NCBI RefSeq assembly: GCF_002157855.1 | Contig: NZ_CP020880.1 | Span: 2,542,001-2,606,000, forward strand | Origin: Sutcliffiella horikoshii | GTDB taxonomy: Bacteria > Bacillota > Bacilli > Bacillales > Bacillaceae_I | Length of the DNA: 64,000 bases | Direction of reading: 5' to 3' | The notes under the pieces: generated by a model | Database searches by the model: none | Told to the model about the DNA's origin: nothing | The model's input: the letters and a program-made list of their open reading frames with translations, nothing else | Translations under genes and position numbers: made by a program | In this document: positions 1 to 64,000 of the stretch, in pieces | Position numbering within the stretch: the first letter of the stretch is position 1 | Layout: each line of letters opens with the position of its first letter

Positions 1-426
1 AATTTGAGCTGTTTCTTGAATAGTAAGGGCTTGTATGTACCGCAAGATAAGGACTAGTCGGTGATCGACTTTACATTTATCCAAACACCGGTACATTTGT
101 TGAACTTGTTCATTTTGTACGGCTATCTCTTCAGGAAGTGGAGCGTGATCTTTTACCTGTTGTTTATTCCAGTCGAAAGTTTCAAGTAGTTTGTTTTTCC
201 ATCCTTTTTGTTTGCGAAAGGAATCAATGGCAACATGCTTGGCAATTGAAAAGAGCCAGGTCTTTTCACTGCTTTTCCCTTCAAAACGGTCATAGGAACG
301 TAAAACTTTTATATAAACTTCTTGAACGAGGTCTTCCGCTTGCTCCTTGTTGTTCACCATGTAATATAAGAACTGATAAACATCTTGGTGATATTTTTCA
401 TAGAGCTCTTGAAAAACGGTATTCAT
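1..426 (-). CDS. sigX: ECF sigma factor SigX (N-terminal part, cut by window edge)
   Basis: Extracytoplasmic-function RNA polymerase sigma factor. Only the first 142 codons lie in the window; the C-terminal end of region 4 is missing. It starts at ATG 426 behind a GGAGGG ribosome site. The protein begins MNTVFQELYEKYHQDVY. A region-2 core-binding helix (AEDLVQEVYIKVLRSYDRF, residues about 31-49) follows, and region 4 begins with LRYIQALTIQETAQ. In B. subtilis sigX follows resE directly and controls cell-envelope charge genes; here a cobalamin operon separates the two. An autoregulatory SigX-type promoter lies just upstream. The assignment as SigX rather than another ECF factor rests on the res neighbourhood and that promoter. 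Confidence 0.9.
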   Translation of the reverse strand, partial: MNTVFQELYEKYHQDVYQFLYYMVNNKEQAEDLVQEVYIKVLRSYDRFEGKSSEKTWLFSIAKHVAIDSFRKQKGWKNKLLETFDWNKQQVKDHAPLPEEIAVQNEQVQQMYRCLDKCKVDHRLVLILRYIQALTIQETAQI

Positions 427-450
427 AGTTTCCCTCCGTTCATTTCATTA

Positions 451-477
451 GTCGTATATTGTAGTAAGAAAGTTACA
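451..477 (-). promoter_or_regulatory. SigX-type autoregulatory promoter of sigX
   Basis: On the minus strand TGTAAC (472-477) and CGAC (451-454) are separated by 17 bases, the arrangement known for ECF/SigX promoters in Bacillus. It sits 25 bases before the sigX start codon, so positive autoregulation is likely. Confidence 0.75.
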
Positions 478-641
478 TTACAAATATATTAAAAAAATTA
501 CAATTTGACTAGGGTTATTTGGTAATTATTTCTTTTGGTTTTATGTGTAATTTAAGTATAAGGGATGTCCATTTAGGATTATAGGGATTTTTGTAGGCTT
601 TTCCAAAGAGGTTATATACATATTTCGACCTATTTTTGTAT

Positions 642-786
642 GACACCGCGGTTGATTTCCGCAAATGGCTTCGCTTTCCTAGGGGCGCTGCTGGAGCCTC
701 CTCGGCTTCGCCTGTGTGGTATCCACCTAGCGCTATCTCCCTCAAGAGTCTTCGCCTTTTGCTCCAATCAACAGCTAGAAACTCCT
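642..786 (+). repeat. Dispersed repeat, type A copy 1 (solo)
   Basis: GC-rich palindromic repeat of about 135 bases. It opens with GTTGATTTCCGCAAATGGC and closes with GCTCCAATCAACAGC, so its ends are inverted repeats (GTTGATT/AATCAAC). The core carries CTTCGCTTTCC and GAGCCTCCTCGGC. Related copies lie at 9385-9516, 21606-21740 and 21933-22060. No gene is seen in 427-850 beyond this repeat, the sigX promoter and the terminator at 815-842. The copy is not followed by a type B unit, unlike those at 9.4 and 21.6 kb. Confidence 0.8.
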
Positions 787-814
787 ATCAATTTCGCTTC
801 ACCTTTTACATAGT

Positions 815-842
815 AAAAACGCCAATCCACAGAGGATTGGCG
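815..842 (-). terminator. Rho-independent terminator of the cobalamin operon
   Basis: Stem 820-828/834-842 (CGCCAATCC with GGATTGGCG) followed on the minus strand by a T run, directly after the ECF S-component stop codon. Confidence 0.85.
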
Positions 843-850
843 CTTCCGTA

Positions 851-1402
851 TCATTTCTTGTAGGCGTTGCTCATTTGATATTGTGCCAGGCTCTCTTTTC
901 TTTTAATGATGAATGGAGCTCTTTCGTTTAAGAGTTTGGAAAGGATTGGATAAAGAACAATGAAGAAAACGACATTTCCGACTGCATGGTTGATATCAAA
1001 TGGTAGTCCAGCAAGATAATATGGCCAAAATGGAAATCCTCCGACAATCATGTTTTGTATGGAGAAAACAAAACCGAAAAACAGCCCGCAAAGCCCAGCA
1101 TAGATGGAAAGTATGAATACTGGGATTCTTTTAAACCAAATCCCAATTGCACCACTTAACAACCCAATTATTGACCATGCAAAGATTTGTGTGAATGTCC
1201 ACATGCCAGTACCAAGAACTAGGTTCGTTGCAAAGGTCGTACCTACTGCAAGAATTACACCTGAAACCGGCCCCATCCAAAAAGCACAAATTATGATGAT
1301 TGCCGTCACTGGCTGGACGTTAGGTATCGATGCGAAAACAATTCTCCCTACTACACAAAGGGCTATTAAAACACCAAGAAGAGCTATTTTTCTGGTTGCC
1401 AT
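851..1402 (-). CDS. ECF transporter S component, probable cobalamin/corrinoid uptake
   Basis: Integral membrane substrate-binding subunit of an energy-coupling-factor importer, 183 residues with about five to six hydrophobic segments. The early motif (A)SIPNVQPVTAI resembles S components of the CbrT/QueT-like type. The first three codons after the lipoprotein are ATG ATG ATG (1408-1400); AAGGTGG lies too close to the first, so the third (1402) is chosen. It is translationally coupled to the DUF4430 lipoprotein upstream, whose stop overlaps the first ATG. A cobalamin riboswitch controls the transcript, so B12 or a precursor is the likely substrate. No ATPase or T component is encoded here, so it must use the shared ECF module from elsewhere in the genome. 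Substrate is inferred from the riboswitch. Confidence 0.82.
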   Translation of the reverse strand: MATRKIALLGVLIALCVVGRIVFASIPNVQPVTAIIIICAFWMGPVSGVILAVGTTFATNLVLGTGMWTFTQIFAWSIIGLLSGAIGIWFKRIPVFILSIYAGLCGLFFGFVFSIQNMIVGGFPFWPYYLAGLPFDINHAVGNVVFFIVLYPILSKLLNERAPFIIKRKESLAQYQMSNAYKK

Positions 1403-1404
1403 CA

Positions 1405-1827
1405 TCATTCCACCTTTTGATAGTCAAAATGAACTTCGTCGTTCTCCTCTAGCGTGTAATCACTTGCTCCTACCATTAAGCTTTCGCCGTTAACGGAGAT
1501 GTTCCAATAATAATCAGATTCTTCCTCAGATCCCAGACCGTCGATTCCAACGATGAAATCTCCTCCAAATCCTGTAGCAAGCTCAAAGTTACGATCCATG
1601 ACTTCCATCAAAGACTCACCTTCTTCAAACTCAACTGTCTCCTCACTGATTACTTCTTCGCCTTCTTTCGTTAGTTTAATCGTGGTGGAAAGTTGGCTTT
1701 CTTGTTGTTCTTCTGTTTCAACAGGAGTCTCATTACTAGTTGACTGATTTGTTTCATTGCCTGCATTAGCGCAGCCTGTAATGGCAAGAGTTAATGATAG
1801 TAATAGTGTAAGTAAAAGTTTATTCAT
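1405..1827 (-). CDS. DUF4430-type lipoprotein of the cobalamin operon
   Basis: Secreted lipoprotein of 140 residues. A signal peptide with hydrophobic core ends in lipobox ITGC (Cys about residue 18). A Ser/Thr/Glu-rich linker follows, and then a domain with LMEVMDRNFELATGFGGDFI and SDYYWNISVNGESLMVGASDYTL, which fits DUF4430. That fold is shared with the C-terminal domain of transcobalamin and intrinsic factor. The start at ATG 1827 is chosen for AAGGGG upstream; a longer reading frame to 1938 would run into the attenuator and is unlikely. The gene is first in a riboswitch operon with an ECF S component, so a role in catching corrinoid at the cell surface is inferred. Confidence 0.82.
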   Translation of the reverse strand: MNKLLLTLLLSLTLAITGCANAGNETNQSTSNETPVETEEQQESQLSTTIKLTKEGEEVISEETVEFEEGESLMEVMDRNFELATGFGGDFIVGIDGLGSEEESDYYWNISVNGESLMVGASDYTLEENDEVHFDYQKVE

Positions 1828-1930
1828 CTGTTTTTTCCCCTTATGTAATAAATTTGCCGTGCAAGTTGTAAATCCGTGAATGATTCTCTTCCTAACTTTA
1901 CCGCTAATGTCCCAATCGATCTGTGTTGAG

Positions 1931-1965
1931 CAAAACAAAAAACCTCATCCAATTTCAGGATGAGG
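1931..1965 (-). terminator. Riboswitch expression-platform terminator
   Basis: Stem CCTCATCC (1943-1950) with GGATGAGG (1958-1965), then a T-rich tract on the minus strand (1942-1931). It lies between the cobalamin aptamer and the lipoprotein gene, so it should stop transcription when ligand is bound. Confidence 0.85.
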
Positions 1966-2054
1966 TGATAACGGCAATGTCATAATACGACATATAAAGA
2001 CAGATCTCTACCGTCTCTCCTACTCAACCCCCGAAGTATTGAAACTGGTGTAAT

Positions 2055-2213
2055 AATTGGCAGGTCTACTGACTTATGCTTCTTCCTACTTTGAGCCTTC
2101 CCATATGGGGACTTAATTTCTTAAGCCCGGTCATACAGTGGTCCTCTCATTTCGTCCACATTTACAGTTGCGGGGACAGTTTTGGCATTTAACCAAATTC
2201 CCTATTAAGTCAC
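2055..2213 (-). promoter_or_regulatory. Cobalamin riboswitch
   Basis: On the minus strand the conserved B12 aptamer blocks appear in order: CTGTCCCCGCAACTGTAA, then GACCACTG, GGGAAGGC, and near the 3' end AAGTCAGTAGACCTGCC. Together with the downstream terminator this is a transcriptional OFF switch for the lipoprotein/ECF operon. The 1828-2319 gap holds only this riboswitch, its promoter and the attenuator. Confidence 0.95.
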
Positions 2214-2259
2214 AATCGTGACACCAACTATTTCGATTGCTATTCAATTAACTATGTTC

Positions 2260-2288
2260 ATATTACAAGATATGTCTGGTCTTGACAA
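2260..2288 (-). promoter_or_regulatory. SigA-type promoter of the cobalamin operon
   Basis: Minus strand TTGTCA (2283-2288), a 17-base spacer and TAATAT (2260-2265), placed about 47 bases before the aptamer. Confidence 0.7.
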
Positions 2289-2319
2289 GATAATGTTTCA
2301 TATAAAACAAGATTTTTCG

Positions 2320-4104
2320 CTACACATCTCCATTTTGAGCGTGTTTTTGCGGAATATACATGGAAAATGTCGTTCCCTCGTTCTCTTTTGAATGAACGGA
2401 TATGGTACCACGGTGAGCTTCTATAATATTCTTCACAATGGCAAGTCCCAACCCTGTACCTGCACGCCCTCTTGTACGCGCTTTGTCCGCTTTATAGAAG
2501 CGTTCAAAAACAAAAGGCAGATCTTCTTCCGGGATTCCGTGCCCAGAATCTTTTACATCTATTTTGACACCGTTGTTTATTAATTTTGCATGAATGGTTA
2601 TGGTCCCATCGTCTGCAGTATGTCGAATCGCGTTGTCCACCAGGTTTGTCATTACCTGTTCCATACGGTCCACATCCATTTGGATGTCCCCATCACCTTC
2701 TACACGTGATTGCAATACGATGGACTTCTCTTTTGCAAGGCCCTGGAACTTTCTTGTTATCTTTTCGACAAAGGCGACAATATTGGCATTTTCATAATTC
2801 AAGGAAATATGACCTGCTTCCATTCTCGCTAAATCAAGTAAGTCATTTACAAGGCGGCCCATCCTGAGTGATTCATCGTAAATAACGGATGCGAGCTCTT
2901 TTTTCTCTTCATCGGTTCCGGCGATATCATCGACAATTGCCTCACTATAGCCTTGCAACATAGAAATTGGTGTACGTAATTCATGGGACACATTGGCTAT
3001 AAAGTCTTTACGAAGTTTGTCCAATCTTCTCTCTTCCGTCATATCCCGTATTACTGCAACGGCCCCGCGGATATGAGTCTGGGTATATAGTGGACTCATT
3101 ACGATAACCCAAGTTCGCCCCTGATAGGTAAGTTCGATACTTTGCTCTTTTTCCACAGAAACGGCCCGTTGGAACATTTCCACCACTTCACCTGGCAGGT
3201 CCTCCCCACTGGCATTGCCCTCTTGGTAGTACCAGGCTTGTAAAAATTTCTCCGCCGGCGGATTCGTTACTAGAATGGTGCCATCTCGATTTAAGGTGAT
3301 AACCCCATCGGCCATACTGCTGAGAATGTTGGCTAAATGTTCCTTCTCTTGATTCAAGGCATTAATATTAAACTTGAGTTGTCTGCCCATCTGATTAAAG
3401 GCCATTCCAAGTTCCCCAATTTCATCCGAAGTTAAAATTGGAACCTTTGTATCGAACTTTCCTCTTGCCACTTCAAAAGCGGCCTCTCGCATATTACGCA
3501 ACGGCGCTGTGATTCTTGTAGATAAGAAGAATGCGAAAATGGTCGTTAGGAAGATAGCAAAACCTGCAGCAAGCAAAATAAGTTTTGTTGTTTGTTTGGT
3601 TGTTTCTTTAATGGCAAGCAGGGACTGATATACGAAAACCGCTCCATCTTTATCTTCATTTATATGCAAGGGAATTCCAACAATCATCACTTCGCCTTGC
3701 ATCTCATCTGTAATTTGAAAATCTGGCAGATAAGTCTTTTTCGTCACGATAGGCTGATCTTCAAAGACAAGGGAAAGGTCCGGGTCATTTAGGAAGAATT
3801 CAGCTGGCAAGTGGTCAATTTGTGAAGTTGGGGAATGAGCGTACTCTCCCTTGTCCGTAAAAATAACCACCCTTGACACATCGTCTACAAGCTCCCAAGC
3901 AATAGATTTCGATTGCTCCATGTCTTCATGCTGCTCAAGAATTAATGAAATCTTACTCGCTGCCTGGGTCAGATCCTTTTCTGCTTCCTGTACATGGTAA
4001 TTCTCAAAGAACTCTAGTAAAAGAATAGTTAAAACAAATAATACAAATGAAACTAAAAGTAACACTGTAAGCCAAAGCTTACCAACTACACTTCTCCAAA
4101 TCAT
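2320..4104 (-). CDS. resE: ResE, sensor histidine kinase
   Basis: Membrane sensor kinase of the ResDE system that adjusts respiration and nitrate/NO responses when oxygen falls. 594 residues: TM helix about 8-32, an extracytoplasmic segment, TM about 170-190, HAMP domain ([20 protein letters not shown]), PAS domain about 255-350, HisKA with phosphorylated His in [12 protein letters not shown], and HATPase with N box [20 protein letters not shown] and [12 protein letters not shown]. The start ATG overlaps the resD stop by four bases (ATGA), so translation is coupled. Length agrees with B. subtilis ResE. Confidence 0.95.
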
Positions 4105-4826
4105 GATTCATTGCCAACCTCGAATTTATAGCCTACGCCCCATACTGTTACAATCATTTTAGAGGCTGGTTCTGATACTTTGTTTAATTTCTCGCGAAGG
4201 CGTTTCACATGCGTGTCAACTGTACGTAAATCCCCAAAGAATTCGTATTGCCAGACTTCTTTCAACAGTTGCTCGCGGTCGAAAACTTTATCAGGAGATT
4301 TTGCAAGAAAGTAAAGAAGTTCATATTCTTTAGGGGTAAGATTAATCTCTTTCCCTTCCGATGTCACTCTGTGTGCATCATTATCAATAGTTAAGTGAGG
4401 AAAGACGATGACATCCTTTGTTGTTGTTTCAGTTGTCAAGAACGTTGTGCTAGAGGAGCGACGTAATAACGCTTTCACTCTAAGCACTACTTCTCTTGGG
4501 CTGAACGGTTTTACAATATAGTCGTCAGTTCCCATTTCAAACCCTTGCACTCTGTTCGTTTCTTCCCCTTTGGCTGTCAGCATGATAATGGGTGTCGCTT
4601 TTTTCTCCCGAATTTCTTTACACACTTCCATCCCGTCCATACCAGGCATCATGACATCGAGCAAAATGACATCGTATTCTTTTTCAAGCGCCATCTCAAG
4701 CGCCGTATTGCCGTTATCGGCTTCTTCGATTACGTAATTTTCTCTTTCAAGATACATTTTCAATAACCTTCTAATACGGTCCTCATCATCCACTACAAGG
4801 ATTCTCACTTCTTTTTCCATATTCAT
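4101..4826 (-). CDS. resD: ResD, response regulator
   Basis: OmpR/PhoB-type response regulator paired with ResE. Receiver domain residues about 6-120 with acidic pocket VVDDED, phosphoacceptor Asp in [12 protein letters not shown], and conserved Thr/Lys in MLTAKGEE and [12 protein letters not shown]. The C-terminal winged helix (about 140-240) contains [16 protein letters not shown] and [15 protein letters not shown] reading frame begins at 4865, but GAAGGGGG before ATG 4826 sets the likely start (241 residues). It activates ctaA, res and anaerobic genes in B. subtilis. It follows resC after a 63-base gap in the same operon. Confidence 0.95.
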
Positions 4827-4889
4827 AAAACCCCCTTCAAATATCTGCAAGAAAAGCCCCCACAATATTGTGAAGGCCGGTTATTTGTA

Positions 4890-6053
4890 TTACATCGCGT
4901 AGGAATGAAGCCCTGCAATGATTAAGTTAACACCAATTAAGTTAAACAAGATGATTGCAAAACCAACAAGCGTGAGCCATGCGGATTTTTCGCCTTCCCA
5001 TCCTTTAGAAAGTCGGAGATGAAGATATCCTGCATAAAATAACCATGTGATAAACGCCCATACTTCTTTTGGATCCCATGCCCAGAATCTTGACCAGGCT
5101 AACTGAGCCCAAATGGCTGCAAAGATAAGTCCACCAAGGGTGAAAACCGGGAAACCAATTGTTACTGCTCGATACCCAATTTCATCTACCATATCCAGAT
5201 TCACCTTAGCCACAGCAGGTTTTAACGCTTTTCCGATTGGTTTTCTAATGATAACTCTTAATAATAGATATAAAATTGCTCCGCCAAGTAGGGACCAAAT
5301 AACTGTGTTCAGCTTTACAGTATTAATCCATGGAGAAAGATTTACAAGGGAATCCATTCTATTTTCCGTCAATAATTCCCCTTCATTAGGTCCGACAATT
5401 GGATATAAGTTATATACCACTTGTTCTTGTGCGCCTTCTTTATTGATGTAATTGAACTGTGCCTCATAATCAACTGCGCCAAAACCAATGGAGATGAATA
5501 TAAACCCTAGGAAAGAAATTAACACATAAAGGGTAAATTCAACCCAGAAAGGCTTCTTGCCTTTTTTACTATAATCTACCACTTTTACCAAATAAATTAA
5601 ACCTGCGGCAAAACTGACAGACAGTATAGCTATGCCTAGTGCTACCGTTGATACGTGAATCGCCAGCCAATGACTTTGCAATGCAGGTATCAGTGGAGAT
5701 ATATCGCTTGGAAACATTGCTGCATATGCAATCAACAGTAATGCTATTGGAAGGGTGAAAACTCCCAGTGTACTAGTTTTATATATGAAATAAATGACGA
5801 TAAAAGCTAACACCATCATCATACCGAAGAAAGTTGTAAATTCAAATAGATTACTTACAGGTGCATGTCCACCTGCAATCCATCTGGTAATAAAATAGCC
5901 TAGTTGAGCTATAAAACCTAGAATTGTAATGATAATCCCTATTTTCGCGGCTTTGTTTCCTTGCTTACCGCGAATGGCTCCACCGAAGAAGGCTGTTCCA
6001 ATCAGATAGAGAATAAATGCAGTGTATAACAAATTACCACTTAGCTGAGCCAA
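4890..6053 (-). CDS. resC: ResC, cytochrome c heme-handling protein (CcsA family)
   Basis: Polytopic membrane protein of system II cytochrome c maturation that, with ResB, carries heme across the membrane to apocytochrome c. 387 residues and about eight hydrophobic segments. The tryptophan-rich WWD signature is seen as [17 protein letters not shown] near residue 320, with conserved His in HVSTVALG and near the C terminus (AGLHSYAM). The start is TTG 6053, placed eight bases after AGGAGG, which lies inside the end of resB. It is coupled to resB with only two bases between. Confidence 0.94.
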
Positions 6054-6055
6054 TT

Positions 6056-7717
6056 TTATGCCTCCTCTTTCTTTTCTATCTTTTGTTCCTGCGCTTTTTC
6101 GGCTTCCACTTGATCGACAGGAATGGAAATAGAAGTATGTTCTAATGCTTTATTAATTTCATTTTTTAATCCAAACCAGTTCTTGTTCGTATGACCTGCA
6201 AGCATAATTTCATTACCGTTCCTTCTAATCCATACACGACGGTGATTCCAATACATTCCTTGAATGACACCAATCATAAAGATCGCTCCGCCTGCGCCAA
6301 GAATCCATAATGTGAGGTCTTTTCGAACAGTCAATCCAGATACATTGCGCGTTTCTACGCCGGCAAATGTCATCTTATTCTGGTTTGTCCCATTAGGTTC
6401 AATGTTTTGTCGTATTGCTACGAGTGCAATTTCCCCTTCAGGTGTTTCAGGGGTAACCATTCTGAAAACAAATGCAGGATTATTAGGCACCCTTGTTTTG
6501 GTTGCTGGTTCTCCACCTTCTAAAGTGAAGTCAGGAAAGTAATTTACCAGTTCCACAGAAACACCTTCACCAAGATCATATGTTTCTTGCGGATTTAGCA
6601 AGTCCACTTTTATTGTACCAAAGCTCTCTTCAGAATCCTTGTTTTCTACATTGAACGACATGCTCTTAAATTCATTCAATTTATAGTCTACTTGATAAAG
6701 AGCATAGTTGTCATGCTTCAACGGCTGGTTCACTTGAACGGCATGCTCTTTTACTTTTTCTAATTCTGGTTCAGCCCCGAGGATGTACTCCCCCTTACGC
6801 TCATATAATACCGCGTTTGTTTGGAAATTACTCGCAATGGCATCTTCCCCCGCTCTGGAAATAGCGGAATTAAATATTTCGTCCGATGATTCACTATTAT
6901 ATGTTTCATAAATAAAACCTTCGTTTTTCAAGTAGTATTGACCACCTGTGCCGGGAATAAGTTCAGTTTCCCCTTCACGAACCCAAACTGTTTCATCTAC
7001 ATACATACCTGGGAAAAATCGAAGCATTGCACCAATAAGGAAAATGATGATACCAATATGATTTACATATGGACCCCATCTGGAGAATCGATTTTTCTCT
7101 GCAAGAATATTGCCATCTTCTTCTCTGACGTTAAATTTTCGTTTCAGTAAACCTTGCTTAGCTTTTTCAATTTCTGCGCTTGGTTCTTCGTCCACCACCG
7201 TCGTTCCATAAACCCTTTGGCGTTTCATGAAGCTCTCATGCCTTGTCACCCTTTGTGTTTTCAAGGATTTATGTAAAGGGATAAATCGGTCTAAACTGGC
7301 AATGACTAAGGAAATACCTAAGGCAGCGATTAAAAGCATGTACCACCAAGATCCATATAAATCATGGAAACCTAACGCATAATACAACTCTCCTGCAAAC
7401 CCGTATTCTTGCTCGTAATACATTTCCGCAGGGATTGCCTGATTGATATAATCTTTTTGAGGAAAAATGGTTCCAATGGAAGAGGCAACCAGAATAATGA
7501 AGATAATCCAGATACCAACTTTAACGGATGAAAAGAAGTTCCATACTTTATCTATTATCGTTTTGTTATAGGTTTGTGAACGTCTAGCACTACCTTCATA
7601 ACGCATATCCAAAAGTTTTTCTTTACTTTGATCATTTTCCGTTGGTTTTCCGCACGCTTCACAAAGTATGGTACCCTCTGGATTTACGTGTCCACATTCA
7701 CATTTTATTTCACTCAT
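6056..7717 (-). CDS. resB: ResB, cytochrome c maturation protein
   Basis: Partner of ResC in the cytochrome c synthase complex, 553 residues. A short N-terminal zinc-ribbon ([10 protein letters not shown] then CEACGK, residues 5-24) precedes TM helices at about 68-88, 125-145 and 215-235. A large external domain follows, then a final TM near residue 475 ([20 protein letters not shown]). This arrangement matches Bacillus ResB/Ccs1. Start ATG 7717 has GGGAG upstream. It lies between resA and resC in the res operon. Confidence 0.94.
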
Positions 7718-7732
7718 ACGTAAAACTCCCTA

Positions 7733-8260
7733 TTATTTAGGTTTGATCATTTCCATGAATTCTTTTACTTCTTCCTCTGTTAAATCACCTGAATGTTTTT
7801 TTACGATTTTGCCGTTCTCATCCAGAAGAATAGTAGTCGGTAATGGTAGAATCCCATAAGCCTGTCTTACTTGGTCACGCTTATCCATCGGGATGGGAAA
7901 GGTTAATCCATGGCGATCTCTGAACTTCTCGACTGCGAGGTTCGTTTCTCTAATATTAACTGCAATTACTTCTACGCCCTGTTCTTGAAAGGCTTGATAT
8001 TGATTTTCCATATATGGCATTTCTCGTTCGCATGGCTTACACCATGTACCCCAGAAGTTAAGGAATACACCTTTACCACGGTAATCAGAAAGCATTACTT
8101 CATTGCCTTCGAGATCAGTAAGTACAAAATTTGGTGCCTCATCTCCCACGTCCACAATCTCTTTGGACTGAAAGAAGTTTGTATACATGGTATATCCGAT
8201 TGCTACTAAAAGAAGCAGTAGTATGCTTGTCCGCATCAGTAGGCGTTTCTTTTTATTCAT
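7733..8260 (-). CDS. resA: ResA, membrane-anchored thiol-disulfide oxidoreductase
   Basis: Extracytoplasmic thioredoxin-fold protein that reduces the heme-binding CXXC cysteines of apocytochrome c before heme attachment. 175 residues: N-terminal anchor helix (about 8-28), then the fold with active site FWGTWCKPCEREMP (Cys about 73 and 76) and cis-Pro region LPLPTTILL. Start ATG 8260 chosen because AGGAG lies nine bases before it; an ATG two codons earlier is too close. First gene of resABCDE. Confidence 0.94.
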   Translation of the reverse strand: MNKKKRLLMRTSILLLLLVAIGYTMYTNFFQSKEIVDVGDEAPNFVLTDLEGNEVMLSDYRGKGVFLNFWGTWCKPCEREMPYMENQYQAFQEQGVEVIAVNIRETNLAVEKFRDRHGLTFPIPMDKRDQVRQAYGILPLPTTILLDENGKIVKKHSGDLTEEEVKEFMEMIKPK

Positions 8261-8396
8261 ATACATACTCTCCTAAAACTGAGACATTTCATCCTAGTTA
8301 TTATAACATTTACTACTTTTTGCATAGATAATAGAATATGAAGGTTTTGTGACCGAAAAACAAAGGTTCCCAAACACAGGAGCCAGACACAAACAA

Positions 8397-8436
8397 AAGC
8401 GGAAGCTGCCTTATAAGCTTCCTCCGCTTTTGCTAG
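8397..8436 (-). terminator. Terminator after rluB
   Basis: Long stem pairing AAAGCGGA and GAAGCT with AGCTTC and CGCTTT, followed by T-rich sequence on the minus strand. It separates rluB from the res operon. Confidence 0.8.
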
Positions 8437-8444
8437 TATAACTA

Positions 8445-9173
8445 TTATTTCTTCGGTTTTGTTGCCATCACACGAAGCTGTTTCACTTCATGGGGAGTCA
8501 ACTCTCTTGCTTCCCCTGCAGACAGTCCATGCAAGTTCAGGAAACCATAACGTTCCCTTTTTAATTTCATGACAGGATGGCCGATTGCTTCAAACATACG
8601 GCGAACCTGTCTGTTACGACCTTCATAAATGCTAATTTCAAAGATAGAGGTGTTCTTCGTTCTCTCCATAGAAAGTAGCTTAATGCGAGCAGGTGCGGTT
8701 TTACCGTCTTCAAGCTTTATTCCTCTTTCCAAGCTTTTAATCGCTTCTCTTGAAGGAATGCCTTTAAGTTTTGCAACATAGACCTTTTCCACTTCTGATG
8801 CGGGGTGCATAAGCACATTTGCGAACTCACCGTCATTGGTCATCAATAATAAACCAGAAGTATCATAGTCTAATCTGCCAACAGGATAAATCCGCTCCTC
8901 AATGTATGGAAAGAAATCTGTCGCTACTTTTCTGCCTTTGTCGTCACTTACACTAGAGATAACGCCTCTTGGTTTGTATAGTAAGAAGTAGACTGGTTTC
9001 TCCCGTTCAACAGGAATTCCCTCTACCTCAATTTTATCATTTGGGTTAACTTTTACCCCTAATTCTTTCACTACTTTATCATTAACTCTTACTTTACCTT
9101 CTTTTATCAATTCTTCTGCTTTTCTTCTTGACGCAATCCCTGCGTGTGCAATTACCTTTTGTAACCGTTCCAT
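8445..9173 (-). CDS. rluB: RluB, 23S rRNA pseudouridine synthase
   Basis: Converts a uridine of 23S rRNA helix 89/90 region to pseudouridine. 242 residues: S4 RNA-binding domain at 1-60 (ERLQKVIAHAGIASRRKAEE), then the RsuA-type catalytic domain with GRLDYDTSGLLLMTNDG (catalytic Asp) and YEGRNRQVRRMFEAIG. Start ATG 9173 follows AGGTGA by five bases, and its first residues agree with the B. subtilis protein, so the upstream ATG is not used. It keeps the Bacillus position between spmB and resA but is separated from spmB by 600 bases of repeats. Confidence 0.94.
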   Translation of the reverse strand: MERLQKVIAHAGIASRRKAEELIKEGKVRVNDKVVKELGVKVNPNDKIEVEGIPVEREKPVYFLLYKPRGVISSVSDDKGRKVATDFFPYIEERIYPVGRLDYDTSGLLLMTNDGEFANVLMHPASEVEKVYVAKLKGIPSREAIKSLERGIKLEDGKTAPARIKLLSMERTKNTSIFEISIYEGRNRQVRRMFEAIGHPVMKLKRERYGFLNLHGLSAGEARELTPHEVKQLRVMATKPKK

Positions 9174-9384
9174 ATCTTTCACCTCATTCAACATCTTACC
9201 CGACTTTCACAATAAAAGCCAAGATTTCTCTTCTTCTAGCATTCCCAATGTTTGCAAACTCTAATTATACCTGTTGTTCTCTGCAAAAAGAAAGAGGAAA
9301 TAATAGATATCCGTATTTGACCAAAAACTATAGGGGAAAAAGTAGCTAAAACACCGTTCCACTTTTGGTTGCTTTGTTATGCAC

Positions 9385-9516
9385 GCTGTTCCTTTCCGCA
9401 AATGACTTCGCTTTCCGCGGGACGGTGCTTGAGCCTCCTCACTGCGTTGCGGGGTCTCAACCTACCGTTACTCCCCCGCTGGAGTCTTCGTCATTTGCTT
9501 CAATCCACAGCTAGAG
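9385..9516 (+). repeat. Dispersed repeat, type A copy 2 (left arm of a composite)
   Basis: Same family as 642-786: CTTTCCGCAAATGACTTCGC, GAGCCTCCTCAC, GCGGGGTCTCAAC, CCCCCGCTGGAGTC and TCATTTGCTTCAATCCACAGC. It is followed after 81 bases by an inverted type B unit at 9598-9725, making a composite of about 340 bases. The whole 9174-9773 gap between rluB and spmB holds only this composite and the spmB terminator. Confidence 0.8.
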
Positions 9517-9597
9517 ATTTAGTAAAAGTATTGTTATTGGTTATCAGTAACTCTTTAGGCATCTTTTTTTAGCCATAAGTTAAATGAAGTCACCCAG

Positions 9598-9725
9598 TTG
9601 ATTGGAGTGGAAGGCGCGCAGACGCCCGCGGGAGGAAGGGACAGGTGAGACCCCGGAAGGCGTAGCCTGAGGAGGCTCACGGACCGCCCGCAGGCAAGCG
9701 AAGCGCCTGGAACGCAAAGCAACAG
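9598..9725 (-). repeat. Dispersed repeat, type B copy 1 (right arm of the composite)
   Basis: Begins GTTGATTGGAGTGGAAGGCG and ends with GCGCCTGGAACGCAAAGCAAC. Read on the minus strand it resembles type A (GAGCCTCCTCAGG, GGGGTCTCACC, CTCCAATCAAC). A small hairpin AGGC-GTA-GCCT marks its centre. It is inverted relative to the type A unit at 9385-9516. Confidence 0.8.
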
Positions 9726-9743
9726 TAATATAGATTTCATAAT

Positions 9744-9770
9744 AAAAACGCCGAGATTTTTCTCGACGTT
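9744..9770 (-). terminator. Terminator after spmB
   Basis: Minus-strand stem AACGTCGAGA/TCTCGGCGTT with AAAA loop and following T run, just after the spmB stop codon. Confidence 0.85.
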
Positions 9771-9773
9771 AGT

Positions 9774-10307
9774 TTACATTGCAAAAAATATTGTAACTAC
9801 CAGAATAGATACAACTATTCCGACTACATCCGCCAACAATCCTACTTTTAAAGCATCTCCCATTTTCTTGATACCTACGGCCCCAAAATAAACCGTAATG
9901 ACATACAGAGTGGTATCTGTACTTCCTTGGAGTACTGAAGCCAGCCTGCCCATAAAGGAATCCGGACCATAAGTAGCTATCATATCTGTCGTCATTCCAA
10001 GTGCTGCCGTGCCTGAGATGGGCCTGATAATGGATAGGGGGACAATTTCGGCGGGAACACCTATTGCCTGCATAGCAGGTCTGACAAACTCTACGAGAAA
10101 GTCTAAGGCGCCTGAAGCCCTGAAGATTGAGATGGCAACCAACATTCCTACCAAAAAAGGAATGATAGATATCGCTATCTTTATGCCTTCTTTTCCGCCT
10201 TCTACAAACGTCTCGTAAGTGGGCACTTTCTTAAACGTTGCGTATAAGAGAATGAACCCAATAATGAGAGGTATCATCCATAATGATATGAGTGAAATGA
10301 GTTGCAT
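9774..10307 (-). CDS. spmB: SpmB, spore maturation protein B
   Basis: Membrane protein needed with SpmA for normal dehydration of the spore core. 177 residues with four to five hydrophobic segments and a nucleoside-transporter gate domain (PFLVGMLVAISIFRASGAL; RPISGTAALGMTTDMI). Start ATG 10307 has AAGGAGG nine bases upstream. It follows spmA after three bases; the order dacB-spmA-spmB is the conserved sporulation operon. Confidence 0.94.
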   Translation of the reverse strand: MQLISLISLWMIPLIIGFILLYATFKKVPTYETFVEGGKEGIKIAISIIPFLVGMLVAISIFRASGALDFLVEFVRPAMQAIGVPAEIVPLSIIRPISGTAALGMTTDMIATYGPDSFMGRLASVLQGSTDTTLYVITVYFGAVGIKKMGDALKVGLLADVVGIVVSILVVTIFFAM

Positions 10308-10310
10308 GGA

Positions 10311-10901
10311 CTACCTCCTTTTTGCCATACGCCGGTAATAGAATAAACGGTCTATTGTAATGGCAGCGATGGTGGAGCAAAGGGTGGCAACAAGGGTGGG
10401 ACCTACTATTTCTGTCGGGGAAGCAGATCCATAATTCATCCTGATCGCAATGACAGTTGTTGGAATCAGGGTAAGGCTTGATGTATTGATTGCGAGAAAT
10501 GTAATCATGGAGCGGCTTGCTTCTATTTTTCCTCCGTTCAATTCCCTCAGTTGTTCCATTGCTTTAATTCCCATGGGAGTCGCAGCATTACCCAGGCCAA
10601 ACATGTTTGCAATCATATTAGATAGCATATAACCCATTGCAGGGTGATCTGGAGGAACTTCTGGAAAAACCCTGCGTACCACGGGTTTAAAGAGAGAAGC
10701 TAACTTTTCAAGAAGTCCCGCTTCCTGTGCAATTCGCATTAATCCAAGCCAGAACACTAGTATACTGATAAAACCGATGCAAATCGTTACCGCTTCCTTT
10801 GCACCAGTAAATATCGCCTCGTTCACTTTATCCATCGTTCCATTAATCATCGCGAACAAGATTCCGATAATTGTCATGGCCACCCAGATAATGTTTACCA
10901 T
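10311..10901 (-). CDS. spmA: SpmA, spore maturation protein A
   Basis: Integral membrane partner of SpmB, 196 residues, with a gate domain around GFISILVFWLGLMRIAQEAG and a conserved LGLGNAATPMGIKAME-like stretch (FGLGNAATPMGIKAM, residues about 95-109). The start ATG lies inside the last codons of dacB (seven-base overlap), so the two are translationally coupled. Expressed in the mother cell during sporulation in B. subtilis. Confidence 0.94.
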   Translation of the reverse strand: MVNIIWVAMTIIGILFAMINGTMDKVNEAIFTGAKEAVTICIGFISILVFWLGLMRIAQEAGLLEKLASLFKPVVRRVFPEVPPDHPAMGYMLSNMIANMFGLGNAATPMGIKAMEQLRELNGGKIEASRSMITFLAINTSSLTLIPTTVIAIRMNYGSASPTEIVGPTLVATLCSTIAAITIDRLFYYRRMAKRR

Positions 10902-12049
10902 GTAATCTTTCCTGCCATGATGAAAAAGATATCCTTAAAGATACTCCAGAAACCGCCTTCCTTCTCCTGTTTCCGCTCAAAATAGATCGGCGTTTCCACT
11001 ACAGCCTCATCGTGGACAATTAAGGTATATTCCCCCACCACTTCCGGTACATTACCTTCGTCTTTCCAATCCTTTTTCGGCGTTTCCAGTGTCACTTTAA
11101 TTCGTACATTTTCTCTTTCCTTTTTCGTCATTGGAAATTTAATATCACGAGAGAGTGAGACTTTTCCTTTATAAAAGTCGTCTTTCACATTGTCTATTTC
11201 TCCTTTTTCGGCTATTTCATATAATTTGTAGTCGACAAATGCCCGATTGAACATATAGATATGATCTTTCCAATCATCCGGACCATTTAATGTCACGGCT
11301 ATTACATCTAAACCTTCTTTAGATGCAGTGGTGATAAGGGTTCGCTTTGCCCGCTTTGTATAACCTGTTTTCCCCCCTGTTGCGTATTGGTACATACCTG
11401 TTACCAAGCGGTGTTTATTGGTCCAACTTCTGTCCCATGATTCACCAGGGGCAGCGGGTGCTCTGTAGACCTTTGTGCCTGCTACCTCTTTGAATTTATC
11501 ATTTTCCATGGCATACCTAGTCAATAGCGCCATGTCGTATGCAGAAGAGTAGTGGTTCTCATGGTCATCTAAGCCGTGTGGATTGGCGAACTCTGTGTTG
11601 GTCATCCCAAGTTCTGCCGCCTTTTCATTCATCATGAAGACAAAGCCTTCCAAACTTCCGCCAACATGTTCGGCTATCGCAACCGCAGAATCATTTCCGG
11701 AGCGAAGCATCAATCCATACACTAGATGTTCGAGTTTTATTTTTTCCCCTGGTTTCAGGTAAAGGGATGAGCCTTCTGCACGTACCGCCTTGTCACTTAC
11801 TTTCACAATCTCATCCAGTTTTCCAGATTCAATTGCCAAGATAGCAGTCATCACCTTTGTGATACTGGCAATCCTCTGTTTGTCATGTGCATCCTTTTCG
11901 TAAATGATCCTGCCACTTTCTTGTTCAATTAAAACCGCATTTCTAGCACTGACCCCTACTTGTTCTGCATGTACATTTTGCGGAATGCATATGGAGAAAA
12001 TCAGCAGCGAAACTAGCGCAATGCTGAACATTTTTCTTTTGAGAGACAT
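10895..12049 (-). CDS. dacB: DacB, sporulation D-alanyl-D-alanine carboxypeptidase (PBP5*)
   Basis: Low-molecular-mass penicillin-binding protein that trims stem peptides and so limits crosslinking of the spore cortex. 384 residues: signal peptide ending about residue 28 (VHAEQVG), class A S11 peptidase domain with SXXK motif SITK, SGN motif RSGNDSA, and KTG motif GGKTGYTKRAK. A C-terminal beta domain and a C-terminal amphipathic helix (WSIFKDIFFIMAGKITW) for membrane attachment follow. First gene of dacB-spmA-spmB. Confidence 0.94.
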   Translation of the reverse strand: MSLKRKMFSIALVSLLIFSICIPQNVHAEQVGVSARNAVLIEQESGRIIYEKDAHDKQRIASITKVMTAILAIESGKLDEIVKVSDKAVRAEGSSLYLKPGEKIKLEHLVYGLMLRSGNDSAVAIAEHVGGSLEGFVFMMNEKAAELGMTNTEFANPHGLDDHENHYSSAYDMALLTRYAMENDKFKEVAGTKVYRAPAAPGESWDRSWTNKHRLVTGMYQYATGGKTGYTKRAKRTLITTASKEGLDVIAVTLNGPDDWKDHIYMFNRAFVDYKLYEIAEKGEIDNVKDDFYKGKVSLSRDIKFPMTKKERENVRIKVTLETPKKDWKDEGNVPEVVGEYTLIVHDEAVVETPIYFERKQEKEGGFWSIFKDIFFIMAGKITW

Positions 12050-12136
12050 CCAATCCCATCCCTTATCTATTTTTGTACAAGTTTATGCGGAACCTGTCCT
12101 AGAATATGAATGGTTTTTATGTCGAATGGATGGAAA

Positions 12137-12172
12137 GAAAAAGAGAGGCATTGGCCTCCCTCTCTTATCAGT
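12137..12172 (-). terminator. Terminator after the superoxide dismutase gene
   Basis: Minus-strand stem AAGAGAGG/CCTCTCTT followed by TTTCTTT; it overlaps the stop codon of the sod gene. Confidence 0.65.
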
Positions 12173-13058
12173 ATGGTTTCCACTTCAATCTTGACGCTTC
12201 TTGGTAGCGCTTTTCAACGTCTTTCCAATTAACAAGATTCCACCACTTATCAATATAATCTTTGCGGTTATTTTTATATTGAAGATAATAAGCATGCTCC
12301 CAAACATCTAAACCAAGTAAGGGAATCGTATCCCATTGAGTAAACAGCTGCTGCTTCTCTGTTTGCAAAATTTCCAATCGGTGTGCACGCGGTGACCAAA
12401 CAAGCAAAGCCCAACCAACACCTTCCACTTTGTCCGCAGCTTCTGAAAAATGTTTTTTAAATTTCTCATAACTACCAAAGTCCTGAACTATCTGCTGCAT
12501 TAGCCTTCCGCTTGGATGTCCTCCACCATTAGGGGACATATTATCCCAAAACATCGTATGCAAATAATGACCCGAGCCATGAAACGCCGCTTCACGTTCC
12601 CAATGCTTGATTAGATCAAAGTCACCTGTTTCACGCGCCTCTAACATCTTCATTTCCGCTTTATTTAAACCGTCCACATAGCTTTTATGATGCTTTTGGT
12701 GGTGCAACTCCATTATCTCCCTTGAAATGTATGGTTCAAGGGCGTTATATGGATATGGCAATGGTGGAAGGGTATGCTGACCTATCGGCACCCTTCCATT
12801 ATTCACTCGGCTACCTGATACATTACGCATCCCTTCTGCGGTCTTTTCCACACACCTTTTAATATCTAATATGTCAGACTCGTAAATATACTGTTGTTCT
12901 TGTGCATGTTGAACCCTTTTTAGAATCCCTCTTATTTCGGATAACCAACTGCTGCGAGAATCTTCTTTGCTACCTTGGTTGGACGTCAATATTTCTAAAC
13001 ACCAGTCTTCCACATCGCTTAAAAACTGCTTAAAAACAAGCTGATTTTGTTTGATCAT
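12168..13058 (-). CDS. Fe/Mn superoxide dismutase with N-terminal extension (SodF-like)
   Basis: Converts superoxide to hydrogen peroxide and oxygen. 296 residues from ATG 13058 (GGAGGGTGAGG upstream). Residues 1-85 form an extra helical segment not found in SodA. The enzyme core starts with HTLPPLPYPYNALEPYIS. Metal ligands are visible: His in MELHHQKHHKSYVDG, His in AAFHGSGHYLHTMFW, and Asp/His in DVWEHAYYLQYKNNR. The usual NGGGHXNH motif is changed to HGSGHYLH. It resembles the long SodF of B. subtilis; metal preference cannot be read from sequence. It sits between ypuI and dacB, where B. subtilis has no such gene. Confidence 0.88.
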   Translation of the reverse strand: MIKQNQLVFKQFLSDVEDWCLEILTSNQGSKEDSRSSWLSEIRGILKRVQHAQEQQYIYESDILDIKRCVEKTAEGMRNVSGSRVNNGRVPIGQHTLPPLPYPYNALEPYISREIMELHHQKHHKSYVDGLNKAEMKMLEARETGDFDLIKHWEREAAFHGSGHYLHTMFWDNMSPNGGGHPSGRLMQQIVQDFGSYEKFKKHFSEAADKVEGVGWALLVWSPRAHRLEILQTEKQQLFTQWDTIPLLGLDVWEHAYYLQYKNNRKDYIDKWWNLVNWKDVEKRYQEASRLKWKPY

Positions 13059-13146
13059 CCTCACCCTCCCCTGCACTCATCGTTTTATTGTATGCAGCAT
13101 CTAGGCGTTATGGAACAACAGAAGAGTTGTGGAAGATAAACAAAAA

Positions 13147-13177
13147 ACACCAACCCAAATGAACGGGCTGGTGCTGT
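13147..13177 (-). terminator. Terminator after ypuI
   Basis: Minus-strand stem CACCAGCCC/GGGTTGGTG followed by TTTTTT, directly after the ypuI stop. Confidence 0.85.
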
Positions 13178-13181
13178 CGTA

Positions 13182-13670
13182 TCAATTGCTTTGCAACATT
13201 TTTGTCCGGTAGTCGGTTTCATAATACTCTAACTCTTCACGGACTGCTTGAAAATCGCCCTCCAAGCCTCGAATCACCAACTTTAATGATTCTGGAGGTG
13301 CCTCATGGAACTGAATGGAATTTTTTCCGGTATAAGCAGAACGGCTGTCCTCATACCAAGCATCGTTTCTTGGAGCAAAGAACTCTTCGATACATTGATG
13401 GTAAATGTTATATAAAACTTTTTCAGCAGCTGACTTTCTAAACGGTTCACTTTTCAGGATAACTTGACAAGCATTCAACCCTTCGTCACAGAATACAGCA
13501 AGTCGACGAGTATTCAATAAAAGAAGTTCTACATACTCCTGTTTCGTAGAGGACTCTTCCATTAACGTGGAAAGTGTAGCTTCATTCAAGAATGAATTCA
13601 ATTGATGTACTGTATTTCCTAAAAAGCTCTCAACCTGTTCTGTTTGTGATTTTACAATTGTATTTGCCAT
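13182..13670 (-). CDS. ypuI: YpuI-family protein of unknown function
   Basis: 162-residue soluble, mainly helical protein starting MANTIVKSQTEQVESFLG. Length and position between scpB and dacB match the YpuI family (DUF3907 from memory). Start ATG 13670 lies ten bases after GGAGGG; a TTG in the longer frame has no ribosome site. Tyr-rich segment LYNIYHQCIEEFF and acidic C-terminal half are visible. No catalytic motif is recognised. Confidence 0.8.
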   Translation of the reverse strand: MANTIVKSQTEQVESFLGNTVHQLNSFLNEATLSTLMEESSTKQEYVELLLLNTRRLAVFCDEGLNACQVILKSEPFRKSAAEKVLYNIYHQCIEEFFAPRNDAWYEDSRSAYTGKNSIQFHEAPPESLKLVIRGLEGDFQAVREELEYYETDYRTKMLQSN

Positions 13671-13789
13671 TGAAAAATGACCCTCCAAGTATTAGTTTTT
13701 TCTAATTGTCAGTTTCTACTACGTTACGTTTCTAGAGATAAAAGTATTACTAGTAATGCTAGAATGTACTTTAAGCTTGGCCTACTTCA

Positions 13790-14218
13790 TTAAGAAGGTT
13801 GCGCTAAAAATTGAAGTGGCGAGGAAAGTTTATAGGTACCTTGATTGTGAAGGCCTTCAAAGATCTCTCTTACTTTAGGAATATTCACTCCTTCAAAATA
13901 ACCCGCAAGCTCCTCTGGCGTATTAATATAGATTCGTTTTCTTTGACGAAAACTTGGGTTTTTAATTAAACAAGTAATGGCTACCAAATCTTTAAAGGTA
14001 ATGTTCTTTTCACCAATCTCGAAAATAGGATCTGTCTGTCCACTCAGAGTTGGGATGTACTCCGAAAAGTTTTCATCATAATACCGAATATACAGTACAT
14101 GTAATGTTTTTTCTTGCCCATCATCTTCAAAAGTCACTTCAGAGCGGTTGAAAAAATCCTCAGAAGTATTGGGTTGCGCCTTTTCTAATTCATACCCTCT
14201 ACAATTTATTATACGCAT
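13790..14218 (-). CDS. Unrecognised protein between scpB and ypuI
   Basis: 142 residues, starting MRIINCRGYELEKAQPNT from ATG 14218 with AGGAGTGACTGT upstream. Mixed alpha/beta composition, no signal peptide or membrane segment. A central basic stretch (RQRKRIYINTPEELAGYF) and a helix-rich C-terminal part (VNIPKVREIFEGLHNQG) are visible. I do not recognise the family. It sits alone between the scpAB transcript and ypuI, a place where B. subtilis has no gene, so it may be lineage-specific. Confidence 0.75.
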   Translation of the reverse strand: MRIINCRGYELEKAQPNTSEDFFNRSEVTFEDDGQEKTLHVLYIRYYDENFSEYIPTLSGQTDPIFEIGEKNITFKDLVAITCLIKNPSFRQRKRIYINTPEELAGYFEGVNIPKVREIFEGLHNQGTYKLSSPLQFLAQPS

Positions 14219-14307
14219 ACAGTCACTCCTACCTGCTAATCTGTCATAGGGGCTTTCTATTAATAGCCTCCCATACTACTATTTTACCATAAGAGGATTA
14301 AATAATC

Positions 14308-14886
14308 TTAAGATTCAAATGTTTCTTGAAACTTTTCAAAGAACAGATCGGCTTCTTCATCCGTTTCTTCCATATTTACAGATAGCGGCGGCAGTTCTTT
14401 TATATCTTTCAGCCCGAAATAATCAAGGAATTCCTTGGTCGTTCCATAAAGAATGGCCCTTCCTGTTCCTTCCGCCCTGCCGACTTCTTTCACTAAGGCC
14501 TTTGCTGCCAATGTTTGTAGCGGCCTTTCACTTTTCACACCACGAATACTCTCTACTTCCGTCCGCGTAATCGGCTGCTTATATGCAACTATCGCTAATG
14601 TTTCGAGTGCTGCTTGTGAAAGTGTTTGGGAAGAAGGCGATTCTACCAGCTTTTTCAGATAAACAGAATGCTCTTTTTTAGTAGTCAATTGATACGTTCC
14701 TGCAAGTTCTATGAGGGTGATTCCCCTCTCTTTCTTTTGATAACCTTTTTTCAACTCATCTAAAATATCCATTGCGACATGTTCCTCAACTTCTAGAACA
14801 TTTGTAAGTTCCTTAAGTGTGAGGCCTTCGTCTCCTGCTGCAAAAAGGAGGCTTTCTACAATCGCTTTCCAATTAATAATAGCCAC
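14308..14886 (-). CDS. scpB: ScpB, segregation and condensation protein B
   Basis: Kleisin-interacting winged-helix protein of the SMC-ScpAB condensin that organises the origin region. 192 residues from GTG 14886, matching the family start ([21 protein letters not shown]-like; B. subtilis [15 protein letters not shown]). Conserved blocks are [20 protein letters not shown] and [16 protein letters not shown]. The start overlaps the end of scpA by 14 bases and AAGGAG lies upstream inside scpA, so the two are coupled. The longer frame to 14919 would lie deep in scpA and is rejected. Confidence 0.93.
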
Positions 14887-15655
14887 TTTCTTCGTTTTCT
14901 CCTTCCTTATAAGACACATATATATCCGAGAAATTGTTATCCTGTTCCAAAAGAATACTGTTCTTTTTCAAAAGCTCAAGTATTGCCAAAAATGTCACCA
15001 CAATATACTCTTTGCTTGATTCTGGGAATAGCTCATAAAAATGCTTGCGTCCCTTGAATTGACGCAAATCCTGGATCAGTTCTTCCATTCTCTTCTCTAT
15101 CGGAATCTCCTGGCGTGTAATCCTCGTTTGCATCGGTTTCTGTATTTTTTTCCTACGCATTAGTTTCTGCAATGCACCGAGCATATCATATAAGGAAACA
15201 TCGAGTTTGACTTCTTCTGGCTTTACTTCCTTCATGAGCCCACTCAAATCACTTGGTGGCTTCGTGAAGAGATGGCTTCGTTCTTCTTCCATTTCTTTTA
15301 AATCATCCGCCGCCTCTTTATATTTTCTATACTCAATTAGACGATTCATTAATTCTTCTCGAGGATCCTCTTCAAATTCGGTAAATTCATCTTCCTCGTC
15401 TAAGATTTCCTCATCATTCTTCGGAAGCAACATTTTGCTTTTAATTTCAATAAGGGTCGCCGCCATGACAAGATACTCACTTGCAACATCTAACTGAAGT
15501 TCTTTCATCGTATGTATGTATAATAAGTATTGCTCGGTAATTTGAGCAACGGGTATATCATATATATCAATTTCCAACCTGTTAATTAAATGTAATAATA
15601 AATCCAAAGGGCCTTCAAAGGCCTCTACTTTCACATTGTATTCCTGCACAATCAT
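14873..15655 (-). CDS. scpA: ScpA, kleisin subunit of bacterial condensin
   Basis: Bridges the two SMC heads and binds ScpB. 260 residues. The N-terminal domain has [20 protein letters not shown], the family hallmark, and [20 protein letters not shown]-like helix ([20 protein letters not shown]). An acidic linker (about 82-105) and a C-terminal winged helix ([18 protein letters not shown]) follow. ATG 15655 is four bases after AGGTGG. First gene of scpA-scpB, divergent from ypuF. Confidence 0.94.
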
Positions 15656-15773
15656 TCATCCACCTAACATAAACATCAAACTATACAATAGTATAGAGTA
15701 TTGCGGCAAGATTTTATAGGGTTTTCATGATTATGTTAAAATATTATTAGAATTGTATTAAGGAGGAAATCCT

Positions 15774-16292
15774 TTGTATCCAAAAGCTTACCTTGATTAT
15801 TTATATCATTTTCATTGTGATAGAGATTATTTTGAATGCCATGAAGTACTTGAAGAATATTGGAAAGAAAAAGATGCGGGTGAGCGCGAAATTCATTGGG
15901 TCGGCCTCATCCAAATAGCAGTTGGCCTTTACCATCATCGCAGGGGGAATTTAAGGGGAGCATTGCGGATGCTTCGAAATGCCTGTCGGATTATCGGCAA
16001 GGAGTCGGCAGCGATTAATGCGTTGGGGCTTGATAGTGGGCGGTTGGTTAAAATTCTAGAAGAGCGGATAGATTGTGTGACCAATCAAGAACCCTATGCG
16101 AGCATGAATTTACCGATAGCAGACCCTGAGCTGCAGCTTTCTTGTGATGCTATGGCTCAGAGCGCGAGTAAAGTATGGGGAGCATCCAGTGATTTGCTTG
16201 ATGGTTCATTGGTGAATAGGCATACTTTGCGCGACCGATCTGATGTAATTGAGGAACGACAGAGACAGCTGGAATTGCGGAGGAAGGGATAG
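15774..16292 (+). CDS. ypuF: YpuF, DUF309 family protein
   Basis: 172 residues starting at TTG 15774, seven bases after AAGGAGG. The family motif is CDRDYFECHEVLEEYWKE followed by HWVGLIQIAVGLYHHRRGN, both helical and rich in His/Glu, suggestive of metal binding but of unproven role. A variable Ser-rich C-terminal third follows. It is divergent from scpA, as in B. subtilis, and lies near the rib genes. Confidence 0.88.
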   Translation: MYPKAYLDYLYHFHCDRDYFECHEVLEEYWKEKDAGEREIHWVGLIQIAVGLYHHRRGNLRGALRMLRNACRIIGKESAAINALGLDSGRLVKILEERIDCVTNQEPYASMNLPIADPELQLSCDAMAQSASKVWGASSDLLDGSLVNRHTLRDRSDVIEERQRQLELRRKG

Positions 16293-16364
16293 GACGAGAG
16301 TGGGAATGAACATGAGCCGGAGAGGCGGTGTCGAAATTTGACTTTTATTGCCGAACGGAATGTA

Positions 16365-16455
16365 TTTAGTGCATTTCGGCTCGTATTTTCATTTTTTGGA
16401 CAGTATTTGCTCTAGTTCCGCTCGTATTTTATTTCATCGGACTTTCCGGACCTGT
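16365..16455. repeat. Two degenerate copies of a short intergenic repeat
   Basis: Two related stretches, each with GGCTCGTATTTT or CCGCTCGTATTTT followed by ATTT and GGAC, about 46 bases apart, in the ypuF-ribT gap. Similar short AT-rich tandem units occur at 47.9/49.4 kb and 51.3 kb, though with different sequences. Confidence 0.5.
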
Positions 16456-16484
16456 ATGATAGACAAAAAAACACCTCCACAACA

Positions 16485-16526
16485 CAAAAACGACGTGCTT
16501 TCACAAAGAAAGCCGTCGTTTTTCTC
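16485..16526 (-). terminator. Terminator after ribT
   Basis: Minus-strand stem AAAACGACG-GCTTTC with GAAAGC-ACGTCGTTTT, loop TTTGTG, T run after. It should end the riboflavin transcript. Confidence 0.85.
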
Positions 16527-16536
16527 ATATATGCAG

Positions 16537-16899
16537 TTATTCACTGCATTCATTTTCATTTAAATCACATTTTTCAATAAATGCAGTAGTATATTGGGTT
16601 GTTTTGACTGCTTTGTTTGGATAAGTTTGCGTGAGCGCTACAACCATTCTTTTACCAAATCCTTGCCCACGGTGGGAAGGGATGACACTGATATGTTGAA
16701 TGGTGAAGCTTTCCTCTTCCAACTCGATACCAATCAATCCGATAATATCGTCTTCCTTCCAAAGGAAAAGCTGCCAGTTTTCTTTCTCTTCGTAGTCTCT
16801 CATCGATTGCTGTAATTTCTTCAGCTCTTTTTCAGTTGGCATAAAGGACATAAGACCCATAGCAATTTTCTCAAAGCTCTTCTTATAACGAATTAACAT
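16537..16899 (-). CDS. ribT: RibT, GNAT acetyltransferase of the rib locus
   Basis: 120-residue GNAT-fold protein. The acetyl-CoA loop is seen as ISVIPSHRGQGFGKRMV (Q/RXXGXG). Its place after ribH and its length match RibT, the last gene of the rib operon in B. subtilis, whose substrate is not established. GAGGGG lies before ATG 16899. A 155-base gap separates it from ribH. Confidence 0.85.
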   Translation of the reverse strand: MLIRYKKSFEKIAMGLMSFMPTEKELKKLQQSMRDYEEKENWQLFLWKEDDIIGLIGIELEEESFTIQHISVIPSHRGQGFGKRMVVALTQTYPNKAVKTTQYTTAFIEKCDLNENECSE

Positions 16900-17054
16900 A
16901 AATTACCCCTCATTATCGAAAAAACTTTCATAAGTATAACTACAAGTAGTATAGGAAATTAGATGAAAAATGTTCCTATTTGAAAGATTTTCTTACTCTT
17001 ACGTATACATTCTATCCAAACAAAGCTTTAAAGTACACCTTTTTAAAATAAATC

Positions 17055-17519
17055 TTAAAATTCGCGTAATAAATTGGCCATCTCAATGGCAGCCGCAGCA
17101 GCTTCCCAGCCTTTGTTACCAGCTTTTGTTCCTGCTCTTTCGATAGCCTGTTCAATGGTTTCGGTTGTAAGTACACCAAAGATTACCGGAATACCCGATT
17201 GCATGGAAGCTTGAGATACTCCTTTTGCCGCTTCGTTACATACATAGTCAAAGTGAGGTGTAGATCCGCGAATAACTGTCCCAAGGGTAATTACTGCATC
17301 GTACTTACCAGAGTCGGCCATTCTTTTTGCAACCAATGGGATTTCGAATGCACCAGGTACCCATGCTACGTCCACTTGTTCTTCTTCTACCCCGTGTCTT
17401 TTAAGTGCGTCTTGTGCTCCGCCTAGAAGCTTGCTTGTGATGAATTCATTGAATCTGCCTACTACGATTCCTACTTTAAGTCCTGTTCCAACTAAATTAC
17501 CTTCAAATACTTTCGCCAT
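17055..17519 (-). CDS. ribH: RibH, 6,7-dimethyl-8-ribityllumazine synthase
   Basis: Joins 5-amino-6-ribitylaminouracil with 3,4-dihydroxy-2-butanone-4-phosphate to form lumazine; in bacilli it forms a 60-subunit capsid around RibE. 154 residues. Substrate-site blocks [50 protein letters not shown] (catalytic His) and [17 protein letters not shown] are complete. Good AGGAGG-like site precedes ATG 17519. Confidence 0.96.
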
Positions 17520-17552
17520 GTTTAGTTCCTCCTAATTTCGTTTTCACTATTA

Positions 17553-18755
17553 TTAAAAATGTAACATATGCCCTAATTTTGAATGTTTGGTTTTTAAGTA
17601 ACTTTCATTTGCTTCTTTGGTTGGCATCTGGAGTGGTACGCGGTCTACTACCTCTAACTCGTAGCCCTTCAATCCTGCAATCTTTCGAGGATTGTTAGTT
17701 AGAAGTTTCATTTTAGATACTCCAAGGTCTCGTAAAATTTGCGCTCCAATACCGTAATCCCGCAGGTCCGCTCCAAAGCCGAGCTTCTCGTTAGCTTCGA
17801 CGGTGTCGTACCCTTCTTCTTGCAACTTATAAGCACGCATCTTATTTAACAAGCCAATGCCTCTTCCTTCTTGTCTCATATAAAGAAGCACGCCATTGCC
17901 TTCCTTCTCAATTTGTGCAAGTGCCGCATGAAGTTGCGGGCCGCAATCACATCGATTGGAACCAAACACATCCCCTGTCAAACATTCAGAGTGAACGCGG
18001 ACAAGTGTTGGAGATTCAGGATCAATATCTCCTTTTACCAATGCAATATGTTCTTTTCCATCCACAACGTTTGAGTAGCCTACAGCACGGAAATCACCGA
18101 ATTCAGTTGGAAGTTTAATTTCCACTTCCCGTTGAACCAACTTGTCTTTACGGTTACGGTACTGAATCATATCTTTAATGGTAATCATTTTTAAATCAAA
18201 TTTGTCGGCAATTTTTCTTAGTTCGGGTACACGTGCCATGGATCCATCTTCGTTCATAATTTCACAGATAACACCTGCCGGATAGGAGCCGCTCATTAAC
18301 GCCAAGTCTACTGCTGCCTCTGTATGACCTGCTCTTCTTAACACCCCGCCCTTTTTTGCAACAAGCGGGAAAATATGCCCTGGACGTTTAAAGTCTCCTG
18401 CTTTAGATGCAGGTGACAAGAGTTCCAGTATGGTAGTGGAACGTTCAAATGCAGAAATGCCGGTTGTAGTGGACTTGTGATCAATACTGACAGTAAAGGC
18501 CGTACCATGGGAATCCGTATTGTGATTCACCATTGGAACAAGGTCCAACTTCTCAGCCAATTCTTCTTGAACAGGAACACAAATCAGTCCACGACCGTGC
18601 GTTGCCATAAAATTCACTACAGCAGGTGTCGCCTTTTCAGCTAAAGCAACGAAATCTCCCTCGTTCTCTCTGTCCTCATCATCACAAACAATGATAACTT
18701 TCCCTTGCTGTAAATCTTTCAATGCTTCTTCTATCGAATTAAATAATTCACTCAT
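17553..18755 (-). CDS. ribBA: RibBA, bifunctional DHBP synthase / GTP cyclohydrolase II
   Basis: 400 residues. The N-terminal half makes 3,4-dihydroxy-2-butanone-4-phosphate from ribulose-5-phosphate ([24 protein letters not shown]). The C-terminal half opens GTP, with zinc ligands in [20 protein letters not shown] and catalytic [14 protein letters not shown] 18755 follows AGGTGG by nine bases; a GTG three codons earlier is too close. It lies between ribE and ribH, 14 bases after ribE. Confidence 0.96.
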
Positions 18756-18769
18756 CTTTCTCACCCACC

Positions 18770-19423
18770 TTATTTAAATCCATGCTCTTCTAAAAATAAT
18801 GCAGACATACTAGATTTACTTGAAGGAGTTCTATTCTTCTGCTTTAAAAGATGTTCCATATATTTTGCCAACATGTCCACCTCAATATTGACAAGATCAC
18901 CTTTCCCTTTTCCACCAAGGATTGTTTCATTTAAAGTGTGGGGAATGAGGGAAATAGTAAAGCTGTTATCTGTTACTCCGAAAATGGTCAGGCTTGTACC
19001 ATCAACCGTTACGGAACCTTTAAGCATGAAATATCGTGAAATAGTATCCTCTACAGTGATGGTATAGTAGACCGCGTTGCCCATTCTTTTTTTATCTTGA
19101 ATGGTCCCTATTCCGTCCACATGCCCACTGACAAAATGCCCACCAAATCTTCCATTTGCAATCATTGCTCTTTCTAGGTTCACCTTAGAGCCAGCATTTA
19201 ATGTCTTAAGCGAGGTTGCACGTATCGTTTCAGGCATAACATCTACTGTAAATCGTTTTGAAGTAAACGTTGTAACAGTAAGGCAGACACCATTGACTGC
19301 TATACTGTCTCCCAGTTTTACATCCTCTAAAACTTTCTCAGCTTCGATTTCTAGGATAATTGCTTGATCGCCTCGAATGACTTGTTTAATCGTTCCTATC
19401 TCTTCAATGATTCCTGTAAACAA
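18770..19423 (-). CDS. ribE: RibE, riboflavin synthase alpha chain
   Basis: Dismutes two lumazine molecules into riboflavin. 217 residues made of two repeated barrels: [12 protein letters not shown] with NGVCLTVT in the first, and [12 protein letters not shown] with [10 protein letters not shown] in the second. The start is TTG 19423 (TTG TTT ACA GGA), seven bases after GGAGGTGA, which overlaps the end of ribD. The last 20 residues (Ser-rich) extend past the usual C terminus. Confidence 0.95.
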
Positions 19424-19427
19424 GAGA

Positions 19428-20531
19428 TCACCTCCGTTCGTCTAGTTTCGGTGCAGATACAATCTTCAGGTCTGGACCCATTTTGGTGACCTCTTTTATT
19501 TCAAGTTCCACCACTTCATCCATTGTTGCAAACCCCTCTCCGCCAACAAGCGTCGGAGCACCTTTTCCACCAATTAGTTTAGGAGCGATATACGTTATTA
19601 CCTGTTGAATGGCTTTCTCTTTAAGAAAACTGCCATTAACAGTTGCCCCGCCTTCTATGAATAAAGAGGTAATTCCTTCCTCGCCAAGTAAAGAAAGAAG
19701 AGCGTTGACCTCTACTTTTTCCATAGGAAGAGTAAGGACTTTTATTCCTTCTTTTTCCTCTAAAGCAGCCACTTTCTCCAAATCCGGTTTAGAGCCTGTG
19801 ACAATCCATGTAGGAGCCTTTCCATCTGTTAACACCTTAGAATTCAACGGTGTCCTGAGGTGAGAGTCAAGGATGATTCTTATCGGATTTTTTCCGCCAT
19901 TTGGGAGTCTTGTATCCAGACTTGGATCATCTGCAAGTACTGTCCCAACTCCCACTAAGATCGCATCATGTTGATGACGGTATTGGTGAACATCCAGGCG
20001 CGCATCAGGTCCTGTTATCCACCTACTCTCATTCGTGTGAGTGGCTGTTTTCCCGTCAAGGCTCGCAGCTGTTTTCAATGTCACAAAAGGTTTGCCTGTT
20101 TTTATATGATGAAAGAAAACTTGATTCAATGCCAAGGCTTCTTCCTCACACACCCCAAGGTCCACTTCTATACCTGCCTTACGAAGCTTTTCGATCCCTT
20201 TCCCTGCTACTAATGGATTTGGATCTGTGGAAGCGATAACCACTCTGCTAACCTGAGATTGAATGAGAAGGTCTGAACATGGAGGCGTTTTGCCAAAATG
20301 ACTACATGGTTCCAGCGTTACATAAACGGTTGAACCATTTGCTTTATCTACACCTGCCATTTGAATGGCATTCACTTCTGCGTGAGCTTCTCCCGCCCGC
20401 AAGTGTGCACCAAAGCCAACAATTTCTCCATTTTTCACTACGACACTGCCCACAACCGGGTTTGGAGAGGTTTGACCTGTTGCGCGTTTGGCCAGATCAA
20501 TGGCAAATTTCATATAATACTGATCCTCCAA
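19428..20531 (-). CDS. ribD: RibD, riboflavin deaminase/reductase
   Basis: Bifunctional enzyme for the second and third riboflavin steps. 367 residues. The deaminase domain holds the zinc site HAEVNAI and PCSHFGKTPPC (1-145). The reductase domain (146-367) holds TLKTAASLDGKTATHT and FIEGGATVNGSFL. The start is TTG 20531 with AGGAGGGGG ten bases upstream; the protein start MEDQYYMKFAIDLA agrees with B. subtilis RibD (MEEYYMKLALDLA). First gene of ribD-ribE-ribBA-ribH-ribT under the FMN riboswitch. Confidence 0.95.
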   Translation of the reverse strand: MEDQYYMKFAIDLAKRATGQTSPNPVVGSVVVKNGEIVGFGAHLRAGEAHAEVNAIQMAGVDKANGSTVYVTLEPCSHFGKTPPCSDLLIQSQVSRVVIASTDPNPLVAGKGIEKLRKAGIEVDLGVCEEEALALNQVFFHHIKTGKPFVTLKTAASLDGKTATHTNESRWITGPDARLDVHQYRHQHDAILVGVGTVLADDPSLDTRLPNGGKNPIRIILDSHLRTPLNSKVLTDGKAPTWIVTGSKPDLEKVAALEEKEGIKVLTLPMEKVEVNALLSLLGEEGITSLFIEGGATVNGSFLKEKAIQQVITYIAPKLIGGKGAPTLVGGEGFATMDEVVELEIKEVTKMGPDLKIVSAPKLDERR

Positions 20532-20560
20532 AGCAAATCCCCCTCCTGCACTTCATCGAT

Positions 20561-20599
20561 AAAATAATAAAAACCTCTAAGAATATAGCCTTAGAGGTT
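20561..20599 (-). terminator. FMN riboswitch attenuator terminator
   Basis: Stem 20572-20581/20590-20599 (AACCTCTAAG with CTTAGAGGTT) and T-rich tail on the minus strand, located between aptamer and ribD. Confidence 0.88.
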
Positions 20600-20670
20600 T
20601 GGTTGGATTAAAATTGCGTATAGGAAAATAAACAGTGTTCATAAATGAATTTTCACTGCTTGCAATCTAT

Positions 20671-20815
20671 AATCCTTCTCCCATCCAGACTTTCACTGTC
20701 GGCCCTGGAGTTACACCAGATCCACCGCTTTTCTTTTTCAAGAAAACCGGGTCACGGACTAAGAAACATATCGTTTCATCACCGCCGGTAGGGAATTTCA
20801 CCCACCCCCGAAGGA
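20671..20815 (-). promoter_or_regulatory. FMN riboswitch (RFN element)
   Basis: Minus strand shows the conserved RFN segments in order: TTCGGGG, GGGTGAAATTCCCTACCGG, CGGTGAT, AGTCCGTGACCC, GGTGGATCTGGTG, CTCCAGGGCCGACAGT and GTCTGGATGGGAGAAG. It controls the riboflavin operon through the following terminator. The 20532-20894 gap holds only these elements. Confidence 0.97.
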
Positions 20816-20894
20816 CATTCATATGAAGTTGTATACCATTGTTATTTTAGCATATCTTCCTGATAAGTAAAATTTAAAGTTTCAGATAAGTTTG

Positions 20895-20981
20895 TTAGAC
20901 GATAAAAAACCAGTAAATTATGCCCCAAACCATGGACATGGCGAGCAACACGCCTAGTAAAATCCAATTCTTTTTATTCAT
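20895..20981 (-). CDS. Predicted 28-residue membrane micropeptide
   Basis: Open frame of 28 codons starting at ATG 20981: a Lys-rich start (MNKKNW) and then one hydrophobic helix (ILLGVLLAMSMVWGIIYWFF) ending IV. An AGGAAGTAGGT stretch lies upstream as a weak ribosome site. It sits between ppiB and the FMN riboswitch. I do not recognise a family. The clean single-helix pattern makes it plausible, but so short a frame can arise by chance. Confidence 0.5.
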   Translation of the reverse strand: MNKKNWILLGVLLAMSMVWGIIYWFFIV

Positions 20982-21008
20982 GATAGGTACCTACTTCCTT
21001 TTCTTGTA

Positions 21009-21037
21009 AAAAAAGAGAGAGCATCTCTGCTCCCACT
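21009..21037 (-). terminator. Terminator after ppiB
   Basis: Minus-strand hairpin GAGCA-GAGA-TGCTC followed by TCTCTTTTTTT, just past the ppiB stop. Confidence 0.7.
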
Positions 21038-21047
21038 TTTAAAAGTA

Positions 21048-21488
21048 TTATTCAGCGTCTGTTACTTCTACTTTCTCCATAACGTCGCCATTTTTCATGT
21101 TTCTAGCAGTTTCAAGTCCAGAAGTCACTTTACCAAAAACAGTGTGAACACCGTTTAAGTGAGGTTGTGGCTGGTGCACGATGAAGAATTGGCTAGAACC
21201 AGTGTCTCTTCCAGCGTGAGCCATGGAAAGGCTTCCTGCTTCATGCTTATGTGGGTTACCTTCTGTTTCACATTTGATTGTAGTGCCGCTACCGCCTGCT
21301 CCAGTACCAGTTGGGTCTCCACCTTGGCTTACGAAACCTGGGATAACACGGTGGAATGTTACACCGTTGTAGAATCCTTCGTTAGCTAATTTTTCAAAGT
21401 TAGCAACTGTGTTTGGTGCTTCGTTTGGATAAAGTTCGAATTCGATTTTTTCTCCGTTTTCCATAAGTATGTATCCTGTTTTTGCCAT
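21048..21488 (-). CDS. ppiB: PpiB, cyclophilin-type peptidyl-prolyl isomerase
   Basis: Cytoplasmic protein-folding helper that isomerises X-Pro bonds. 146 residues from ATG 21488 (AAGGAG nine bases before); an ATG at 21497 abuts the ribosome site and is rejected. Active-site blocks: [35 protein letters not shown] and [12 protein letters not shown]. Conserved in B. subtilis between lysA and the rib region. Confidence 0.95.
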
Positions 21489-21605
21489 TATGAACATCTC
21501 CTTGTATCTAAAATTAAAATCAACCAGTTATAATCATACATGATTATAAAACGAAAAGGAAGTCAGATGACCGGTAAAGCTACTATTTCGTCAGTAGATC
21601 TCATA

Positions 21606-21740
21606 CGCTGTTGATTTCCGCAAATGGCTTCGCTTTCCATGGGGCGACCTTGAGCCTCCTCGGCAAGCCTGCGGGGGTCCCCACCTAGCGCTATCTCCCC
21701 CAGGAGTCTTCGCCTTTTGCTCCAATCAACAGCTAGAAAT
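21606..21740 (+). repeat. Dispersed repeat, type A copy 3 (left arm of a second composite)
   Basis: GTTGATTTCCGCAAATGGC start and CTCCAATCAACAGC end, with CTTGAGCCTCCTCGGC and GGGGGTCCCCACCTAGCGC inside. After an 81-base spacer an inverted type B unit begins (21819), the same spacing as in the 9.4-kb copy. Confidence 0.8.
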
Positions 21741-21818
21741 TACAAGTACGAAACACTATTGGTTTTCAATATATTAGAAAGATAGCTTTTTTAATCCTCC
21801 GGTGAATGAAGTAACTTT

Positions 21819-21890
21819 GTTGATTGTAGTGGAAGGCGCGCAGACGCCCGCGGGAGGAAGGGACAGGTGAGACCCCACAGGCGCAAGCGA
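21819..21890 (-). repeat. Type B copy 2, left part (split by the IS1182-family element)
   Basis: GTTGATTGTAGTGGAAGGCG, CGCAGACGCCCGCGGGAGG and GGTGAGACCCCACAGGCGC match the first half of the type B unit at 9598-9725. The IS begins at or near the hairpin apex. The remaining half is at 23751-23819. Confidence 0.8.
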
Positions 21891-21932
21891 GGCCACTGAA
21901 AAAGTTCTTAATTTTAGATATTGTTAAGACAC

Positions 21933-22060
21933 CGCTTTTGATTTCCGCAAATGGCTTCGCTTTCCGCGGGGCGACCTTGAGCCTTCTCACTTCGTTGCGG
22001 GGTCTCAACAATGTCGCTTCTTCCCCCGCTGGAGTCTACGCCATTTGCTCCATTCAAAAG
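21933..22060 (+). repeat. Dispersed repeat, type A copy 4, inside the IS
   Basis: TTTTGATTTCCGCAAATGGC start and GCCATTTGCTCCATTCAAAA end, with CTTTCCGCGGGGCGACC inside. Its ends pair as TTTTGA/TCAAAA, a compensated change from GTTGATT/AATCAAC of other copies. It fills most of the gap between the IS left end and the transposase. Confidence 0.78.
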
Positions 22061-22175
22061 ATAAAAATTGAATGTACAATTCGTACTTAATTAAGCAGAA
22101 GAATGTTTAAATTACAACTTTCTTCTGCTTTTTTGTTTTATAATATTTTTATAAAAAGTTTTAGGTGGTATCCAA

Positions 22176-23630
22176 ATGATTTCTAATCAAGAGTCCTTTA
22201 ACCTTAGCCCATTCTCAGCGATATATGATATCGTAGTCCCCAAAAATAATATGCTTCGTCAAATAAATGAACTAGTAGATTTCTCTTTTATTCTTGATGA
22301 ACTAAAAACAAAATACTGTTTGGATAATGGTCGTAACGCTATCCCGCCTATTCGTATGTTCAAATACTTGTTGTTAAAATCTATTTATGATTTGTCAGAT
22401 GTTGATGTTGTTGATCGATCCCAATACGATATGTCATTTAAGTATTTTCTCGAGATGGCTCCAGAAGATCGTGTCATTGATTCAAGTTCATTAACGAAAT
22501 TTCGAAAGCTCCGTCTTAAAGACGTGGGATTATTAGATATGCTTATAGAGAAGACAGTTGAGATTGCATTAGAAAAAGGAATCATAAAAACCAATACCAT
22601 AATAATAGATGCCACCCATTCAAAAGCTCGATACAATCAAAAGTCCGCGACTGAATTTCTACAAGAAAAATCAAAAAATGTGAGAAGAGCTATTTACCAG
22701 ATAGACGAATCGTTAAAATCAAAGTTACCACAGAAGACGACATCTAATGATGTCGAAGAGGAATTAGCTTATTGCCGTAAAGTGATTGATACGGTAGATG
22801 AAATCCCGCAAGTTGCTTCTATACCAGCAGTTAGGGAGAAGTTAAATATACTGAAAGAAGTTGTGGAAGATTACACAGAACAAATAAGTTATTCCAATGA
22901 TCCAGATGCTCGCAAGGGACATAAAACTGCTGACTCCTCTTTTTTCGGATTTAAAACTCATATCGCAATAAGTGAAGAACGTATTATTACAGCTGCAGTT
23001 ATTACAACAGGTGAAAAAAGTGATGGGAAATACCTTCCTGAATTAATTGAGAAAACCGTAAAAGCTGGGATGGAAGTTGATACAGCCATTGGAGATACCG
23101 CTTACTCAGAAAAAAATAATATCTCCTACACAAAAGAGAATAATATAGCACTCATCTCTAAATTAAATCCTGTTATTCAAGGGACTCGTACAAAAGAGGA
23201 TGAATTTGAGTTTAATAAGGATGCAGGCATGTATGTATGTAGGGCGGGACACCTGGCATTTAAGTTAAGACGACAAGGCAAGAAAAATGTGGCGAAAAAC
23301 CGACGTGAAACCTATTACTTTGATATCGAAAAGTGTAAGGTCTGTCCTTTCAAAGAAGGTTGTTATACAGAAGGTGCAAAAAGTAGAACATACTCTATTA
23401 CTATAAAATCAACAGAACATAAAGAGCAGGAGGAATTTCAAAATACCGAAGGTTTTAAAGAAAAGGCGAAATCCAGATATAAGATTGAAGCGAAAAACAG
23501 TGAACTAAAGCATAGACACGGGTATGATACAGCCTCCTCCGCGGGTCTATTAGGTATGGAGGTACAAGGTGCCACAGCGATATTCGCTGTCAACCTAAAG
23601 AGAATACTAAAACTAATAAATGAAAAATAG
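22176..23630 (+). CDS. IS1182-family transposase
   Basis: 484-residue DDE transposase. The N-terminal part holds IRMFKYLLLKSIYDLSDVDV and SSLTKFRKLRL (DUF772-type). The catalytic Asp candidates lie in IIIDATHSKARY, SNDPDARKGHKT and AIGDTAYSEKNN. A Cys-rich segment CKVCPFKEGCY and the closing SELKHRHGYDTASSAGLLGM region are typical. The frame is intact and starts after TTTTAGGTGGTATCCA. It is probably functional. Confidence 0.92.
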   Translation: MISNQESFNLSPFSAIYDIVVPKNNMLRQINELVDFSFILDELKTKYCLDNGRNAIPPIRMFKYLLLKSIYDLSDVDVVDRSQYDMSFKYFLEMAPEDRVIDSSSLTKFRKLRLKDVGLLDMLIEKTVEIALEKGIIKTNTIIIDATHSKARYNQKSATEFLQEKSKNVRRAIYQIDESLKSKLPQKTTSNDVEEELAYCRKVIDTVDEIPQVASIPAVREKLNILKEVVEDYTEQISYSNDPDARKGHKTADSSFFGFKTHIAISEERIITAAVITTGEKSDGKYLPELIEKTVKAGMEVDTAIGDTAYSEKNNISYTKENNIALISKLNPVIQGTRTKEDEFEFNKDAGMYVCRAGHLAFKLRRQGKKNVAKNRRETYYFDIEKCKVCPFKEGCYTEGAKSRTYSITIKSTEHKEQEEFQNTEGFKEKAKSRYKIEAKNSELKHRHGYDTASSAGLLGMEVQGATAIFAVNLKRILKLINEK

Positions 23631-23648
23631 TAAAGTACAACGTTTATA

Positions 23649-23692
23649 GGGCAACTTTTTATCCTTTTCGGAGAAAAAGTTGCCCCTTTTTT
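23649..23692 (+). terminator. Terminator inside the IS after the transposase
   Basis: Stem AGGGCAACTTTTT with AAAAAGTTGCCC, then a T run. Confidence 0.85.
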
Positions 23693-23750
23693 TGTGAATC
23701 TCATTTCTGAATGTTTTTCATTCAAAAATAATTATAGTTTTTCAGTGGCC

Positions 23751-23819
23751 TCGGCGCAAGCCGAGGAGGCTCACGGACCGCCCGCAGGCAAGCGAAGCGC
23801 CTGGAACGGAAATCAACTG
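23751..23819 (-). repeat. Type B copy 2, right part
   Basis: CGAGGAGGCTCACGGACCGC, GCAGGCAAGCGAAGCGCC and CGGAAATCAACTGT complete the type B unit begun at 21819. The end CGGAAATCAAC is the inverse of the type A start GTTGATTTCCG. Confidence 0.8.
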
Positions 23820-23824
23820 TTCTC

Positions 23825-23866
23825 TAAAAAAACCCACCCTTGGCAAAAAGGGGGAGCTTTTGTTGG
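23825..23866 (-). terminator. Possible terminator after lysA
   Basis: Minus strand CCCCCTT-TTTGCC-AAGGGTGGG followed by TTTTTTT, a few bases after the lysA stop. The stem is imperfect. Confidence 0.55.
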
Positions 23867-23872
23867 ATTGGT

Positions 23873-25198
23873 TTATTTTGTCAGCTTGGTTTTCGCTTGA
23901 AATGGTAAGTCCAGTCTTACCAAGTCTTCGAATGTTTCGCGGCGGATGACTAGTTGAGCTTCGCCGTCTTCTACAAAAACAACTGCAGGCTTTGTAATTC
24001 GGTTATAGTTGTTTGCCATTGCATAGCCATATGCTCCGGTACAGAATACCGCAAGATAGTCTTCATGATTGGCTTTAGGTAATGGAAGGTCCCAAATTAA
24101 CATGTCTCCTGATTCACAGCATTTACCTGCTATCGACACCTTGTCATCTGCCTCATCTTCCACTCTATTAGCCAGTACCGCTTCATATTTTGCTTGATAT
24201 AAGGCTGGACGGATATTATCTGTCATACCACCATCGATTGCCAAATAATGCCTGATGTTTGGAATCTCTTTTTTAGATCCTACAGAATAGATGGTAGTTC
24301 CTGCATCTCCAACCAATGAACGACCAGGTTCAATCCAAATTTCCGGCATTTTCAAGCCATGATCTTTTACAAAGGATTGAACGTCTGTGATGATTTCCTC
24401 TACATACACCGAAGCGGGAAGAGGATTGTCTTCTTCCGTATAGCGAATGCCGAATCCACCGCCAAGGTTTACAACACGCGCTTCAAATCCTTCTTTATCG
24501 TTCCATAGCTTTAATGTATCAAAAAGTTTGCCGGCAGCAAGCTTAAATCCTGTTGTTTCAAAAATTTGAGAACCGATATGACAGTGAATACCCAGCAAGT
24601 CCAAATGAGTTGCATTAGATGCGATCTTCATCGCTTCGTGCGCCTGGCCGCTTTGCAGGTCAAAACCAAATTTGGAATCCTCTTGACCTGTCAAAATATA
24701 ATCATGTGTATGTGCATTAATCCCAGGAGTAACACGTAGTAGTATTGGCATTGTATATCCATGCTTTTCACAGATGTCCTGAAGCAAAGTCAATTCCAAG
24801 AAGTTGTCTACAACAACACAACCAATTTGCTTTTCTACAGCCATTTCAAGCTCTTCTACACTCTTGTTGTTGCCGTGAAAGTGGATGCGATCTACCGGAA
24901 AGTCGGCCACAAGTGCCGTATAAAGTTCGCCTCCTGACACGACGTCTAATGATAAGCCTTCTTCTTTTATAAGCTGGAACATAGCAACAGAAGAAAATGC
25001 CTTGCTTGCGTATGCTACCTGTGCTTTTACACCAAGATTTTTAAACGTTGTTTGAAAGTCGCGTGCACGCTGTCTAATTAGTGCTACATCATAAACATAT
25101 AGAGGAGTTCCATAATCGTTTGCAAGCTCAATTGTGTCAACTCCCCCTATTTCTAAGTGTCCTTTTGTGTTTACTTTACTAGTTCCGTGAAAATACAT
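23873..25198 (-). CDS. lysA: LysA, diaminopimelate decarboxylase
   Basis: PLP enzyme that makes L-lysine from meso-diaminopimelate. 441 residues. PLP lysine in VAYASKAFSSVAM (about residue 62), Gly-rich phosphate loop NLGGGFGIRY, substrate residues in EPGRSLVGDAG, CCESGDML and GAYGYAMANNYN. Length is normal. ATG 25198 has GAGGGG upstream. No lysine riboswitch or T-box was seen before it. In B. subtilis lysA also sits beside spoVAF. Confidence 0.96.
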   Translation of the reverse strand: MYFHGTSKVNTKGHLEIGGVDTIELANDYGTPLYVYDVALIRQRARDFQTTFKNLGVKAQVAYASKAFSSVAMFQLIKEEGLSLDVVSGGELYTALVADFPVDRIHFHGNNKSVEELEMAVEKQIGCVVVDNFLELTLLQDICEKHGYTMPILLRVTPGINAHTHDYILTGQEDSKFGFDLQSGQAHEAMKIASNATHLDLLGIHCHIGSQIFETTGFKLAAGKLFDTLKLWNDKEGFEARVVNLGGGFGIRYTEEDNPLPASVYVEEIITDVQSFVKDHGLKMPEIWIEPGRSLVGDAGTTIYSVGSKKEIPNIRHYLAIDGGMTDNIRPALYQAKYEAVLANRVEDEADDKVSIAGKCCESGDMLIWDLPLPKANHEDYLAVFCTGAYGYAMANNYNRITKPAVVFVEDGEAQLVIRRETFEDLVRLDLPFQAKTKLTK

Positions 25199-25306
25199 AT
25201 GCCGTTTCCCCTCGCGCAGTTAGTTTATATGCAACTCTATCTAATACCATATTCTCTATGAGAGTAATATGGAAGTGTTCTAGCCCTATTTTATAAATTT
25301 AAGTAA

Positions 25307-25337
25307 AAGACAGCTAAACAGAATCTTTAGCTGTCTT
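25307..25337 (-). terminator. Terminator after spoVAF (probably bidirectional)
   Basis: Perfect 12-bp stem AAGACAGCTAAA/TTTAGCTGTCTT (25307-25318/25326-25337) with T-rich sequence on the minus-strand side. It lies between spoVAF and lysA. Confidence 0.8.
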
Positions 25338-25420
25338 CAAACTCTTTCATCCTGTACTTAATTAAACTAAACTTTACCACACATGAATGCCTCTATCAAG
25401 CGAATATTCTTACTAGTTTG

Positions 25421-26899
25421 TTATTGAGGCTGCCTGAAACGATTCCTCGGATGAACGATGCTCGGACGGATTTTAGCACCTGGTGTACTTCTCCTTACTA
25501 GAATCATGAGCAAAGCTTTTGGACTGAATGGGATAAACGGCCATAAGTAAGGAGTATTCAAAGAACGAGTTCCAGCAAGGAATAATATTAACAATGTCCC
25601 CCCGACAATCAATCCTGGGACGTGGAATAATGCAACTAATACTAAAAGCAACAACCGCATTATTTTATTGGCCACACTCAGCTCATAACTTGGGGTTGTA
25701 AACGAACCAATTGTCGCTACCGAAACGTATAGAATAACTTCTGGTACGAAGAGCCCTACATCAATGGCAATTTGTCCAATCAATACTGCCGCGATTAACC
25801 CCATCGCAGTGGAAAGGGCGGTAGGTGTATGAATCGCTGCCAGTCTTAGAAACTCCACTCCAATATCAGCAAGAAATATTTGAAAGACCACAGGAATATT
25901 GGATTCTTCATTTGGTCCAATAAAACTAATTTGCTCTGGAAGTAGACTTGGTTCCAAGATCATTAAAAACCAAAGTGGCAGAAGGAACAAGGAAGCAAAA
26001 ATGCCGCAAAAGCGGACCCAGCGAACAAAAGTACCAACTGCCGGGGACTGTCGATATTCCTCTACATGCTGCACATGATGGAAGAAAGTAGTAGGAGTAA
26101 TAATGACACTTGGCGAAGTATCTACCATCACAATGACGTGCCCTTCCAGCAGATGAGTTGCTGCAATGTCAGGCCTTTCTGTGTAACGTACGAGCGGGTA
26201 TGGGTTATAGCCTTGTTTCACAATAAACTCTTCTACTGTTTTATCCGCCATCGTCAGCCCATCAATATCGATATTTTTCGTTTCTTTTCGAACAATATCA
26301 ACCAGGTCTGGGTCTGCTACATCTTTTATGTACGCCAGACAAATGTCTGTTTTTGACCGTTCACCGACTTGGAAAATTTCATAACGCAATCTCTCATCCC
26401 TAATTCTTCTACGAGTGAGTGCCGTATTAACAATAATATTCTCTACATATCCGTCCCTTGCTCCCCTTACCACTTTCTCCGTATCAGGTTCTTCAGGAGT
26501 ACGTCCCGGGTATGAACGAGTATCAATGACAAAACCGCTGTGTTCCCCTTCTAGCAAAATAACAACAAGGCCACTGAGCACTTGGTCGACCACTTCATCC
26601 ATATACTCAATGTTATTCACTTGCTGGTTTACCAACCGATTATGAACAATCTCTTTTACCTTATATGTCTTCTTTTCAAAGTCATTAACATGAAGCAATT
26701 CTTCCATAAGTTCGATTATAAACAGCGTGTCACAAAGTCCGTTAACGTAGTAAAGATTTAACTCCTTGCCAAGTACGGTGAACTTCCTTACGCCAAGGTC
26801 AAAGCTGACATCAAGTCCTACTTCGTCTTTAAAGAATTTTTCATTATTCGTCAGCTTCGGTGATATCGGTACTTTTTCCATTCCATTGTGAGACATCAT
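25421..26899 (-). CDS. spoVAF: SpoVAF, spore germinant-receptor A-like membrane protein
   Basis: GerA-family A-subunit homologue in the inner spore membrane that speeds germination with its partner FigP in B. subtilis. 492 residues. An N-terminal soluble domain about 1-275 ([34 protein letters not shown]-like [19 protein letters not shown]) is followed by five to six TM helices from about 290. GAGG lies seven bases before ATG 26899. It overlaps spoVAEA by 56 bases. Last gene of the spoVA operon. Confidence 0.93.
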
Positions 26900-27461
26900 A
26901 CCCATTCCTCTCTAAAATGATTTCGACCGCTTTGCTGGTAATGGGAGCTCCTCGTTTTACATCATCTCTCCTTGCCATCTTGCCTATATCGCCAATTCCG
27001 ACAATAAGCGGAAAATGCAATTCATCTAAACAATACACGGTATCTCCATTTATTCTTCCAATATCCATTTCCTGTATTCCACTTTTATCAACTCCATGAG
27101 AGGAGACTTGAAGATCACGATCAACCGTCACGTGCACTCTTGTCCATTCCGATTGATGTGTCTTAGAAGCAACGGCGATTACGCCTAATACTTCAATCTG
27201 TTCATGAGTAGCCACATAACGAAGTGCTCGCTCACCTGAACCCTCCCCAAGAAAACCGCTGTCATCAAACATTACAAAAACGGGTTCACTTTTCGCCTGC
27301 AATATTAGCTGCACTAACTCCTCCCCACTAAGCAGGGTAGGATTGCCAAAGGAAGCAGAAATACATCTGCCACCATAGTGTTTAGCAACAAGCTGTATTG
27401 TTTTCTTGGCATACACATCTCCATCCGTTATTAAGATGACCCGTTTTGTAATCACATCCAT
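26844..27461 (-). CDS. spoVAEA: SpoVAEA, soluble SpoVA component
   Basis: 205 residues, no membrane segment; a cytosolic protein of the SpoVA dipicolinic-acid channel locus. It starts [20 protein letters not shown] and has a Rossmann-like alternation with [25 protein letters not shown] lies just before ATG 27461, immediately after the spoVAEB stop. The 3' end overlaps spoVAF. Confidence 0.92.
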
Positions 27462-27812
27462 CTACCCTTTCGGTTTAAAGATAAGTGCGGCGATAAAAGC
27501 AAATAGAATGGCAGCTGAAATTCCCGCAGAAGTTAACTCGAATATTCCCATCCCAATCCCGATAAAGCCATGTTTCTCTGATTGGTGCATCGCACCGTGT
27601 AGTAATGAATGACCAAAACTTGTTATCGGGACGGTTGCACCTGCACCTGCAAAATCAATCAGCTTATCGTATATCCCAAAACCGTCCAGGATCGCCCCAG
27701 CTACAACGAACGAACTCATCACATGTGCAGGTGTAAGCTTGGCAAAATCCAGTAATAGTTGCCCAATAACACAGATCAACCCACCAACCACAAAAGCTAT
27801 TAGATATTCCAT
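27462..27812 (-). CDS. spoVAEB: SpoVAEB, SpoVA membrane channel subunit
   Basis: 116 residues with three to four TM helices and the SpoVAC/AE signature ([35 protein letters not shown]). Together with SpoVAC it forms part of the DPA-conducting complex. Its ATG shares one base with the spoVAD stop (TAATG), so translation is coupled. Confidence 0.93.
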
Positions 27813-28822
27813 TAAGGTCCCACCCTCTCTAACACAACGCCATGGGCGATCGTTGGAATCGATTCCTTTTGCTGAATCATGGTAGGGCTTAGCAGTGCTC
27901 CTGTGGCAACGACAAGGACTTTCTTGATCATTCCGGTCATTAGTTCATTAATGAGATGGGCATAGGTTACGACCGCACAACATCCACAACCGCTTCCGCC
28001 TGCAAAAACCTCCTGATCTGGCCTGAAAATCATCAAACCACAATCACTATGTTTAACGGTGATATCATAGCCTTCTTCTTTTAAAAGCTCTTTTAAAATA
28101 GGACTTCCGACACCTGAAAGGTCACCTGTGACAATCAGGTCATACGTGTCGGGATTTACATTTAAATCTTGAAAATGTGCTTGAATCGTATCAGCTGCTG
28201 CAGGAGCCATGGCAGAACCCATGTCAAATGGGTCTGTGATGCCAAGATCTATCACTCTTCCTATGGTCGCTGAGGAAATACGGATTGGGCTTGGTTGTTT
28301 GCTGACAAGTGCAGTTCCAGATCCCGTCACAGTGAAAGTTGCGGAATCAGGTTTTTGCCCTCCATATTCAGTTGGATAACGAAACTGCCTTTCTGCAGTG
28401 GCATTGTGACTGCTGGTGGAGGCAAGTACCCTATTGGCAAAACCACCGTCAACTAGAGCTGCTCCCACTGCTAATGTTTCCATCGAGGTGGAACAAGCTC
28501 CAAACATGCAAAGGAATGGAATTTGATGATGCCGAGCCACATAATTAGCCGTTACATTCTGGTTAAGCAAGTCTCCTGCAAGAAAAAAGTCAATGTCCTT
28601 GTATTCCAGGTTCACCTTCTCCAGACAAGTTTGAACAGATTGTTCCATCAACCGTCTTTCGGCAAGTTCCCAATTATCTTCCCCGCAGTGAAGCTCATCG
28701 TACGTTTTATCAAATAAAGATCCGAGTGGCCCTTCCGCTTCTTTAGGTCCAACGGCGGTTCCTGTGGAACTAATATAAATTGGTTGTTCAAAAACCCAAC
28801 TTTGTTTTCCTGTTAGTCGCAC
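27812..28822 (-). CDS. spoVAD: SpoVAD, dipicolinic-acid-binding protein
   Basis: 336 residues with a thiolase-like fold that binds DPA in the spore membrane. Visible blocks: [19 protein letters not shown] (thiolase-type Cys position), [17 protein letters not shown] and [20 protein letters not shown]. It starts at GTG 28822, eight bases after GGGGG. It follows spoVAC after 12 bases. Confidence 0.94.
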
Positions 28823-28834
28823 TATTTTTACCCC

Positions 28835-29293
28835 CTAACCAGTAAAACTCATATTTAATAAATACCTGATCATGCCTACTACATAGGCCGCCACTACTCC
28901 AAATACGATGACACTGCCTGCAAGCTTAAACATATTTGTCGCTACTCCAAGGACAATTCCTTCGCTTCTGTGTTCCATAGCCGCACTTGTCATGGAATTT
29001 GCGAAACCGGTCACAGGTACAGCAGAACCGGCACCAGCAAATTGACCAAGTTTATCGTAAATCCCAACGCCTGTAAGCAAGGCTGAAATTAAAATCAGAG
29101 TAGCTACCGTAGGGTTTCCGACATTTTCTTCATTGAAATTAAACACCGTCATGTAAAAGTTTTGGATACCCTGCCCTATCAAACAGATCAGCCCTCCTAC
29201 AAGAAAAGCCTTCACGCAATTGATAACGTAAGATGGTTTAGGCTGGAATTTTTTTATGTTATTTTTATAATTATCTTTAAGCTTTTCACTCAT
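28835..29293 (-). CDS. spoVAC: SpoVAC, mechanosensitive SpoVA channel subunit
   Basis: 152 residues, four TM helices after a basic N-terminal tail, and LTGVGIYDKLGQFAGAGSAV plus VTGFANSMTSAAMEHRSEG, parallel to SpoVAEB. SpoVAC acts as a channel for DPA release in B. subtilis. AGGAGG precedes ATG 29293. Confidence 0.94.
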   Translation of the reverse strand: MSEKLKDNYKNNIKKFQPKPSYVINCVKAFLVGGLICLIGQGIQNFYMTVFNFNEENVGNPTVATLILISALLTGVGIYDKLGQFAGAGSAVPVTGFANSMTSAAMEHRSEGIVLGVATNMFKLAGSVIVFGVVAAYVVGMIRYLLNMSFTG

Positions 29294-29307
29294 GATTACC
29301 GGCCTCC

Positions 29308-29730
29308 TTATAGATTGACAAACACCAACCAGTGATATAATGATCCTATTATTTTCCCGAACACGATGGCCATTAGAAGAATGGCCATTTGACCGTCAAC
29401 CCCAATTCTTTTTGCCAATATCGGCAATACATTCAGCACTTCCGTCAAGGCTGCAGCAAGCAAACCGACAAATACCCCACAAAACAAACCAATCGGTATG
29501 GCCAGAATAGAAGGTAGATGAAAAGCGACACTGTTTAAACTAATCCAACTTCCGAACAACGCCCCCCCTATCACACCCCATTCATAGCCATAGACAAATT
29601 TTGTTGTCTTAGTCAATTGTGTTAACCTCGGGATGATTCCAAGCACAGCAAGAAACGCAACAAAGCCTGAACCAACAGCAAGCCCCCCGGCCAACCCGAG
29701 AAATACGACAAATACAATATTAATCGTCAT
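29308..29730 (-). CDS. spoVAB: SpoVAB, SpoVA membrane protein
   Basis: 140 residues, four hydrophobic segments, conserved SGFVAFLAVLGIIPRLTQLT and AALTEVLNVLPILAKRIGVD. The longer frame to 29760 is rejected because alignment in memory with the B. subtilis protein starts near MTINIVFVVFLGLAGG. It overlaps the end of spoVAA by 11 bases. Confidence 0.92.
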   Translation of the reverse strand: MTINIVFVVFLGLAGGLAVGSGFVAFLAVLGIIPRLTQLTKTTKFVYGYEWGVIGGALFGSWISLNSVAFHLPSILAIPIGLFCGVFVGLLAAALTEVLNVLPILAKRIGVDGQMAILLMAIVFGKIIGSLYHWLVFVNL

Positions 29731-30340
29731 CAATGTTCTTCGAGCTCTCCTTGTTTTCATGCATGATTACATATTGATCAAGGTCTTGCTGATAGTTGAA
29801 CATTTCCACTTCAAGGGGGCTAGGCTCTTCATTAATTCGTTTACGGAATACATGATTGAAAAATAAAATCATCCCTAAGCCCAAACCAATAGAATAGGGA
29901 ATCTGGAGAAGAAGCGGCTTGTCATCCTCAAGGCCAGTGATGGTTTTAAAAATCTTTTGATGGACGATCCGCATGCTGACATCCTCATGAAAATTCATGA
30001 TAGCAAGTGCAGCGCCCAGAAAAAGAAGTAGCCAAACCCCAATAAAAAACATTGGACGAAATCGCTTTTTCTTATACACCACTTCCACAATTGTCTGTGC
30101 AGGTCCAAAGGTTTGAATATCCAATTCGCTGTCTACTTTCCTTATCTCTTTAATTATCCGTATAACATCCAACACGACGATGGATTTATCACTCATGTTA
30201 ATTTGATGTATAGAAATGTTCCGAACCTTATCCAATGTTTCCGTACCTGCAACCAACTGTGCGACATCTTCAATTTTTATCATTTGATTTGGACGAGCTT
30301 GAATCCGATGACGAAGGCGAACATATAGTGATTTATCCAT
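29720..30340 (-). CDS. spoVAA: SpoVAA, first protein of the SpoVA operon
   Basis: 206 residues starting MDKSLYVRLRHRIQARP. A soluble N-terminal domain and two TM helices (IGVWLLLFLGAALAIMNFHE about 100; IPYSIGLGLGMILFFNHVF about 155) are followed by a conserved tail NEEPSPLEVEMFNYQQDLDQ. Part of the DPA import/release complex. ATG 30340 is taken as start because it matches the family start. Confidence 0.92.
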   Translation of the reverse strand: MDKSLYVRLRHRIQARPNQMIKIEDVAQLVAGTETLDKVRNISIHQINMSDKSIVVLDVIRIIKEIRKVDSELDIQTFGPAQTIVEVVYKKKRFRPMFFIGVWLLLFLGAALAIMNFHEDVSMRIVHQKIFKTITGLEDDKPLLLQIPYSIGLGLGMILFFNHVFRKRINEEPSPLEVEMFNYQQDLDQYVIMHENKESSKNIDDD

Positions 30341-30447
30341 CTTCCAAACACATCCTGCCAAAAAATATTGTATATGTAGTATGGATTAGTGGGAGATTTA
30401 CCATGCAAAGGAAAAAAGAACACCAAGAATTACCACGTTTTCTCCAA

Positions 30448-30483
30448 CAAAAAAACCGTACGGACATCATTCATCCATACGGT
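30448..30483 (-). terminator. Terminator at the end of sigF
   Basis: Minus-strand stem ACCGTA-GGA/TCC-TACGGT with T run (30454-30448). The loop contains the sigF stop codon, so the hairpin forms partly in the coding end. It separates spoIIA from spoVA. Confidence 0.8.
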
Positions 30484-31222
30484 CTTTCATTTGTTGCAAT
30501 ATTTTCTTTTCCAATCGACTCACCTGCACCTGGGAGATACCAAGGCGCTGTGCGACTTCCGTTTGTGTCTGATCCTTATAGTAGCGCAAATACACTATTA
30601 ATTTCTCCCGTTCATCAAGCTCTTCAATGGCTTCTTTCAAAGCAATCTTATCGAACCAGCGATGCTCGGAATGATCAGCAATTTGATCCAAAAGCGTAAT
30701 AGGATCTCCATCATTTTCATAGACAGTTTCATGAATCGAGGACGGTGCACGTGCAGCCTCTTGAGCTAAGACCACTTCTTCCGCCGTGATCTCCAAGAAT
30801 TCTGCTATTTCATTAATGGTCGGCACTCTGCCATACCTTTTGGATAACTCATCTTTTGCTTTTCTGATCTTGTTCGCTACTTCCTTTAACGAGCGGCTAA
30901 CCTTTACACTTCCGTCATCCCTAATGAATCGCTGGATTTCCCCGATGATCATTGGAACGGCGTAGGTGGAAAATTTTACGTCATAGGAAAGATCAAACTT
31001 ATCCACTGATTTTAATAGACCGATGCAGCCTATCTGAAACAGGTCGTCAGGTTCATAACCTCTGTTCATAAAGCGCTGAACCACCGACCAGACAAGCCTC
31101 ATATTCTTTTGCACAATTGTATCGCGTGCTTCTTGTTCGCCAGATTGACTTCTTTTTATCAGTTCTTTTACTTCATGATCTTTTAGGTATGTTTGTGTTT
31201 GGTTCTTGACCTCAACATCCAT
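30467..31222 (-). CDS. sigF: SigF, forespore sigma factor
   Basis: Sigma factor of the early forespore, held inactive by SpoIIAB. 251 residues. Region 2: KNMRLVWSVVQRFMNRGYEP, DLFQIGCIGLLKSVDKFD and YDVKFSTYAVPMIIGEIQRF. Region 3 follows, and region 4 carries VYLRYYKDQTQTEVAQRLGI and QVSRLEKKIL. Third gene of spoIIAA-spoIIAB-sigF, 12 bases after spoIIAB. Confidence 0.97.
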   Translation of the reverse strand: MDVEVKNQTQTYLKDHEVKELIKRSQSGEQEARDTIVQKNMRLVWSVVQRFMNRGYEPDDLFQIGCIGLLKSVDKFDLSYDVKFSTYAVPMIIGEIQRFIRDDGSVKVSRSLKEVANKIRKAKDELSKRYGRVPTINEIAEFLEITAEEVVLAQEAARAPSSIHETVYENDGDPITLLDQIADHSEHRWFDKIALKEAIEELDEREKLIVYLRYYKDQTQTEVAQRLGISQVQVSRLEKKILQQMKDRMDE

Positions 31223-31234
31223 AGGGTTAGCTCC

Positions 31235-31675
31235 TTAATTACAAAGCGCTTTGCTCTTAGCTAAATACTTGGTCATACGGATTGAGGTGCCTGTTTCTCT
31301 AGATGAATGAATTTCTACATAATCCATAAAGTTTTCCATGATGGTAAACCCCATACCAGAACGCTCGAGCTCAGGCTTAGTAGTATATAACGGCTGTCTA
31401 GCTTCCTCTACATCATCAATACCCATACCTTCATCCCTGATGGTGATATGGACAGCTCCGTCTTCTAGTTCGACAGAGATGTAAACAGTGGCGTTAGGGT
31501 CGTTGTCATAACCATGAATGATCGCATTTGTCACTGCTTCTGAAACGACTGTTTTGATCTCAGTCAATTCATCCATGGTCGGGTCCAATTGCATGATGAA
31601 AGCCGCTACAGTTACCCTTGCGAACGATTCATTTTGGCTAAGGGCAGAAAATTGAAGGTTCATGTGATTTTTCAT
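31235..31675 (-). CDS. spoIIAB: SpoIIAB, anti-sigma F factor and kinase
   Basis: GHKL-type serine kinase that binds SigF and phosphorylates SpoIIAA. 146 residues. N box in [18 protein letters not shown]1 in [16 protein letters not shown]2 in [13 protein letters not shown]. It starts with ATG overlapping the spoIIAA stop (TAATG). Confidence 0.97.
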
Positions 31676-32025
31676 TATGCCACCCCCAATTTTTGCAGGG
31701 CGTTTTCTTCACTTTCTTCTAAACGGATAATTTTGAATAGCCCGGACATTTCAAACAGACGCTTTACAGCAGGTGAAATAGAACAAACCACCATTTCTCC
31801 CCCATTATTTTTAATCTGTTTATAACGGCCCAAAATGACACCGAGCCCTGAGCTGTCCATGAAAGACAACTGTTCCAAATTTAAAATAATATGAGTGATC
31901 TGATGTTTTTCAATTATAGCTGTAGCTTGGTTACGCAAATTTTCAGCTGTATGGTGATCCAATTCTCCTGCTAAACGTACGCAAAGAACATTTTGTTTGA
32001 CTTCCAAATCAACGGTAAGACTCAC
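31675..32025 (-). CDS. spoIIAA: SpoIIAA, anti-anti-sigma F factor
   Basis: STAS-domain protein that frees SigF by binding SpoIIAB. 116 residues; the phosphorylated Ser is in [15 protein letters not shown] (about residue 58). Start ATG 32025 is preceded by AAGGGGGAAAGTGC. The gap 32026-32156 upstream should carry the SigH/Spo0A control region; AGGC...GAATAT near 32070-32090 is only a weak SigH-like match. Confidence 0.96.
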
Positions 32026-32156
32026 TGCACTTTCCCCCTTGTGGAAACTTTGTTCAGTGAGTCAATTTCTATATTCTATCTCCGTTTTCCTGCCTACAGA
32101 CAAAACTAGTGTTTATTCGCTAAAAAAACAGGTTCTATTTTGGTGGTAATTTGAAA

Positions 32157-33320
32157 TTAACCTAACTTGGAAAAGTGACCCATTGAACGTTTGAAGAGCT
32201 GCCACCAACTTGCTTCGTTACTGTCTTTTGCAGCTACAAGATCACTTTCAGAAAGAATTTCTCCGCCTTTTTTCAAGACAATCTTTCCTACTTTATCCCC
32301 TTTTTTCACAGGTGCTTTCACATTCTCATTTACTGTAATCTCTTTCTCCACGTCATCTGTGTTTTCACCTTTTTTGGTCAGCACTGAGATTGGCTCGCTT
32401 GTAACAGCATCTACTTCTTTTTCAGAACCTTTACTGATTTCTACTCTTCCAACCGCTACGTTTCGCTCATACATTGGGTGTGTTTTGTATTGACTGAAAG
32501 CAAAATCCAGCATATTCGTGATCTGCGCATTTCGGTCTTTCGGTGTTGGCGCGCCAAAAACAACTGCAATCACACGCATATTGTCTTTTTTGGCAGTAGC
32601 AGTTAAACAATATTTTGCTTCTTGAGTAAATCCTGTTTTCAAACCATCTACACCAGGATAGAATCTAACAAGTTTATTTGTATTGACCAACCAGAATTTC
32701 TTTTCTGAATCTTGTCGGAGATAGTCTTCATATTGTCCAGTATATTTAGTAATGCCTTCATACTTTAATAGTTCTTTCGCCATCACAGCCATGTCGTTTG
32801 CCGTGCTGTAATGATTCTTAGCCGGTAAACCTGTTGGGTTTTGGAATAGTGTGTTTTCTAGCCCAAGTTCTTTCGCTTTGGCATTCATTCTATCTACAAA
32901 AGCAGCTTCTGATCCTGCAATACGTTCTGCCATTGCTACAGAAGCATCGTTTCCTGAAGCTATCGCAATACCGCGAAGCATTTCATCTGTAGTCATTTCT
33001 TCGCCAGGCTCGAGGAAAATTTGCGAACCTCCCATAGAGGCTGCATATTCACTTGTCCTGATTTTCTCATCCCAAGTAAGTTCACCTTTATCAATAGCTT
33101 CCATAATAAGGAGCATCGTCATGATTTTTGTCATACTTGCCGGGGGCAATTTTTCGTGTCCATTCTTTTCATACAACACTTGACCGGTGTCGCGTTCAAT
33201 CAATATAGCAGATCTCGCATTTTCCGTTAGTTGAACACTCTTTTCTTCCGCCCCTACAACAGGACTAAATGCGGAAAAAGTAAAAGCAATTGCAATTATT
33301 GCAGTAATAAACTTTTTCAT
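32157..33320 (-). CDS. dacF: DacF, forespore D-alanyl-D-alanine carboxypeptidase
   Basis: Low-molecular-mass PBP that regulates cortex crosslinking with DacB. 387 residues from ATG 33320 (GGAGG seven bases upstream). Signal peptide to about residue 24 (VVGAEE), SXXK motif SMTK, SGN motif ASGNDASV, KTG motif LKTGFTQEAKY, then the C-terminal beta domain and a terminal amphipathic helix. Directly before spoIIA, as in B. subtilis. Confidence 0.94.
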   Translation of the reverse strand: MKKFITAIIAIAFTFSAFSPVVGAEEKSVQLTENARSAILIERDTGQVLYEKNGHEKLPPASMTKIMTMLLIMEAIDKGELTWDEKIRTSEYAASMGGSQIFLEPGEEMTTDEMLRGIAIASGNDASVAMAERIAGSEAAFVDRMNAKAKELGLENTLFQNPTGLPAKNHYSTANDMAVMAKELLKYEGITKYTGQYEDYLRQDSEKKFWLVNTNKLVRFYPGVDGLKTGFTQEAKYCLTATAKKDNMRVIAVVFGAPTPKDRNAQITNMLDFAFSQYKTHPMYERNVAVGRVEISKGSEKEVDAVTSEPISVLTKKGENTDDVEKEITVNENVKAPVKKGDKVGKIVLKKGGEILSESDLVAAKDSNEASWWQLFKRSMGHFSKLG

Positions 33321-33550
33321 CCTTAGACCTCCATTCATATTCCTACTTCACATTTTTTCCAAAAAAATATGTTTTATACTAAGTATTGGTAATGGAGGGA
33401 AATAATTTTATCGGAACAAAAATGCACTTACCGTCACGTCGGGTAACTGCCAACAGTCCCAGATACTTCAAAATATTGGCCGGACTTTGTCTTTCCTCTT
33501 CACCCTCTAACGAATGGAGGACGATGAAGCCACCTCTCTTGCTATTCTTT

Positions 33551-33873
33551 GTCACTCAGGTCTTTATACCGCTATGAGGACTTCTCTCCTCCTTTTTCCT
33601 GGTCACTCAGGTCTTCATCACCGTTATGAGGACTCCTCTCCTCCGTTTTCCTCGTCACTCAGGTCTTCATCACCGCTATGAGGACTCCTCTCCCCCGTTT
33701 TCCTGGTCACTCAGGTCTTCATCACCGTTATGACTCCTCTCCTCCTTTTTCCTCGTTACTCAGGTCTTCATCACCGCTATGAGGACTTCTCTCCTCCGTT
33801 TTCCTCGTCACTCAGGTCTTCATCACCGCTATGAGGACTACTCTCCTCCGTTTTCCTCGTCACTCAGGTCTTC
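33551..33873. repeat. 52-bp tandem minisatellite, about six copies
   Basis: Seven occurrences of GTCACTCAGG or GTTACTCAGG begin at 33551, 33602, 33654, 33706, 33755, 33807 and 33859. The unit is 52 bases, with one copy of 51 and one of 49. Each unit contains TCTTCATCACCGCTATGAGG and CTCCTCCGTTTTCCTC; GAGGACTCCTC in some copies is a small palindrome. Since 52 is not a multiple of three, frames change from copy to copy and no repeat protein is encoded. The 33321-33943 gap holds this array, 200 bases of unremarkable sequence and the pdp terminator. Confidence 0.92.
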
Positions 33874-33881
33874 ATCAAGAT

Positions 33882-33927
33882 CTAAAAAAAATAAAAAACA
33901 GCCCCACCAAATATGGCAGGGCCGCTC
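33882..33927 (-). terminator. Terminator after pdp
   Basis: Minus strand AGCGGCCCTGCC-ATATTT-GGTGGGGCT then a long T-rich tract; it ends the deoB-punA-pdp transcript. Confidence 0.8.
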
Positions 33928-33943
33928 TCCAATATATTCTCAA

Positions 33944-35248
33944 TTATTCAGAAATCGTATCATATACAAGTGGTGGAACTTTAACGTCGCCATTTACCAC
34001 TTTGATGCTCTCATATAATGCTTCTTTTACTTTTGTCAGATCTTCCTGGTTACTGTGGATCGTTGCAAGGGATTCGCCTGCTTCCACTTTGTCACCAATC
34101 TTTTTACGCAGAACAATTCCTACTGCGAGATCTATCTCAGAGTCTTTTGTTGCACGGCCAGCACCAAGCAACATAGCTGCAGTTCCAACAGAATCAGCCA
34201 CAATCTCAGATACGACACCAGCTTCTTTTGCTTCAAGCTCCACAACATGCTTTGCTTGAGGCAATTTCTCCGGATTATCCACTACTGAAGCGTCTCCACC
34301 TTGTGCTTCTAAGAACGTTTTTAATGTTTCAATTGCTGCTCCAGAACGGATAACTTCTTCCAGCATTCCACGAGCTTCTTCCAATGTAGAAGCTTTTTCT
34401 GCTAAAAGAACCATGTAGCTACCTAACTCCAAGCAAAGTTCTTCTAAATCTTCAGGACCTTCGCCACGCAAAGTGTCGATAGCTTCTTTAATCTCCAATG
34501 CATTACCAATCGCAAATCCAAGTGGTTGACTCATATCAGAAATAACGGCCATTGTTCTGCGTCCCACATTGTTCCCGATATCAACCATTGCTTTTGCAAG
34601 CTTTTTCGCTTCATCCAAGTCTTTCATGAATGCACCGGCACCAGTTTTTACGTCCAGTACAATTGCGTCTGCTCCAGCAGCAATTTTTTTGCTCATGATA
34701 GAGCTTGCAATCAACGGAATGCTGTTAACAGTAGCTGTTACATCACGTAATGCATAAAGCTTTTTGTCGGCAGGTGTCAGGTTACCACTTTGTCCGATAA
34801 CAGCTACTTTATTTTTGTTTACGTAGTCGATAAATTCTTGATTGTCGATTTCCACGTGGAAGCCTGGTACGGACTCAAGTTTGTCAATTGTTCCACCAGT
34901 GTGACCAAGGCCACGTCCACTCATCTTAGCAACAGGAACGCCAACAGCCGCTACTAGTGGTGCAAGCACCAATGTAGTCGTGTCGCCAACTCCGCCCGTA
35001 CTGTGCTTATCAACTTTGATACCTTCGATAGCAGATAGGTCAATGGTGTCACCGGAATGTACCATTGCCATTGTAAGGTCTGCGCGTTCTTGGTCACTCA
35101 TTCCTTGAAAGAAGATGGCCATGGAGAAAGCACTCATTTGATAGTCAGGAATGGATCCGTCTGTGAATCCGCTTACGATGAATTGGATTTCTTCTGTTGT
35201 TAGTTCTTTTCCGTCACGTTTCTTTTGTATAAGGTCTACCATTCTCAT
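33944..35248 (-). CDS. pdp: Pyrimidine-nucleoside phosphorylase
   Basis: Splits uridine, thymidine and deoxyuridine into base and (deoxy)ribose-1-phosphate. 434 residues. Phosphate and substrate sites: [53 protein letters not shown] and [20 protein letters not shown]. The C-terminal domain (about 345-434) is lipoyl-like. It follows punA after 32 bases. Confidence 0.96.
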
Positions 35249-35280
35249 GCCGAAACACCTCTTATTTTCTATAAAATAAA

Positions 35281-36096
35281 TTACATACCTTTAACAATTG
35301 TTTTAACGAATTGAAGGAAGTTTGCTTTTACCATTTCTGTTGTTTCCATAACTTCGTCGTGCGTTAATGGCTGGTCAAGGATTCCCGCGGCCATGTTGGA
35401 GATGCAAGAGATTCCAAGCACTTTCATGCCGCTATGACGCGCAACGATTACTTCCGGCACAGTGGACATTCCAACTGCGTCTCCACCAAGAGTACGAAGC
35501 ATTCTTACTTCTGCAGGTGTTTCATACGAAGGACCTGTGTTCCCAACGTAAACTCCTTCTTGTACCTTAAGACCAATCTCTGCTGCTACATCTTTAGCCA
35601 ATTTACGAAGCTGCTTGCAATAAGGCTCTGACATATCAGGGAAGCGTGCACCAAGCTCATTGTTATTCGGTCCAATAAGCGGGTTTGTTCCCATGTTATT
35701 GATGTGATCAGTTAAAATCATTAAATCTCCTGCTTCAAAGCTTTCGTTCACGCCTCCAGCAGCATTAGTTACGATTAATTTCTCCACACCAATATACTTC
35801 ATCACACGAACTGGGAATGTCACTTTTTCCATTGCATAGCCTTCATAGAAGTGGAAGCGTCCTTGCATGGCAATAACAGTTTTCCCTTCCAATTCTCCGA
35901 TTACCAGTTGGCCTGCATGACCCTCGACTGTTGATACTGGAAATTCAGGAATCTCTGTGTATGGAATCACAACAGGGTTTTGTATTTCTTCTGCTAACAC
36001 ACCAAGTCCAGACCCAAGGATTAGGCCGATTTCAGGTTTGTTAGATAATTTCGCATTGATATATTCAGCTGATTTTTTAATAGCATCTAAATTCAT
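35281..36096 (-). CDS. punA: Purine-nucleoside phosphorylase (PupG/PunA)
   Basis: Trimeric-type purine-nucleoside phosphorylase, 271 residues. [12 protein letters not shown] phosphate loop, [38 protein letters not shown] and [20 protein letters not shown]. This is the pupG equivalent of B. subtilis. It lies between deoB and pdp; the three genes recycle nucleosides together. Ribosome site AGGAGG before ATG 36096. Confidence 0.95.
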
Positions 36097-36109
36097 TTAG
36101 TAATTCCTC

Positions 36110-37294
36110 CTAGTTCAAATCTTGTAAAAAGCTTTTTCCGTGCTTTGGCATTCTTGTATTAAAGTTGTCCGCAATCGTTGCGCCGATATCAGCAAAAGTT
36201 TTACGGATATCTAACTGCTTTCCTTCTTTATGTTGAGGAGAGTATGCTAGTAATGGCACATATTCTCTCGTGTGATCTGTTCCTGGTGCTGTTGGGTCGT
36301 TACCGTGGTCAGCAGTAATAATCAATAGATCATCTTCTTTTAAGTTGGCGAACACATCTGGAAGGCGTGTATCATATTCTTCCAATGCTTTTCCATATCC
36401 TTCTGGATCTCTTCTGTGACCATATACTGCATCAAAATCAACCAAGTTTAAGAAACTGATACCAGTAAAGTCCATAGCTGTTGTTTCCACCAATTTGTCC
36501 ATTCCGTCCATATTAGAGACCGTGCGAAGTGATTTTGTCACTCCCTCCCCATCATAGATATCGGAAATTTTCCCGATGGAAATAACATCAAAGCCACTGT
36601 CTTTCAATTCATTCATAACTGTACGTTCAAATGGCTTTAATGCATAATCATGACGGTTGGATGTACGTTTCCAGTTCCCTGCTTCCCCAACAAACGGGCG
36701 TGCAATAATACGACCTACCATGTACTTTTCATCCAACGTTAATTCACGTGCAATTTTACAAATATCATATAATTCTTCAATAGGAACAACATCTTCGTGT
36801 GCTGCAATTTGAAGAACAGAATCTGCAGAAGTATAAACAATCAATGCTCCTGAATCGACGTGTTCCTGACCAAGTTGATCAAGAATTTCCGTTCCGCTCG
36901 CAGGAATATTCCCGATGATTTTTCGGCCTGTACGTTCTTCTAGTTCGTTGATAAGCTCATCTGGAAATCCGTCAGGGAATACACGGAAAGGTGTATCAAT
37001 GCGCAAGCCCATAATTTCCCAGTGGCCTGTCATCGTATCTTTTCCGCTTGATGCTTCTTCCATTTTCGTGAAAAATGCTAATGGCTTTTCTGCTTTTGGT
37101 ACACCCTTCACTTCTTCAATATTGCTAAGACCAAGCTTAGCCATATTCGGCATGTTAAGTCCATTCATGTGTTCTGCAATATGCCCTAAAGTATCGGCAC
37201 CTTTATCACCAAATTTTTCAGCATCTGGTGCTTCACCGATTCCAACAGAATCCATTACAACTAGAAAAACTCTTTTATATGTATAAGAACTCAT
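36110..37294 (-). CDS. deoB: DeoB, phosphopentomutase
   Basis: Converts (deoxy)ribose-1-phosphate to the 5-phosphate, so that pentose from PunA/Pdp enters central metabolism. 394 residues from ATG 37294 (AGGAGG upstream). Alkaline-phosphatase superfamily metal sites: [24 protein letters not shown] (acceptor Thr), [14 protein letters not shown] and [20 protein letters not shown]. subtilis name is drm. Confidence 0.96.
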
Positions 37295-37451
37295 TTTATA
37301 ACCTCCTACGAACTTTCGATCTGTTTTCACCTCTTGTATTTTCCCCTTTTTCACTTAGGATAGTCATACAAGAACGCACTTCTACTTGTCAGAAGTCTGA
37401 CCTCTGATTCTAGTATAAACAAGCGCTTTCAAAGTTGCAATTAAAATGATT

Positions 37452-37484
37452 AAAAAAAGACTGTTCAGACAGTTCGAACAGCCC
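37452..37484 (-). terminator. Terminator after xerD
   Basis: Minus-strand stem CTGTTC/GAACAG, then TTTTTTT, in the gap between xerD and deoB. Confidence 0.75.
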
Positions 37485-37509
37485 TTTATCCTGTTCCCGC
37501 CAAATGATT

Positions 37510-38400
37510 TTATGCTCTTGGATGGAACATCGAGTAAACATCCTTCATGCGGGTTTTCGTGACATGTGTGTAAATTTGGGTGGTTGAGATATCGGCATGT
37601 CCTAGCATCTCTTGGACTGCACGAAGATCTGCCCCATTTTCTAGTAGATGTGTGGCAAAGGAATGTCGCAACGTATGAGGTGTCAATTCCTTTTCAATAC
37701 CGGCTTCCTTCGTTAACTTTTTTAATATTTTCCAAAAGCCCTGCCTTGTTAAACGGTTACCATAAAGATTCACAAATAAAGCATCCGTGGTCTTCTTTTT
37801 TAACAGTTGACTTCGACTTTCTTCTATATAATTGGTGATGGCATTTTGGGCCATTGTTCCAAGCGGAATAATTCTCTCTTTGTTTCCTTTTCCAACACAT
37901 CGAACAAAACCCATGGTTAAATGAACATCGCTAAGATTCAGGGATATCAGCTCAGAGACACGCATACCTGTTGCGTATAATAGTTCCAACATCGCTTTAT
38001 CGCGCACGCCAAACACTTTGCTTGTATCCGGCGAATCTAGTAATGCTTGCACCTCTTCTACAGACATCACCTGCGGAAGCTTTTGTTCTTGTTTAGGACG
38101 GTCTATATGTACTGTCGGGTCTTGAGTTGTGACCTTTTCCCTTAATAAAAATTGATGAAATGAGCGTATGGAGGCAATATGTCTGGCTATTGTTTTGGAC
38201 GATTTCCCATTTTCCGTAAGAAACTTTAAAAACTGTATAATGGTAGATCTTGAAACTGCATCCAACGAAGATATTTCCTCTACTTTACTTAAATATAAAA
38301 GATAAGACTTTAAGTCCCGTTCGTAGGAAACAACTGTGTTTGATGCCAGGCCTTTTTCGACTACTAAAAAATGAATAAAATCTTTTAATTGATCCTGCAA
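37510..38400 (-). CDS. xerD: XerD (RipX), tyrosine site-specific recombinase
   Basis: Resolves chromosome dimers at dif with a XerC-type partner. 296 residues. N-terminal SAM-like core-binding domain 1-95, catalytic domain with Arg in [44 protein letters not shown] (final Tyr nucleophile). It begins at TTG 38400 behind AGAGGG. It lies between yqzK and deoB, as in B. subtilis. Confidence 0.95.
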
Positions 38401-38406
38401 TACCCT

Positions 38407-38634
38407 CTACTCCCCGTAATGATAAAAGAATACCAAGCGCTGCAGCCAGCCCTCATCCCTTTCTTCTACCATTTTTGTCACTTTCACCGCTGCCCCTTCA
38501 GGCTCATCATAACGGTGATAATTCTGATATTCTTGATTAATCCACATTATTCCATAGTAAAATAAGACCGTACAACCGGTAAATAAAATAAATACTTTAA
38601 ATGTATTATAGCATGAATCTATAATATTCTTCAT
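38407..38634 (-). CDS. yqzK: YqzK, DUF4227 small membrane protein
   Basis: 75 residues: one TM helix near the start (FKVFILFTGCTVLFYYGIMW), conserved YQNYHRYDEPEGAAVKV and C-terminal RLVFFYHYGE. Start ATG 38634 lies nine bases after GGAGG; the longer frame to 38658 is not used. Function unknown. Its stop is six bases before xerD. Confidence 0.85.
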   Translation of the reverse strand: MKNIIDSCYNTFKVFILFTGCTVLFYYGIMWINQEYQNYHRYDEPEGAAVKVTKMVEERDEGWLQRLVFFYHYGE

Positions 38635-38732
38635 AAAAGTCAACCTCCAACCATGCAAGTTATCCCAATAAACTTGTCTTTATTAGAAGGTATGACAAAT
38701 TAAAGAAGAATTATACCTTTAAATCCAAAATA

Positions 38733-38767
38733 AAAACCTTTCCCATCTATATTGGAAAAGGTTTATG
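38733..38767 (-). terminator. Terminator after fur
   Basis: Minus-strand stem AAACCTTTTCC with GGGAAAGGTTT and following TTTATTTT, overlapping the fur stop codon. Confidence 0.8.
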
Positions 38768-39230
38768 TATTCTCTTCTTCCGATTGTTCATCAGGATCTT
38801 GGCAACGATGGCAAATGCCATGAAAGGTTAAACGGTGGTCCTTTATTTTGAAGTTCCAATCACGTTCTACGATTGCTTCCACATCTTCTAGTAGATCGTC
38901 TTGAATCTCATCAACCGCACCACACTCTATGCAAACTAAATGATGATGGAAATGCTTAGCACCTTCTTGTCGAAGATCATAGCGTGATACCCCATCGCCA
39001 AAATTTATTTTATCAACAATTTTCAGTTCCGTCAGTAATTCCAATGTTCGATATACAGTAGCTAGTCCAATCTCAGGTGACTTTTCTTTCACGAGGAGGT
39101 ATACATCTTCCGCGCTCAAATGGTCCTCTTCATGTTCCAGCAAGACTCGGACTGTTGATTCTCGCTGAGGAGTTAGCTTATAGCTTGCGGAATGCAGTAG
39201 CTTTTTTATGCGATCTATCCTATTTTCCAT
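38763..39230 (-). CDS. fur: Fur, ferric uptake regulator
   Basis: Iron-responsive repressor, 155 residues. Winged-helix DNA-binding part 1-85 (TPQRESTVRVLLEHEEDHLS; GLATVYRTLELLTE). Metal sites in the hinge and dimer domain: HFHHHLVCIECGAVDEI (His cluster and CXXC) and FHGICHRCQDPDEQ (second CXXC). The HHHLVC pattern and context separate it from PerR and Zur. Two PerR/Fur-like boxes lie upstream, between fur and spoIIM. Confidence 0.94.
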   Translation of the reverse strand: MENRIDRIKKLLHSASYKLTPQRESTVRVLLEHEEDHLSAEDVYLLVKEKSPEIGLATVYRTLELLTELKIVDKINFGDGVSRYDLRQEGAKHFHHHLVCIECGAVDEIQDDLLEDVEAIVERDWNFKIKDHRLTFHGICHRCQDPDEQSEEENT

Positions 39231-39293
39231 TTCGTTCCCTCCCTCGCTTTACCACTTTATTTTATCGAAAGCGCAGGGAACTGTCAAAGAAAA

Positions 39294-39331
39294 AAATAAT
39301 CATTATAAATAAGTGAAAATAATCATTATTA
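39294..39331. promoter_or_regulatory. Tandem PerR/Fur-type boxes upstream of fur
   Basis: Two 15-base 7-1-7 palindromes: AAATAATCATTATAA (39294-39308) and AAATAATCATTATTA (39317-39331), centres 23 bases apart. The first differs from the PerR box TTATAATNATTATAA at two positions. In B. subtilis fur is repressed by PerR. Confidence 0.65.
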
Positions 39332-39339
39332 TTTTGGCA

Positions 39340-39981
39340 TCATTCTAATATAGAGATCACAGATTTCATGAAGACCGGAGAAGCCAATGCTTCAATTAGT
39401 GAAGCACCCACAAGCAGTAAGCAAATCAGTCCCATCGCCATCGTATATCTCATGAACTGTTGAAAAAACGGTTCTTGTATTCTTTTTACAAATTGCTGCC
39501 TGATCATCTTTAAGGAAAAGGCCACCGATAAAGTTCCAATGATAATGTATGCAGGGATGGCGATCATATTTTGTGGAAGAATGGCCACAAAAGAAAAAAG
39601 GAACCCTTTCCAGCTTAGTTGATTTACTAAAAACCCCACGGTAAATCCGACTACCACACCTTTTAAAAAGAGTAGGATCAAAATAACCGGTAGCCCAATA
39701 ATGGATATGCCGAGCACCCACATCAAAAGAACGTATTTAATGTTATGAAAATAACTCTGAAAGAATATGTCTTTGGAGCTTGCAAACTGTCCTTCTTCCA
39801 CCTGTCCAAAGAAGCGGCTCAAATAAACAAAAAGATCTTGTTTTTGTGAAAAGTTCATGCTATTGACCACGATGGCCCCGAAGATTACTCCCATGAAAAA
39901 AAGCACCACTATAAACAAATATAGAGAGGAGTGTTCTTTTATATGCCCTAGTAAAATAGTAAACCGCGACTGTTTTTTCAT
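39340..39981 (-). CDS. spoIIM: SpoIIM, stage II sporulation protein M
   Basis: Membrane scaffold of the SpoIIDMP complex that degrades peptidoglycan during engulfment. 213 residues from ATG 39981 (AGGAGGAAGAGGG upstream). About five TM helices: LYLFIVVLFFMGVIFGAIV, NIKYVLLMWVLGISIIGLPV, KGVVVGFTVGFLV, LFSFVAILPQNMIAIPAYI and the final YTMAMGLICLLLVGASLIE. SigE-controlled in B. subtilis. Confidence 0.93.
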   Translation of the reverse strand: MKKQSRFTILLGHIKEHSSLYLFIVVLFFMGVIFGAIVVNSMNFSQKQDLFVYLSRFFGQVEEGQFASSKDIFFQSYFHNIKYVLLMWVLGISIIGLPVILILLFLKGVVVGFTVGFLVNQLSWKGFLFSFVAILPQNMIAIPAYIIIGTLSVAFSLKMIRQQFVKRIQEPFFQQFMRYTMAMGLICLLLVGASLIEALASPVFMKSVISILE

Positions 39982-40087
39982 CCCTCTTCCTCCTATCACT
40001 CTCTTACTAGAGTGTATGATAGAGGTGGGGAAGTATGACTTGTTTTATGGGGAGAATTTTTAGAGGGGAGTTATTGCGTCTCACACG

Positions 40088-41254
40088 TCATTCATCACTT
40101 ACCTTACCAAACCTGCCCCCACCACCAGCTTTAAACGCCAGCCTTCCGCTTCGAGCAGCCACAATGAGAGACGCGATCTTTTCCCCTACAACTTCCACTA
40201 ATTCTTCTTGACTTGCTTCATGCAGGATTCCCATTTCTGTACCGAAAACTCCCCGTAATTTCATCAAAGTCTTCGGTCCAACACCAGGAATGAAATCCAA
40301 TGGGACCTGATGTATGTAAGGCGGGCGGGGTTTCAATGGTTCCTCATTATCAGCCAGCTCCTCTATCCGATCCGAAACACCCTTAACGAATTTCATGTGG
40401 TCACAACTTCCACAAATATCTTCCCCCTGCATTAATGGAGTAAAGCACTTTTCACAAACTGTCGTATAGTACTTCCCTAATTGCGGGCTCAAACCGTAAT
40501 TTGCAACCACTCTTCTCCCATCCACTTCCTTCAAAGCAAGACGCAATTCTTTAAAACTTGGTTCCTTCATGCAAATCTTTTGATACTCTCTTGCAATTTT
40601 ACCAACCGAATGAGCATCAGAATTTGAAAGGAACGCATACTTGGACAGCTCACTTAATTGGCCCGCCATAGAGGTGTCCGCACTTAACCCAAGCTCGATT
40701 GCATCAATCAGGTCAGGATCGAATACTTCCGTCAAACTTTTCTTAACACCCTTGCCATACAAACTTTTAAAAGGTGTAAAAACATGAGCTGGGATAAACA
40801 GGCCGCCCAGACGATTTACCTCACGCTGAATAACAACCGCATTCTCATACACTCGTTGTGTGGACAGCGTAACATTTTTCATTCGCTTACTAAGCCAGTT
40901 GGAGAATTCCACCATTTTATCCACTGTCTTCATATAACATAGTGCATGTATCAAGCCCTGACAGTTCTCATCATATATTTCGATTTCCGCACCAAGAATC
41001 AATGTAATATCTCCCATGCGTACACCACCGTCAACAAGCTCCACCAACTCACCAGATGCAATGCGATTACGAAGGCCGATAAGCACTTCAGGTACCTGGC
41101 AATCGATGACACCTACCATATCCAAGCCCTTTTTAAAGCGAGCCTCTTCCAAAACAGCCTCCAATGTTAATTTATTGGAGGCTGTAATTTTTACCGGCTT
41201 TCCACTGGCTGTCCGGCCCAAATGTATATGTAAATCGGCAAAATAATCTTGCAT
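40088..41254 (-). CDS. yqxK: YqxK, endonuclease Q family protein (PHP, zinc finger, HhH)
   Basis: 388 residues. PHP metal domain 1-235: DLHIHLG, PAHVFTPFKSLYG and FLSNSDAHSVGKIAREY. A Cys4 zinc finger follows (CEKCFTPLMQGEDICGSC, about 275-295), then a helix-hairpin-helix DNA-binding part (IPGVGPKTLMKLRGVFG, about 333-350). This order is that of EndoQ, which nicks 5' to deaminated bases in DNA; activity of the Bacillus protein is inferred. It follows nudF after nine bases. Confidence 0.88.
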   Translation of the reverse strand: MQDYFADLHIHLGRTASGKPVKITASNKLTLEAVLEEARFKKGLDMVGVIDCQVPEVLIGLRNRIASGELVELVDGGVRMGDITLILGAEIEIYDENCQGLIHALCYMKTVDKMVEFSNWLSKRMKNVTLSTQRVYENAVVIQREVNRLGGLFIPAHVFTPFKSLYGKGVKKSLTEVFDPDLIDAIELGLSADTSMAGQLSELSKYAFLSNSDAHSVGKIAREYQKICMKEPSFKELRLALKEVDGRRVVANYGLSPQLGKYYTTVCEKCFTPLMQGEDICGSCDHMKFVKGVSDRIEELADNEEPLKPRPPYIHQVPLDFIPGVGPKTLMKLRGVFGTEMGILHEASQEELVEVVGEKIASLIVAARSGRLAFKAGGGGRFGKVSDE

Positions 41255-41263
41255 GCCTCTCCC

Positions 41264-41815
41264 CTACTTTCGAAACAATGTTTGCATTTGCAAATACTGC
41301 ACGGCATAAGCAGTCTTCGCATCATAAATTTCCTTTTTATCTATAAGTTCAAGCGCCTCTTCTAATGACACTTCCAACAGATCCACAAATTCATCCTCAT
41401 CTAACTGATGTTCTTCAGTGTCTTTGCGCAGCCCTTTTGCAATGAATACGTGTACCAATTCATCTGCAAAACCAGGTGAAGTATAAAAAGAAATCAATGG
41501 CTCTAATTCATCACATGTATAACCAGTTTCCTCTTGCAGTTCGCGTTTTGCGGTGACAATCGGCTCTTCGCCTTTCTCTAGCTTTCCTGCAGGAATCTCC
41601 ACCAAATTACGCTCCATTGCCTTTCTATATTGACGGACCATAATGATCTTGTTCTCCTCCGTTACAGCTATTACCGCCACTGCACCGGGGTGTTTGATAA
41701 TTTCTCGTTTACTTGTTTTTCCGTTTGGAAGTTCCACATCCTCTAAATATAAATCAATGATTCTTCCGGAGAATAATTTTTCACTATGTAACGTTTTTTC
41801 TTTTAAATGATCCAT
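41264..41815 (-). CDS. nudF: NudF, ADP-ribose pyrophosphatase
   Basis: NUDIX hydrolase that splits ADP-ribose into AMP and ribose-5-phosphate. 183 residues. NUDIX box GKLEKGEEPIVTAKRELQEE (about 77-96), and SFYTSPGFADELVHVFIA typical of this subfamily. Start ATG 41815 (MDHLKEKTLHSEKLFSG) agrees with the family; the frame to 41887 would run into the mciZ control region. Confidence 0.93.
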   Translation of the reverse strand: MDHLKEKTLHSEKLFSGRIIDLYLEDVELPNGKTSKREIIKHPGAVAVIAVTEENKIIMVRQYRKAMERNLVEIPAGKLEKGEEPIVTAKRELQEETGYTCDELEPLISFYTSPGFADELVHVFIAKGLRKDTEEHQLDEDEFVDLLEVSLEEALELIDKKEIYDAKTAYAVQYLQMQTLFRK

Positions 41816-41851
41816 CCCGACCGCTCCTTGTTCTGTAGTCATCCATTTCTT

Positions 41852-41859
41852 CATACATT
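41852..41859 (+). promoter_or_regulatory. Possible SigE -10 element of mciZ
   Basis: CATACATT fits the SigE -10 consensus CATACANT, 30 bases before the mciZ start. The matching -35 is weak (TTCTGT, 15-base spacing). mciZ is SigE-dependent in B. subtilis. Confidence 0.4.
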
Positions 41860-41888
41860 CTACCATAGAAGGGTTAGGAGGGAGCAAA

Positions 41889-42020
41889 TTGAAAGTCTAT
41901 GTCCGTCCAAACAATATCGTATTGGTAGGAAAGGCTTGGGAAATACGAAACAAGCTTAGGGAATATTCCCTTCATCACGTGTATGTGAAAACATGGATTA
42001 ACGCCTTAAAAGATGAATGA
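41889..42020 (+). CDS. mciZ: MciZ, mother-cell inhibitor of FtsZ
   Basis: 43-residue peptide that caps FtsZ filaments during sporulation and so blocks Z-ring formation in the mother cell. It starts at TTG 41889, six bases after GGAGGG. The sequence KVYVRPNNIVLVGKAWEIRN shares the VVLVGKAWEIR core and following KLREY with B. subtilis MciZ, and the YVKTWI end matches YVKDWI. Length is 43 against 40 there. Position between nudF and yqkF is conserved. The high similarity of the FtsZ-binding part supports normal function. Confidence 0.92.
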   Translation: MKVYVRPNNIVLVGKAWEIRNKLREYSLHHVYVKTWINALKDE

Positions 42021-42071
42021 TTTGTAGCAGAGCCCTCCTTTTCGGTAAAATGATGAAAAGGAGGCGTTTTT

Positions 42072-42995
42072 TTGTTATCTAAAAATCGACTTGGCAAATC
42101 AGAATTATATGTAAGCCAATTGGGGCTTGGTTGTATGTCCCTTGGCACCGAAGAAACGAAAGCAATAGATATTGTAAAAAGAGCGCTTGATTTAGGGATC
42201 AATTATTTAGATACTGCAGACTTGTATGATTTCGGACAGAATGAGGAACTGGTAGGTAGAGCTTTAAAAGGGCAACGCGACAAAGTCGTGCTTGCAACAA
42301 AAGCAGGAAACAAATGGACGCAAGGGAAAGAAGGCTGGGAATGGGATCCTTCCAAGCAGCATATTCAATCAGCAGTCAAAGACAGCCTGCGCCGCCTGCA
42401 AACCGATTACATCGATTTATATCAACTTCACGGAGGTACGATAGACGATCCAACCGAAGAAACCATTGAGGCATTTGAGGAGTTAAAAAAAGAAGGATAC
42501 ATCCGCGAATACGGAATCTCTTCCATTAGACCTAACGTTATTAAGCGGTTTGTAGAAAACTCCTCGATTGTATCGGTCATGATGCAATACAGCATGTTTG
42601 ATACACGGCCGGAAGAATGGTTGGATTATCTTCATGAAAACAATGTTAGTGTAATAGCTCGCGGTCCTCTAGCAAAAGGACTATTGTCGGAAAATGCTCT
42701 AAATAAGCTTCAAGACAAATTTAAAGGAAAAGGTTTTCTTGATTATAGTCATGAGGAGCTGGAGAATCTCTTACCAAAACTAATGAATGTTACTGGTGAG
42801 AAGCCACTTCAAACAACTGCATTTCATTACTGTTTGGCACACCATGCCGTCGCAGCGGTCATTCCTGGTGCAAGCTCCATTGAACAGTTGGAAGCGAACG
42901 TCCATGCCATGAATGAACAAGCAATCTCAGAAACACAATACTCAACAATCAAAGAACTCGTCAAGCAGTCTAATTACGACTCACATCGTGATTAA
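42072..42995 (+). CDS. yqkF: YqkF, aldo/keto reductase
   Basis: NADPH-dependent oxidoreductase, 307 residues. Catalytic tetrad parts: Asp/Tyr in YLDTADLYDFGQNEELVG, Lys in VVLATKAGNK, His in LYQLHGGTID. Coenzyme segment at AVIPGASSIEQLEANVHA. TTG 42072 lies seven bases after AAGGAGG. Substrate unknown. The order mciZ-yqkF matches B. subtilis. Confidence 0.92.
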   Translation: MLSKNRLGKSELYVSQLGLGCMSLGTEETKAIDIVKRALDLGINYLDTADLYDFGQNEELVGRALKGQRDKVVLATKAGNKWTQGKEGWEWDPSKQHIQSAVKDSLRRLQTDYIDLYQLHGGTIDDPTEETIEAFEELKKEGYIREYGISSIRPNVIKRFVENSSIVSVMMQYSMFDTRPEEWLDYLHENNVSVIARGPLAKGLLSENALNKLQDKFKGKGFLDYSHEELENLLPKLMNVTGEKPLQTTAFHYCLAHHAVAAVIPGASSIEQLEANVHAMNEQAISETQYSTIKELVKQSNYDSHRD

Positions 42996-42999
42996 TCTC

Positions 43000-43031
43000 A
43001 AACAGCTTCCTTTATCGGGATGCTGTTTTTT
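43000..43031 (+). terminator. Terminator after yqkF
   Basis: Inverted AAACAGC/GCTGTTT with TTTTTTG following. Confidence 0.7.
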
Positions 43032-43100
43032 TGTTAATTTGAAACTTATTCCATTTCCAAACGTAGAATAATTAAACTATAAACCGAAGGAGGAAACTTA

Positions 43101-43415
43101 ATGGTTAAATACCTTATCCTTTTAATCATTGTCCTAGCAGTGGAAATCGGAATCCTACTCGGGATCTCCACCTATTTTGACTTTAACCTCTTAAGCACCA
43201 TGTTTTTCGGCTCTCTTTCCTTTGTCTTCATCGCATTCTTCACAAGCTCTTCAGGAGACATTTTCACCAAAAATTCAGAAGCAGCTGTTTTTGATTCCAT
43301 GGCCGGTCGATACAATCCGCAACAACAAAAGCCAACATTACATATCGGGCCATTTTTGCTTGGATCTCTGCTATGTTTGGCTGTCTACTTCATTATGGCT
43401 TTTTTCCTTTCATAA
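43101..43415 (+). CDS. Small membrane protein of unknown function
   Basis: 104 residues. N-terminal helix (LILLIIVLAVEIGILLGIS), a second at about 30-50 (LLSTMFFGSLSFVFIAFF), a hydrophilic middle with DIFTKNSEAAVFDSMAGRYN, and a last helix (PFLLGSLLCLAVYFIMAFFL). GGAGG precedes ATG 43101. I do not name a family with certainty; DUF3899 is a possibility. It is convergent with yqkE and shares a hairpin terminator with it. Confidence 0.75.
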   Translation: MVKYLILLIIVLAVEIGILLGISTYFDFNLLSTMFFGSLSFVFIAFFTSSSGDIFTKNSEAAVFDSMAGRYNPQQQKPTLHIGPFLLGSLLCLAVYFIMAFFLS

Positions 43416-43423
43416 CAAAAAAG

Positions 43424-43456
43424 AGAATGGTTAAGTTGCGCAGGACCATTCTCTCG
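43424..43456. terminator. Bidirectional hairpin between convergent genes
   Basis: AGAGAATGGT pairs with ACCATTCTCT; flanking A and T rich stretches on both sides. Confidence 0.65.
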
Positions 43457-43477
43457 TTTACTTTCGTTTTCTCACTC

Positions 43478-43732
43478 TTACTTGAATTCTTTCCAGTTTT
43501 GATTACTTTCTGCAAACAGTTCTTCAAACGATTTATTCTTCTCTTTTAAACGTTTTTCTTCTTTTTTTCTTTCAGCCTCTTCCGCTTTTTGTTTTTGTTC
43601 TGTTTGAACCAGTTGGTCCTTCATTGATTTCAATTTCGAATATACATCGCCCTCTAATTGATCTTTTAGTGATATTTTCTCTTCCTTCTTGTTCGTCAAA
43701 GGTCTTTGGTTATTCTTATGCTTTTTCTTCAC
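43478..43732 (-). CDS. yqkE: YqkE, DUF3886 protein
   Basis: 84 residues, very rich in Lys and Glu. Mostly one charged helix (about 22-70) that could form a coiled coil, ending SFEELFAESNQNWKEFK. The composition, length and neighbourhood (yqkF, nudF) match YqkE. Start GTG 43732 follows AGGAG by ten bases. Function unknown. Confidence 0.82.
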   Translation of the reverse strand: MKKKHKNNQRPLTNKKEEKISLKDQLEGDVYSKLKSMKDQLVQTEQKQKAEEAERKKEEKRLKEKNKSFEELFAESNQNWKEFK

Positions 43733-43840
43733 GGCAAGCCCACTCCTATAATCACGTTTTCTAGTAGTATAGCAAATTATGATTCACCCATAAACAATCA
43801 ACTAAAATAAACTAGCTTCTTAAAGATAAATATTATTACT

Positions 43841-43855
43841 TTATAATTATTATAA
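43841..43855. promoter_or_regulatory. PerR box upstream of katA
   Basis: TTATAATTATTATAA is a perfect match to the PerR consensus TTATAATNATTATAA. It lies 8 bases upstream of the likely katA -35 element and predicts peroxide induction of katA. Confidence 0.88.
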
Positions 43856-43862
43856 AAAAGTA

Positions 43863-43890
43863 TTGATTTTCGTATGATAACTGTTATCAT
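43863..43890 (+). promoter_or_regulatory. katA promoter with a Fur-like palindrome in its core
   Basis: TTGATT (43863-43868) and TATCAT (43885-43890), spacer 16 bases. The perfect palindrome ATGATAACTGTTATCAT (43874-43890) covers the spacer and the -10 element. It differs from the Fur box TGATAATNATTATCA at two central positions. Confidence 0.6.
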
Positions 43891-43930
43891 TATAAAAGTA
43901 ATCTTACACATTAAATTGAGGTGAATGATT

Positions 43931-45388
43931 TTGACAACTAATAATAGACTCACAACTAGCTGGGGTGCTCCTGTTGGAGATAACCAGAATTCCATGACTG
44001 CCGGTTCCAAGGGACCTACACTCATACAAGATGTCCACCTTCTAGAGAAACTCGCACATTTCAATCGAGAACGGGTACCTGAACGTGTGGTTCACGCAAA
44101 AGGTGCAGGTGCACACGGCTATTTTGAAGTAACGAATGATGTTACAAAATACACGAAGGCAAAATTCCTCTCCGAAGTAGGAAAACGCACGCCAATTTTT
44201 GTCCGATTTTCCACGGTAGCTGGTGAGAACGGGTCTGCCGATTCAGTTCGTGATCCGCGTGGGTTTGCGGTGAAATTTTATACAGAAGTCGGAAACTATG
44301 ATCTTGTAGGAAACAATACACCGGTTTTCTTCATCCGAGATGCCATTAAGTTTCCAGACTTTATTCACACTCAAAAACGTCACCCTAAAACACATCTTAA
44401 AAATCCAAATGCCGTTTGGGATTTCTGGTCTCTTTCTCCTGAATCACTGCATCAAGTGACGATTCTGATGTCTGATCGTGGAATTCCTGCTACTTACCGT
44501 CATATGCATGGATTCGGTAGCCATACATTCAAATGGGTAAATGACAATGGTGATGGAGTTTGGGTTAAGTATCATTTTAAAACAGAACAAGGCATAAAAA
44601 ATCTGACGGAAGAGCTTGGAACGAAGATTGCCGGTGAGAACCCTGATTATCATACAGAGGATCTATTTAATTCCATTGAAAAAGGAGATTACCCGGCATG
44701 GAAGCTTTATGTCCAGATCATGCCAATGGAGGATGCTGATACTTATCGATTTGATCCATTTGATGTGACGAAAGTATGGTCTCAAAAAGATTATCCATTG
44801 ATAGAAGTTGGACGGATGGTATTGGATCGAAATCCTGAGAATTATTTTGCAGAGGTGGAGCAGGCAACTTTCTCTCCAGGCACACTTGTTCCTGGAATTG
44901 ATGTATCGCCTGACAAAATGCTGCAGGGGCGCCTTTTTGCCTACCATGACGCGCATCGCTACCGTGTTGGAGCGAACCACCAGGCTCTCCCAATAAACCG
45001 AGCAAGAAATGAAGTGCGCAACTATCAACGGGATGGCCAAATGAGGTTTGACAACAACGGTGGAGGTTCCGTTTATTATGAGCCGAACAGCTTTAATGGT
45101 CCGACTGAAACTGCTGATAATAAACCAGCTTCCTTTACTGTTTCTGGAATGGCAGACAGTGTGTCTTTTGATCATAATGATCATTACACACAAGCTGGAG
45201 ATTTATATCGCCTACTTTGTGAGGAAGAACGCACACGCTTGGTAAAAAATATTGTCGGGGCTATGATGCCGGTTGAAAATGAGGAAATCAAGCTTCGCCA
45301 AATCGGTCACTTCTATAAAGCTGATCCAGAATACGGAATTTGTGTTGCAGAAGGACTTGGCTTACAAATCCCACAGAAAGTACGCTAG
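43931..45388 (+). CDS. katA: KatA, vegetative heme catalase
   Basis: Breaks hydrogen peroxide into water and oxygen. 485 residues from TTG 43931. GAGGTGA abuts the ATG at 43925, so TTG six bases further is the better start. Small-subunit, clade 3 catalase. Active-site His in [14 protein letters not shown], Asn in [20 protein letters not shown], proximal heme Tyr in [15 protein letters not shown]. Very close to B. subtilis KatA through the whole length. Controlled by PerR box and perhaps Fur. Confidence 0.96.
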
Positions 45389-45437
45389 TTATATAGTTTA
45401 CTAAATATAGATTTCTCTTTTATTCTCATTTCTGTCA

Positions 45438-45468
45438 AGCAGGCACTGGTTATTGGTGCCTGCCTTAA
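45438..45468 (+). terminator. Hairpin after katA
   Basis: GCAGGCAC pairs with GTGCCTGC (perfect, loop TGGTTATTG), but the following T tract is short, so termination may be weak. Confidence 0.5.
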
Positions 45469-45494
45469 ATCTAGTTCAAAGGGAGGTTATCAAC

Positions 45495-45590
45495 TTGAAC
45501 AAAAAAATTTGCAAAACGTGTGAAAAGCCTGCAAAAAAATTAAAGCATTCTATATTATGTGGCTGTGGAGTGAAGATACTTTTAAAATAA
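45495..45590 (+). CDS. 31-residue zinc-ribbon micropeptide
   Basis: Open frame of 31 codons starting at TTG 45495, eight bases after GGGAGG. It reads as NKKICKTCEKPAKKLKHSIL then CGCGVKILLK. Two cysteine pairs (CKTC and CGC) with high Lys content suggest a small zinc knuckle that could bind nucleic acid. It lies just after katA. No known family is recognised. The strong ribosome site and cysteine spacing favour a real gene. Confidence 0.6.
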   Translation: MNKKICKTCEKPAKKLKHSILCGCGVKILLK

Positions 45591-45629
45591 GACCGGAAGA
45601 ATGCAAAGATTCAACCAGTCTTCTATACT

Positions 45630-45944
45630 TTAGCTACCTACCTTTTCCAGGTAGACGAATTTATTCTCTTTTGACATGGAAACAGAAGACAGAAGGATCC
45701 TCCACCCCTTCAAGGGACTTCCACATTTAAAGTGCATCGTCTCTGATTCTTGCAGTTCCACTGTGTAGGTTCTACTTACACACCAGTCCACTTTAATTTG
45801 AAATGTGTAGGTTCCCCGCTCCAGCTCAATCGTTTCTTTACCCCCATTTGCAATTTCACCAATAATTTTTTCATTAGCTAGAATCTGATAGTTTCTCATT
45901 TTGTTTGCAAATTGATCATCCCGCTCGAAAACTACTTTTGCCAT
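45630..45944 (-). CDS. Small protein of unknown function
   Basis: 104 residues from ATG 45944 with AGGAGGAAAAGAG upstream. Predicted mainly beta strands (NYQILANEKIIGEIANGG; ETIELERGTYTFQIKVDWC; RTYTVELQES). The layout of a short ligand-like beta sandwich resembles PEGA-type domains, but no clear match. No signal peptide. Not recognised. Confidence 0.72.
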   Translation of the reverse strand: MAKVVFERDDQFANKMRNYQILANEKIIGEIANGGKETIELERGTYTFQIKVDWCVSRTYTVELQESETMHFKCGSPLKGWRILLSSVSMSKENKFVYLEKVGS

Positions 45945-46046
45945 CTCTTTTCCTCCTAATCTATGCAAAAAATTCATACCAGGATTTTTACCCGTTTACT
46001 AATATTTACAAACCCTTCACCCTCTCTCTTTTTTCTCTTTATTCAT

Positions 46047-46081
46047 AAGAAAAGACAGCTTGGTTGTAAGCTGCCTTTTCC
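46047..46081 (-). terminator. Terminator after the WG-repeat gene
   Basis: Minus-strand AAAAGGCAGCTT/AAGCTGTCTTTT with ACAACC loop and T-rich tail. Confidence 0.8.
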
Positions 46082-46097
46082 GGTTTCTCCTTAACTA

Positions 46098-47819
46098 TCA
46101 ATGGAAGGATCGCCAGAAATCGCCCTTTTTATCAATAATATTGTTAATCTCTTTAAAAGGTATTTCGAAAGTCGGAAACCCTGCTGCATAGGGAGCTATT
46201 TCATATGGTGTAAAGTACAGAAACAAGGAATAACTGGAGACGTAGAATGGCTGATCAGGTTGAATACCCTTAAAAGAATCCGGGAAGTAGTTATCAGGGT
46301 TTTCCTGTATTTGTTTCGCAACCAAATCGCTTAACACCTTCACATAGTCACTATTCGGTTTGAATAAGTCTTTCAACTCATATATTTTACCCGTGCTGAT
46401 ATCTACTGGCACCATGATTTGTGTCGGCATCCCGTGGGCTGCGCCAAACGGATAGTTGTAGCCGTTGAGTTCTAAGATCAATAGATTCTTTTTATAAAAT
46501 TGCACCGAAAAATCACCTGTGTAATTATAATCCAGTTGTGTATCCGGCGGAACTGGAATAACCTGAGATTGCGTGCGTAATACTTCGTTCACTTTTTTCT
46601 CTGCTTCTTTATTTTTCATCCCCTGTAACTGGGGATAATACACAAGGTAATCCTTATTTGGTCGATATTTTTCCTCGCGTATAGAAACGTTACGATTTAC
46701 AGGGATGACCGAATTTTGAGCATATACGAGATTGCCAGCTTTATCGTAATAGGATAATCTCTGATCCACAAATGCTTTCACTAACTGACCTTCTATGGAC
46801 AACGTACCGATGCCATCTATAACGGGAAGATCTTTCGCCTGTCTTCCGCTTTTGTTGATAAAGAAACTTTTAAGTCCTTGGGTAACAGAACTATATTCCC
46901 CTTTGTAGTTGTTCACTGCATCATATTGAAAATCAGTCATGATCTGCCCGCTAAGCGTATCAGCTATTGCATATGTGGAGCCTACAAATGGCTGCTCAGG
47001 GTTAATGGCTCTTCCGATAGCTGCCCGATTCCCACCAAGCTGATTAATATCGTTATATCTTGGAGGAATAAGATAGTTTCCAGTCTTATCAATTAAACCG
47101 TACTTATTTTTATAGTCTATGGAAGCATTGACAATGGCTCTTCCGCCTTGAAAGGGTAAAGCCATTCCAAATTGCGGCTTAATAACGACATTCCCTGCTT
47201 CATCAACATACCCTGCTTTATCTTGGTAGGTTCTCTTGAAAGAAATAAGCCCTTCACTCAATCCATTCATCTGTTCATATGGATACGTTTGTAGTTGAGT
47301 TCCCGTTGAATTTAACAAAGCATACGATTTATCTTTTACCTGAACAAGTGCTTTTCCCTCACTCATATCAAAGGCATACTGGTATTGTGCAGGTATTGCC
47401 ACATTTCCGTTGAGATCTAAGTATCCATAAAGGGTGGTTCCTCCATTTATGGAATCTTGGAAAACCGCACGGCCTCCTTGATAAGGACTAATAAACGAAT
47501 ACGCTTTTTGCGTCAATACTTTCCCTTTTTCATTTAAGACAACGGAACCACCTTCATTTAACATCGCAATCGCACGACCCTCTGTAAGAGGAAAAATAGA
47601 GCTATATATCGGGCGAACCACAAATTTACCGGTTTGAGTAATAACCCCAGCTCCACCTTTACGAACAATTGCTAACCCGTTTTGCTGGAATTCCCCGGCA
47701 TCTTCAAAGGTAGGCTTTAACACAAACTTTCCTTTCTCATCTATATATCCCCACTTTGTGCCTTCTACGTTTCTAACGGAAGCAGGAAACAAACGCGGTT
47801 TAATTATTCTTCCGAACAT
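46098..47819 (-). CDS. WG-repeat protein with C-terminal DUF3298-type domain
   Basis: 573 residues from ATG 47819 (GGGGTG upstream). Residues about 15-330 are WG repeats, each with GYIDEKGKFVLKPTFEDAGEF-like units (for example KWGYIDEKGKFVLKPTF, YGYLDLNGNVAIPAQYQ, AGYVDEAGNVVIKPQFG, YGLIDKTGNYLIPPRYN), ten or so copies. The C-terminal part (about 375-573) has NYPFGAAHGMPTQIMVPVDI and FYFTPYEIAPYAAGFPTFEI-like motifs (YLYFTPYEIAPYAAG) of DUF3298. No signal peptide is evident, which is unusual for DUF3298. Role unknown; WG repeats are thought to bind ligands or proteins. Confidence 0.85.
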   Translation of the reverse strand: MFGRIIKPRLFPASVRNVEGTKWGYIDEKGKFVLKPTFEDAGEFQQNGLAIVRKGGAGVITQTGKFVVRPIYSSIFPLTEGRAIAMLNEGGSVVLNEKGKVLTQKAYSFISPYQGGRAVFQDSINGGTTLYGYLDLNGNVAIPAQYQYAFDMSEGKALVQVKDKSYALLNSTGTQLQTYPYEQMNGLSEGLISFKRTYQDKAGYVDEAGNVVIKPQFGMALPFQGGRAIVNASIDYKNKYGLIDKTGNYLIPPRYNDINQLGGNRAAIGRAINPEQPFVGSTYAIADTLSGQIMTDFQYDAVNNYKGEYSSVTQGLKSFFINKSGRQAKDLPVIDGIGTLSIEGQLVKAFVDQRLSYYDKAGNLVYAQNSVIPVNRNVSIREEKYRPNKDYLVYYPQLQGMKNKEAEKKVNEVLRTQSQVIPVPPDTQLDYNYTGDFSVQFYKKNLLILELNGYNYPFGAAHGMPTQIMVPVDISTGKIYELKDLFKPNSDYVKVLSDLVAKQIQENPDNYFPDSFKGIQPDQPFYVSSYSLFLYFTPYEIAPYAAGFPTFEIPFKEINNIIDKKGDFWRSFH

Positions 47820-47939
47820 ATATGTGGTCACCCCATTAGTTTTTGATATCTTATGGGGTTTTGCCTTGATGGGTGAAGAGCTAACAAGTACGGGAGAAGG
47901 TTAAATGGACCCTATGTATGGAAAAGTAAGGTTTTTTGG

Positions 47940-47966
47940 AAAGTTCGTGCCAAAATGAGCGGAATT
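47940..47966 (+). repeat. Left remnant of a TGCCAAAA tandem array
   Basis: AAGTTCGTGCCAAAATGAGCGG matches the units on the far side of the IS3 element (49381-49475). The IS appears to have jumped into the array. Confidence 0.6.
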
Positions 47967-48046
47967 GTGGATGTAGTATAAAAAGTGGACACACCTATTG
48001 GCGTCATGATTTAATCATAATCAACAATAAAAAGGACGTGTTAATC

Positions 48047-48352
48047 ATGGCAAAATACAAATCCTACTCCCCAGAATTCAAGGAATTTGTAGTGAAACAA
48101 ATTGAATTAGACGGACATAAAATAGTCGATGTGAGCCAAAACCTAGATATTCCTTATGATACCCTACAAAAATGGTTAAAGAAGTACCGGGATCAGAAGA
48201 AAGCAGAAGAAAAAAATGCTCAAAATCAACTACTAACAGCTACAGAATACAGAGAAATGTTTGAAGCAGAAAGAAAAAGTAAACTTGAATTAGAAGAAGA
48301 GTTAACGATCTTAAAAAAGGCCATGCACATCTTCACGCAAGAAAAGAAGTAA
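48047..48352 (+). CDS. IS3-family OrfA (helix-turn-helix)
   Basis: 101 residues from ATG 48047. N-terminal HTH (YSPEFKEFVVKQIELDGHKI; VSQNLDIPYDTLQKWLKKYR) binds IS ends; C-terminal leucine zipper (LELEEELTILKKAMHIF) dimerises. The frameshift heptamer lies at 48313-48319 within the zipper. Confidence 0.9.
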   Translation: MAKYKSYSPEFKEFVVKQIELDGHKIVDVSQNLDIPYDTLQKWLKKYRDQKKAEEKNAQNQLLTATEYREMFEAERKSKLELEEELTILKKAMHIFTQEKK

Positions 48353-49260
48353 GGTTTGCGTTTATTCATTCCCATCGGGATGAACACACTGTAGTGATGA
48401 TGTGCAGAGCCCTTGGTGTGACTACATCTGGATACTATTTGTATGTGAAACGGTTAGAACGAGAAGAAACGGAACGAGAACAGTGGAGAAGGCAACTTGA
48501 TGACCGTATCCGTTTTCATTTTTATGACAATCTAGAGACGTATGGAAGTGTGAGAATACATCAAAAGTTAGTAGACTATGACGATTTTAATGTATCAGCT
48601 AGTACAGTAGCCAAGCGAATGAAGGTACTAGGACTGTATGCCACTCCGCCTAAGAGTTTCATTGCCACTACAGATTCTGATCACTCTAACCGAACGTTTA
48701 AAAACAACTTGAAACAAGCGTTTAACCCAGAGGCCCCAAATATGGTTTGGGTCACTGATATCACGTATATTTCTACCATGGAAGGTTTCATCTATTTCAA
48801 TCCAATTCTAGACTTATTTGGACGAAAAGTTATTAGTTATTCAATGTGCGACCGAATGGATCGTAGTTTACCTCTTCGAGCGTTAAAGGAGGCAATAAAA
48901 TTAAGGGAACCGAAAAAAGGTTGGATCCACCATTCAGATAGAGGGTCGCAGTACTGTTCCAAAGATTACATCGACGTCCTAGAAGATGCCAAAGCAAAGA
49001 TCAGTATGAGTAGGAAAGCCACTCCATACGACAATGCTTGTGCGGAATCATTCTTTGCCTCCATGAAAAAAGAATACTTGAATAAATTTCGTTTCACCAC
49101 AAAAGCAGAGGCTATGGCAGCTGTGCAATTTTATGTGGAGTTTTACAACAGAAAAAGAATCCATTCAACCCTAGAATACGCCACACCAAATGAGTACGAA
49201 ATGGCGTATGAAATGGCACAACAAAAGGATGCCAATTTGGGTCGTAAAACCTCTGCATAA
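48320..49260 (+). CDS. IS3-family OrfB, DDE integrase part
   Basis: Catalytic part of the OrfAB transposase, read in the -1 frame after the shift near 48319. An internal ATG lies at 48394. N-terminal HTH_21 (TYGSVRIHQKLVDYDDFNVS), then the rve domain with DDE residues in WVTDITYIST, HHSDRGSQYCS and AESFFASMKKEYL. It ends HSTLEYATPNEYEMAY. It has no stop or deletion. Confidence 0.9.
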
Positions 49261-49380
49261 AGAAACAATGTGAACTTTATTGTTTGTTTATGTAGAGGCG
49301 TGCAAGCGTAGTGGAACACGGAGCGCGGAAGGAAAAAAGTACGCCAATTCAAGGCATATAAGTGTCCATTTTCTTGACAG

Positions 49381-49475
49381 AAGTCCAATTGATGCCAAAA
49401 CTGCCTGAGTTGGTGCCAAAACGATACGAGTTCGTGCCAAAAGCATGCAAGTTGGTGCCAAACCGATTTATCCGT
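49381..49475 (+). repeat. Degenerate tandem repeat with TGCCAAAA core
   Basis: About four units of 21-22 bases: CCAATTGATGCCAAAACTGCC, GAGTTGGTGCCAAAACGATAC, GAGTTCGTGCCAAAAGCATG, AAGTTGGTGCCAAACCGATT. One more unit lies left of the IS3 element (47940). Confidence 0.8.
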
Positions 49476-49537
49476 TCAAGGGCAGCCCCTTTCTTCCTCT
49501 TTATTAAGATCTGTCTGACCGTGCCTAATGACGTAGA

Positions 49538-50068
49538 TCATTTTTTCACCAACCTTTCTGATTCCCCCCTGACAAACTGCAAAATTTTATGTAAGACGTA
49601 TGTCTCCCTCTCGATCCATCCGTTATGATCACTTAGTTTTTGCGCACGTTCGTTTTGTGAAATAGCTTCTTCTATTGTTATCCATTTAGCGGTAAAACCT
49701 TGTTCTATCTCATACCCCTCTAACTGTTGAGCAACGGTTTCCCCCATGCATTCGCACATGTAATAATGAGAATTCATTTCAAAATGAAGACCTTGATCGA
49801 AAACGTCCTCTCTTCTTTCTAAATAAACACCAAATTTTTCTCCTACAACCGTATTTACATAACCCGTTTCCTCTAAGACTTCTCGTATAAGTGCTTCTAC
49901 ATGGGTTTCTCCAGATTCGACGCCCCCACCAGGAAATTTAAAATCATCTTTGTTGGAGTGTACCATCAATATATGGCTATCCCTGATTGCAATTGCCCTG
50001 ACAGCTTCCCTTACTTTTATATGTTTGTTTTCTACTTTTTCTATCCCTATGAATTTATTAAAGTACAT
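49538..50068 (-). CDS. NUDIX hydrolase
   Basis: 176 residues from ATG 50068 (AAAGG upstream). NUDIX box GGGVESGETHVEALIREVLE and EETG (about 48-70) is complete, so it should cleave a nucleoside diphosphate linked to another group. Upstream VREAVRAIAIRDSHILMVHS and the FKFPGGGVE lead are typical. Substrate unknown. It is 17 bases after the strictosidine-synthase-like gene and likely in the same transcript. Confidence 0.85.
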   Translation of the reverse strand: MYFNKFIGIEKVENKHIKVREAVRAIAIRDSHILMVHSNKDDFKFPGGGVESGETHVEALIREVLEETGYVNTVVGEKFGVYLERREDVFDQGLHFEMNSHYYMCECMGETVAQQLEGYEIEQGFTAKWITIEEAISQNERAQKLSDHNGWIERETYVLHKILQFVRGESERLVKK

Positions 50069-50085
50069 ATTTAACAACCTTTCTT

Positions 50086-51228
50086 TTAAAAGCCTAAGTC
50101 TTCTTTTTTCAACCATCCAATGGCTTTCTCATCATTAAGATGGTGAAAATACAGAACTTCCTCCGTTTCCGTAACTCCCGTGATATTCGTATATGTTATA
50201 GAATCACTTTGCATATCTTCAACGACTTCGCCTGATTCGTTAATAGCGATAACATGCGAGTATCCTGCCCCTTTAGGTAACATTTTAGCTGGAAGGCGCA
50301 TTGCCATTTTTCTTAATATCGGTTTATCAGCACTAAATTCCAAGAAATTATTTCTAGGCATGATCAACCCAATCCATAACCTTCCGTCCTTTCCCGCCAT
50401 CATATTATCCGGTAATCCAGGGAGGTTCTCTATTATCACTTCTGCAAATTGACTTTCTTCCTTTGTACTTAACATCTGATCTTTTTCTAGGTTTAATTTC
50501 CAGACCCGGTATTTTCCCGTTTCATTTATAAAGAGATATTTTTCGTCCGTACTTAATGCAATTCCGTTTGCAAAGCTAATACCTTTTATCAGAACTCTGG
50601 TTTTTTTCGTAGCCGGATTATATTCCAATACTCTTCCTGTACTGCGATTTTCAAGAATATCTATTTCTCCAGCGCGTCCAACATCACCGATGTCTTTCGC
50701 TTTTGTACTTTGAGAAGCATCTGTAAAATAAATGATTCCATTATTAGAAACTACTACCGCATCAATAAAGTTTAAGGGGGTATTTTCCACTTTGTCTGTT
50801 AATAGATTGATGTCACCCTCACCATTTTCAAAATTGCTTATTTTAAGTAAGCCTCCATGTTTACCATAAAGGGGATCAGCAACGATGATTGATCCTTCAT
50901 TATCAAAGTCAAAGCCTAAAGGTCTGCCTTTCGTATTTGCGATTTTCTGTAATCCTTTGCCATCCTCCCTTATACGAATGATAGCACCAGTTTTTGTGGC
51001 TGCGTACAACCAACCTTCACGATAGACAATATGCTCTGGCTCTGAGTATTCTTCAATAGAAAAATATTTCATCCCATCTAATCTATTATTCTTCTCAAAA
51101 TCACCTGTATATCCTTTGGATTTTGGTGATTCCCATGCAAGAGGGTCAATTGAGACTGGCCAAAATAATAGATACAAAATAAAAATTGTACAGAGAAATG
51201 CGAGTACTTTGATAGTGTTGAGTTTCAT
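50086..51228 (-). CDS. Strictosidine-synthase/SMP-30-like beta-propeller, membrane-anchored
   Basis: 380 residues from ATG 51228 (AAAGGG upstream). N-terminal TM or signal anchor (TIKVLAFLCTIFILYLLFWP), then a six-bladed propeller: EHIVYREGWLYAATKTGAII, GRPLGFDFDNEGSIIVADP, VVSNNGIIYFTDASQSTK, FANGIALSTDEKYLFINETG, LPDNMMAGKDGRLWIGLI. Relatives are lactonases and esterases outside the membrane. Substrate unknown. Confidence 0.85.
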   Translation of the reverse strand: MKLNTIKVLAFLCTIFILYLLFWPVSIDPLAWESPKSKGYTGDFEKNNRLDGMKYFSIEEYSEPEHIVYREGWLYAATKTGAIIRIREDGKGLQKIANTKGRPLGFDFDNEGSIIVADPLYGKHGGLLKISNFENGEGDINLLTDKVENTPLNFIDAVVVSNNGIIYFTDASQSTKAKDIGDVGRAGEIDILENRSTGRVLEYNPATKKTRVLIKGISFANGIALSTDEKYLFINETGKYRVWKLNLEKDQMLSTKEESQFAEVIIENLPGLPDNMMAGKDGRLWIGLIMPRNNFLEFSADKPILRKMAMRLPAKMLPKGAGYSHVIAINESGEVVEDMQSDSITYTNITGVTETEEVLYFHHLNDEKAIGWLKKEDLGF

Positions 51229-51299
51229 AGTTATCCCTTTACCTCCAATTACTACCATATATTACTTATTATCTACCACAAATTAGTTACAGTCCATGC

Positions 51300-51410
51300 A
51301 AAAATGTAGAAGGTTGATTGGGAAATGTAGAAGGTTAACCGGGAAATGTAGAACGCCGCATATAAACGGTCAAAGCGGACGCATTAACGGTCCAAGCTCC
51401 TTTTTCCATC
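51300..51410. repeat. Short degenerate tandem repeats
   Basis: Three units of about 21 bases with AAATGTAGAAGGTT or AAATGTAGAACG (51301-51353). These are followed by two units with AACGGTCAAAGC and AACGGTCCAAGC (51366-51400). Non-coding gap between the propeller gene and the DHFR-like gene. Confidence 0.7.
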
Positions 51411-51419
51411 CATCAAAAT

Positions 51420-51457
51420 AAAAACAGGTGCACTCCTAATAGAGTTACACCTGCTTA
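51420..51457 (-). terminator. Terminator after the DHFR-like gene
   Basis: Minus-strand GCAGGTGTAACTC with GAGTGCACCTGT and T-rich tail; overlaps the gene end. Confidence 0.75.
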
Positions 51458-51999
51458 TCTTCGTCTCTTATCACTATATACCGATTTTGAACAAGTCCGG
51501 ATGGGAACGAGTTGCTCGCAACAAGCTCCAGCTTTTTTTCTTGTTCTGTTTCTTTAAATAATCTCACACCGTTCCCAATTAAAATTGGAATGGTGGAAAT
51601 GACATACTCGTCGATGAGATCTTGCTTGACGAATTCTTTAATCACTTCCGCTCCTCCATCAACAAATATATTCTTTCCACTATTCGCACGGATGTAAGTA
51701 ATTAACTCTTTCACATCGCCTGAATAGTATTCTACATGATCATCCGAGCCTTTTTTAGAATTGGAAAGAACATACGTCTTTCGTTCCTTGTGGGGAAACT
51801 CTACGCCAAAAGACAACACTTTCTCATAAGTTCTCCTACCCATGATTACCGTGTCCACACTTTCTACAAACTCCATATAACCGTAATCTTCTCCAGGAGC
51901 ATCTACCATGGAAAGCCAGCTGATATCGTCATCTTTTTTTGCTATAAATCCGTCGACACTCTGTGCTATGTATACAATTACATTTCTTGATTTTCCCAT
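51445..51999 (-). CDS. Dihydrofolate reductase-like (RibD C-terminal family) protein
   Basis: 184 residues, ATG 51999 with AGGAG upstream. Motifs of the RibD_C/YwjB-type family: VYIAQSVDGFIAKKDDDISW at the start, VDTVIMGRRTYEKVLSF, NIFVDGGAEVIKEFVKQDLI and TIPILIGNGVRLFKE. NADPH-dependent reductase of unknown substrate. Confidence 0.88.
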   Translation of the reverse strand: MGKSRNVIVYIAQSVDGFIAKKDDDISWLSMVDAPGEDYGYMEFVESVDTVIMGRRTYEKVLSFGVEFPHKERKTYVLSNSKKGSDDHVEYYSGDVKELITYIRANSGKNIFVDGGAEVIKEFVKQDLIDEYVISTIPILIGNGVRLFKETEQEKKLELVASNSFPSGLVQNRYIVIRDEDKQV

Positions 52000-52080
52000 T
52001 TTTCTAGCTCCTCTATCACATCATTTACTTCATTGATAGTAGCATTTTAACAAAATAGGAACAAGCACCCGAATATCGAT

Positions 52081-52614
52081 TCATACGCTTTTTTTAAAAC
52101 TCCCTTTTTCGACCAGAGAATCTTTGACTCTATAGATGGTAGAGATGTATTCTATACGCTCTGACCTCATAATATCTATTGGTGTTACGTCTCCTGTAAC
52201 CAGATCCTCGACCAAATCTATACCAATTTGCTGAAATGCTTTGTCGATTATTTCAGAACAGATGTAACGATCCTGTTCATGAATAATGATGTTCCAACGG
52301 AAATAACGTTTCACACATAATGAAATAAGCCGCCACCAATCGTACCCTTTAGAGGTGGAAACCTTTTTATGAAGAAAATGAAGTAATTCTTTTTGTTGGT
52401 CGTCCGTTAAATTCACTTTCAGTCTGTATAAGTCGTATTCTTTGTACGGATTCTTCATGATCTCCATCTTACGATATAAATCTACTTCACAAATTTGCTC
52501 TTCACCCACTGCAATGGTCACATGGGTGTATTCAGATTTCAGAAAAAAACGGATAAAAGGACTGAAATTGCAATTTCCTTTCACAAAAAGTAAATCACCG
52601 ACTGCCATTTTCAT
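52081..52614 (-). CDS. YiiX/YebB-like NlpC/P60 superfamily hydrolase
   Basis: 177 residues with permuted papain-like features: His in SEYTHVTIAVGEEQI and Cys in DRYICSEIIDKAFQQIG. GDLLFVKGNCNFS at the start is typical of the family. No signal peptide, so the product is cytosolic. These enzymes act on peptides or lipids; the substrate here is unknown. Confidence 0.82.
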   Translation of the reverse strand: MKMAVGDLLFVKGNCNFSPFIRFFLKSEYTHVTIAVGEEQICEVDLYRKMEIMKNPYKEYDLYRLKVNLTDDQQKELLHFLHKKVSTSKGYDWWRLISLCVKRYFRWNIIIHEQDRYICSEIIDKAFQQIGIDLVEDLVTGDVTPIDIMRSERIEYISTIYRVKDSLVEKGSFKKSV

Positions 52615-52795
52615 CGTTCCGCCCCACTAACTTTAAAATCAGGTAAAATATCCCTATATGTATTTATCTTATTATATAACAAACTTCATGACTTTTTTAC
52701 TAATTATTCAAATTATTTCTTTAAAAAGAACGAGTTGGTTCAAAAGCAGAATTAGACTATAATGAGAGTACTAGAATTAAAGGAGTTAAAAGGCA

Positions 52796-53098
52796 ATGGA
52801 GAAAAAAGATTTAGAACAAGCAATCATACAAAACTACCAAAAAGAAGAAAATATGATGATATTGGTCTTTGCACAATGGTGTATCAATCATAATCTCGAT
52901 CCATTTACTCTTTATACAAAGGCATACCCTGATCAAGCGAATAACCCTGCACTTGCTCAAGCCTTGGAATTAACAGTGTCCAAAGAAGAGGCCGGGGATA
53001 TCTCAAACGATACAGTATTAGGAGTGTTAGCTATGTTTGGGAATGACGACTTAGCATTTGTCGTGTCTGAGGAGATAGAAAAGACAAAAGGAAAATAA
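52796..53098 (+). CDS. Small helical protein, YxiS-like
   Basis: 100 residues from ATG 52796 behind AAAGGAG. EEENMMILVFAQWCINHNLD-like region (KEENMMILVFAQWCINHNLD) and NDTVLGVLAMFGNDDLAFVV. It resembles YxiS of B. subtilis from memory, which lies beside katX, but this is not certain. Function unknown. It is convergent with the MFS gene, with a shared terminator. Confidence 0.75.
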   Translation: MEKKDLEQAIIQNYQKEENMMILVFAQWCINHNLDPFTLYTKAYPDQANNPALAQALELTVSKEEAGDISNDTVLGVLAMFGNDDLAFVVSEEIEKTKGK

Positions 53099-53100
53099 TT

Positions 53101-53142
53101 AAAAACGGCGTAAGCAGACTATTTCTGCTTACGCCGTTTTTT
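53101..53142. terminator. Strong bidirectional terminator
   Basis: Perfect stem AAAACGGCGTAAGCAG/CTGCTTACGCCGTTTT with loop ACTATTT, A run before and T run after. It overlaps the MFS stop codon and serves both convergent genes. Confidence 0.92.
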
Positions 53143-54424
53143 TATTTTTCACCCGTTTGACAGCTACGTTACCTCTACTTGCCCAGATTATTAAAGGTAA
53201 TAATAAAATGGATAAAAGCCCGCCTCCAATGGACAGTAGCGAGTAGCTCGAATGGGAGACTACCATTCCTGACAACATTCCACCAGTCGCCCCTGATAAT
53301 GCGACCATCACGTCCATAGAGCCTTGGACCTTTGCCCGTGTGGAAGGAGTAGTGGCATCCACGATTGTTGCCGTGCCACTTATTAAGCCGAAGTTCCACC
53401 CTAAACCAAGTAGCGCCAAAGCCAAAATTAATACGAATAAACTATCACCAGGAGCAGTCGCCGCGACGATCCCCGCTAGGAGCAGTGTTACACCCGCTGC
53501 TGAAGCCATTGCGGTACGTCCGACCTTATCGACCAGAACCCCGGTAACTAATGAAGGTAGATACATGGTACCAATATGAATCCCGATTACAAGACCGATA
53601 GCATCCAGGCCGTGTCCATGATGCCCCATATGAATCGGTGTCATTGTCATGATTGCGACCATCACCATCTGTGTCAGCACCATCACAGATCCCCCAACGA
53701 TGATTCCACGATTATTCTTTACATGAGTTTCTTTTGGTGTTTTCTCCGAATCTTTCCTTTTCTCATTTTCCAACGTTTTAGAAACCAATAAAGGGTCTGG
53801 TCTCATGAAGCCAAGTAATATCAGCCCTGCCAAAATGAATGCTGCCGCTCCTAAAATAAAGGGACCAGCTAATGATGGTACACCTATTGAAACTGCAAAG
53901 TCTCCCATCACACCGACTAGATTTGGTCCTGCTACTGCTCCAAGTGTAGTCGAAACTAATGCAATACTAATAGCTTTACCTCGTTGTTTGGCAGTTGCCA
54001 GATCTGTTCCGGCATATCGCGCTTGTAGATTGGATGCAGTACCTGCTCCATAGAATAGGAGGGAGAAAAACAGCAACCACACATTGTCGGTGACAGCTGC
54101 AAGCACCACACCTAGAGCACTAATTCCTCCGGTTAGGAACCCTCCGGCCAAGCCAATCCTGCGACCAAACCTTTGCGATACACGACCAATCATGTAAGCC
54201 GCTCCCGCTGAACCTAACGTCAATAAGGCTACAGGAACTCCAGAATATGCATCGGTACCAAGCATATCTTGAGCCAGCAAGGCCCCTACCGTAATCCCAG
54301 CAGCTAGACCTGCCCCACCAAATATTTGTGATAGAACGACAATAATAAGTGTCCGTCGATATAAATGTTGCAACTTTTCAGGGGAAGCAACTATCTCTTC
54401 CAAAGTAATTTTACGACCTTCCAT
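53129..54424 (-). CDS. MFS transporter
   Basis: 431 residues, twelve predicted TM helices with a central hydrophilic loop (about 205-245). MFS motif in loop 2-3: YMIGRVSQRFGRRIGLAGGF (GXXXDRXGRR-like); motif in the second half GVLVDKVGRTAM. Start ATG 54424 with GGGGAG upstream; the longer frame begins on top of this site. Probably a drug or metabolite exporter; substrate not readable. Confidence 0.88.
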   Translation of the reverse strand: MEGRKITLEEIVASPEKLQHLYRRTLIIVVLSQIFGGAGLAAGITVGALLAQDMLGTDAYSGVPVALLTLGSAGAAYMIGRVSQRFGRRIGLAGGFLTGGISALGVVLAAVTDNVWLLFFSLLFYGAGTASNLQARYAGTDLATAKQRGKAISIALVSTTLGAVAGPNLVGVMGDFAVSIGVPSLAGPFILGAAAFILAGLILLGFMRPDPLLVSKTLENEKRKDSEKTPKETHVKNNRGIIVGGSVMVLTQMVMVAIMTMTPIHMGHHGHGLDAIGLVIGIHIGTMYLPSLVTGVLVDKVGRTAMASAAGVTLLLAGIVAATAPGDSLFVLILALALLGLGWNFGLISGTATIVDATTPSTRAKVQGSMDVMVALSGATGGMLSGMVVSHSSYSLLSIGGGLLSILLLPLIIWASRGNVAVKRVKNKKTA

Positions 54425-54562
54425 TGTACTCTCCCCTTTTTTCATTTAAAAACATTTCTTCCTATTTTAGCATGCTTCCACTAAGACTGCTTATTGTTTT
54501 TAACATATATTTGATTAACTAATCATAAAAAATTTAGAAGAACATTATGAGGGGTTGAACCT

Positions 54563-55273
54563 ATGCGGACAGAATATAGACTATGGTCCCTATATCCATA
54601 TCAAGGAGAGCAAACTCCCCCAGTTGGAAATCCTAACGCTGGTTTTTGGCCGATGTTTTTCATCAGGCGCGAGGGAGCAAATAGATTTCTTGATCCTTTC
54701 GGGAAGGAAATTACTTGGCAAATAAGAGAGCCTTTATCAATAGATTGGAACAGCGAACTTCAGATTGTAGAACAAACAATGAGTGTCATTACTCATCAAC
54801 AAATACAAAGCGCACAATATTGGGCTACAGGAGAGATTGCAGAAAGATTTTCAACCATGCTTTATGATTTCGCTGAGCAATATCCGATGGGATCACCTAA
54901 CTGTGCCCGCATGCAAGGATTTTTCCATGCAACCATGAATGATGTTTTTGTCGTTTGCTGGTATTTAAAGTATTTATGGGATGTTGCCCGCCCGAACCAA
55001 TATGGGAGAAATATTAGAAGGCTGATGGATACACCCAGATTCCCCGCCTATCCTTCTGCACATGCATGCTTAGCAGGAGCGGCTCAGGAAATAATGACGT
55101 ACTATTTTCCACAAGAACAAGCCCGAATTAAAGCTACTACTGAAGCTTCTGCTCAATCCCGCTTGTATGCAGGGGTCCATTTTAAAGTGGATAATGATGA
55201 GGGATTAAGACTTGGAAGGCAAATCGGGAAGATAGTCGTGGACGTGTTGAAGGTTCAGAATGTGAAACAATAA
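54563..55273 (+). CDS. PAP2/vanadium haloperoxidase-type phosphatase
   Basis: 236 residues with all three motifs of the acid-phosphatase/haloperoxidase superfamily: KYLWDVARP (KX6RP, about 135), PSAHA (about 160) and SRLYAGVHFKVD (SRX5HX3D, about 205). The nucleophile His is in the last motif. No TM helices or signal peptide, unlike membrane PAP2 lipid phosphatases, so the soluble haloperoxidase-like branch is more likely. Start ATG 54563. Reaction not known. Confidence 0.82.
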   Translation: MRTEYRLWSLYPYQGEQTPPVGNPNAGFWPMFFIRREGANRFLDPFGKEITWQIREPLSIDWNSELQIVEQTMSVITHQQIQSAQYWATGEIAERFSTMLYDFAEQYPMGSPNCARMQGFFHATMNDVFVVCWYLKYLWDVARPNQYGRNIRRLMDTPRFPAYPSAHACLAGAAQEIMTYYFPQEQARIKATTEASAQSRLYAGVHFKVDNDEGLRLGRQIGKIVVDVLKVQNVKQ

Positions 55274-55288
55274 TAATTCATCACAACT

Positions 55289-55328
55289 AAGCCTACTGAC
55301 TTTTACGAAAAAGTTAGTAGGCTTTAAT
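55289..55328 (+). terminator. Terminator after the PAP2-like gene
   Basis: AAGCCTACTGACTTTT pairs with AAAAAGTTAGTAGGCTT, then TTAATTT; may also serve the convergent EcsC gene. Confidence 0.75.
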
Positions 55329-55344
55329 TTCGCAAAAATGCTTA

Positions 55345-56169
55345 CTATTCTTTTATTTTCTCCGTTTGAACCTCTAAACGTTCTACTCTTTCTATAATTC
55401 TTCTTTTCTGATAGAGCATAGTGCCCGCTTCCGTCATATCGCTTACCATAGAACGATTGGCGAACGCTCCAAAAAGGATACCTGCTACCGGTACCAATTG
55501 GAAAAGTTTCTTCCAACCAAAAGATTCTGTGAATGTCACAGTTACTTCCCTCCAACCTTGGAGTTGGGAGAATACCTCTTTAGATTTCATTTCTTCATTT
55601 GAAAAATCAGCCAGTTCATTCAAAATTGCCTGCTTCCCAACAATATCTGCCGATGTAAATTGCAGGCATTTCAAAATAAATATCCTCTCCGTTTTCTCTT
55701 TCGGATCATATCCATGCAAAATCGCGATTTCCTGTAACGTTTTTAAAGATATAGCCAAGATCGCAGGGATATCAATTACCAAAGTGAAAATCCCGCCGAT
55801 ACCCGTACTTGCTCCCTGGATGGTGGCAGCATTTTTACGTGTATTGCCCAATGCGAGAGAAGCTTCTTTCATTTCAGCAACGGGTATATCCTGAAAATCA
55901 CTTAATTCAGTAACTGTTCTGCCGGTTTTTTTCCCAAAATAATGAAACACACTCTTCTCGTTTGAAAGGTAACTCCCTCCGTTCTGTATAAAACTTCCCA
56001 ACTCATCAAGGAGGCTCCCTATCTTCCCTTGAATAAATTTTGGAGTCAATCTATCAAGCAATTTAAAAGGGATGCGTCCAATTCGCTCCCAAAACCATAG
56101 CCCTTTCTGGTCGTTTTCCCATTTTTCGATTAATTTCAATTCATTTTGCAAACTTTCTCTTGTTTCCAT
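55345..56169 (-). CDS. EcsC-family protein
   Basis: 274 residues from ATG 56169 (AAAGGAG nine bases upstream). Helical protein with ALGNTRKNAATIQGASTGIG and LVIDIPAILAISLKTLQEIA (two hydrophobic segments around 125-165), then LQFTSADIVGKQAIL and the C-terminal VPVAGILFGAFANRSMVSDM. These fit EcsC (PF12787). Its name comes from the ecsABC locus, where the function of EcsC is unknown; no ABC genes are nearby. Confidence 0.85.
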   Translation of the reverse strand: METRESLQNELKLIEKWENDQKGLWFWERIGRIPFKLLDRLTPKFIQGKIGSLLDELGSFIQNGGSYLSNEKSVFHYFGKKTGRTVTELSDFQDIPVAEMKEASLALGNTRKNAATIQGASTGIGGIFTLVIDIPAILAISLKTLQEIAILHGYDPKEKTERIFILKCLQFTSADIVGKQAILNELADFSNEEMKSKEVFSQLQGWREVTVTFTESFGWKKLFQLVPVAGILFGAFANRSMVSDMTEAGTMLYQKRRIIERVERLEVQTEKIKE

Positions 56170-56277
56170 ACATAGTTCTCCTTTGAATTTATGAGGTTGG
56201 ATGTCTTTTATAAATTTTGAAACTTTTTCTTTCAGTATACGTAATAATATTGTCATACCCATATGTAGGAGGCAACG

Positions 56278-56589
56278 ATGAAAAAGGAATTATCCATCAA
56301 AAGTTTATTAAACATAATAGGACTTTTTATTTTTCTAGGCATGATTATCATGGCTATTACAAACCCATTAACCATTGATCCAAACATAGGAATCTATCAA
56401 AATGATAAGGCTATAATGAAAGGAAAAAAGCTGTACGAGTTTGCAATCTTTATACTAATTTCAAGCTTCACTTACTTCCTTTTGGTTCAATTATATTTTT
56501 CAACTCCAAAAGGACGAAAGGTATTTTTCATTGTTCTTTCTGTTTTAGCCATCGCGGCCCCAATGGTTGCTATTTACCTTGAAAGGTGA
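56278..56589 (+). CDS. Small membrane protein of unknown function
   Basis: 103 residues. TM helices at about 12-30 (LIGLFIFLGMIIMAITNP), 55-75 (LYEFAIFILISSFTYFLLVQ) and 82-100 (FFIVLSVLAIAAPMVAIYL). AGGAGG lies five bases before ATG 56278. Divergent from the EcsC gene. Not recognised. Confidence 0.75.
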   Translation: MKKELSIKSLLNIIGLFIFLGMIIMAITNPLTIDPNIGIYQNDKAIMKGKKLYEFAIFILISSFTYFLLVQLYFSTPKGRKVFFIVLSVLAIAAPMVAIYLER

Positions 56590-56604
56590 TTAATTGTTTA
56601 TTGC

Positions 56605-57339
56605 TTAATTAATAGCCGGCAGTGATTTTATCAATTTTTTTATTGTGTTTATTACTAGTAGCGGTTCATCATTCTGTATGTAATGGGCACTATTTTCTGC
56701 AACTATAAATTCACCTTGTGTCGTGAATCTTAGAATCTCCTCTTGCATACTGTTCCATAATGCTTGAGATCCCTTAGAGTAATGTGCTTTTTTCCCTGCT
56801 GACATTACGATTGTTGGGGTATCCGTAACTCTATTGCTTAAATGAAGCTGGTGCAAACTTTCTTTGAATTCATGGAAGTCTCCTTCAAGGGTAAACTGTT
56901 TATTGTAAGCCTCTTTAAATTCATCAGACATGGAAGGTAAAAACCTTTCGGGATAATCTTCGGGAGTAGAATCTATTAAAACTAACCCAGCTACCTCCTG
57001 TGGGTACAGATTGTTGAATAATCGCATGTTTACACCACCGTAAGAATGTCCTACAAGAATATAAGGTGGCAAGACATTTTTACTCATTAAGAGTTTTCTC
57101 AATTCCTCTACCATAAATAGGCTGGTCCTTGGGTTAGGACTTCTTTCACTTTTCCCAAGGCCAGCTCTATCATATAAAAATACTTGAGTTAATTTAGAGA
57201 TTGCAGGATAGACGGATTCCCAAGCTTTTGAATAGTCTCCATATCCCGCGTCCATGATGACAGTTGGAAAACCACTTAATTCTCCATATATTTTATAATC
57301 CAAGTAAAAACTGTTTATATTTAATCGACTACCATTCAT
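56605..57339 (-). CDS. Alpha/beta hydrolase
   Basis: 244 residues. Nucleophile elbow GHSYGG (Ser about 96), acid in LVLIDSTPEDYPE (about 124) and His in ENSAHYIQNDEP (about 222). Oxyanion region DAGYGDYSKAWES. This is the classic catalytic triad of esterases and related enzymes; substrate unknown. No signal peptide. Confidence 0.87.
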   Translation of the reverse strand: MNGSRLNINSFYLDYKIYGELSGFPTVIMDAGYGDYSKAWESVYPAISKLTQVFLYDRAGLGKSERSPNPRTSLFMVEELRKLLMSKNVLPPYILVGHSYGGVNMRLFNNLYPQEVAGLVLIDSTPEDYPERFLPSMSDEFKEAYNKQFTLEGDFHEFKESLHQLHLSNRVTDTPTIVMSAGKKAHYSKGSQALWNSMQEEILRFTTQGEFIVAENSAHYIQNDEPLLVINTIKKLIKSLPAIN

Positions 57340-57356
57340 TCCTATTCTCCCTTACT

Positions 57357-57661
57357 TTACAAAGTAATATCCTGCTTGCATCCAAACAGACCCTCGTTTA
57401 CGTGATACTGTTTGGATATTAAAAGTTCACAGATAAATAATGTTATAGAATAATCTGTAAGTCCCCGTATATAGCCAACTAAAATATTGTCCTTCCACAC
57501 AAAAAGTAATATTCGAATTATCCCATGCTTGCTTTGTTAATGTTTCTTTTGACACAAGATTGTTCCAATTTTCTTCTAATTAGCTGATAAATATGGGGAA
57601 AATCAATTTCTTTATATTCTTTGACTTCTAAGTATTCTCCATTTCTAAATTGAAATTTCAT
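57357..57661 (-). pseudogene. Broken GNAT acetyltransferase (two frameshifts, C-terminal loss)
   Basis: From ATG 57661 (GGGG upstream) the first frame gives KFQFRNGEYLEVKEYKEIDF to about residue 32 and stops at 57518. A second frame continues WNNLVSKETLTKQAWDNSN and ITFCV. A third frame gives WKDNILVGYIRGLTDYSITL and FICELLISKQYH before stopping at 57357. Joined, they follow the first half of a GNAT protein; VGYIRGLTD and LFICELL correspond to the central strands. The acetyl-CoA loop (RXXGXG) and the rest are missing. No product is expected. Confidence 0.8.
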
Positions 57662-57678
57662 TTATTTGTTCCCCTTGT

Positions 57679-58116
57679 TTATATTAGATACGACTGATCC
57701 CTAATCACTACAGTCTTAGGTTGAAACCTAATTAACACATTAGACGAATCTAAGTTTTGAAACCTCTGATCCCATTTAGATTCATCTTTGCCAAGATATT
57801 TCGAAATGATTTTATATGCTATACCTGAATCAAAAGGCTCTACACTACCATTTCCGCGGAATCCTGCATGGTGTACTTTACCCGTAGTAAAATCAAAGTC
57901 TACTATCCCAATGGCACACTTTGAGTTATTCTGAATTCTTTTTGGAAAGGTATCGTTAGCAGTTCCAATTATCCATAATTCATTTTCCTCCCAATGAAAC
58001 CAAACAGGAGAATCTTTGGGGATATCCCCCTCAATGGTTGCTAGATGAGCAAACAATGGTTTCTCTAGCATTGCTTCAAGGTCAAAGCTTCTCTTTTTAT
58101 CTCGGATAATTTGCAA
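57679..58116 (-). CDS. Pyridoxamine 5'-phosphate oxidase-like (PPOX) flavoprotein
   Basis: 145 residues. Split-barrel pattern PLFAHLATIEGDIPKDSPVW with ELWIIGTANDTFPKRIQNNS and CAIGIVDFDFTTGKVHHAGF. FMN or F420-type cofactor binding inferred. Start TTG 58116 with AGGAG nine bases upstream. It is 12 bases after the NUDIX gene in an operon of five. Confidence 0.83.
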   Translation of the reverse strand: MQIIRDKKRSFDLEAMLEKPLFAHLATIEGDIPKDSPVWFHWEENELWIIGTANDTFPKRIQNNSKCAIGIVDFDFTTGKVHHAGFRGNGSVEPFDSGIAYKIISKYLGKDESKWDQRFQNLDSSNVLIRFQPKTVVIRDQSYLI

Positions 58117-58128
58117 ACCTCCCCACTC

Positions 58129-58611
58129 CTATCTTTCTATAAGGTATTCCTCTAAATGATGCTCTTCTATAATTTCAACGCTTCGTTTTTTCTCTGCATA
58201 AGCAAGAATGTGTTCCTTAATATTCGGATATAAAATCACCTTGTCCAATTCGGTTAAAGGAATCCATTTCACTCCTGTTTGATTGGGATCTGGGTTAGCT
58301 GGCAATCTTGGTATACAGCCTTCTGGTACGTTACATTCAAACATTAACCCCAGTGAGTGCGTGCCACCGTACTTGTTGTTGTTTAAGTGAGGGGCATATT
58401 CATAAACGAATGCCAATGATCCAACTTCCACATCAATGGACGCTTCTTCTTTAGCTTCTCTTTTTACAGCTTCCTTTAGCGTTTCACCTGGCTCTGTTCC
58501 ACCAGCAGGTAAATTATAATGCAATCCATTTTCGTCATTAAATTCTATCAATAATATAGAAGCGTTCTGAATGATTAATGCACCAGCTCTTACTCTAATA
58601 TGAAATGACAT
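58129..58611 (-). CDS. NUDIX hydrolase
   Basis: 160 residues. NUDIX box GGTEPGETLKEAVKREAKEE (about 37-56) complete apart from an Ala in place of the usual Gly after EE. The first strand VRAGALIIQNASILLIEF is typical. It is separated from the PP2C-like gene by 26 bases. Confidence 0.87.
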   Translation of the reverse strand: MSFHIRVRAGALIIQNASILLIEFNDENGLHYNLPAGGTEPGETLKEAVKREAKEEASIDVEVGSLAFVYEYAPHLNNNKYGGTHSLGLMFECNVPEGCIPRLPANPDPNQTGVKWIPLTELDKVILYPNIKEHILAYAEKKRSVEIIEEHHLEEYLIER

Positions 58612-58637
58612 GTATGTAGTACCTACCTTTTTTTCGT

Positions 58638-59441
58638 TTACTTTAAATCACTTGGAATAGTTGCCGCTTTATCGTTTTGTATTATCCAGGAAACAACCGT
58701 TGTACTGTCCCGTACGTTTTTTGATTGAATCTTTTCTAGAAGTTTCCTAACTCCGACGGCACAAGTAACATCCTGAAACACACGATAAATATTTTTTGCT
58801 TCATTATATGAAGTATTCGGGCATTCCACTAATCCATCTGTTGTCATGAAAATATGATTTTCACCAGTTCGCAGTTCCTTAACACCCTTGCTGTAACAAG
58901 GAACATCTTTGTTGAATGTACTTTCTTTGCCGACCCATTCAAAAAAGCTGCGATGATTTTGTTGATATTCACCTAACCGCTCAAGGTCCGGATGATGCAG
59001 TAACAGTAAGCAGTCTCCTATCGAGAACCACCACAAATACTTGTCTTTGCGGAATGCAAGTAAACAGGCTGTCTCTCCTTGAACATTCTTACAATCCAGT
59101 ATGAAACTTTCGCTTTGAAAGATATCCAGCACCAAGTCACTTAAACTTGTAAATAAATCTTTTACCGGCAATGTAAAAATGGCTAAAAACCTTTGTTCAT
59201 TCTTTTCAACTGTTGAAATAACCAACTCTGCACTTTCTGCTGTAAAATGAGCATCTAGTAAAATCACAAACTCCCAATTTTTTTCATTACACCAGATTAA
59301 ACAACCATCCTCATTTTTATATTGTCCTGCAGTGGAATTCCCGCCAAAACGACCGAGAACAATCTTCTCCCCCACCTTCACTACACTGATTTCGTCCACA
59401 AAATGTTTCTTGCTTCCTACCCAACTCAGTTTGTTTACCAC
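58638..59441 (-). CDS. PP2C-like protein phosphatase domain protein
   Basis: 267 residues from GTG 59441 with GAGGGG upstream. Pattern of a PP2C/SpoIIE-type fold: WVGSKKHFVDEISVVKV, an Asp in VILLDAHFTAESAELV, CLLAFRKDKYLWWFSIGDCL, and a late Asp in FMTTDGLVECPN. The usual first DGMGG motif is modified (LDAHFT), so phosphatase activity is uncertain. It lies between peptidase E and NUDIX genes. Confidence 0.75.
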   Translation of the reverse strand: MVNKLSWVGSKKHFVDEISVVKVGEKIVLGRFGGNSTAGQYKNEDGCLIWCNEKNWEFVILLDAHFTAESAELVISTVEKNEQRFLAIFTLPVKDLFTSLSDLVLDIFQSESFILDCKNVQGETACLLAFRKDKYLWWFSIGDCLLLLHHPDLERLGEYQQNHRSFFEWVGKESTFNKDVPCYSKGVKELRTGENHIFMTTDGLVECPNTSYNEAKNIYRVFQDVTCAVGVRKLLEKIQSKNVRDSTTVVSWIIQNDKAATIPSDLK

Positions 59442-59455
59442 TGCTGCATCCCCTC

Positions 59456-60151
59456 TTAACTCCCTAAATACTTTGTCGGAAGCTCTTCTTCCAAAAGTTC
59501 TTTCTCAAAATAAACTTTGTATGCTTTTGCACTGGGCCTTGAACTAACAATATGCTCAAGTTTATTGTTCACATAATGGAGCGCAACGCCGTCATCGGTT
59601 GCTATACCTGGAATAATGTTCTTATTTGCCACCATTTCTTTATAGGATGGTCTCCTTTTTACCTCCCCATCATAATGAGGACAATTACTACCTTCTATGA
59701 AACCTAAGCACTGAATTGGTTCTAATACATCCCCAAAGGAATCCGTCACTCCTTCTTGAAACCAACAAATGGACCCTGCACTAATACCGGCAAGTAAGAC
59801 ACCTTTGTCATATGCCTTTTTCAGAATGACGTCTAGCCCCCATTCTCTCCACAGTATTAATAGATTTCGAGTATTACCACCTCCGACATAAATGATATCT
59901 TTATCTAATAAAAATGCTTCAAAATTCCTCGTAGGCGGGTTAAAAAGTGAAAGATGCGATGGTACACATTCCTCCTTCTCAAAGAACTGATAAAACCTAG
60001 CAATATAATTATCCGCGTCACCGCTGGCAGTTGGGATAAAACAAATTTTCGGTGTGGGCTTACCTGTTTGTTGGAGGATATAGCGATCTAAGAACGGGTT
60101 CTCAGGTTCCATGGAAAAGCCTCCTCCACCGAGGGCGATCAGTTGTTTCAT
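59456..60151 (-). CDS. Peptidase E (S51) / class I glutamine-amidotransferase-like
   Basis: 231 residues. Nucleophile Ser in LLAGISAGSICW (about 131). GGGNTRNLLILW, YVGGGN and FIPTASGDADNY are standard. Asp-specific dipeptidase family S51, though some members are not Asp-dipeptidases. ATG overlaps the YdcF-like stop by four bases (ATGA), so the two are coupled. Confidence 0.88.
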   Translation of the reverse strand: MKQLIALGGGGFSMEPENPFLDRYILQQTGKPTPKICFIPTASGDADNYIARFYQFFEKEECVPSHLSLFNPPTRNFEAFLLDKDIIYVGGGNTRNLLILWREWGLDVILKKAYDKGVLLAGISAGSICWFQEGVTDSFGDVLEPIQCLGFIEGSNCPHYDGEVKRRPSYKEMVANKNIIPGIATDDGVALHYVNNKLEHIVSSRPSAKAYKVYFEKELLEEELPTKYLGS

Positions 60152-60738
60152 ATTTCATTTTCTCCTTTCTCTTTTAATAGGTGCATGTTTTTCCATCTAG
60201 GAATGATTTCACCGAAATATGTACCAATTTTTTCAACTTCATTCATTACACGTTTTATGCCGATTTCTGTTAAACACCAGTTTTCCTTTGTTATTCCATA
60301 TCTATCAACACAAGGTGAGACTAGAAATTCACAATCTATTGGGAATTCAGCTTGGTAGCATAGTAATGAACGCCTAGCATGCCCTGCTTTACAAACCACA
60401 ATCGCTTTTCCCGGAACTAAATTGTTCCTGCGAAGAACTTCTAACGAAAAGCGGGCATTTTCTAATGTATGTTGTGCCTTGTCTTCTTTTAAAATTACTT
60501 CTTCAGGTATTCCATTTTCTATGGCTATTTTTCGTAAATACTCCCACTCGGTCATTCCAACGTGTGGTTTAAATCCGCCAGATGGTAGTATATATGGAGC
60601 CATTCCTTGCTTATACAATTCTGCAGCCTTCTCCATTAATGGAGGATGATTGGCACCTGTCACCAATATTACATCCGCTGGAGATACTGGCGTTTCCACA
60701 AATATAAATTCAGTAATACAATCAAACGGATTATCCAT
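60148..60738 (-). CDS. YdcF-like (DUF218) protein
   Basis: 196 residues. DUF218 blocks: ILVTGANHPPLMEKAAELYK, PYILPSGGFKPHVGMTEWEY, AQHTLENARFSLEVLRRNNL and KAIVVCKAGHARRSLLCYQA. No TM helix, so a soluble form. Family members bind S-adenosylmethionine or act near peptidoglycan; role here unknown. First gene of the operon YdcF, pepE, PP2C-like, NUDIX, PPOX. Confidence 0.84.
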   Translation of the reverse strand: MDNPFDCITEFIFVETPVSPADVILVTGANHPPLMEKAAELYKQGMAPYILPSGGFKPHVGMTEWEYLRKIAIENGIPEEVILKEDKAQHTLENARFSLEVLRRNNLVPGKAIVVCKAGHARRSLLCYQAEFPIDCEFLVSPCVDRYGITKENWCLTEIGIKRVMNEVEKIGTYFGEIIPRWKNMHLLKEKGENEI

Positions 60739-61083
60739 TTATATAAACTCCTTTATCATGCTCACTTTTCAAAAAATCTCACTTTATATATTAACATAAA
60801 ATCCCATAACCTTTAGACTTATTGTTTGTGTATTTTGAAAATCAAAAATAACCCAGCTCGAAAATGAACTGAGTTATAAATTGTTGATTTTTTTTAGATG
60901 CTTATTCACCAATCGCTCCATTTAGATTAATATGTCTTTGTGTATATTCCTTAGAATAAAGATTATTCCTTATCTTGCCTTTCTAGAAAAGGGTTGTTTA
61001 ATTTCTCAAAATTCAATAAACATACACAACTAACAATAGTGTTTTCCTTTTTTTTCCGTACAATATATACAAAGGGGGAATAA

Positions 61084-61701
61084 TTATTTAGATTTGGCGT
61101 TTTTGTAATTATGTTATTGGTACTTATGGGTTGCTCTTTCAACTCACCATCTGGAACCGTGTCGGACAATGATACGGACGCTAATGTAAGTATTTTTAAA
61201 GATGTTGAACCCGACTGGATTGAGCATCATTACCTATCTGATAATATGGATCGAGGAAACCACGATTACTATGATCAAGTTCTTGTGATAGATCCAAGTT
61301 TAGAACCATCCTCATATATTCGAGGAGATATTGTATTCTTTAGCAATAGTACGAATGACAAGATGATTTCTAGAATTATTGCACTTCCTGGTGAGAAAAT
61401 TAGCATTTCCGAAGGGCAAATTTATATAAACAACCAAAAATTAGATACGTTTTATGGAAAGGCACATAGGCTTGGTCTTGATAAAGATAGTTACTTTCCA
61501 GCTATGGATAAAGCAGGGGTGGATTACGACAAAAAAGGAATGCTGGATTACGTTTTCGAGTTTAATCAGAATGAATTGGTATTAGCAGATAACGAGTATT
61601 ATGTGGTAAGTGATGATTGGTTTAGAGGGACTAAGCAAATTCTAAAACAAGATGAAATTATTGGTGAAGTGCTTGGCTACCAATACGGTTACAACAATTA
61701 A
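61084..61701 (+). CDS. Signal-peptidase-I-like lipoprotein, probably inactive
   Basis: About 205 residues. A hydrophobic stretch FRFGVFVIMLLVLMGC ends in a lipobox (LMGC). The S26 fold has SLEPSSYIRGDIVFF (usual SMXPTXXXGDXVXV), ISRIIALPGEKISISEGQIY and YYVVSDDW. The Ser is kept as SLEP, but the catalytic Lys before Arg (VKR) is Ser here. The reading frame has no ATG before 61111, only seven codons before the lipobox Cys. AAAGGGGG (61071-61078) points to a start near TTA 61084, which is no usual start codon. The gene may have lost its start or use an unusual one. Confidence 0.7.
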   Translation, partial: LFRFGVFVIMLLVLMGCSFNSPSGTVSDNDTDANVSIFKDVEPDWIEHHYLSDNMDRGNHDYYDQVLVIDPSLEPSSYIRGDIVFFSNSTNDKMISRIIALPGEKISISEGQIYINNQKLDTFYGKAHRLGLDKDSYFPAMDKAGVDYDKKGMLDYVFEFNQNELVLADNEYYVVSDDWFRGTKQILKQDEIIGEVLGYQYGYNN

Positions 61702-61754
61702 CTATTGGTTGGATTTTAATCTTAGTCACGGTAATGAATAATTTCCCACTAGAA

Positions 61755-61791
61755 GGCTTAGAGGTTATTTTCCTCTAAGCCAATTTTTTAT
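61755..61791 (+). terminator. Terminator after the signal-peptidase-like gene
   Basis: Perfect stem GGCTTAGAGG/CCTCTAAGCC (61755-61764/61772-61781) with T run. Confidence 0.88.
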
Positions 61792-61820
61792 TTCGATATT
61801 CAACAATTGCCCTATATACT

Positions 61821-62000
61821 TTAATACGAGATATTTGAAGAGTAGATATTTATAACTACTAATACTATTACAGAAAAGCTATATAACGACCAAGCTAATC
61901 TTCGGTTACCTCTTGGAACTTCTTTGTTTTTAAGCACCTTCAATTGTTTATAAGTCAAAATTAAAAACATTACTATCGAGAATAAAAGCACTTCATTCAA
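61821..62000 (-). CDS. 59-residue two-helix membrane protein
   Basis: Frame of 59 codons from TTG 62000, about ten bases after AGGAGGGG. Two hydrophobic helices (VLLFSIVMFLILTY and LYSFSVIVLVVINIY) surround a basic loop (KQLKVLKNKEVPRGNRRLA). No family recognised. It should share the terminator side with the convergent lipoprotein gene. Confidence 0.6.
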   Translation of the reverse strand: MNEVLLFSIVMFLILTYKQLKVLKNKEVPRGNRRLAWSLYSFSVIVLVVINIYSSNISY

Positions 62001-62257
62001 TTTTTAAAACCCCTCCTTTTTCAATAATCCCGCCCTTTAACAGAACAACAATTACATTGTATCTGGTTATATTTTAACATAAAATTCCACTAAACCTTTA
62101 TCAAAAATTTTATTCAATTCACCTAATAAATATCTGAATTTGCAACACAAAATATTGGTGTATTTGTCTTCATAAAATGGCACATTCTCTTGTTGCAAAT
62201 TGGGATACAAATTAATCTACAAATCCCCCTTATATTTGACTGAAAAACCTTTGATAT

Positions 62258-62306
62258 AAAAAAATCACCTACTAAATTGGCTTCCAATTTGATAGGTGAT
62301 TTTTTG
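62258..62306. terminator. Bidirectional terminator-like hairpin
   Basis: AAAAATCACCTA with TAGGTGATTTTT, inner AAATTGG/CCAATTT, A run before and T run after. No gene is seen in 62001-62446 otherwise. Confidence 0.75.
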
Positions 62307-62446
62307 CTTTTTCTATATTTGCGATAGGCAACGGAACCCTTTACATTATTAAATGCTTTTTTTATGGGTAATTGTATTTAAGGAAATTTACATTCTAGTG
62401 GCGTAGAAATTAGGGGATTGAATCATAAGTATTTCTCGAGGAGACT

Positions 62447-62800
62447 TTAAACTTCTGTGTTTTTTTCTAACCTATTAACCCTAAATTCCAATTTGGCGTT
62501 TTTCTCAATAAGAAGATCTGTATCAAATTTAAATGAATCCAGTCTTTCGTTTGTGGCGTTGAGTCGTAAATCAATCTTTTTCATATCACGACGGTATTCA
62601 TCTTTATAATCTTTGAACTCAGATTTTAACGTATCAACATCGCTCTTTAATATACTAACATCATTCTTTAATGTACTAACATCGCTCTTTAATATACTAA
62701 CATCACTCTTTAATGTACTAACATCACTCTTTAACTGGCTTATGTCTACCTTCATCTCATTGATTCCTTGCAGAATTTGTTTTAACAGTTCATTTTCCAC
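62447..62800 (-). CDS. Coiled-coil protein with heptad repeats
   Basis: 117 residues. The first half has six or so near-identical heptads of the type DVSTLKS or DVSILKS (residues about 18-60), with hydrophobic a/d positions, so a long coiled coil. The second half is another helix (KKIDLRLNATNERLDSFKFD). DNA in 62637-62741 is a 21-base tandem repeat. AGGTGA precedes the ATG. Function unknown; phage-holin-associated or structural roles are possible. Confidence 0.78.
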   Translation of the reverse strand: MENELLKQILQGINEMKVDISQLKSDVSTLKSDVSILKSDVSTLKNDVSILKSDVDTLKSEFKDYKDEYRRDMKKIDLRLNATNERLDSFKFDTDLLIEKNAKLEFRVNRLEKNTEV

Positions 62801-62989
62801 TTTAGCTCACCTCCCTTTTCGTTATTATAGCATGACTATAAGATATCATGTACAAATCTTAAATGTTTTATAGGTAAAAAGACTCAGTAATAACTTTTAG
62901 AATAATACAAGATCAAGTTAACATAGTGTTTTATAAGGAGATGTTCTTTCCCAATCTTTATACAAGCTTCAACCAAGGGGCTGATTGCT

Positions 62990-63169
62990 TTGTACAAGAA
63001 TAAACATAAACAATTAATCATATTTTTAGGTATTTTCTTAATGCTATTTCTTGTTGTTAATTTTGTCCGTCACGTACGGATTTATGTTGTTTATAGTTCG
63101 GGGGTAGGTCCATTCATTTTGGGAGGATTAATTATTTTGGCAATAGTTGTTCTATACGTTAGAAGGTAA
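62990..63169 (+). CDS. 59-residue two-helix membrane protein
   Basis: 59 codons from TTG 62990, nine bases after AGGGG. Two hydrophobic helices (LIIFLGIFLMLFLVVNFV and FILGGLIILAIVVLYV) with a short linker RHVRIYVVYSSGVGP and basic ends. Not recognised. Confidence 0.6.
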   Translation: MYKNKHKQLIIFLGIFLMLFLVVNFVRHVRIYVVYSSGVGPFILGGLIILAIVVLYVRR

Positions 63170-63235
63170 AGATATTGTTCAAATAAAAAAACAGGAAGGA
63201 TAACGATTCCCTCCTGTTCATTTATACACTATAAT

Positions 63236-63898
63236 CTAAAAAGCTTCTAGTTTCACATGCTCATCCACAATCAACGTCGGCTCCGTCGTGTTCTGGATAT
63301 CTTCCACTGTAAAGCCGCTTGCAACTTCCACAAGCTTTAAGCCCTGTTCGGTTACATCCATTACCGCCCGGTCTGTGATGATTCTGTCCACCACACCTTT
63401 ACCGGTCAAAGGCAATGTGCATTCCTTCAATATCTTTGCTTCTCCAGCTTTATTGACGTGATCCATAATGACGATGATACGTTCAGCCCCGTGCACAAGG
63501 TCCATTGCGCCCCCCATGCCTTTGATCATTTTGCCTGGGATCATCCAGTTGGCAAGGTCACCGTTCTCACTAACTTCCATGCCACCTAAAATTGCGATAT
63601 TTACATGACCGCCACGAATCATCGCGAATGATTCAGCGCTGTCAAAGTAGGCTGCTCCAGGGATAGCCGTTACGGTCTCTTTTCCAGCATTAATTAGGTC
63701 TGCATCCACATTCTCTTTTGTCGGGTATGGCCCGATACCTAAAAGGCCGTTTTCTGATTGCAGAACTACCTGTTTGTTATCGGATATGTAATTCGCCACA
63801 AGAGTGGGCATTCCGATTCCAAGGTTCACATAGTAGCCGTTCTCAATTTCTTTTTCTGCTCTTTTTGCTATTTTTTCGCGGTTATTTATAGTTGTCAT
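63236..63898 (-). CDS. scoB: 3-oxoacid CoA-transferase subunit B
   Basis: Transfers CoA from succinyl-CoA to a 3-oxoacid such as acetoacetate. 220 residues. Catalytic Glu in [16 protein letters not shown] (about 51), and [34 protein letters not shown] and [20 protein letters not shown] typical of subunit B. It follows subunit A; ATG 63898 has AGGAGGGG upstream. Confidence 0.93.
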
Positions 63899-63916
63899 CG
63901 TTTGTTCCCCTCCTTG

Positions 63917-64000
63917 CTAGTCTCTTGTGGTAACACGTTCGATTTTCTTTTCTTGCTGACCTACGATTAGTCGTTGAACATAGATGCTTGGTGTCTGAAT
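63917..64000 (-). CDS. scoA: 3-oxoacid CoA-transferase subunit A (C-terminal end)
   Basis: The last 27 codons and TAG stop of an upstream gene on the minus strand. TPSIYVQRLIVGQQEKKIER closely matches the C terminus of subunit A proteins (VHTPGIFVQRIV type), followed by VTTRD. The rest lies outside the window. 18 bases separate it from scoB. Confidence 0.85.
   Translation of the reverse strand: MQTPSIYVQRLIVGQQEKKIERVTTRD

Follow-up and report, generated by a model that had tools for sequence, protein, structure and literature searches.

Repeat units composed of two inverted hairpins and a short spacer occupy at least 40 places in the chromosome of Sutcliffiella horikoshii, where they mostly lie close behind predicted terminator hairpins and in a direction that follows the replichore. 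Two of them are in the window analyzed here, a stretch of 64,000 nucleotides spanning positions 2,542,001 to 2,606,000 of the 4.28-Mb chromosome. At the level of sequence, the layout is constant, the hairpins covary, the position at terminator-like signals and the replichore orientation recur, and individual sites are occupied in some relatives and empty in others. These features are tentatively interpreted, at a little below even confidence, as those of a REPIN-like element that is non-autonomous, inserts into single-stranded DNA just past terminators, and is perhaps moved by a RAYT-type transposase. The landing rule is unusual and testable, and the finding is larger than the initial annotation saw.

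The first copy in the window (9385 to 9723) is organized, on the + strand, as arm A (9385 to 9511), a drifting spacer of 85 nt (9512 to 9596), and arm B (9597 to 9723), which is inverted relative to A; both arms are imperfect hairpins of 127 nt supported by covariation. Column conservation across 70 copies identifies an outer block on the A side (9363 to 9384, +; consensus approximately TTTAGTTGATTGGTTAATCGCC), and column conservation likewise places one on the B side (9724 to 9743, +; consensus approximately CNGTATTATATACTTTCTTA). Beyond this is an intrinsic-terminator-like hairpin and T-run (9744 to 9768, − strand) of the gene to the right of B, the spmB side according to the initial annotation; it points at the element and is the proposed target. 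That annotation had described a type A repeat, an 81-base spacer, and an inverted type B repeat at 9385 to 9725, and the architecture stands, with a spacer of 85 nt and an end at 9723 when arm and spacer bounds are set by the hairpin ends.

The second copy was correctly recognized as having the same architecture and an equal spacer length and as being cut by an insertion sequence, although the spacer is again 85 nt and the span is 21607 to 23815. It consists, also on the + strand, of arm A (21607 to 21733), the spacer (21734 to 21818), and an arm B divided into a first part (21819 to 21888) and a second part (23753 to 23815) by an IS1182-family insertion in its tip (21889 to 23752, +), with the short sequence GGCGCAAGC flanking both sides. 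The insertion codes for a 484-aa IS1182 transposase (22176 to 23627, +; NF033551, 358.9 bits) and contains an A-type hairpin close to the left end (21934 to 22061, +). The outer ends of A and B, reported as inverse copies (GTTGATTTCCG), are exactly so in this second copy, but both ends are altered in the unit at 9385 to 9723, where A starts GCTGTTCCTTTCCG and B finishes CGCAAAGCAAC. A further A-type hairpin is present at 648 to 775 (+), with no B partner seen adjoining it.

BLAST of a 351-base query against its own genome returned 305 candidates, of which the best 40 were scored, together with many arm-to-arm cross matches. There are at least 40 near-full places, covering at least query positions 32 to 351, with 39 of them beginning at position 14 or earlier; the exception lacks the start of A and is left out of the own-genome counts below, as is a second, poorly aligned copy (L121) from several of them. 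The 39 places other than the window copy are 79 to 94% identical to it. Order and spacing are the same throughout: the spacer is 73 to 93 nt (median, 88 nt) in the 40 own-genome copies and 80 to 92 nt in 63 of the 70 copies fetched from this genome and its relatives. Mean between-copy identity is 88 to 93% in the arms and 60 to 69% in the spacer, and about 20 nt outside each hairpin are also conserved. This constancy of order and spacing, with conserved arms and a drifting spacer, bears out the earlier proposal of one unit and not chance clustering, and the unit as mobilized may comprise the two inverted hairpins together with some 20 nt of its own sequence beyond each. Patterns of 30 and 29 bases built from the ends match 117 and 133 places, respectively, with up to three mismatches (100 places listed for each), and the reversed patterns match none, a recurrence well outside what chance would give. 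Places with a single recognizable arm are also present, and for each of the two types, 20 of the 51 unpaired places were fetched. Three loci (L162, L166, and L176) have shortened B hairpins without the mid-stem (approximately arm positions 37 to 88).

A match at 1e-10 is present in 48 of 101 related genomes. Full-length matches are restricted to the same genus among the matches listed (7 scored per genome), and other families have single arms; the exact 30-base B end is found, among the matches listed, in S. horikoshii, Bacillus horikoshii, and close Bacillus sp. records. Related single hairpins are also present in further families of the order, so the finding matters for how many Bacillus-type genomes are annotated. 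A search for a phage carrier gave no phage match, and a plasmid carrier was rejected, as each of six plasmid records has one arm only. Within the open-licence literature, no paper was recognized as naming this repeat or terminator-targeting MITEs.

Each arm folds as its own hairpin. The window copy has a minimum free energy of −159.4 kcal/mol (z, −8.7), and its bottom strand −144.6 kcal/mol (z, −5.7). In 53 aligned A-type and 45 aligned B-type hairpins, some of them single or from other genomes, 97.4% of cells are paired in each arm, and compensatory changes on both sides occur in 10 of 30 pairs in arm A and 14 of 34 in arm B, counts reached by none of 500 shuffles in either case. A measure based on further pair types is weaker, being reached by 8 of 500 shuffles for A and 87 of 500 for B. 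A single long A:B duplex was considered and has a lower energy, yet it has compensatory changes at 6 of 94 pairs across 68 copies, compared with 13 of 40 and 8 of 36 for the local A and B hairpins; local hairpins are thus favored because they have more compensatory pairs. Read on the bottom strand, arm A has the same plan as arm B on the top strand, which gives the pair the inverted arrangement of a REPIN.

Covariation does not bear out a structured RNA, which the initial annotation had raised as one possibility, since single-stranded DNA function predicts arm covariation equally. At gathering score, the unit has no match to any Rfam family, including models of ribozyme domains such as domain V; four weak subthreshold matches (E up to 5) are taken as chance. 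The numbers of G.U and A.C cells are 18 and 19 in A and 16 and 4 in B (Fisher test, P = 0.026 for cells and P = 0.08 for pairs); the contrast is stronger on another alignment, and strand polarity from this source is not relied on. The unit is read as a mobile element resembling REPINs and not as an established RNA.

The position of the units relative to predicted terminators is highly regular. On the B side, an intrinsic-terminator-like hairpin and T-run reading toward the element is found in 36 of 39 own-genome copies, compared with 8 of 39 on the A side; a stricter test gives 31 and 4 of 39, and a control region 230 nt past B has such a signal in 4 of 39. The distance from the T-run to B has a median of 25 nt, with the middle half at about 23 to 28 nt, and a T-run of at least 4 within 60 nt of B is present in 37 of 39 copies (34 at 17 to 37 nt), whereas on the A side such runs occur in 23 of 39 and are scattered over 4 to 56 nt. 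The B-side hairpins can also be read in the opposite sense in 19 of 39 copies, as expected of bidirectional terminators. A mini-hairpin with a T-run, a candidate further part of the element, is found on the A side, bottom strand, in 14 of 39 copies, compared with 3 and 6 in controls. Copies in relatives show a similar pattern, with terminator-like hairpins and T-runs on the B side of 22 of 29 and on the A side of 8 of 29. The terminators are not carried in by the element: they are present at three sites in genome G012 that lack it.

Single hairpins share this placement in part. Among 18 of the 20 fetched single B places (L164 and L173 were dropped), 11 have a terminator signal on the corresponding side and 5 on the other; single A places have 10 of 14 on the homologous side and 4 of 14 on the other, with 11 of these 14 having been chosen for orientation. 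In two other genomes, single hairpins have a terminator on the expected side in 8 of 14 (G062) and 4 of 14 (G014) cases and on the other side in 1 of 14 each, two loci (L253 and L250) not having been located for this count. With automatic ORF calls, the right-hand (B-side) gene points at the element in 38 of 40 own-genome copies, 21 in tandem and 17 in convergent pairs (neighbor classes '--' 21, '+-' 17, '++' 1, and '-+' 1, some resting on ORFs of 51 to 85 aa). A first count, confined to ORFs of at least 90 aa and the first 30 copies, gave '--' 16, '+-' 10, and '++' 4, and on reading, the '++' cases are ones in which small genes were missed.

Orientation also follows the replichore. The contig opens with genes resembling dnaA and dnaN (read by eye), the GC skew flips at 2.09 to 2.15 Mb, and the A-to-B sense runs against fork movement in 39 of 40 scored composites; a free search for the best ori/ter split also gives 39 of 40, and shuffles reach at most 32. 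Agreement with the replichore extends to 46 of 49 paired ends found with the end patterns and to 95 of the 100 B ends listed (of 117), and it falls to 35 of 51 for A-type ends that have no B partner listed. Among relatives, 86 of 96 agree in G001 and 38 of 44 in G002, using ori/ter points chosen by the author inside the skew brackets. Because genes lean to the leading strand, with a coding share of about 0.83 (mean of 20 samples), the fair tests are weaker: against this baseline, P is 0.005 for the own composites, 3e-4 for the own listed B ends, 0.05 (marginal) for G001, and 0.36 (not significant) for G002. Convergent gene pairs are the cleanest test, in that either gene could host the element, and B is turned toward the leading-strand gene in 16 of 17 pairs, compared with an expected 50% (P = 1.4e-4), or in 9 of 10 among the first 30 copies with ORFs of at least 90 aa.

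It is possible, if doubtful, that the terminator alone sets the direction, with entry into double-stranded DNA and the replichore bias arising as a by-product of leading-strand genes. The terminator rule is very strong (36/39), the 0.83 baseline accounts for G002 and nearly for G001, and the single hairpins of G062, a genome of another family, lie behind terminators as described above (8 and 1 of 14; 4 and 1 of 14 in G014) in the absence of a replichore bias: no ori/ter split of the 64 single hairpins of G062 exceeds shuffles (38, compared with a mean of 40.4). In G014, 15 single hairpins look mixed in direction. This account is at odds with the convergent pairs and with the composites (39 of 40) and the B ends listed (95 of 100), both of which exceed 0.83.

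The orientation with the replichore and the facing of B toward the leading-strand gene place the terminator hairpin and T-run on the lagging-strand template. In the favored scheme, the terminator of a gene co-directional with the fork would be exposed on that template as a single-stranded hairpin followed by its T-run, a single-strand transposition complex may recognize the two, and the element would be joined immediately 3′ of the T-run, starting with its B side, while a RAYT-type Y1 transposase would work on the hairpins in trans. The complete proposal, that a DNA-only hairpin element lands at exposed lagging-template terminator hairpins and T-runs through a Y1 (RAYT) enzyme and in this way reached the target rule of group IIC introns, is possible but doubtful, although it would have consequences. 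The two arms differ, so each copy records its direction, and copies could reveal the strand used in REPIN-type transposition, which is hidden by symmetric REPINs. A readable direction, a landing site defined within a few bases, and same-site comparison across close species together make single-strand, replication-coupled insertion directly testable.

Group IIC introns, as described in passages of PMC4424553 and PMC10190682, similarly enter intrinsic terminator hairpins and do so on the lagging strand, and the present units are a candidate second kind of element reading terminator hairpins as DNA structures. They differ from these introns in being about 340 to 430 nt long without ribozyme domains or a reverse transcriptase (RT). 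The shared target and strand use nonetheless raise an alternative in which a structured RNA is copied in by a group II intron-type RT, as in group IIC introns at lagging-strand terminators (PMC4424553 and PMC10190682, in the same passages), and five RT matches of group II type are present in the genome, each of them co-directional with the fork. It is improbable, as Rfam matches no ribozyme domain in the unit, and the four intron loci searched are typed by Rfam as D1D4-5 and D1D4-6, with no terminator evident in their 5′ flanks. The five RT matches represent two group II intron types and are at G000 C1:346914, 565948, 3245402, 3259945, and 3848762.

The likeliest mover, by inference, is the single RAYT-type Y1 (HUH) transposase coded in the genome, which would act in trans on the hairpins. 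A Y1 family search finds one Y1_Tnp gene (56 to 58 bits), whose product matches the NCBIfam model REP_Tyr_transpos at 77.8 bits, slightly below the cutoff of 80, and has TnpArep 4er8 as its closest solved structure (E = 1.5e-4). Each of the 10 further members of the genus for which full units are listed has a RAYT relative with 80 to 92% identity. Across the 101 genomes, co-occurrence of hairpins and RAYT is 41/7/28/25 (P = 4e-4), and with the own family removed it is 24/6/28/25 (P = 0.012), both values being uncorrected for kinship. The passages of PMC6006769 and PMC8266576 describe the RAYT family as acting on single-stranded hairpins, and PMC6006769, in part, describes REP-type RAYT genes as frequently flanked by repeats, with some subclasses not. 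Here, a hairpin lies within about 1.5 kb at just 1 of 30 RAYT loci. The RAYT matches have one or two stop codons in G001, G007, and G012 and are in two pieces in G015, so some carriers may no longer have a functional gene, and G006 has B-type hairpins and no RAYT match. Because the gene is unflanked by repeats and is interrupted in some relatives, the assignment is a circumstantial one. It stands in place of the earlier suggestion of a non-autonomous element moved by an unknown transposase, in which mobility is upheld by occupied and empty orthologous sites and the fixed place behind terminators, with the mover unproven.

The units have much in common with REPINs and BIMEs and their RAYTs as portrayed in passages of PMC3116915, PMC3733652, PMC6006769, and PMC8266576: a pair of inverted hairpins separated by a short spacer, numerous extragenic copies close to gene 3′ ends, and a RAYT-kind Y1 transposase in the genome. 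Two units in inverted orientation forming the replicating unit, by which a REPIN is recognized, are likewise found here. However, the same passages give REPIN arms of 20 to 40 nt, compared with about 127 nt here, a GTAG or CGTC tag where the hairpin begins, and a repeat-flanked RAYT gene, whereas the present gene is unflanked and no such tag is seen by eye at the foot of B, with A ending in ACAGCTAG. Set against those descriptions, the present A and B also differ enough to tell direction, and the units are tightly placed behind terminators. The spread of REPINs and similar palindromic repeats is still unsettled. PATEs are palindromic, non-autonomous, hairpin-bearing elements derived from IS200-IS605, and they share non-autonomy, hairpins, and an expected single-strand movement with these units; no IS200/IS605 parent whose ends match came to light, and the Y1 family search gives the one gene in the genome. 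The bcr1, Bhal-1, and other Bacillus stem-loop repeats described in passages of PMC2267715 are also many-copy and intergenic, with listed sizes of 72 to 167 bp.

All five full-length IS1182 matches (L400 to L404, including that at 21889 to 23752 in the window) sit in the tips of A or B hairpins, with about 8 bp repeated on either side by reading, and there are two IS1182 fragments besides. REPs are known as IS targets (PMC1525189), and the passages on them in that source do not name IS1182. The units could alternatively be MITEs moved by IS1182 or by a DDE transposase responsive to the polarity of replication, which it could sense, for example, via the sliding clamp. In keeping with such an origin, some single A hairpins in G011 lie between IS1182-like ends (by reading), and IS1182 itself carries an A-type hairpin. 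IS1182 ends are found on none of 70 composites, however, and the five full copies are insertions into hairpins, one of which has an IS-free composite as its counterpart in G001, making this origin a distinctly poor candidate.

Sites turn over among relatives. At the window site, 7 of 16 genus genomes have some form of the element, complete in G000, G001, and G007 and shortened or interrupted in G004, G008, G009, and G012, and the other nine (G002, G003, G005, G006, G010, G011, G013, G014, and G015) have no arm. Three composites of G000 within 20 kb are absent from G012, where loss is possible. Occupied and empty sites were found, although not a clean empty site with a proven boundary; for a clean target duplication there is a single candidate, GACAAA, and the G012 sites (ii) and (iv) are not clean. 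An insertion at L222:6621 (approximately 154 to 166 bp, in G007 and G012 and absent from G000 and G001) was first taken as a single hairpin and is unrelated by reading. A tandem family of GAAGACC/GGTCTTC-type units is present at L211 and L233, close to spmB in G015 and elsewhere in G007.

Many copies are old, with site and direction common to 27 orthologous pairs at 16 sites. Spacers are nonetheless often closer to those of paralogs: L001 and L002, at different sites in one genome, have spacers 93% identical, compared with 53% and 64% to their respective G001 orthologs and 84% between L001 and its G007 ortholog, and L019/L029 (89%) and L021/L030 (86%) have a similar cross-site likeness. Some orthologs do retain their spacers, as with L100/L101 (95%) and pairs among G004, G008, and G009 (98 to 100%). 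The outer left block is on average 70% alike between orthologs and 54% between paralogs, though not in every pair. This pattern of spacers and outer blocks is read as gene conversion, by which interiors are probably exchanged between sites through the conserved arms.

The retention of site and direction in these 27 pairs, the arms being 88 to 93% alike compared with 60 to 69% for the spacer, and the scarcity of copies near the origin would also suit a host-useful element held by selection, such as a backup terminator, a 3′ UTR structure, or a replication-oriented signal. Site content that varies by species, interiors swapped across sites, and copies that decay or receive IS insertions argue against such a role, which is considered unlikely. 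Elsewhere in the window, Rfam identifies a cobalamin riboswitch (2042 to 2243, − strand) and an FMN riboswitch (20669 to 20819, − strand), and there is a tandem repeat at 33527 to 33929 with a period of about 52 bases and six overlapping copies, as well as direct repeats at 62625 to 62750 with a 21-base period and five overlapping copies.
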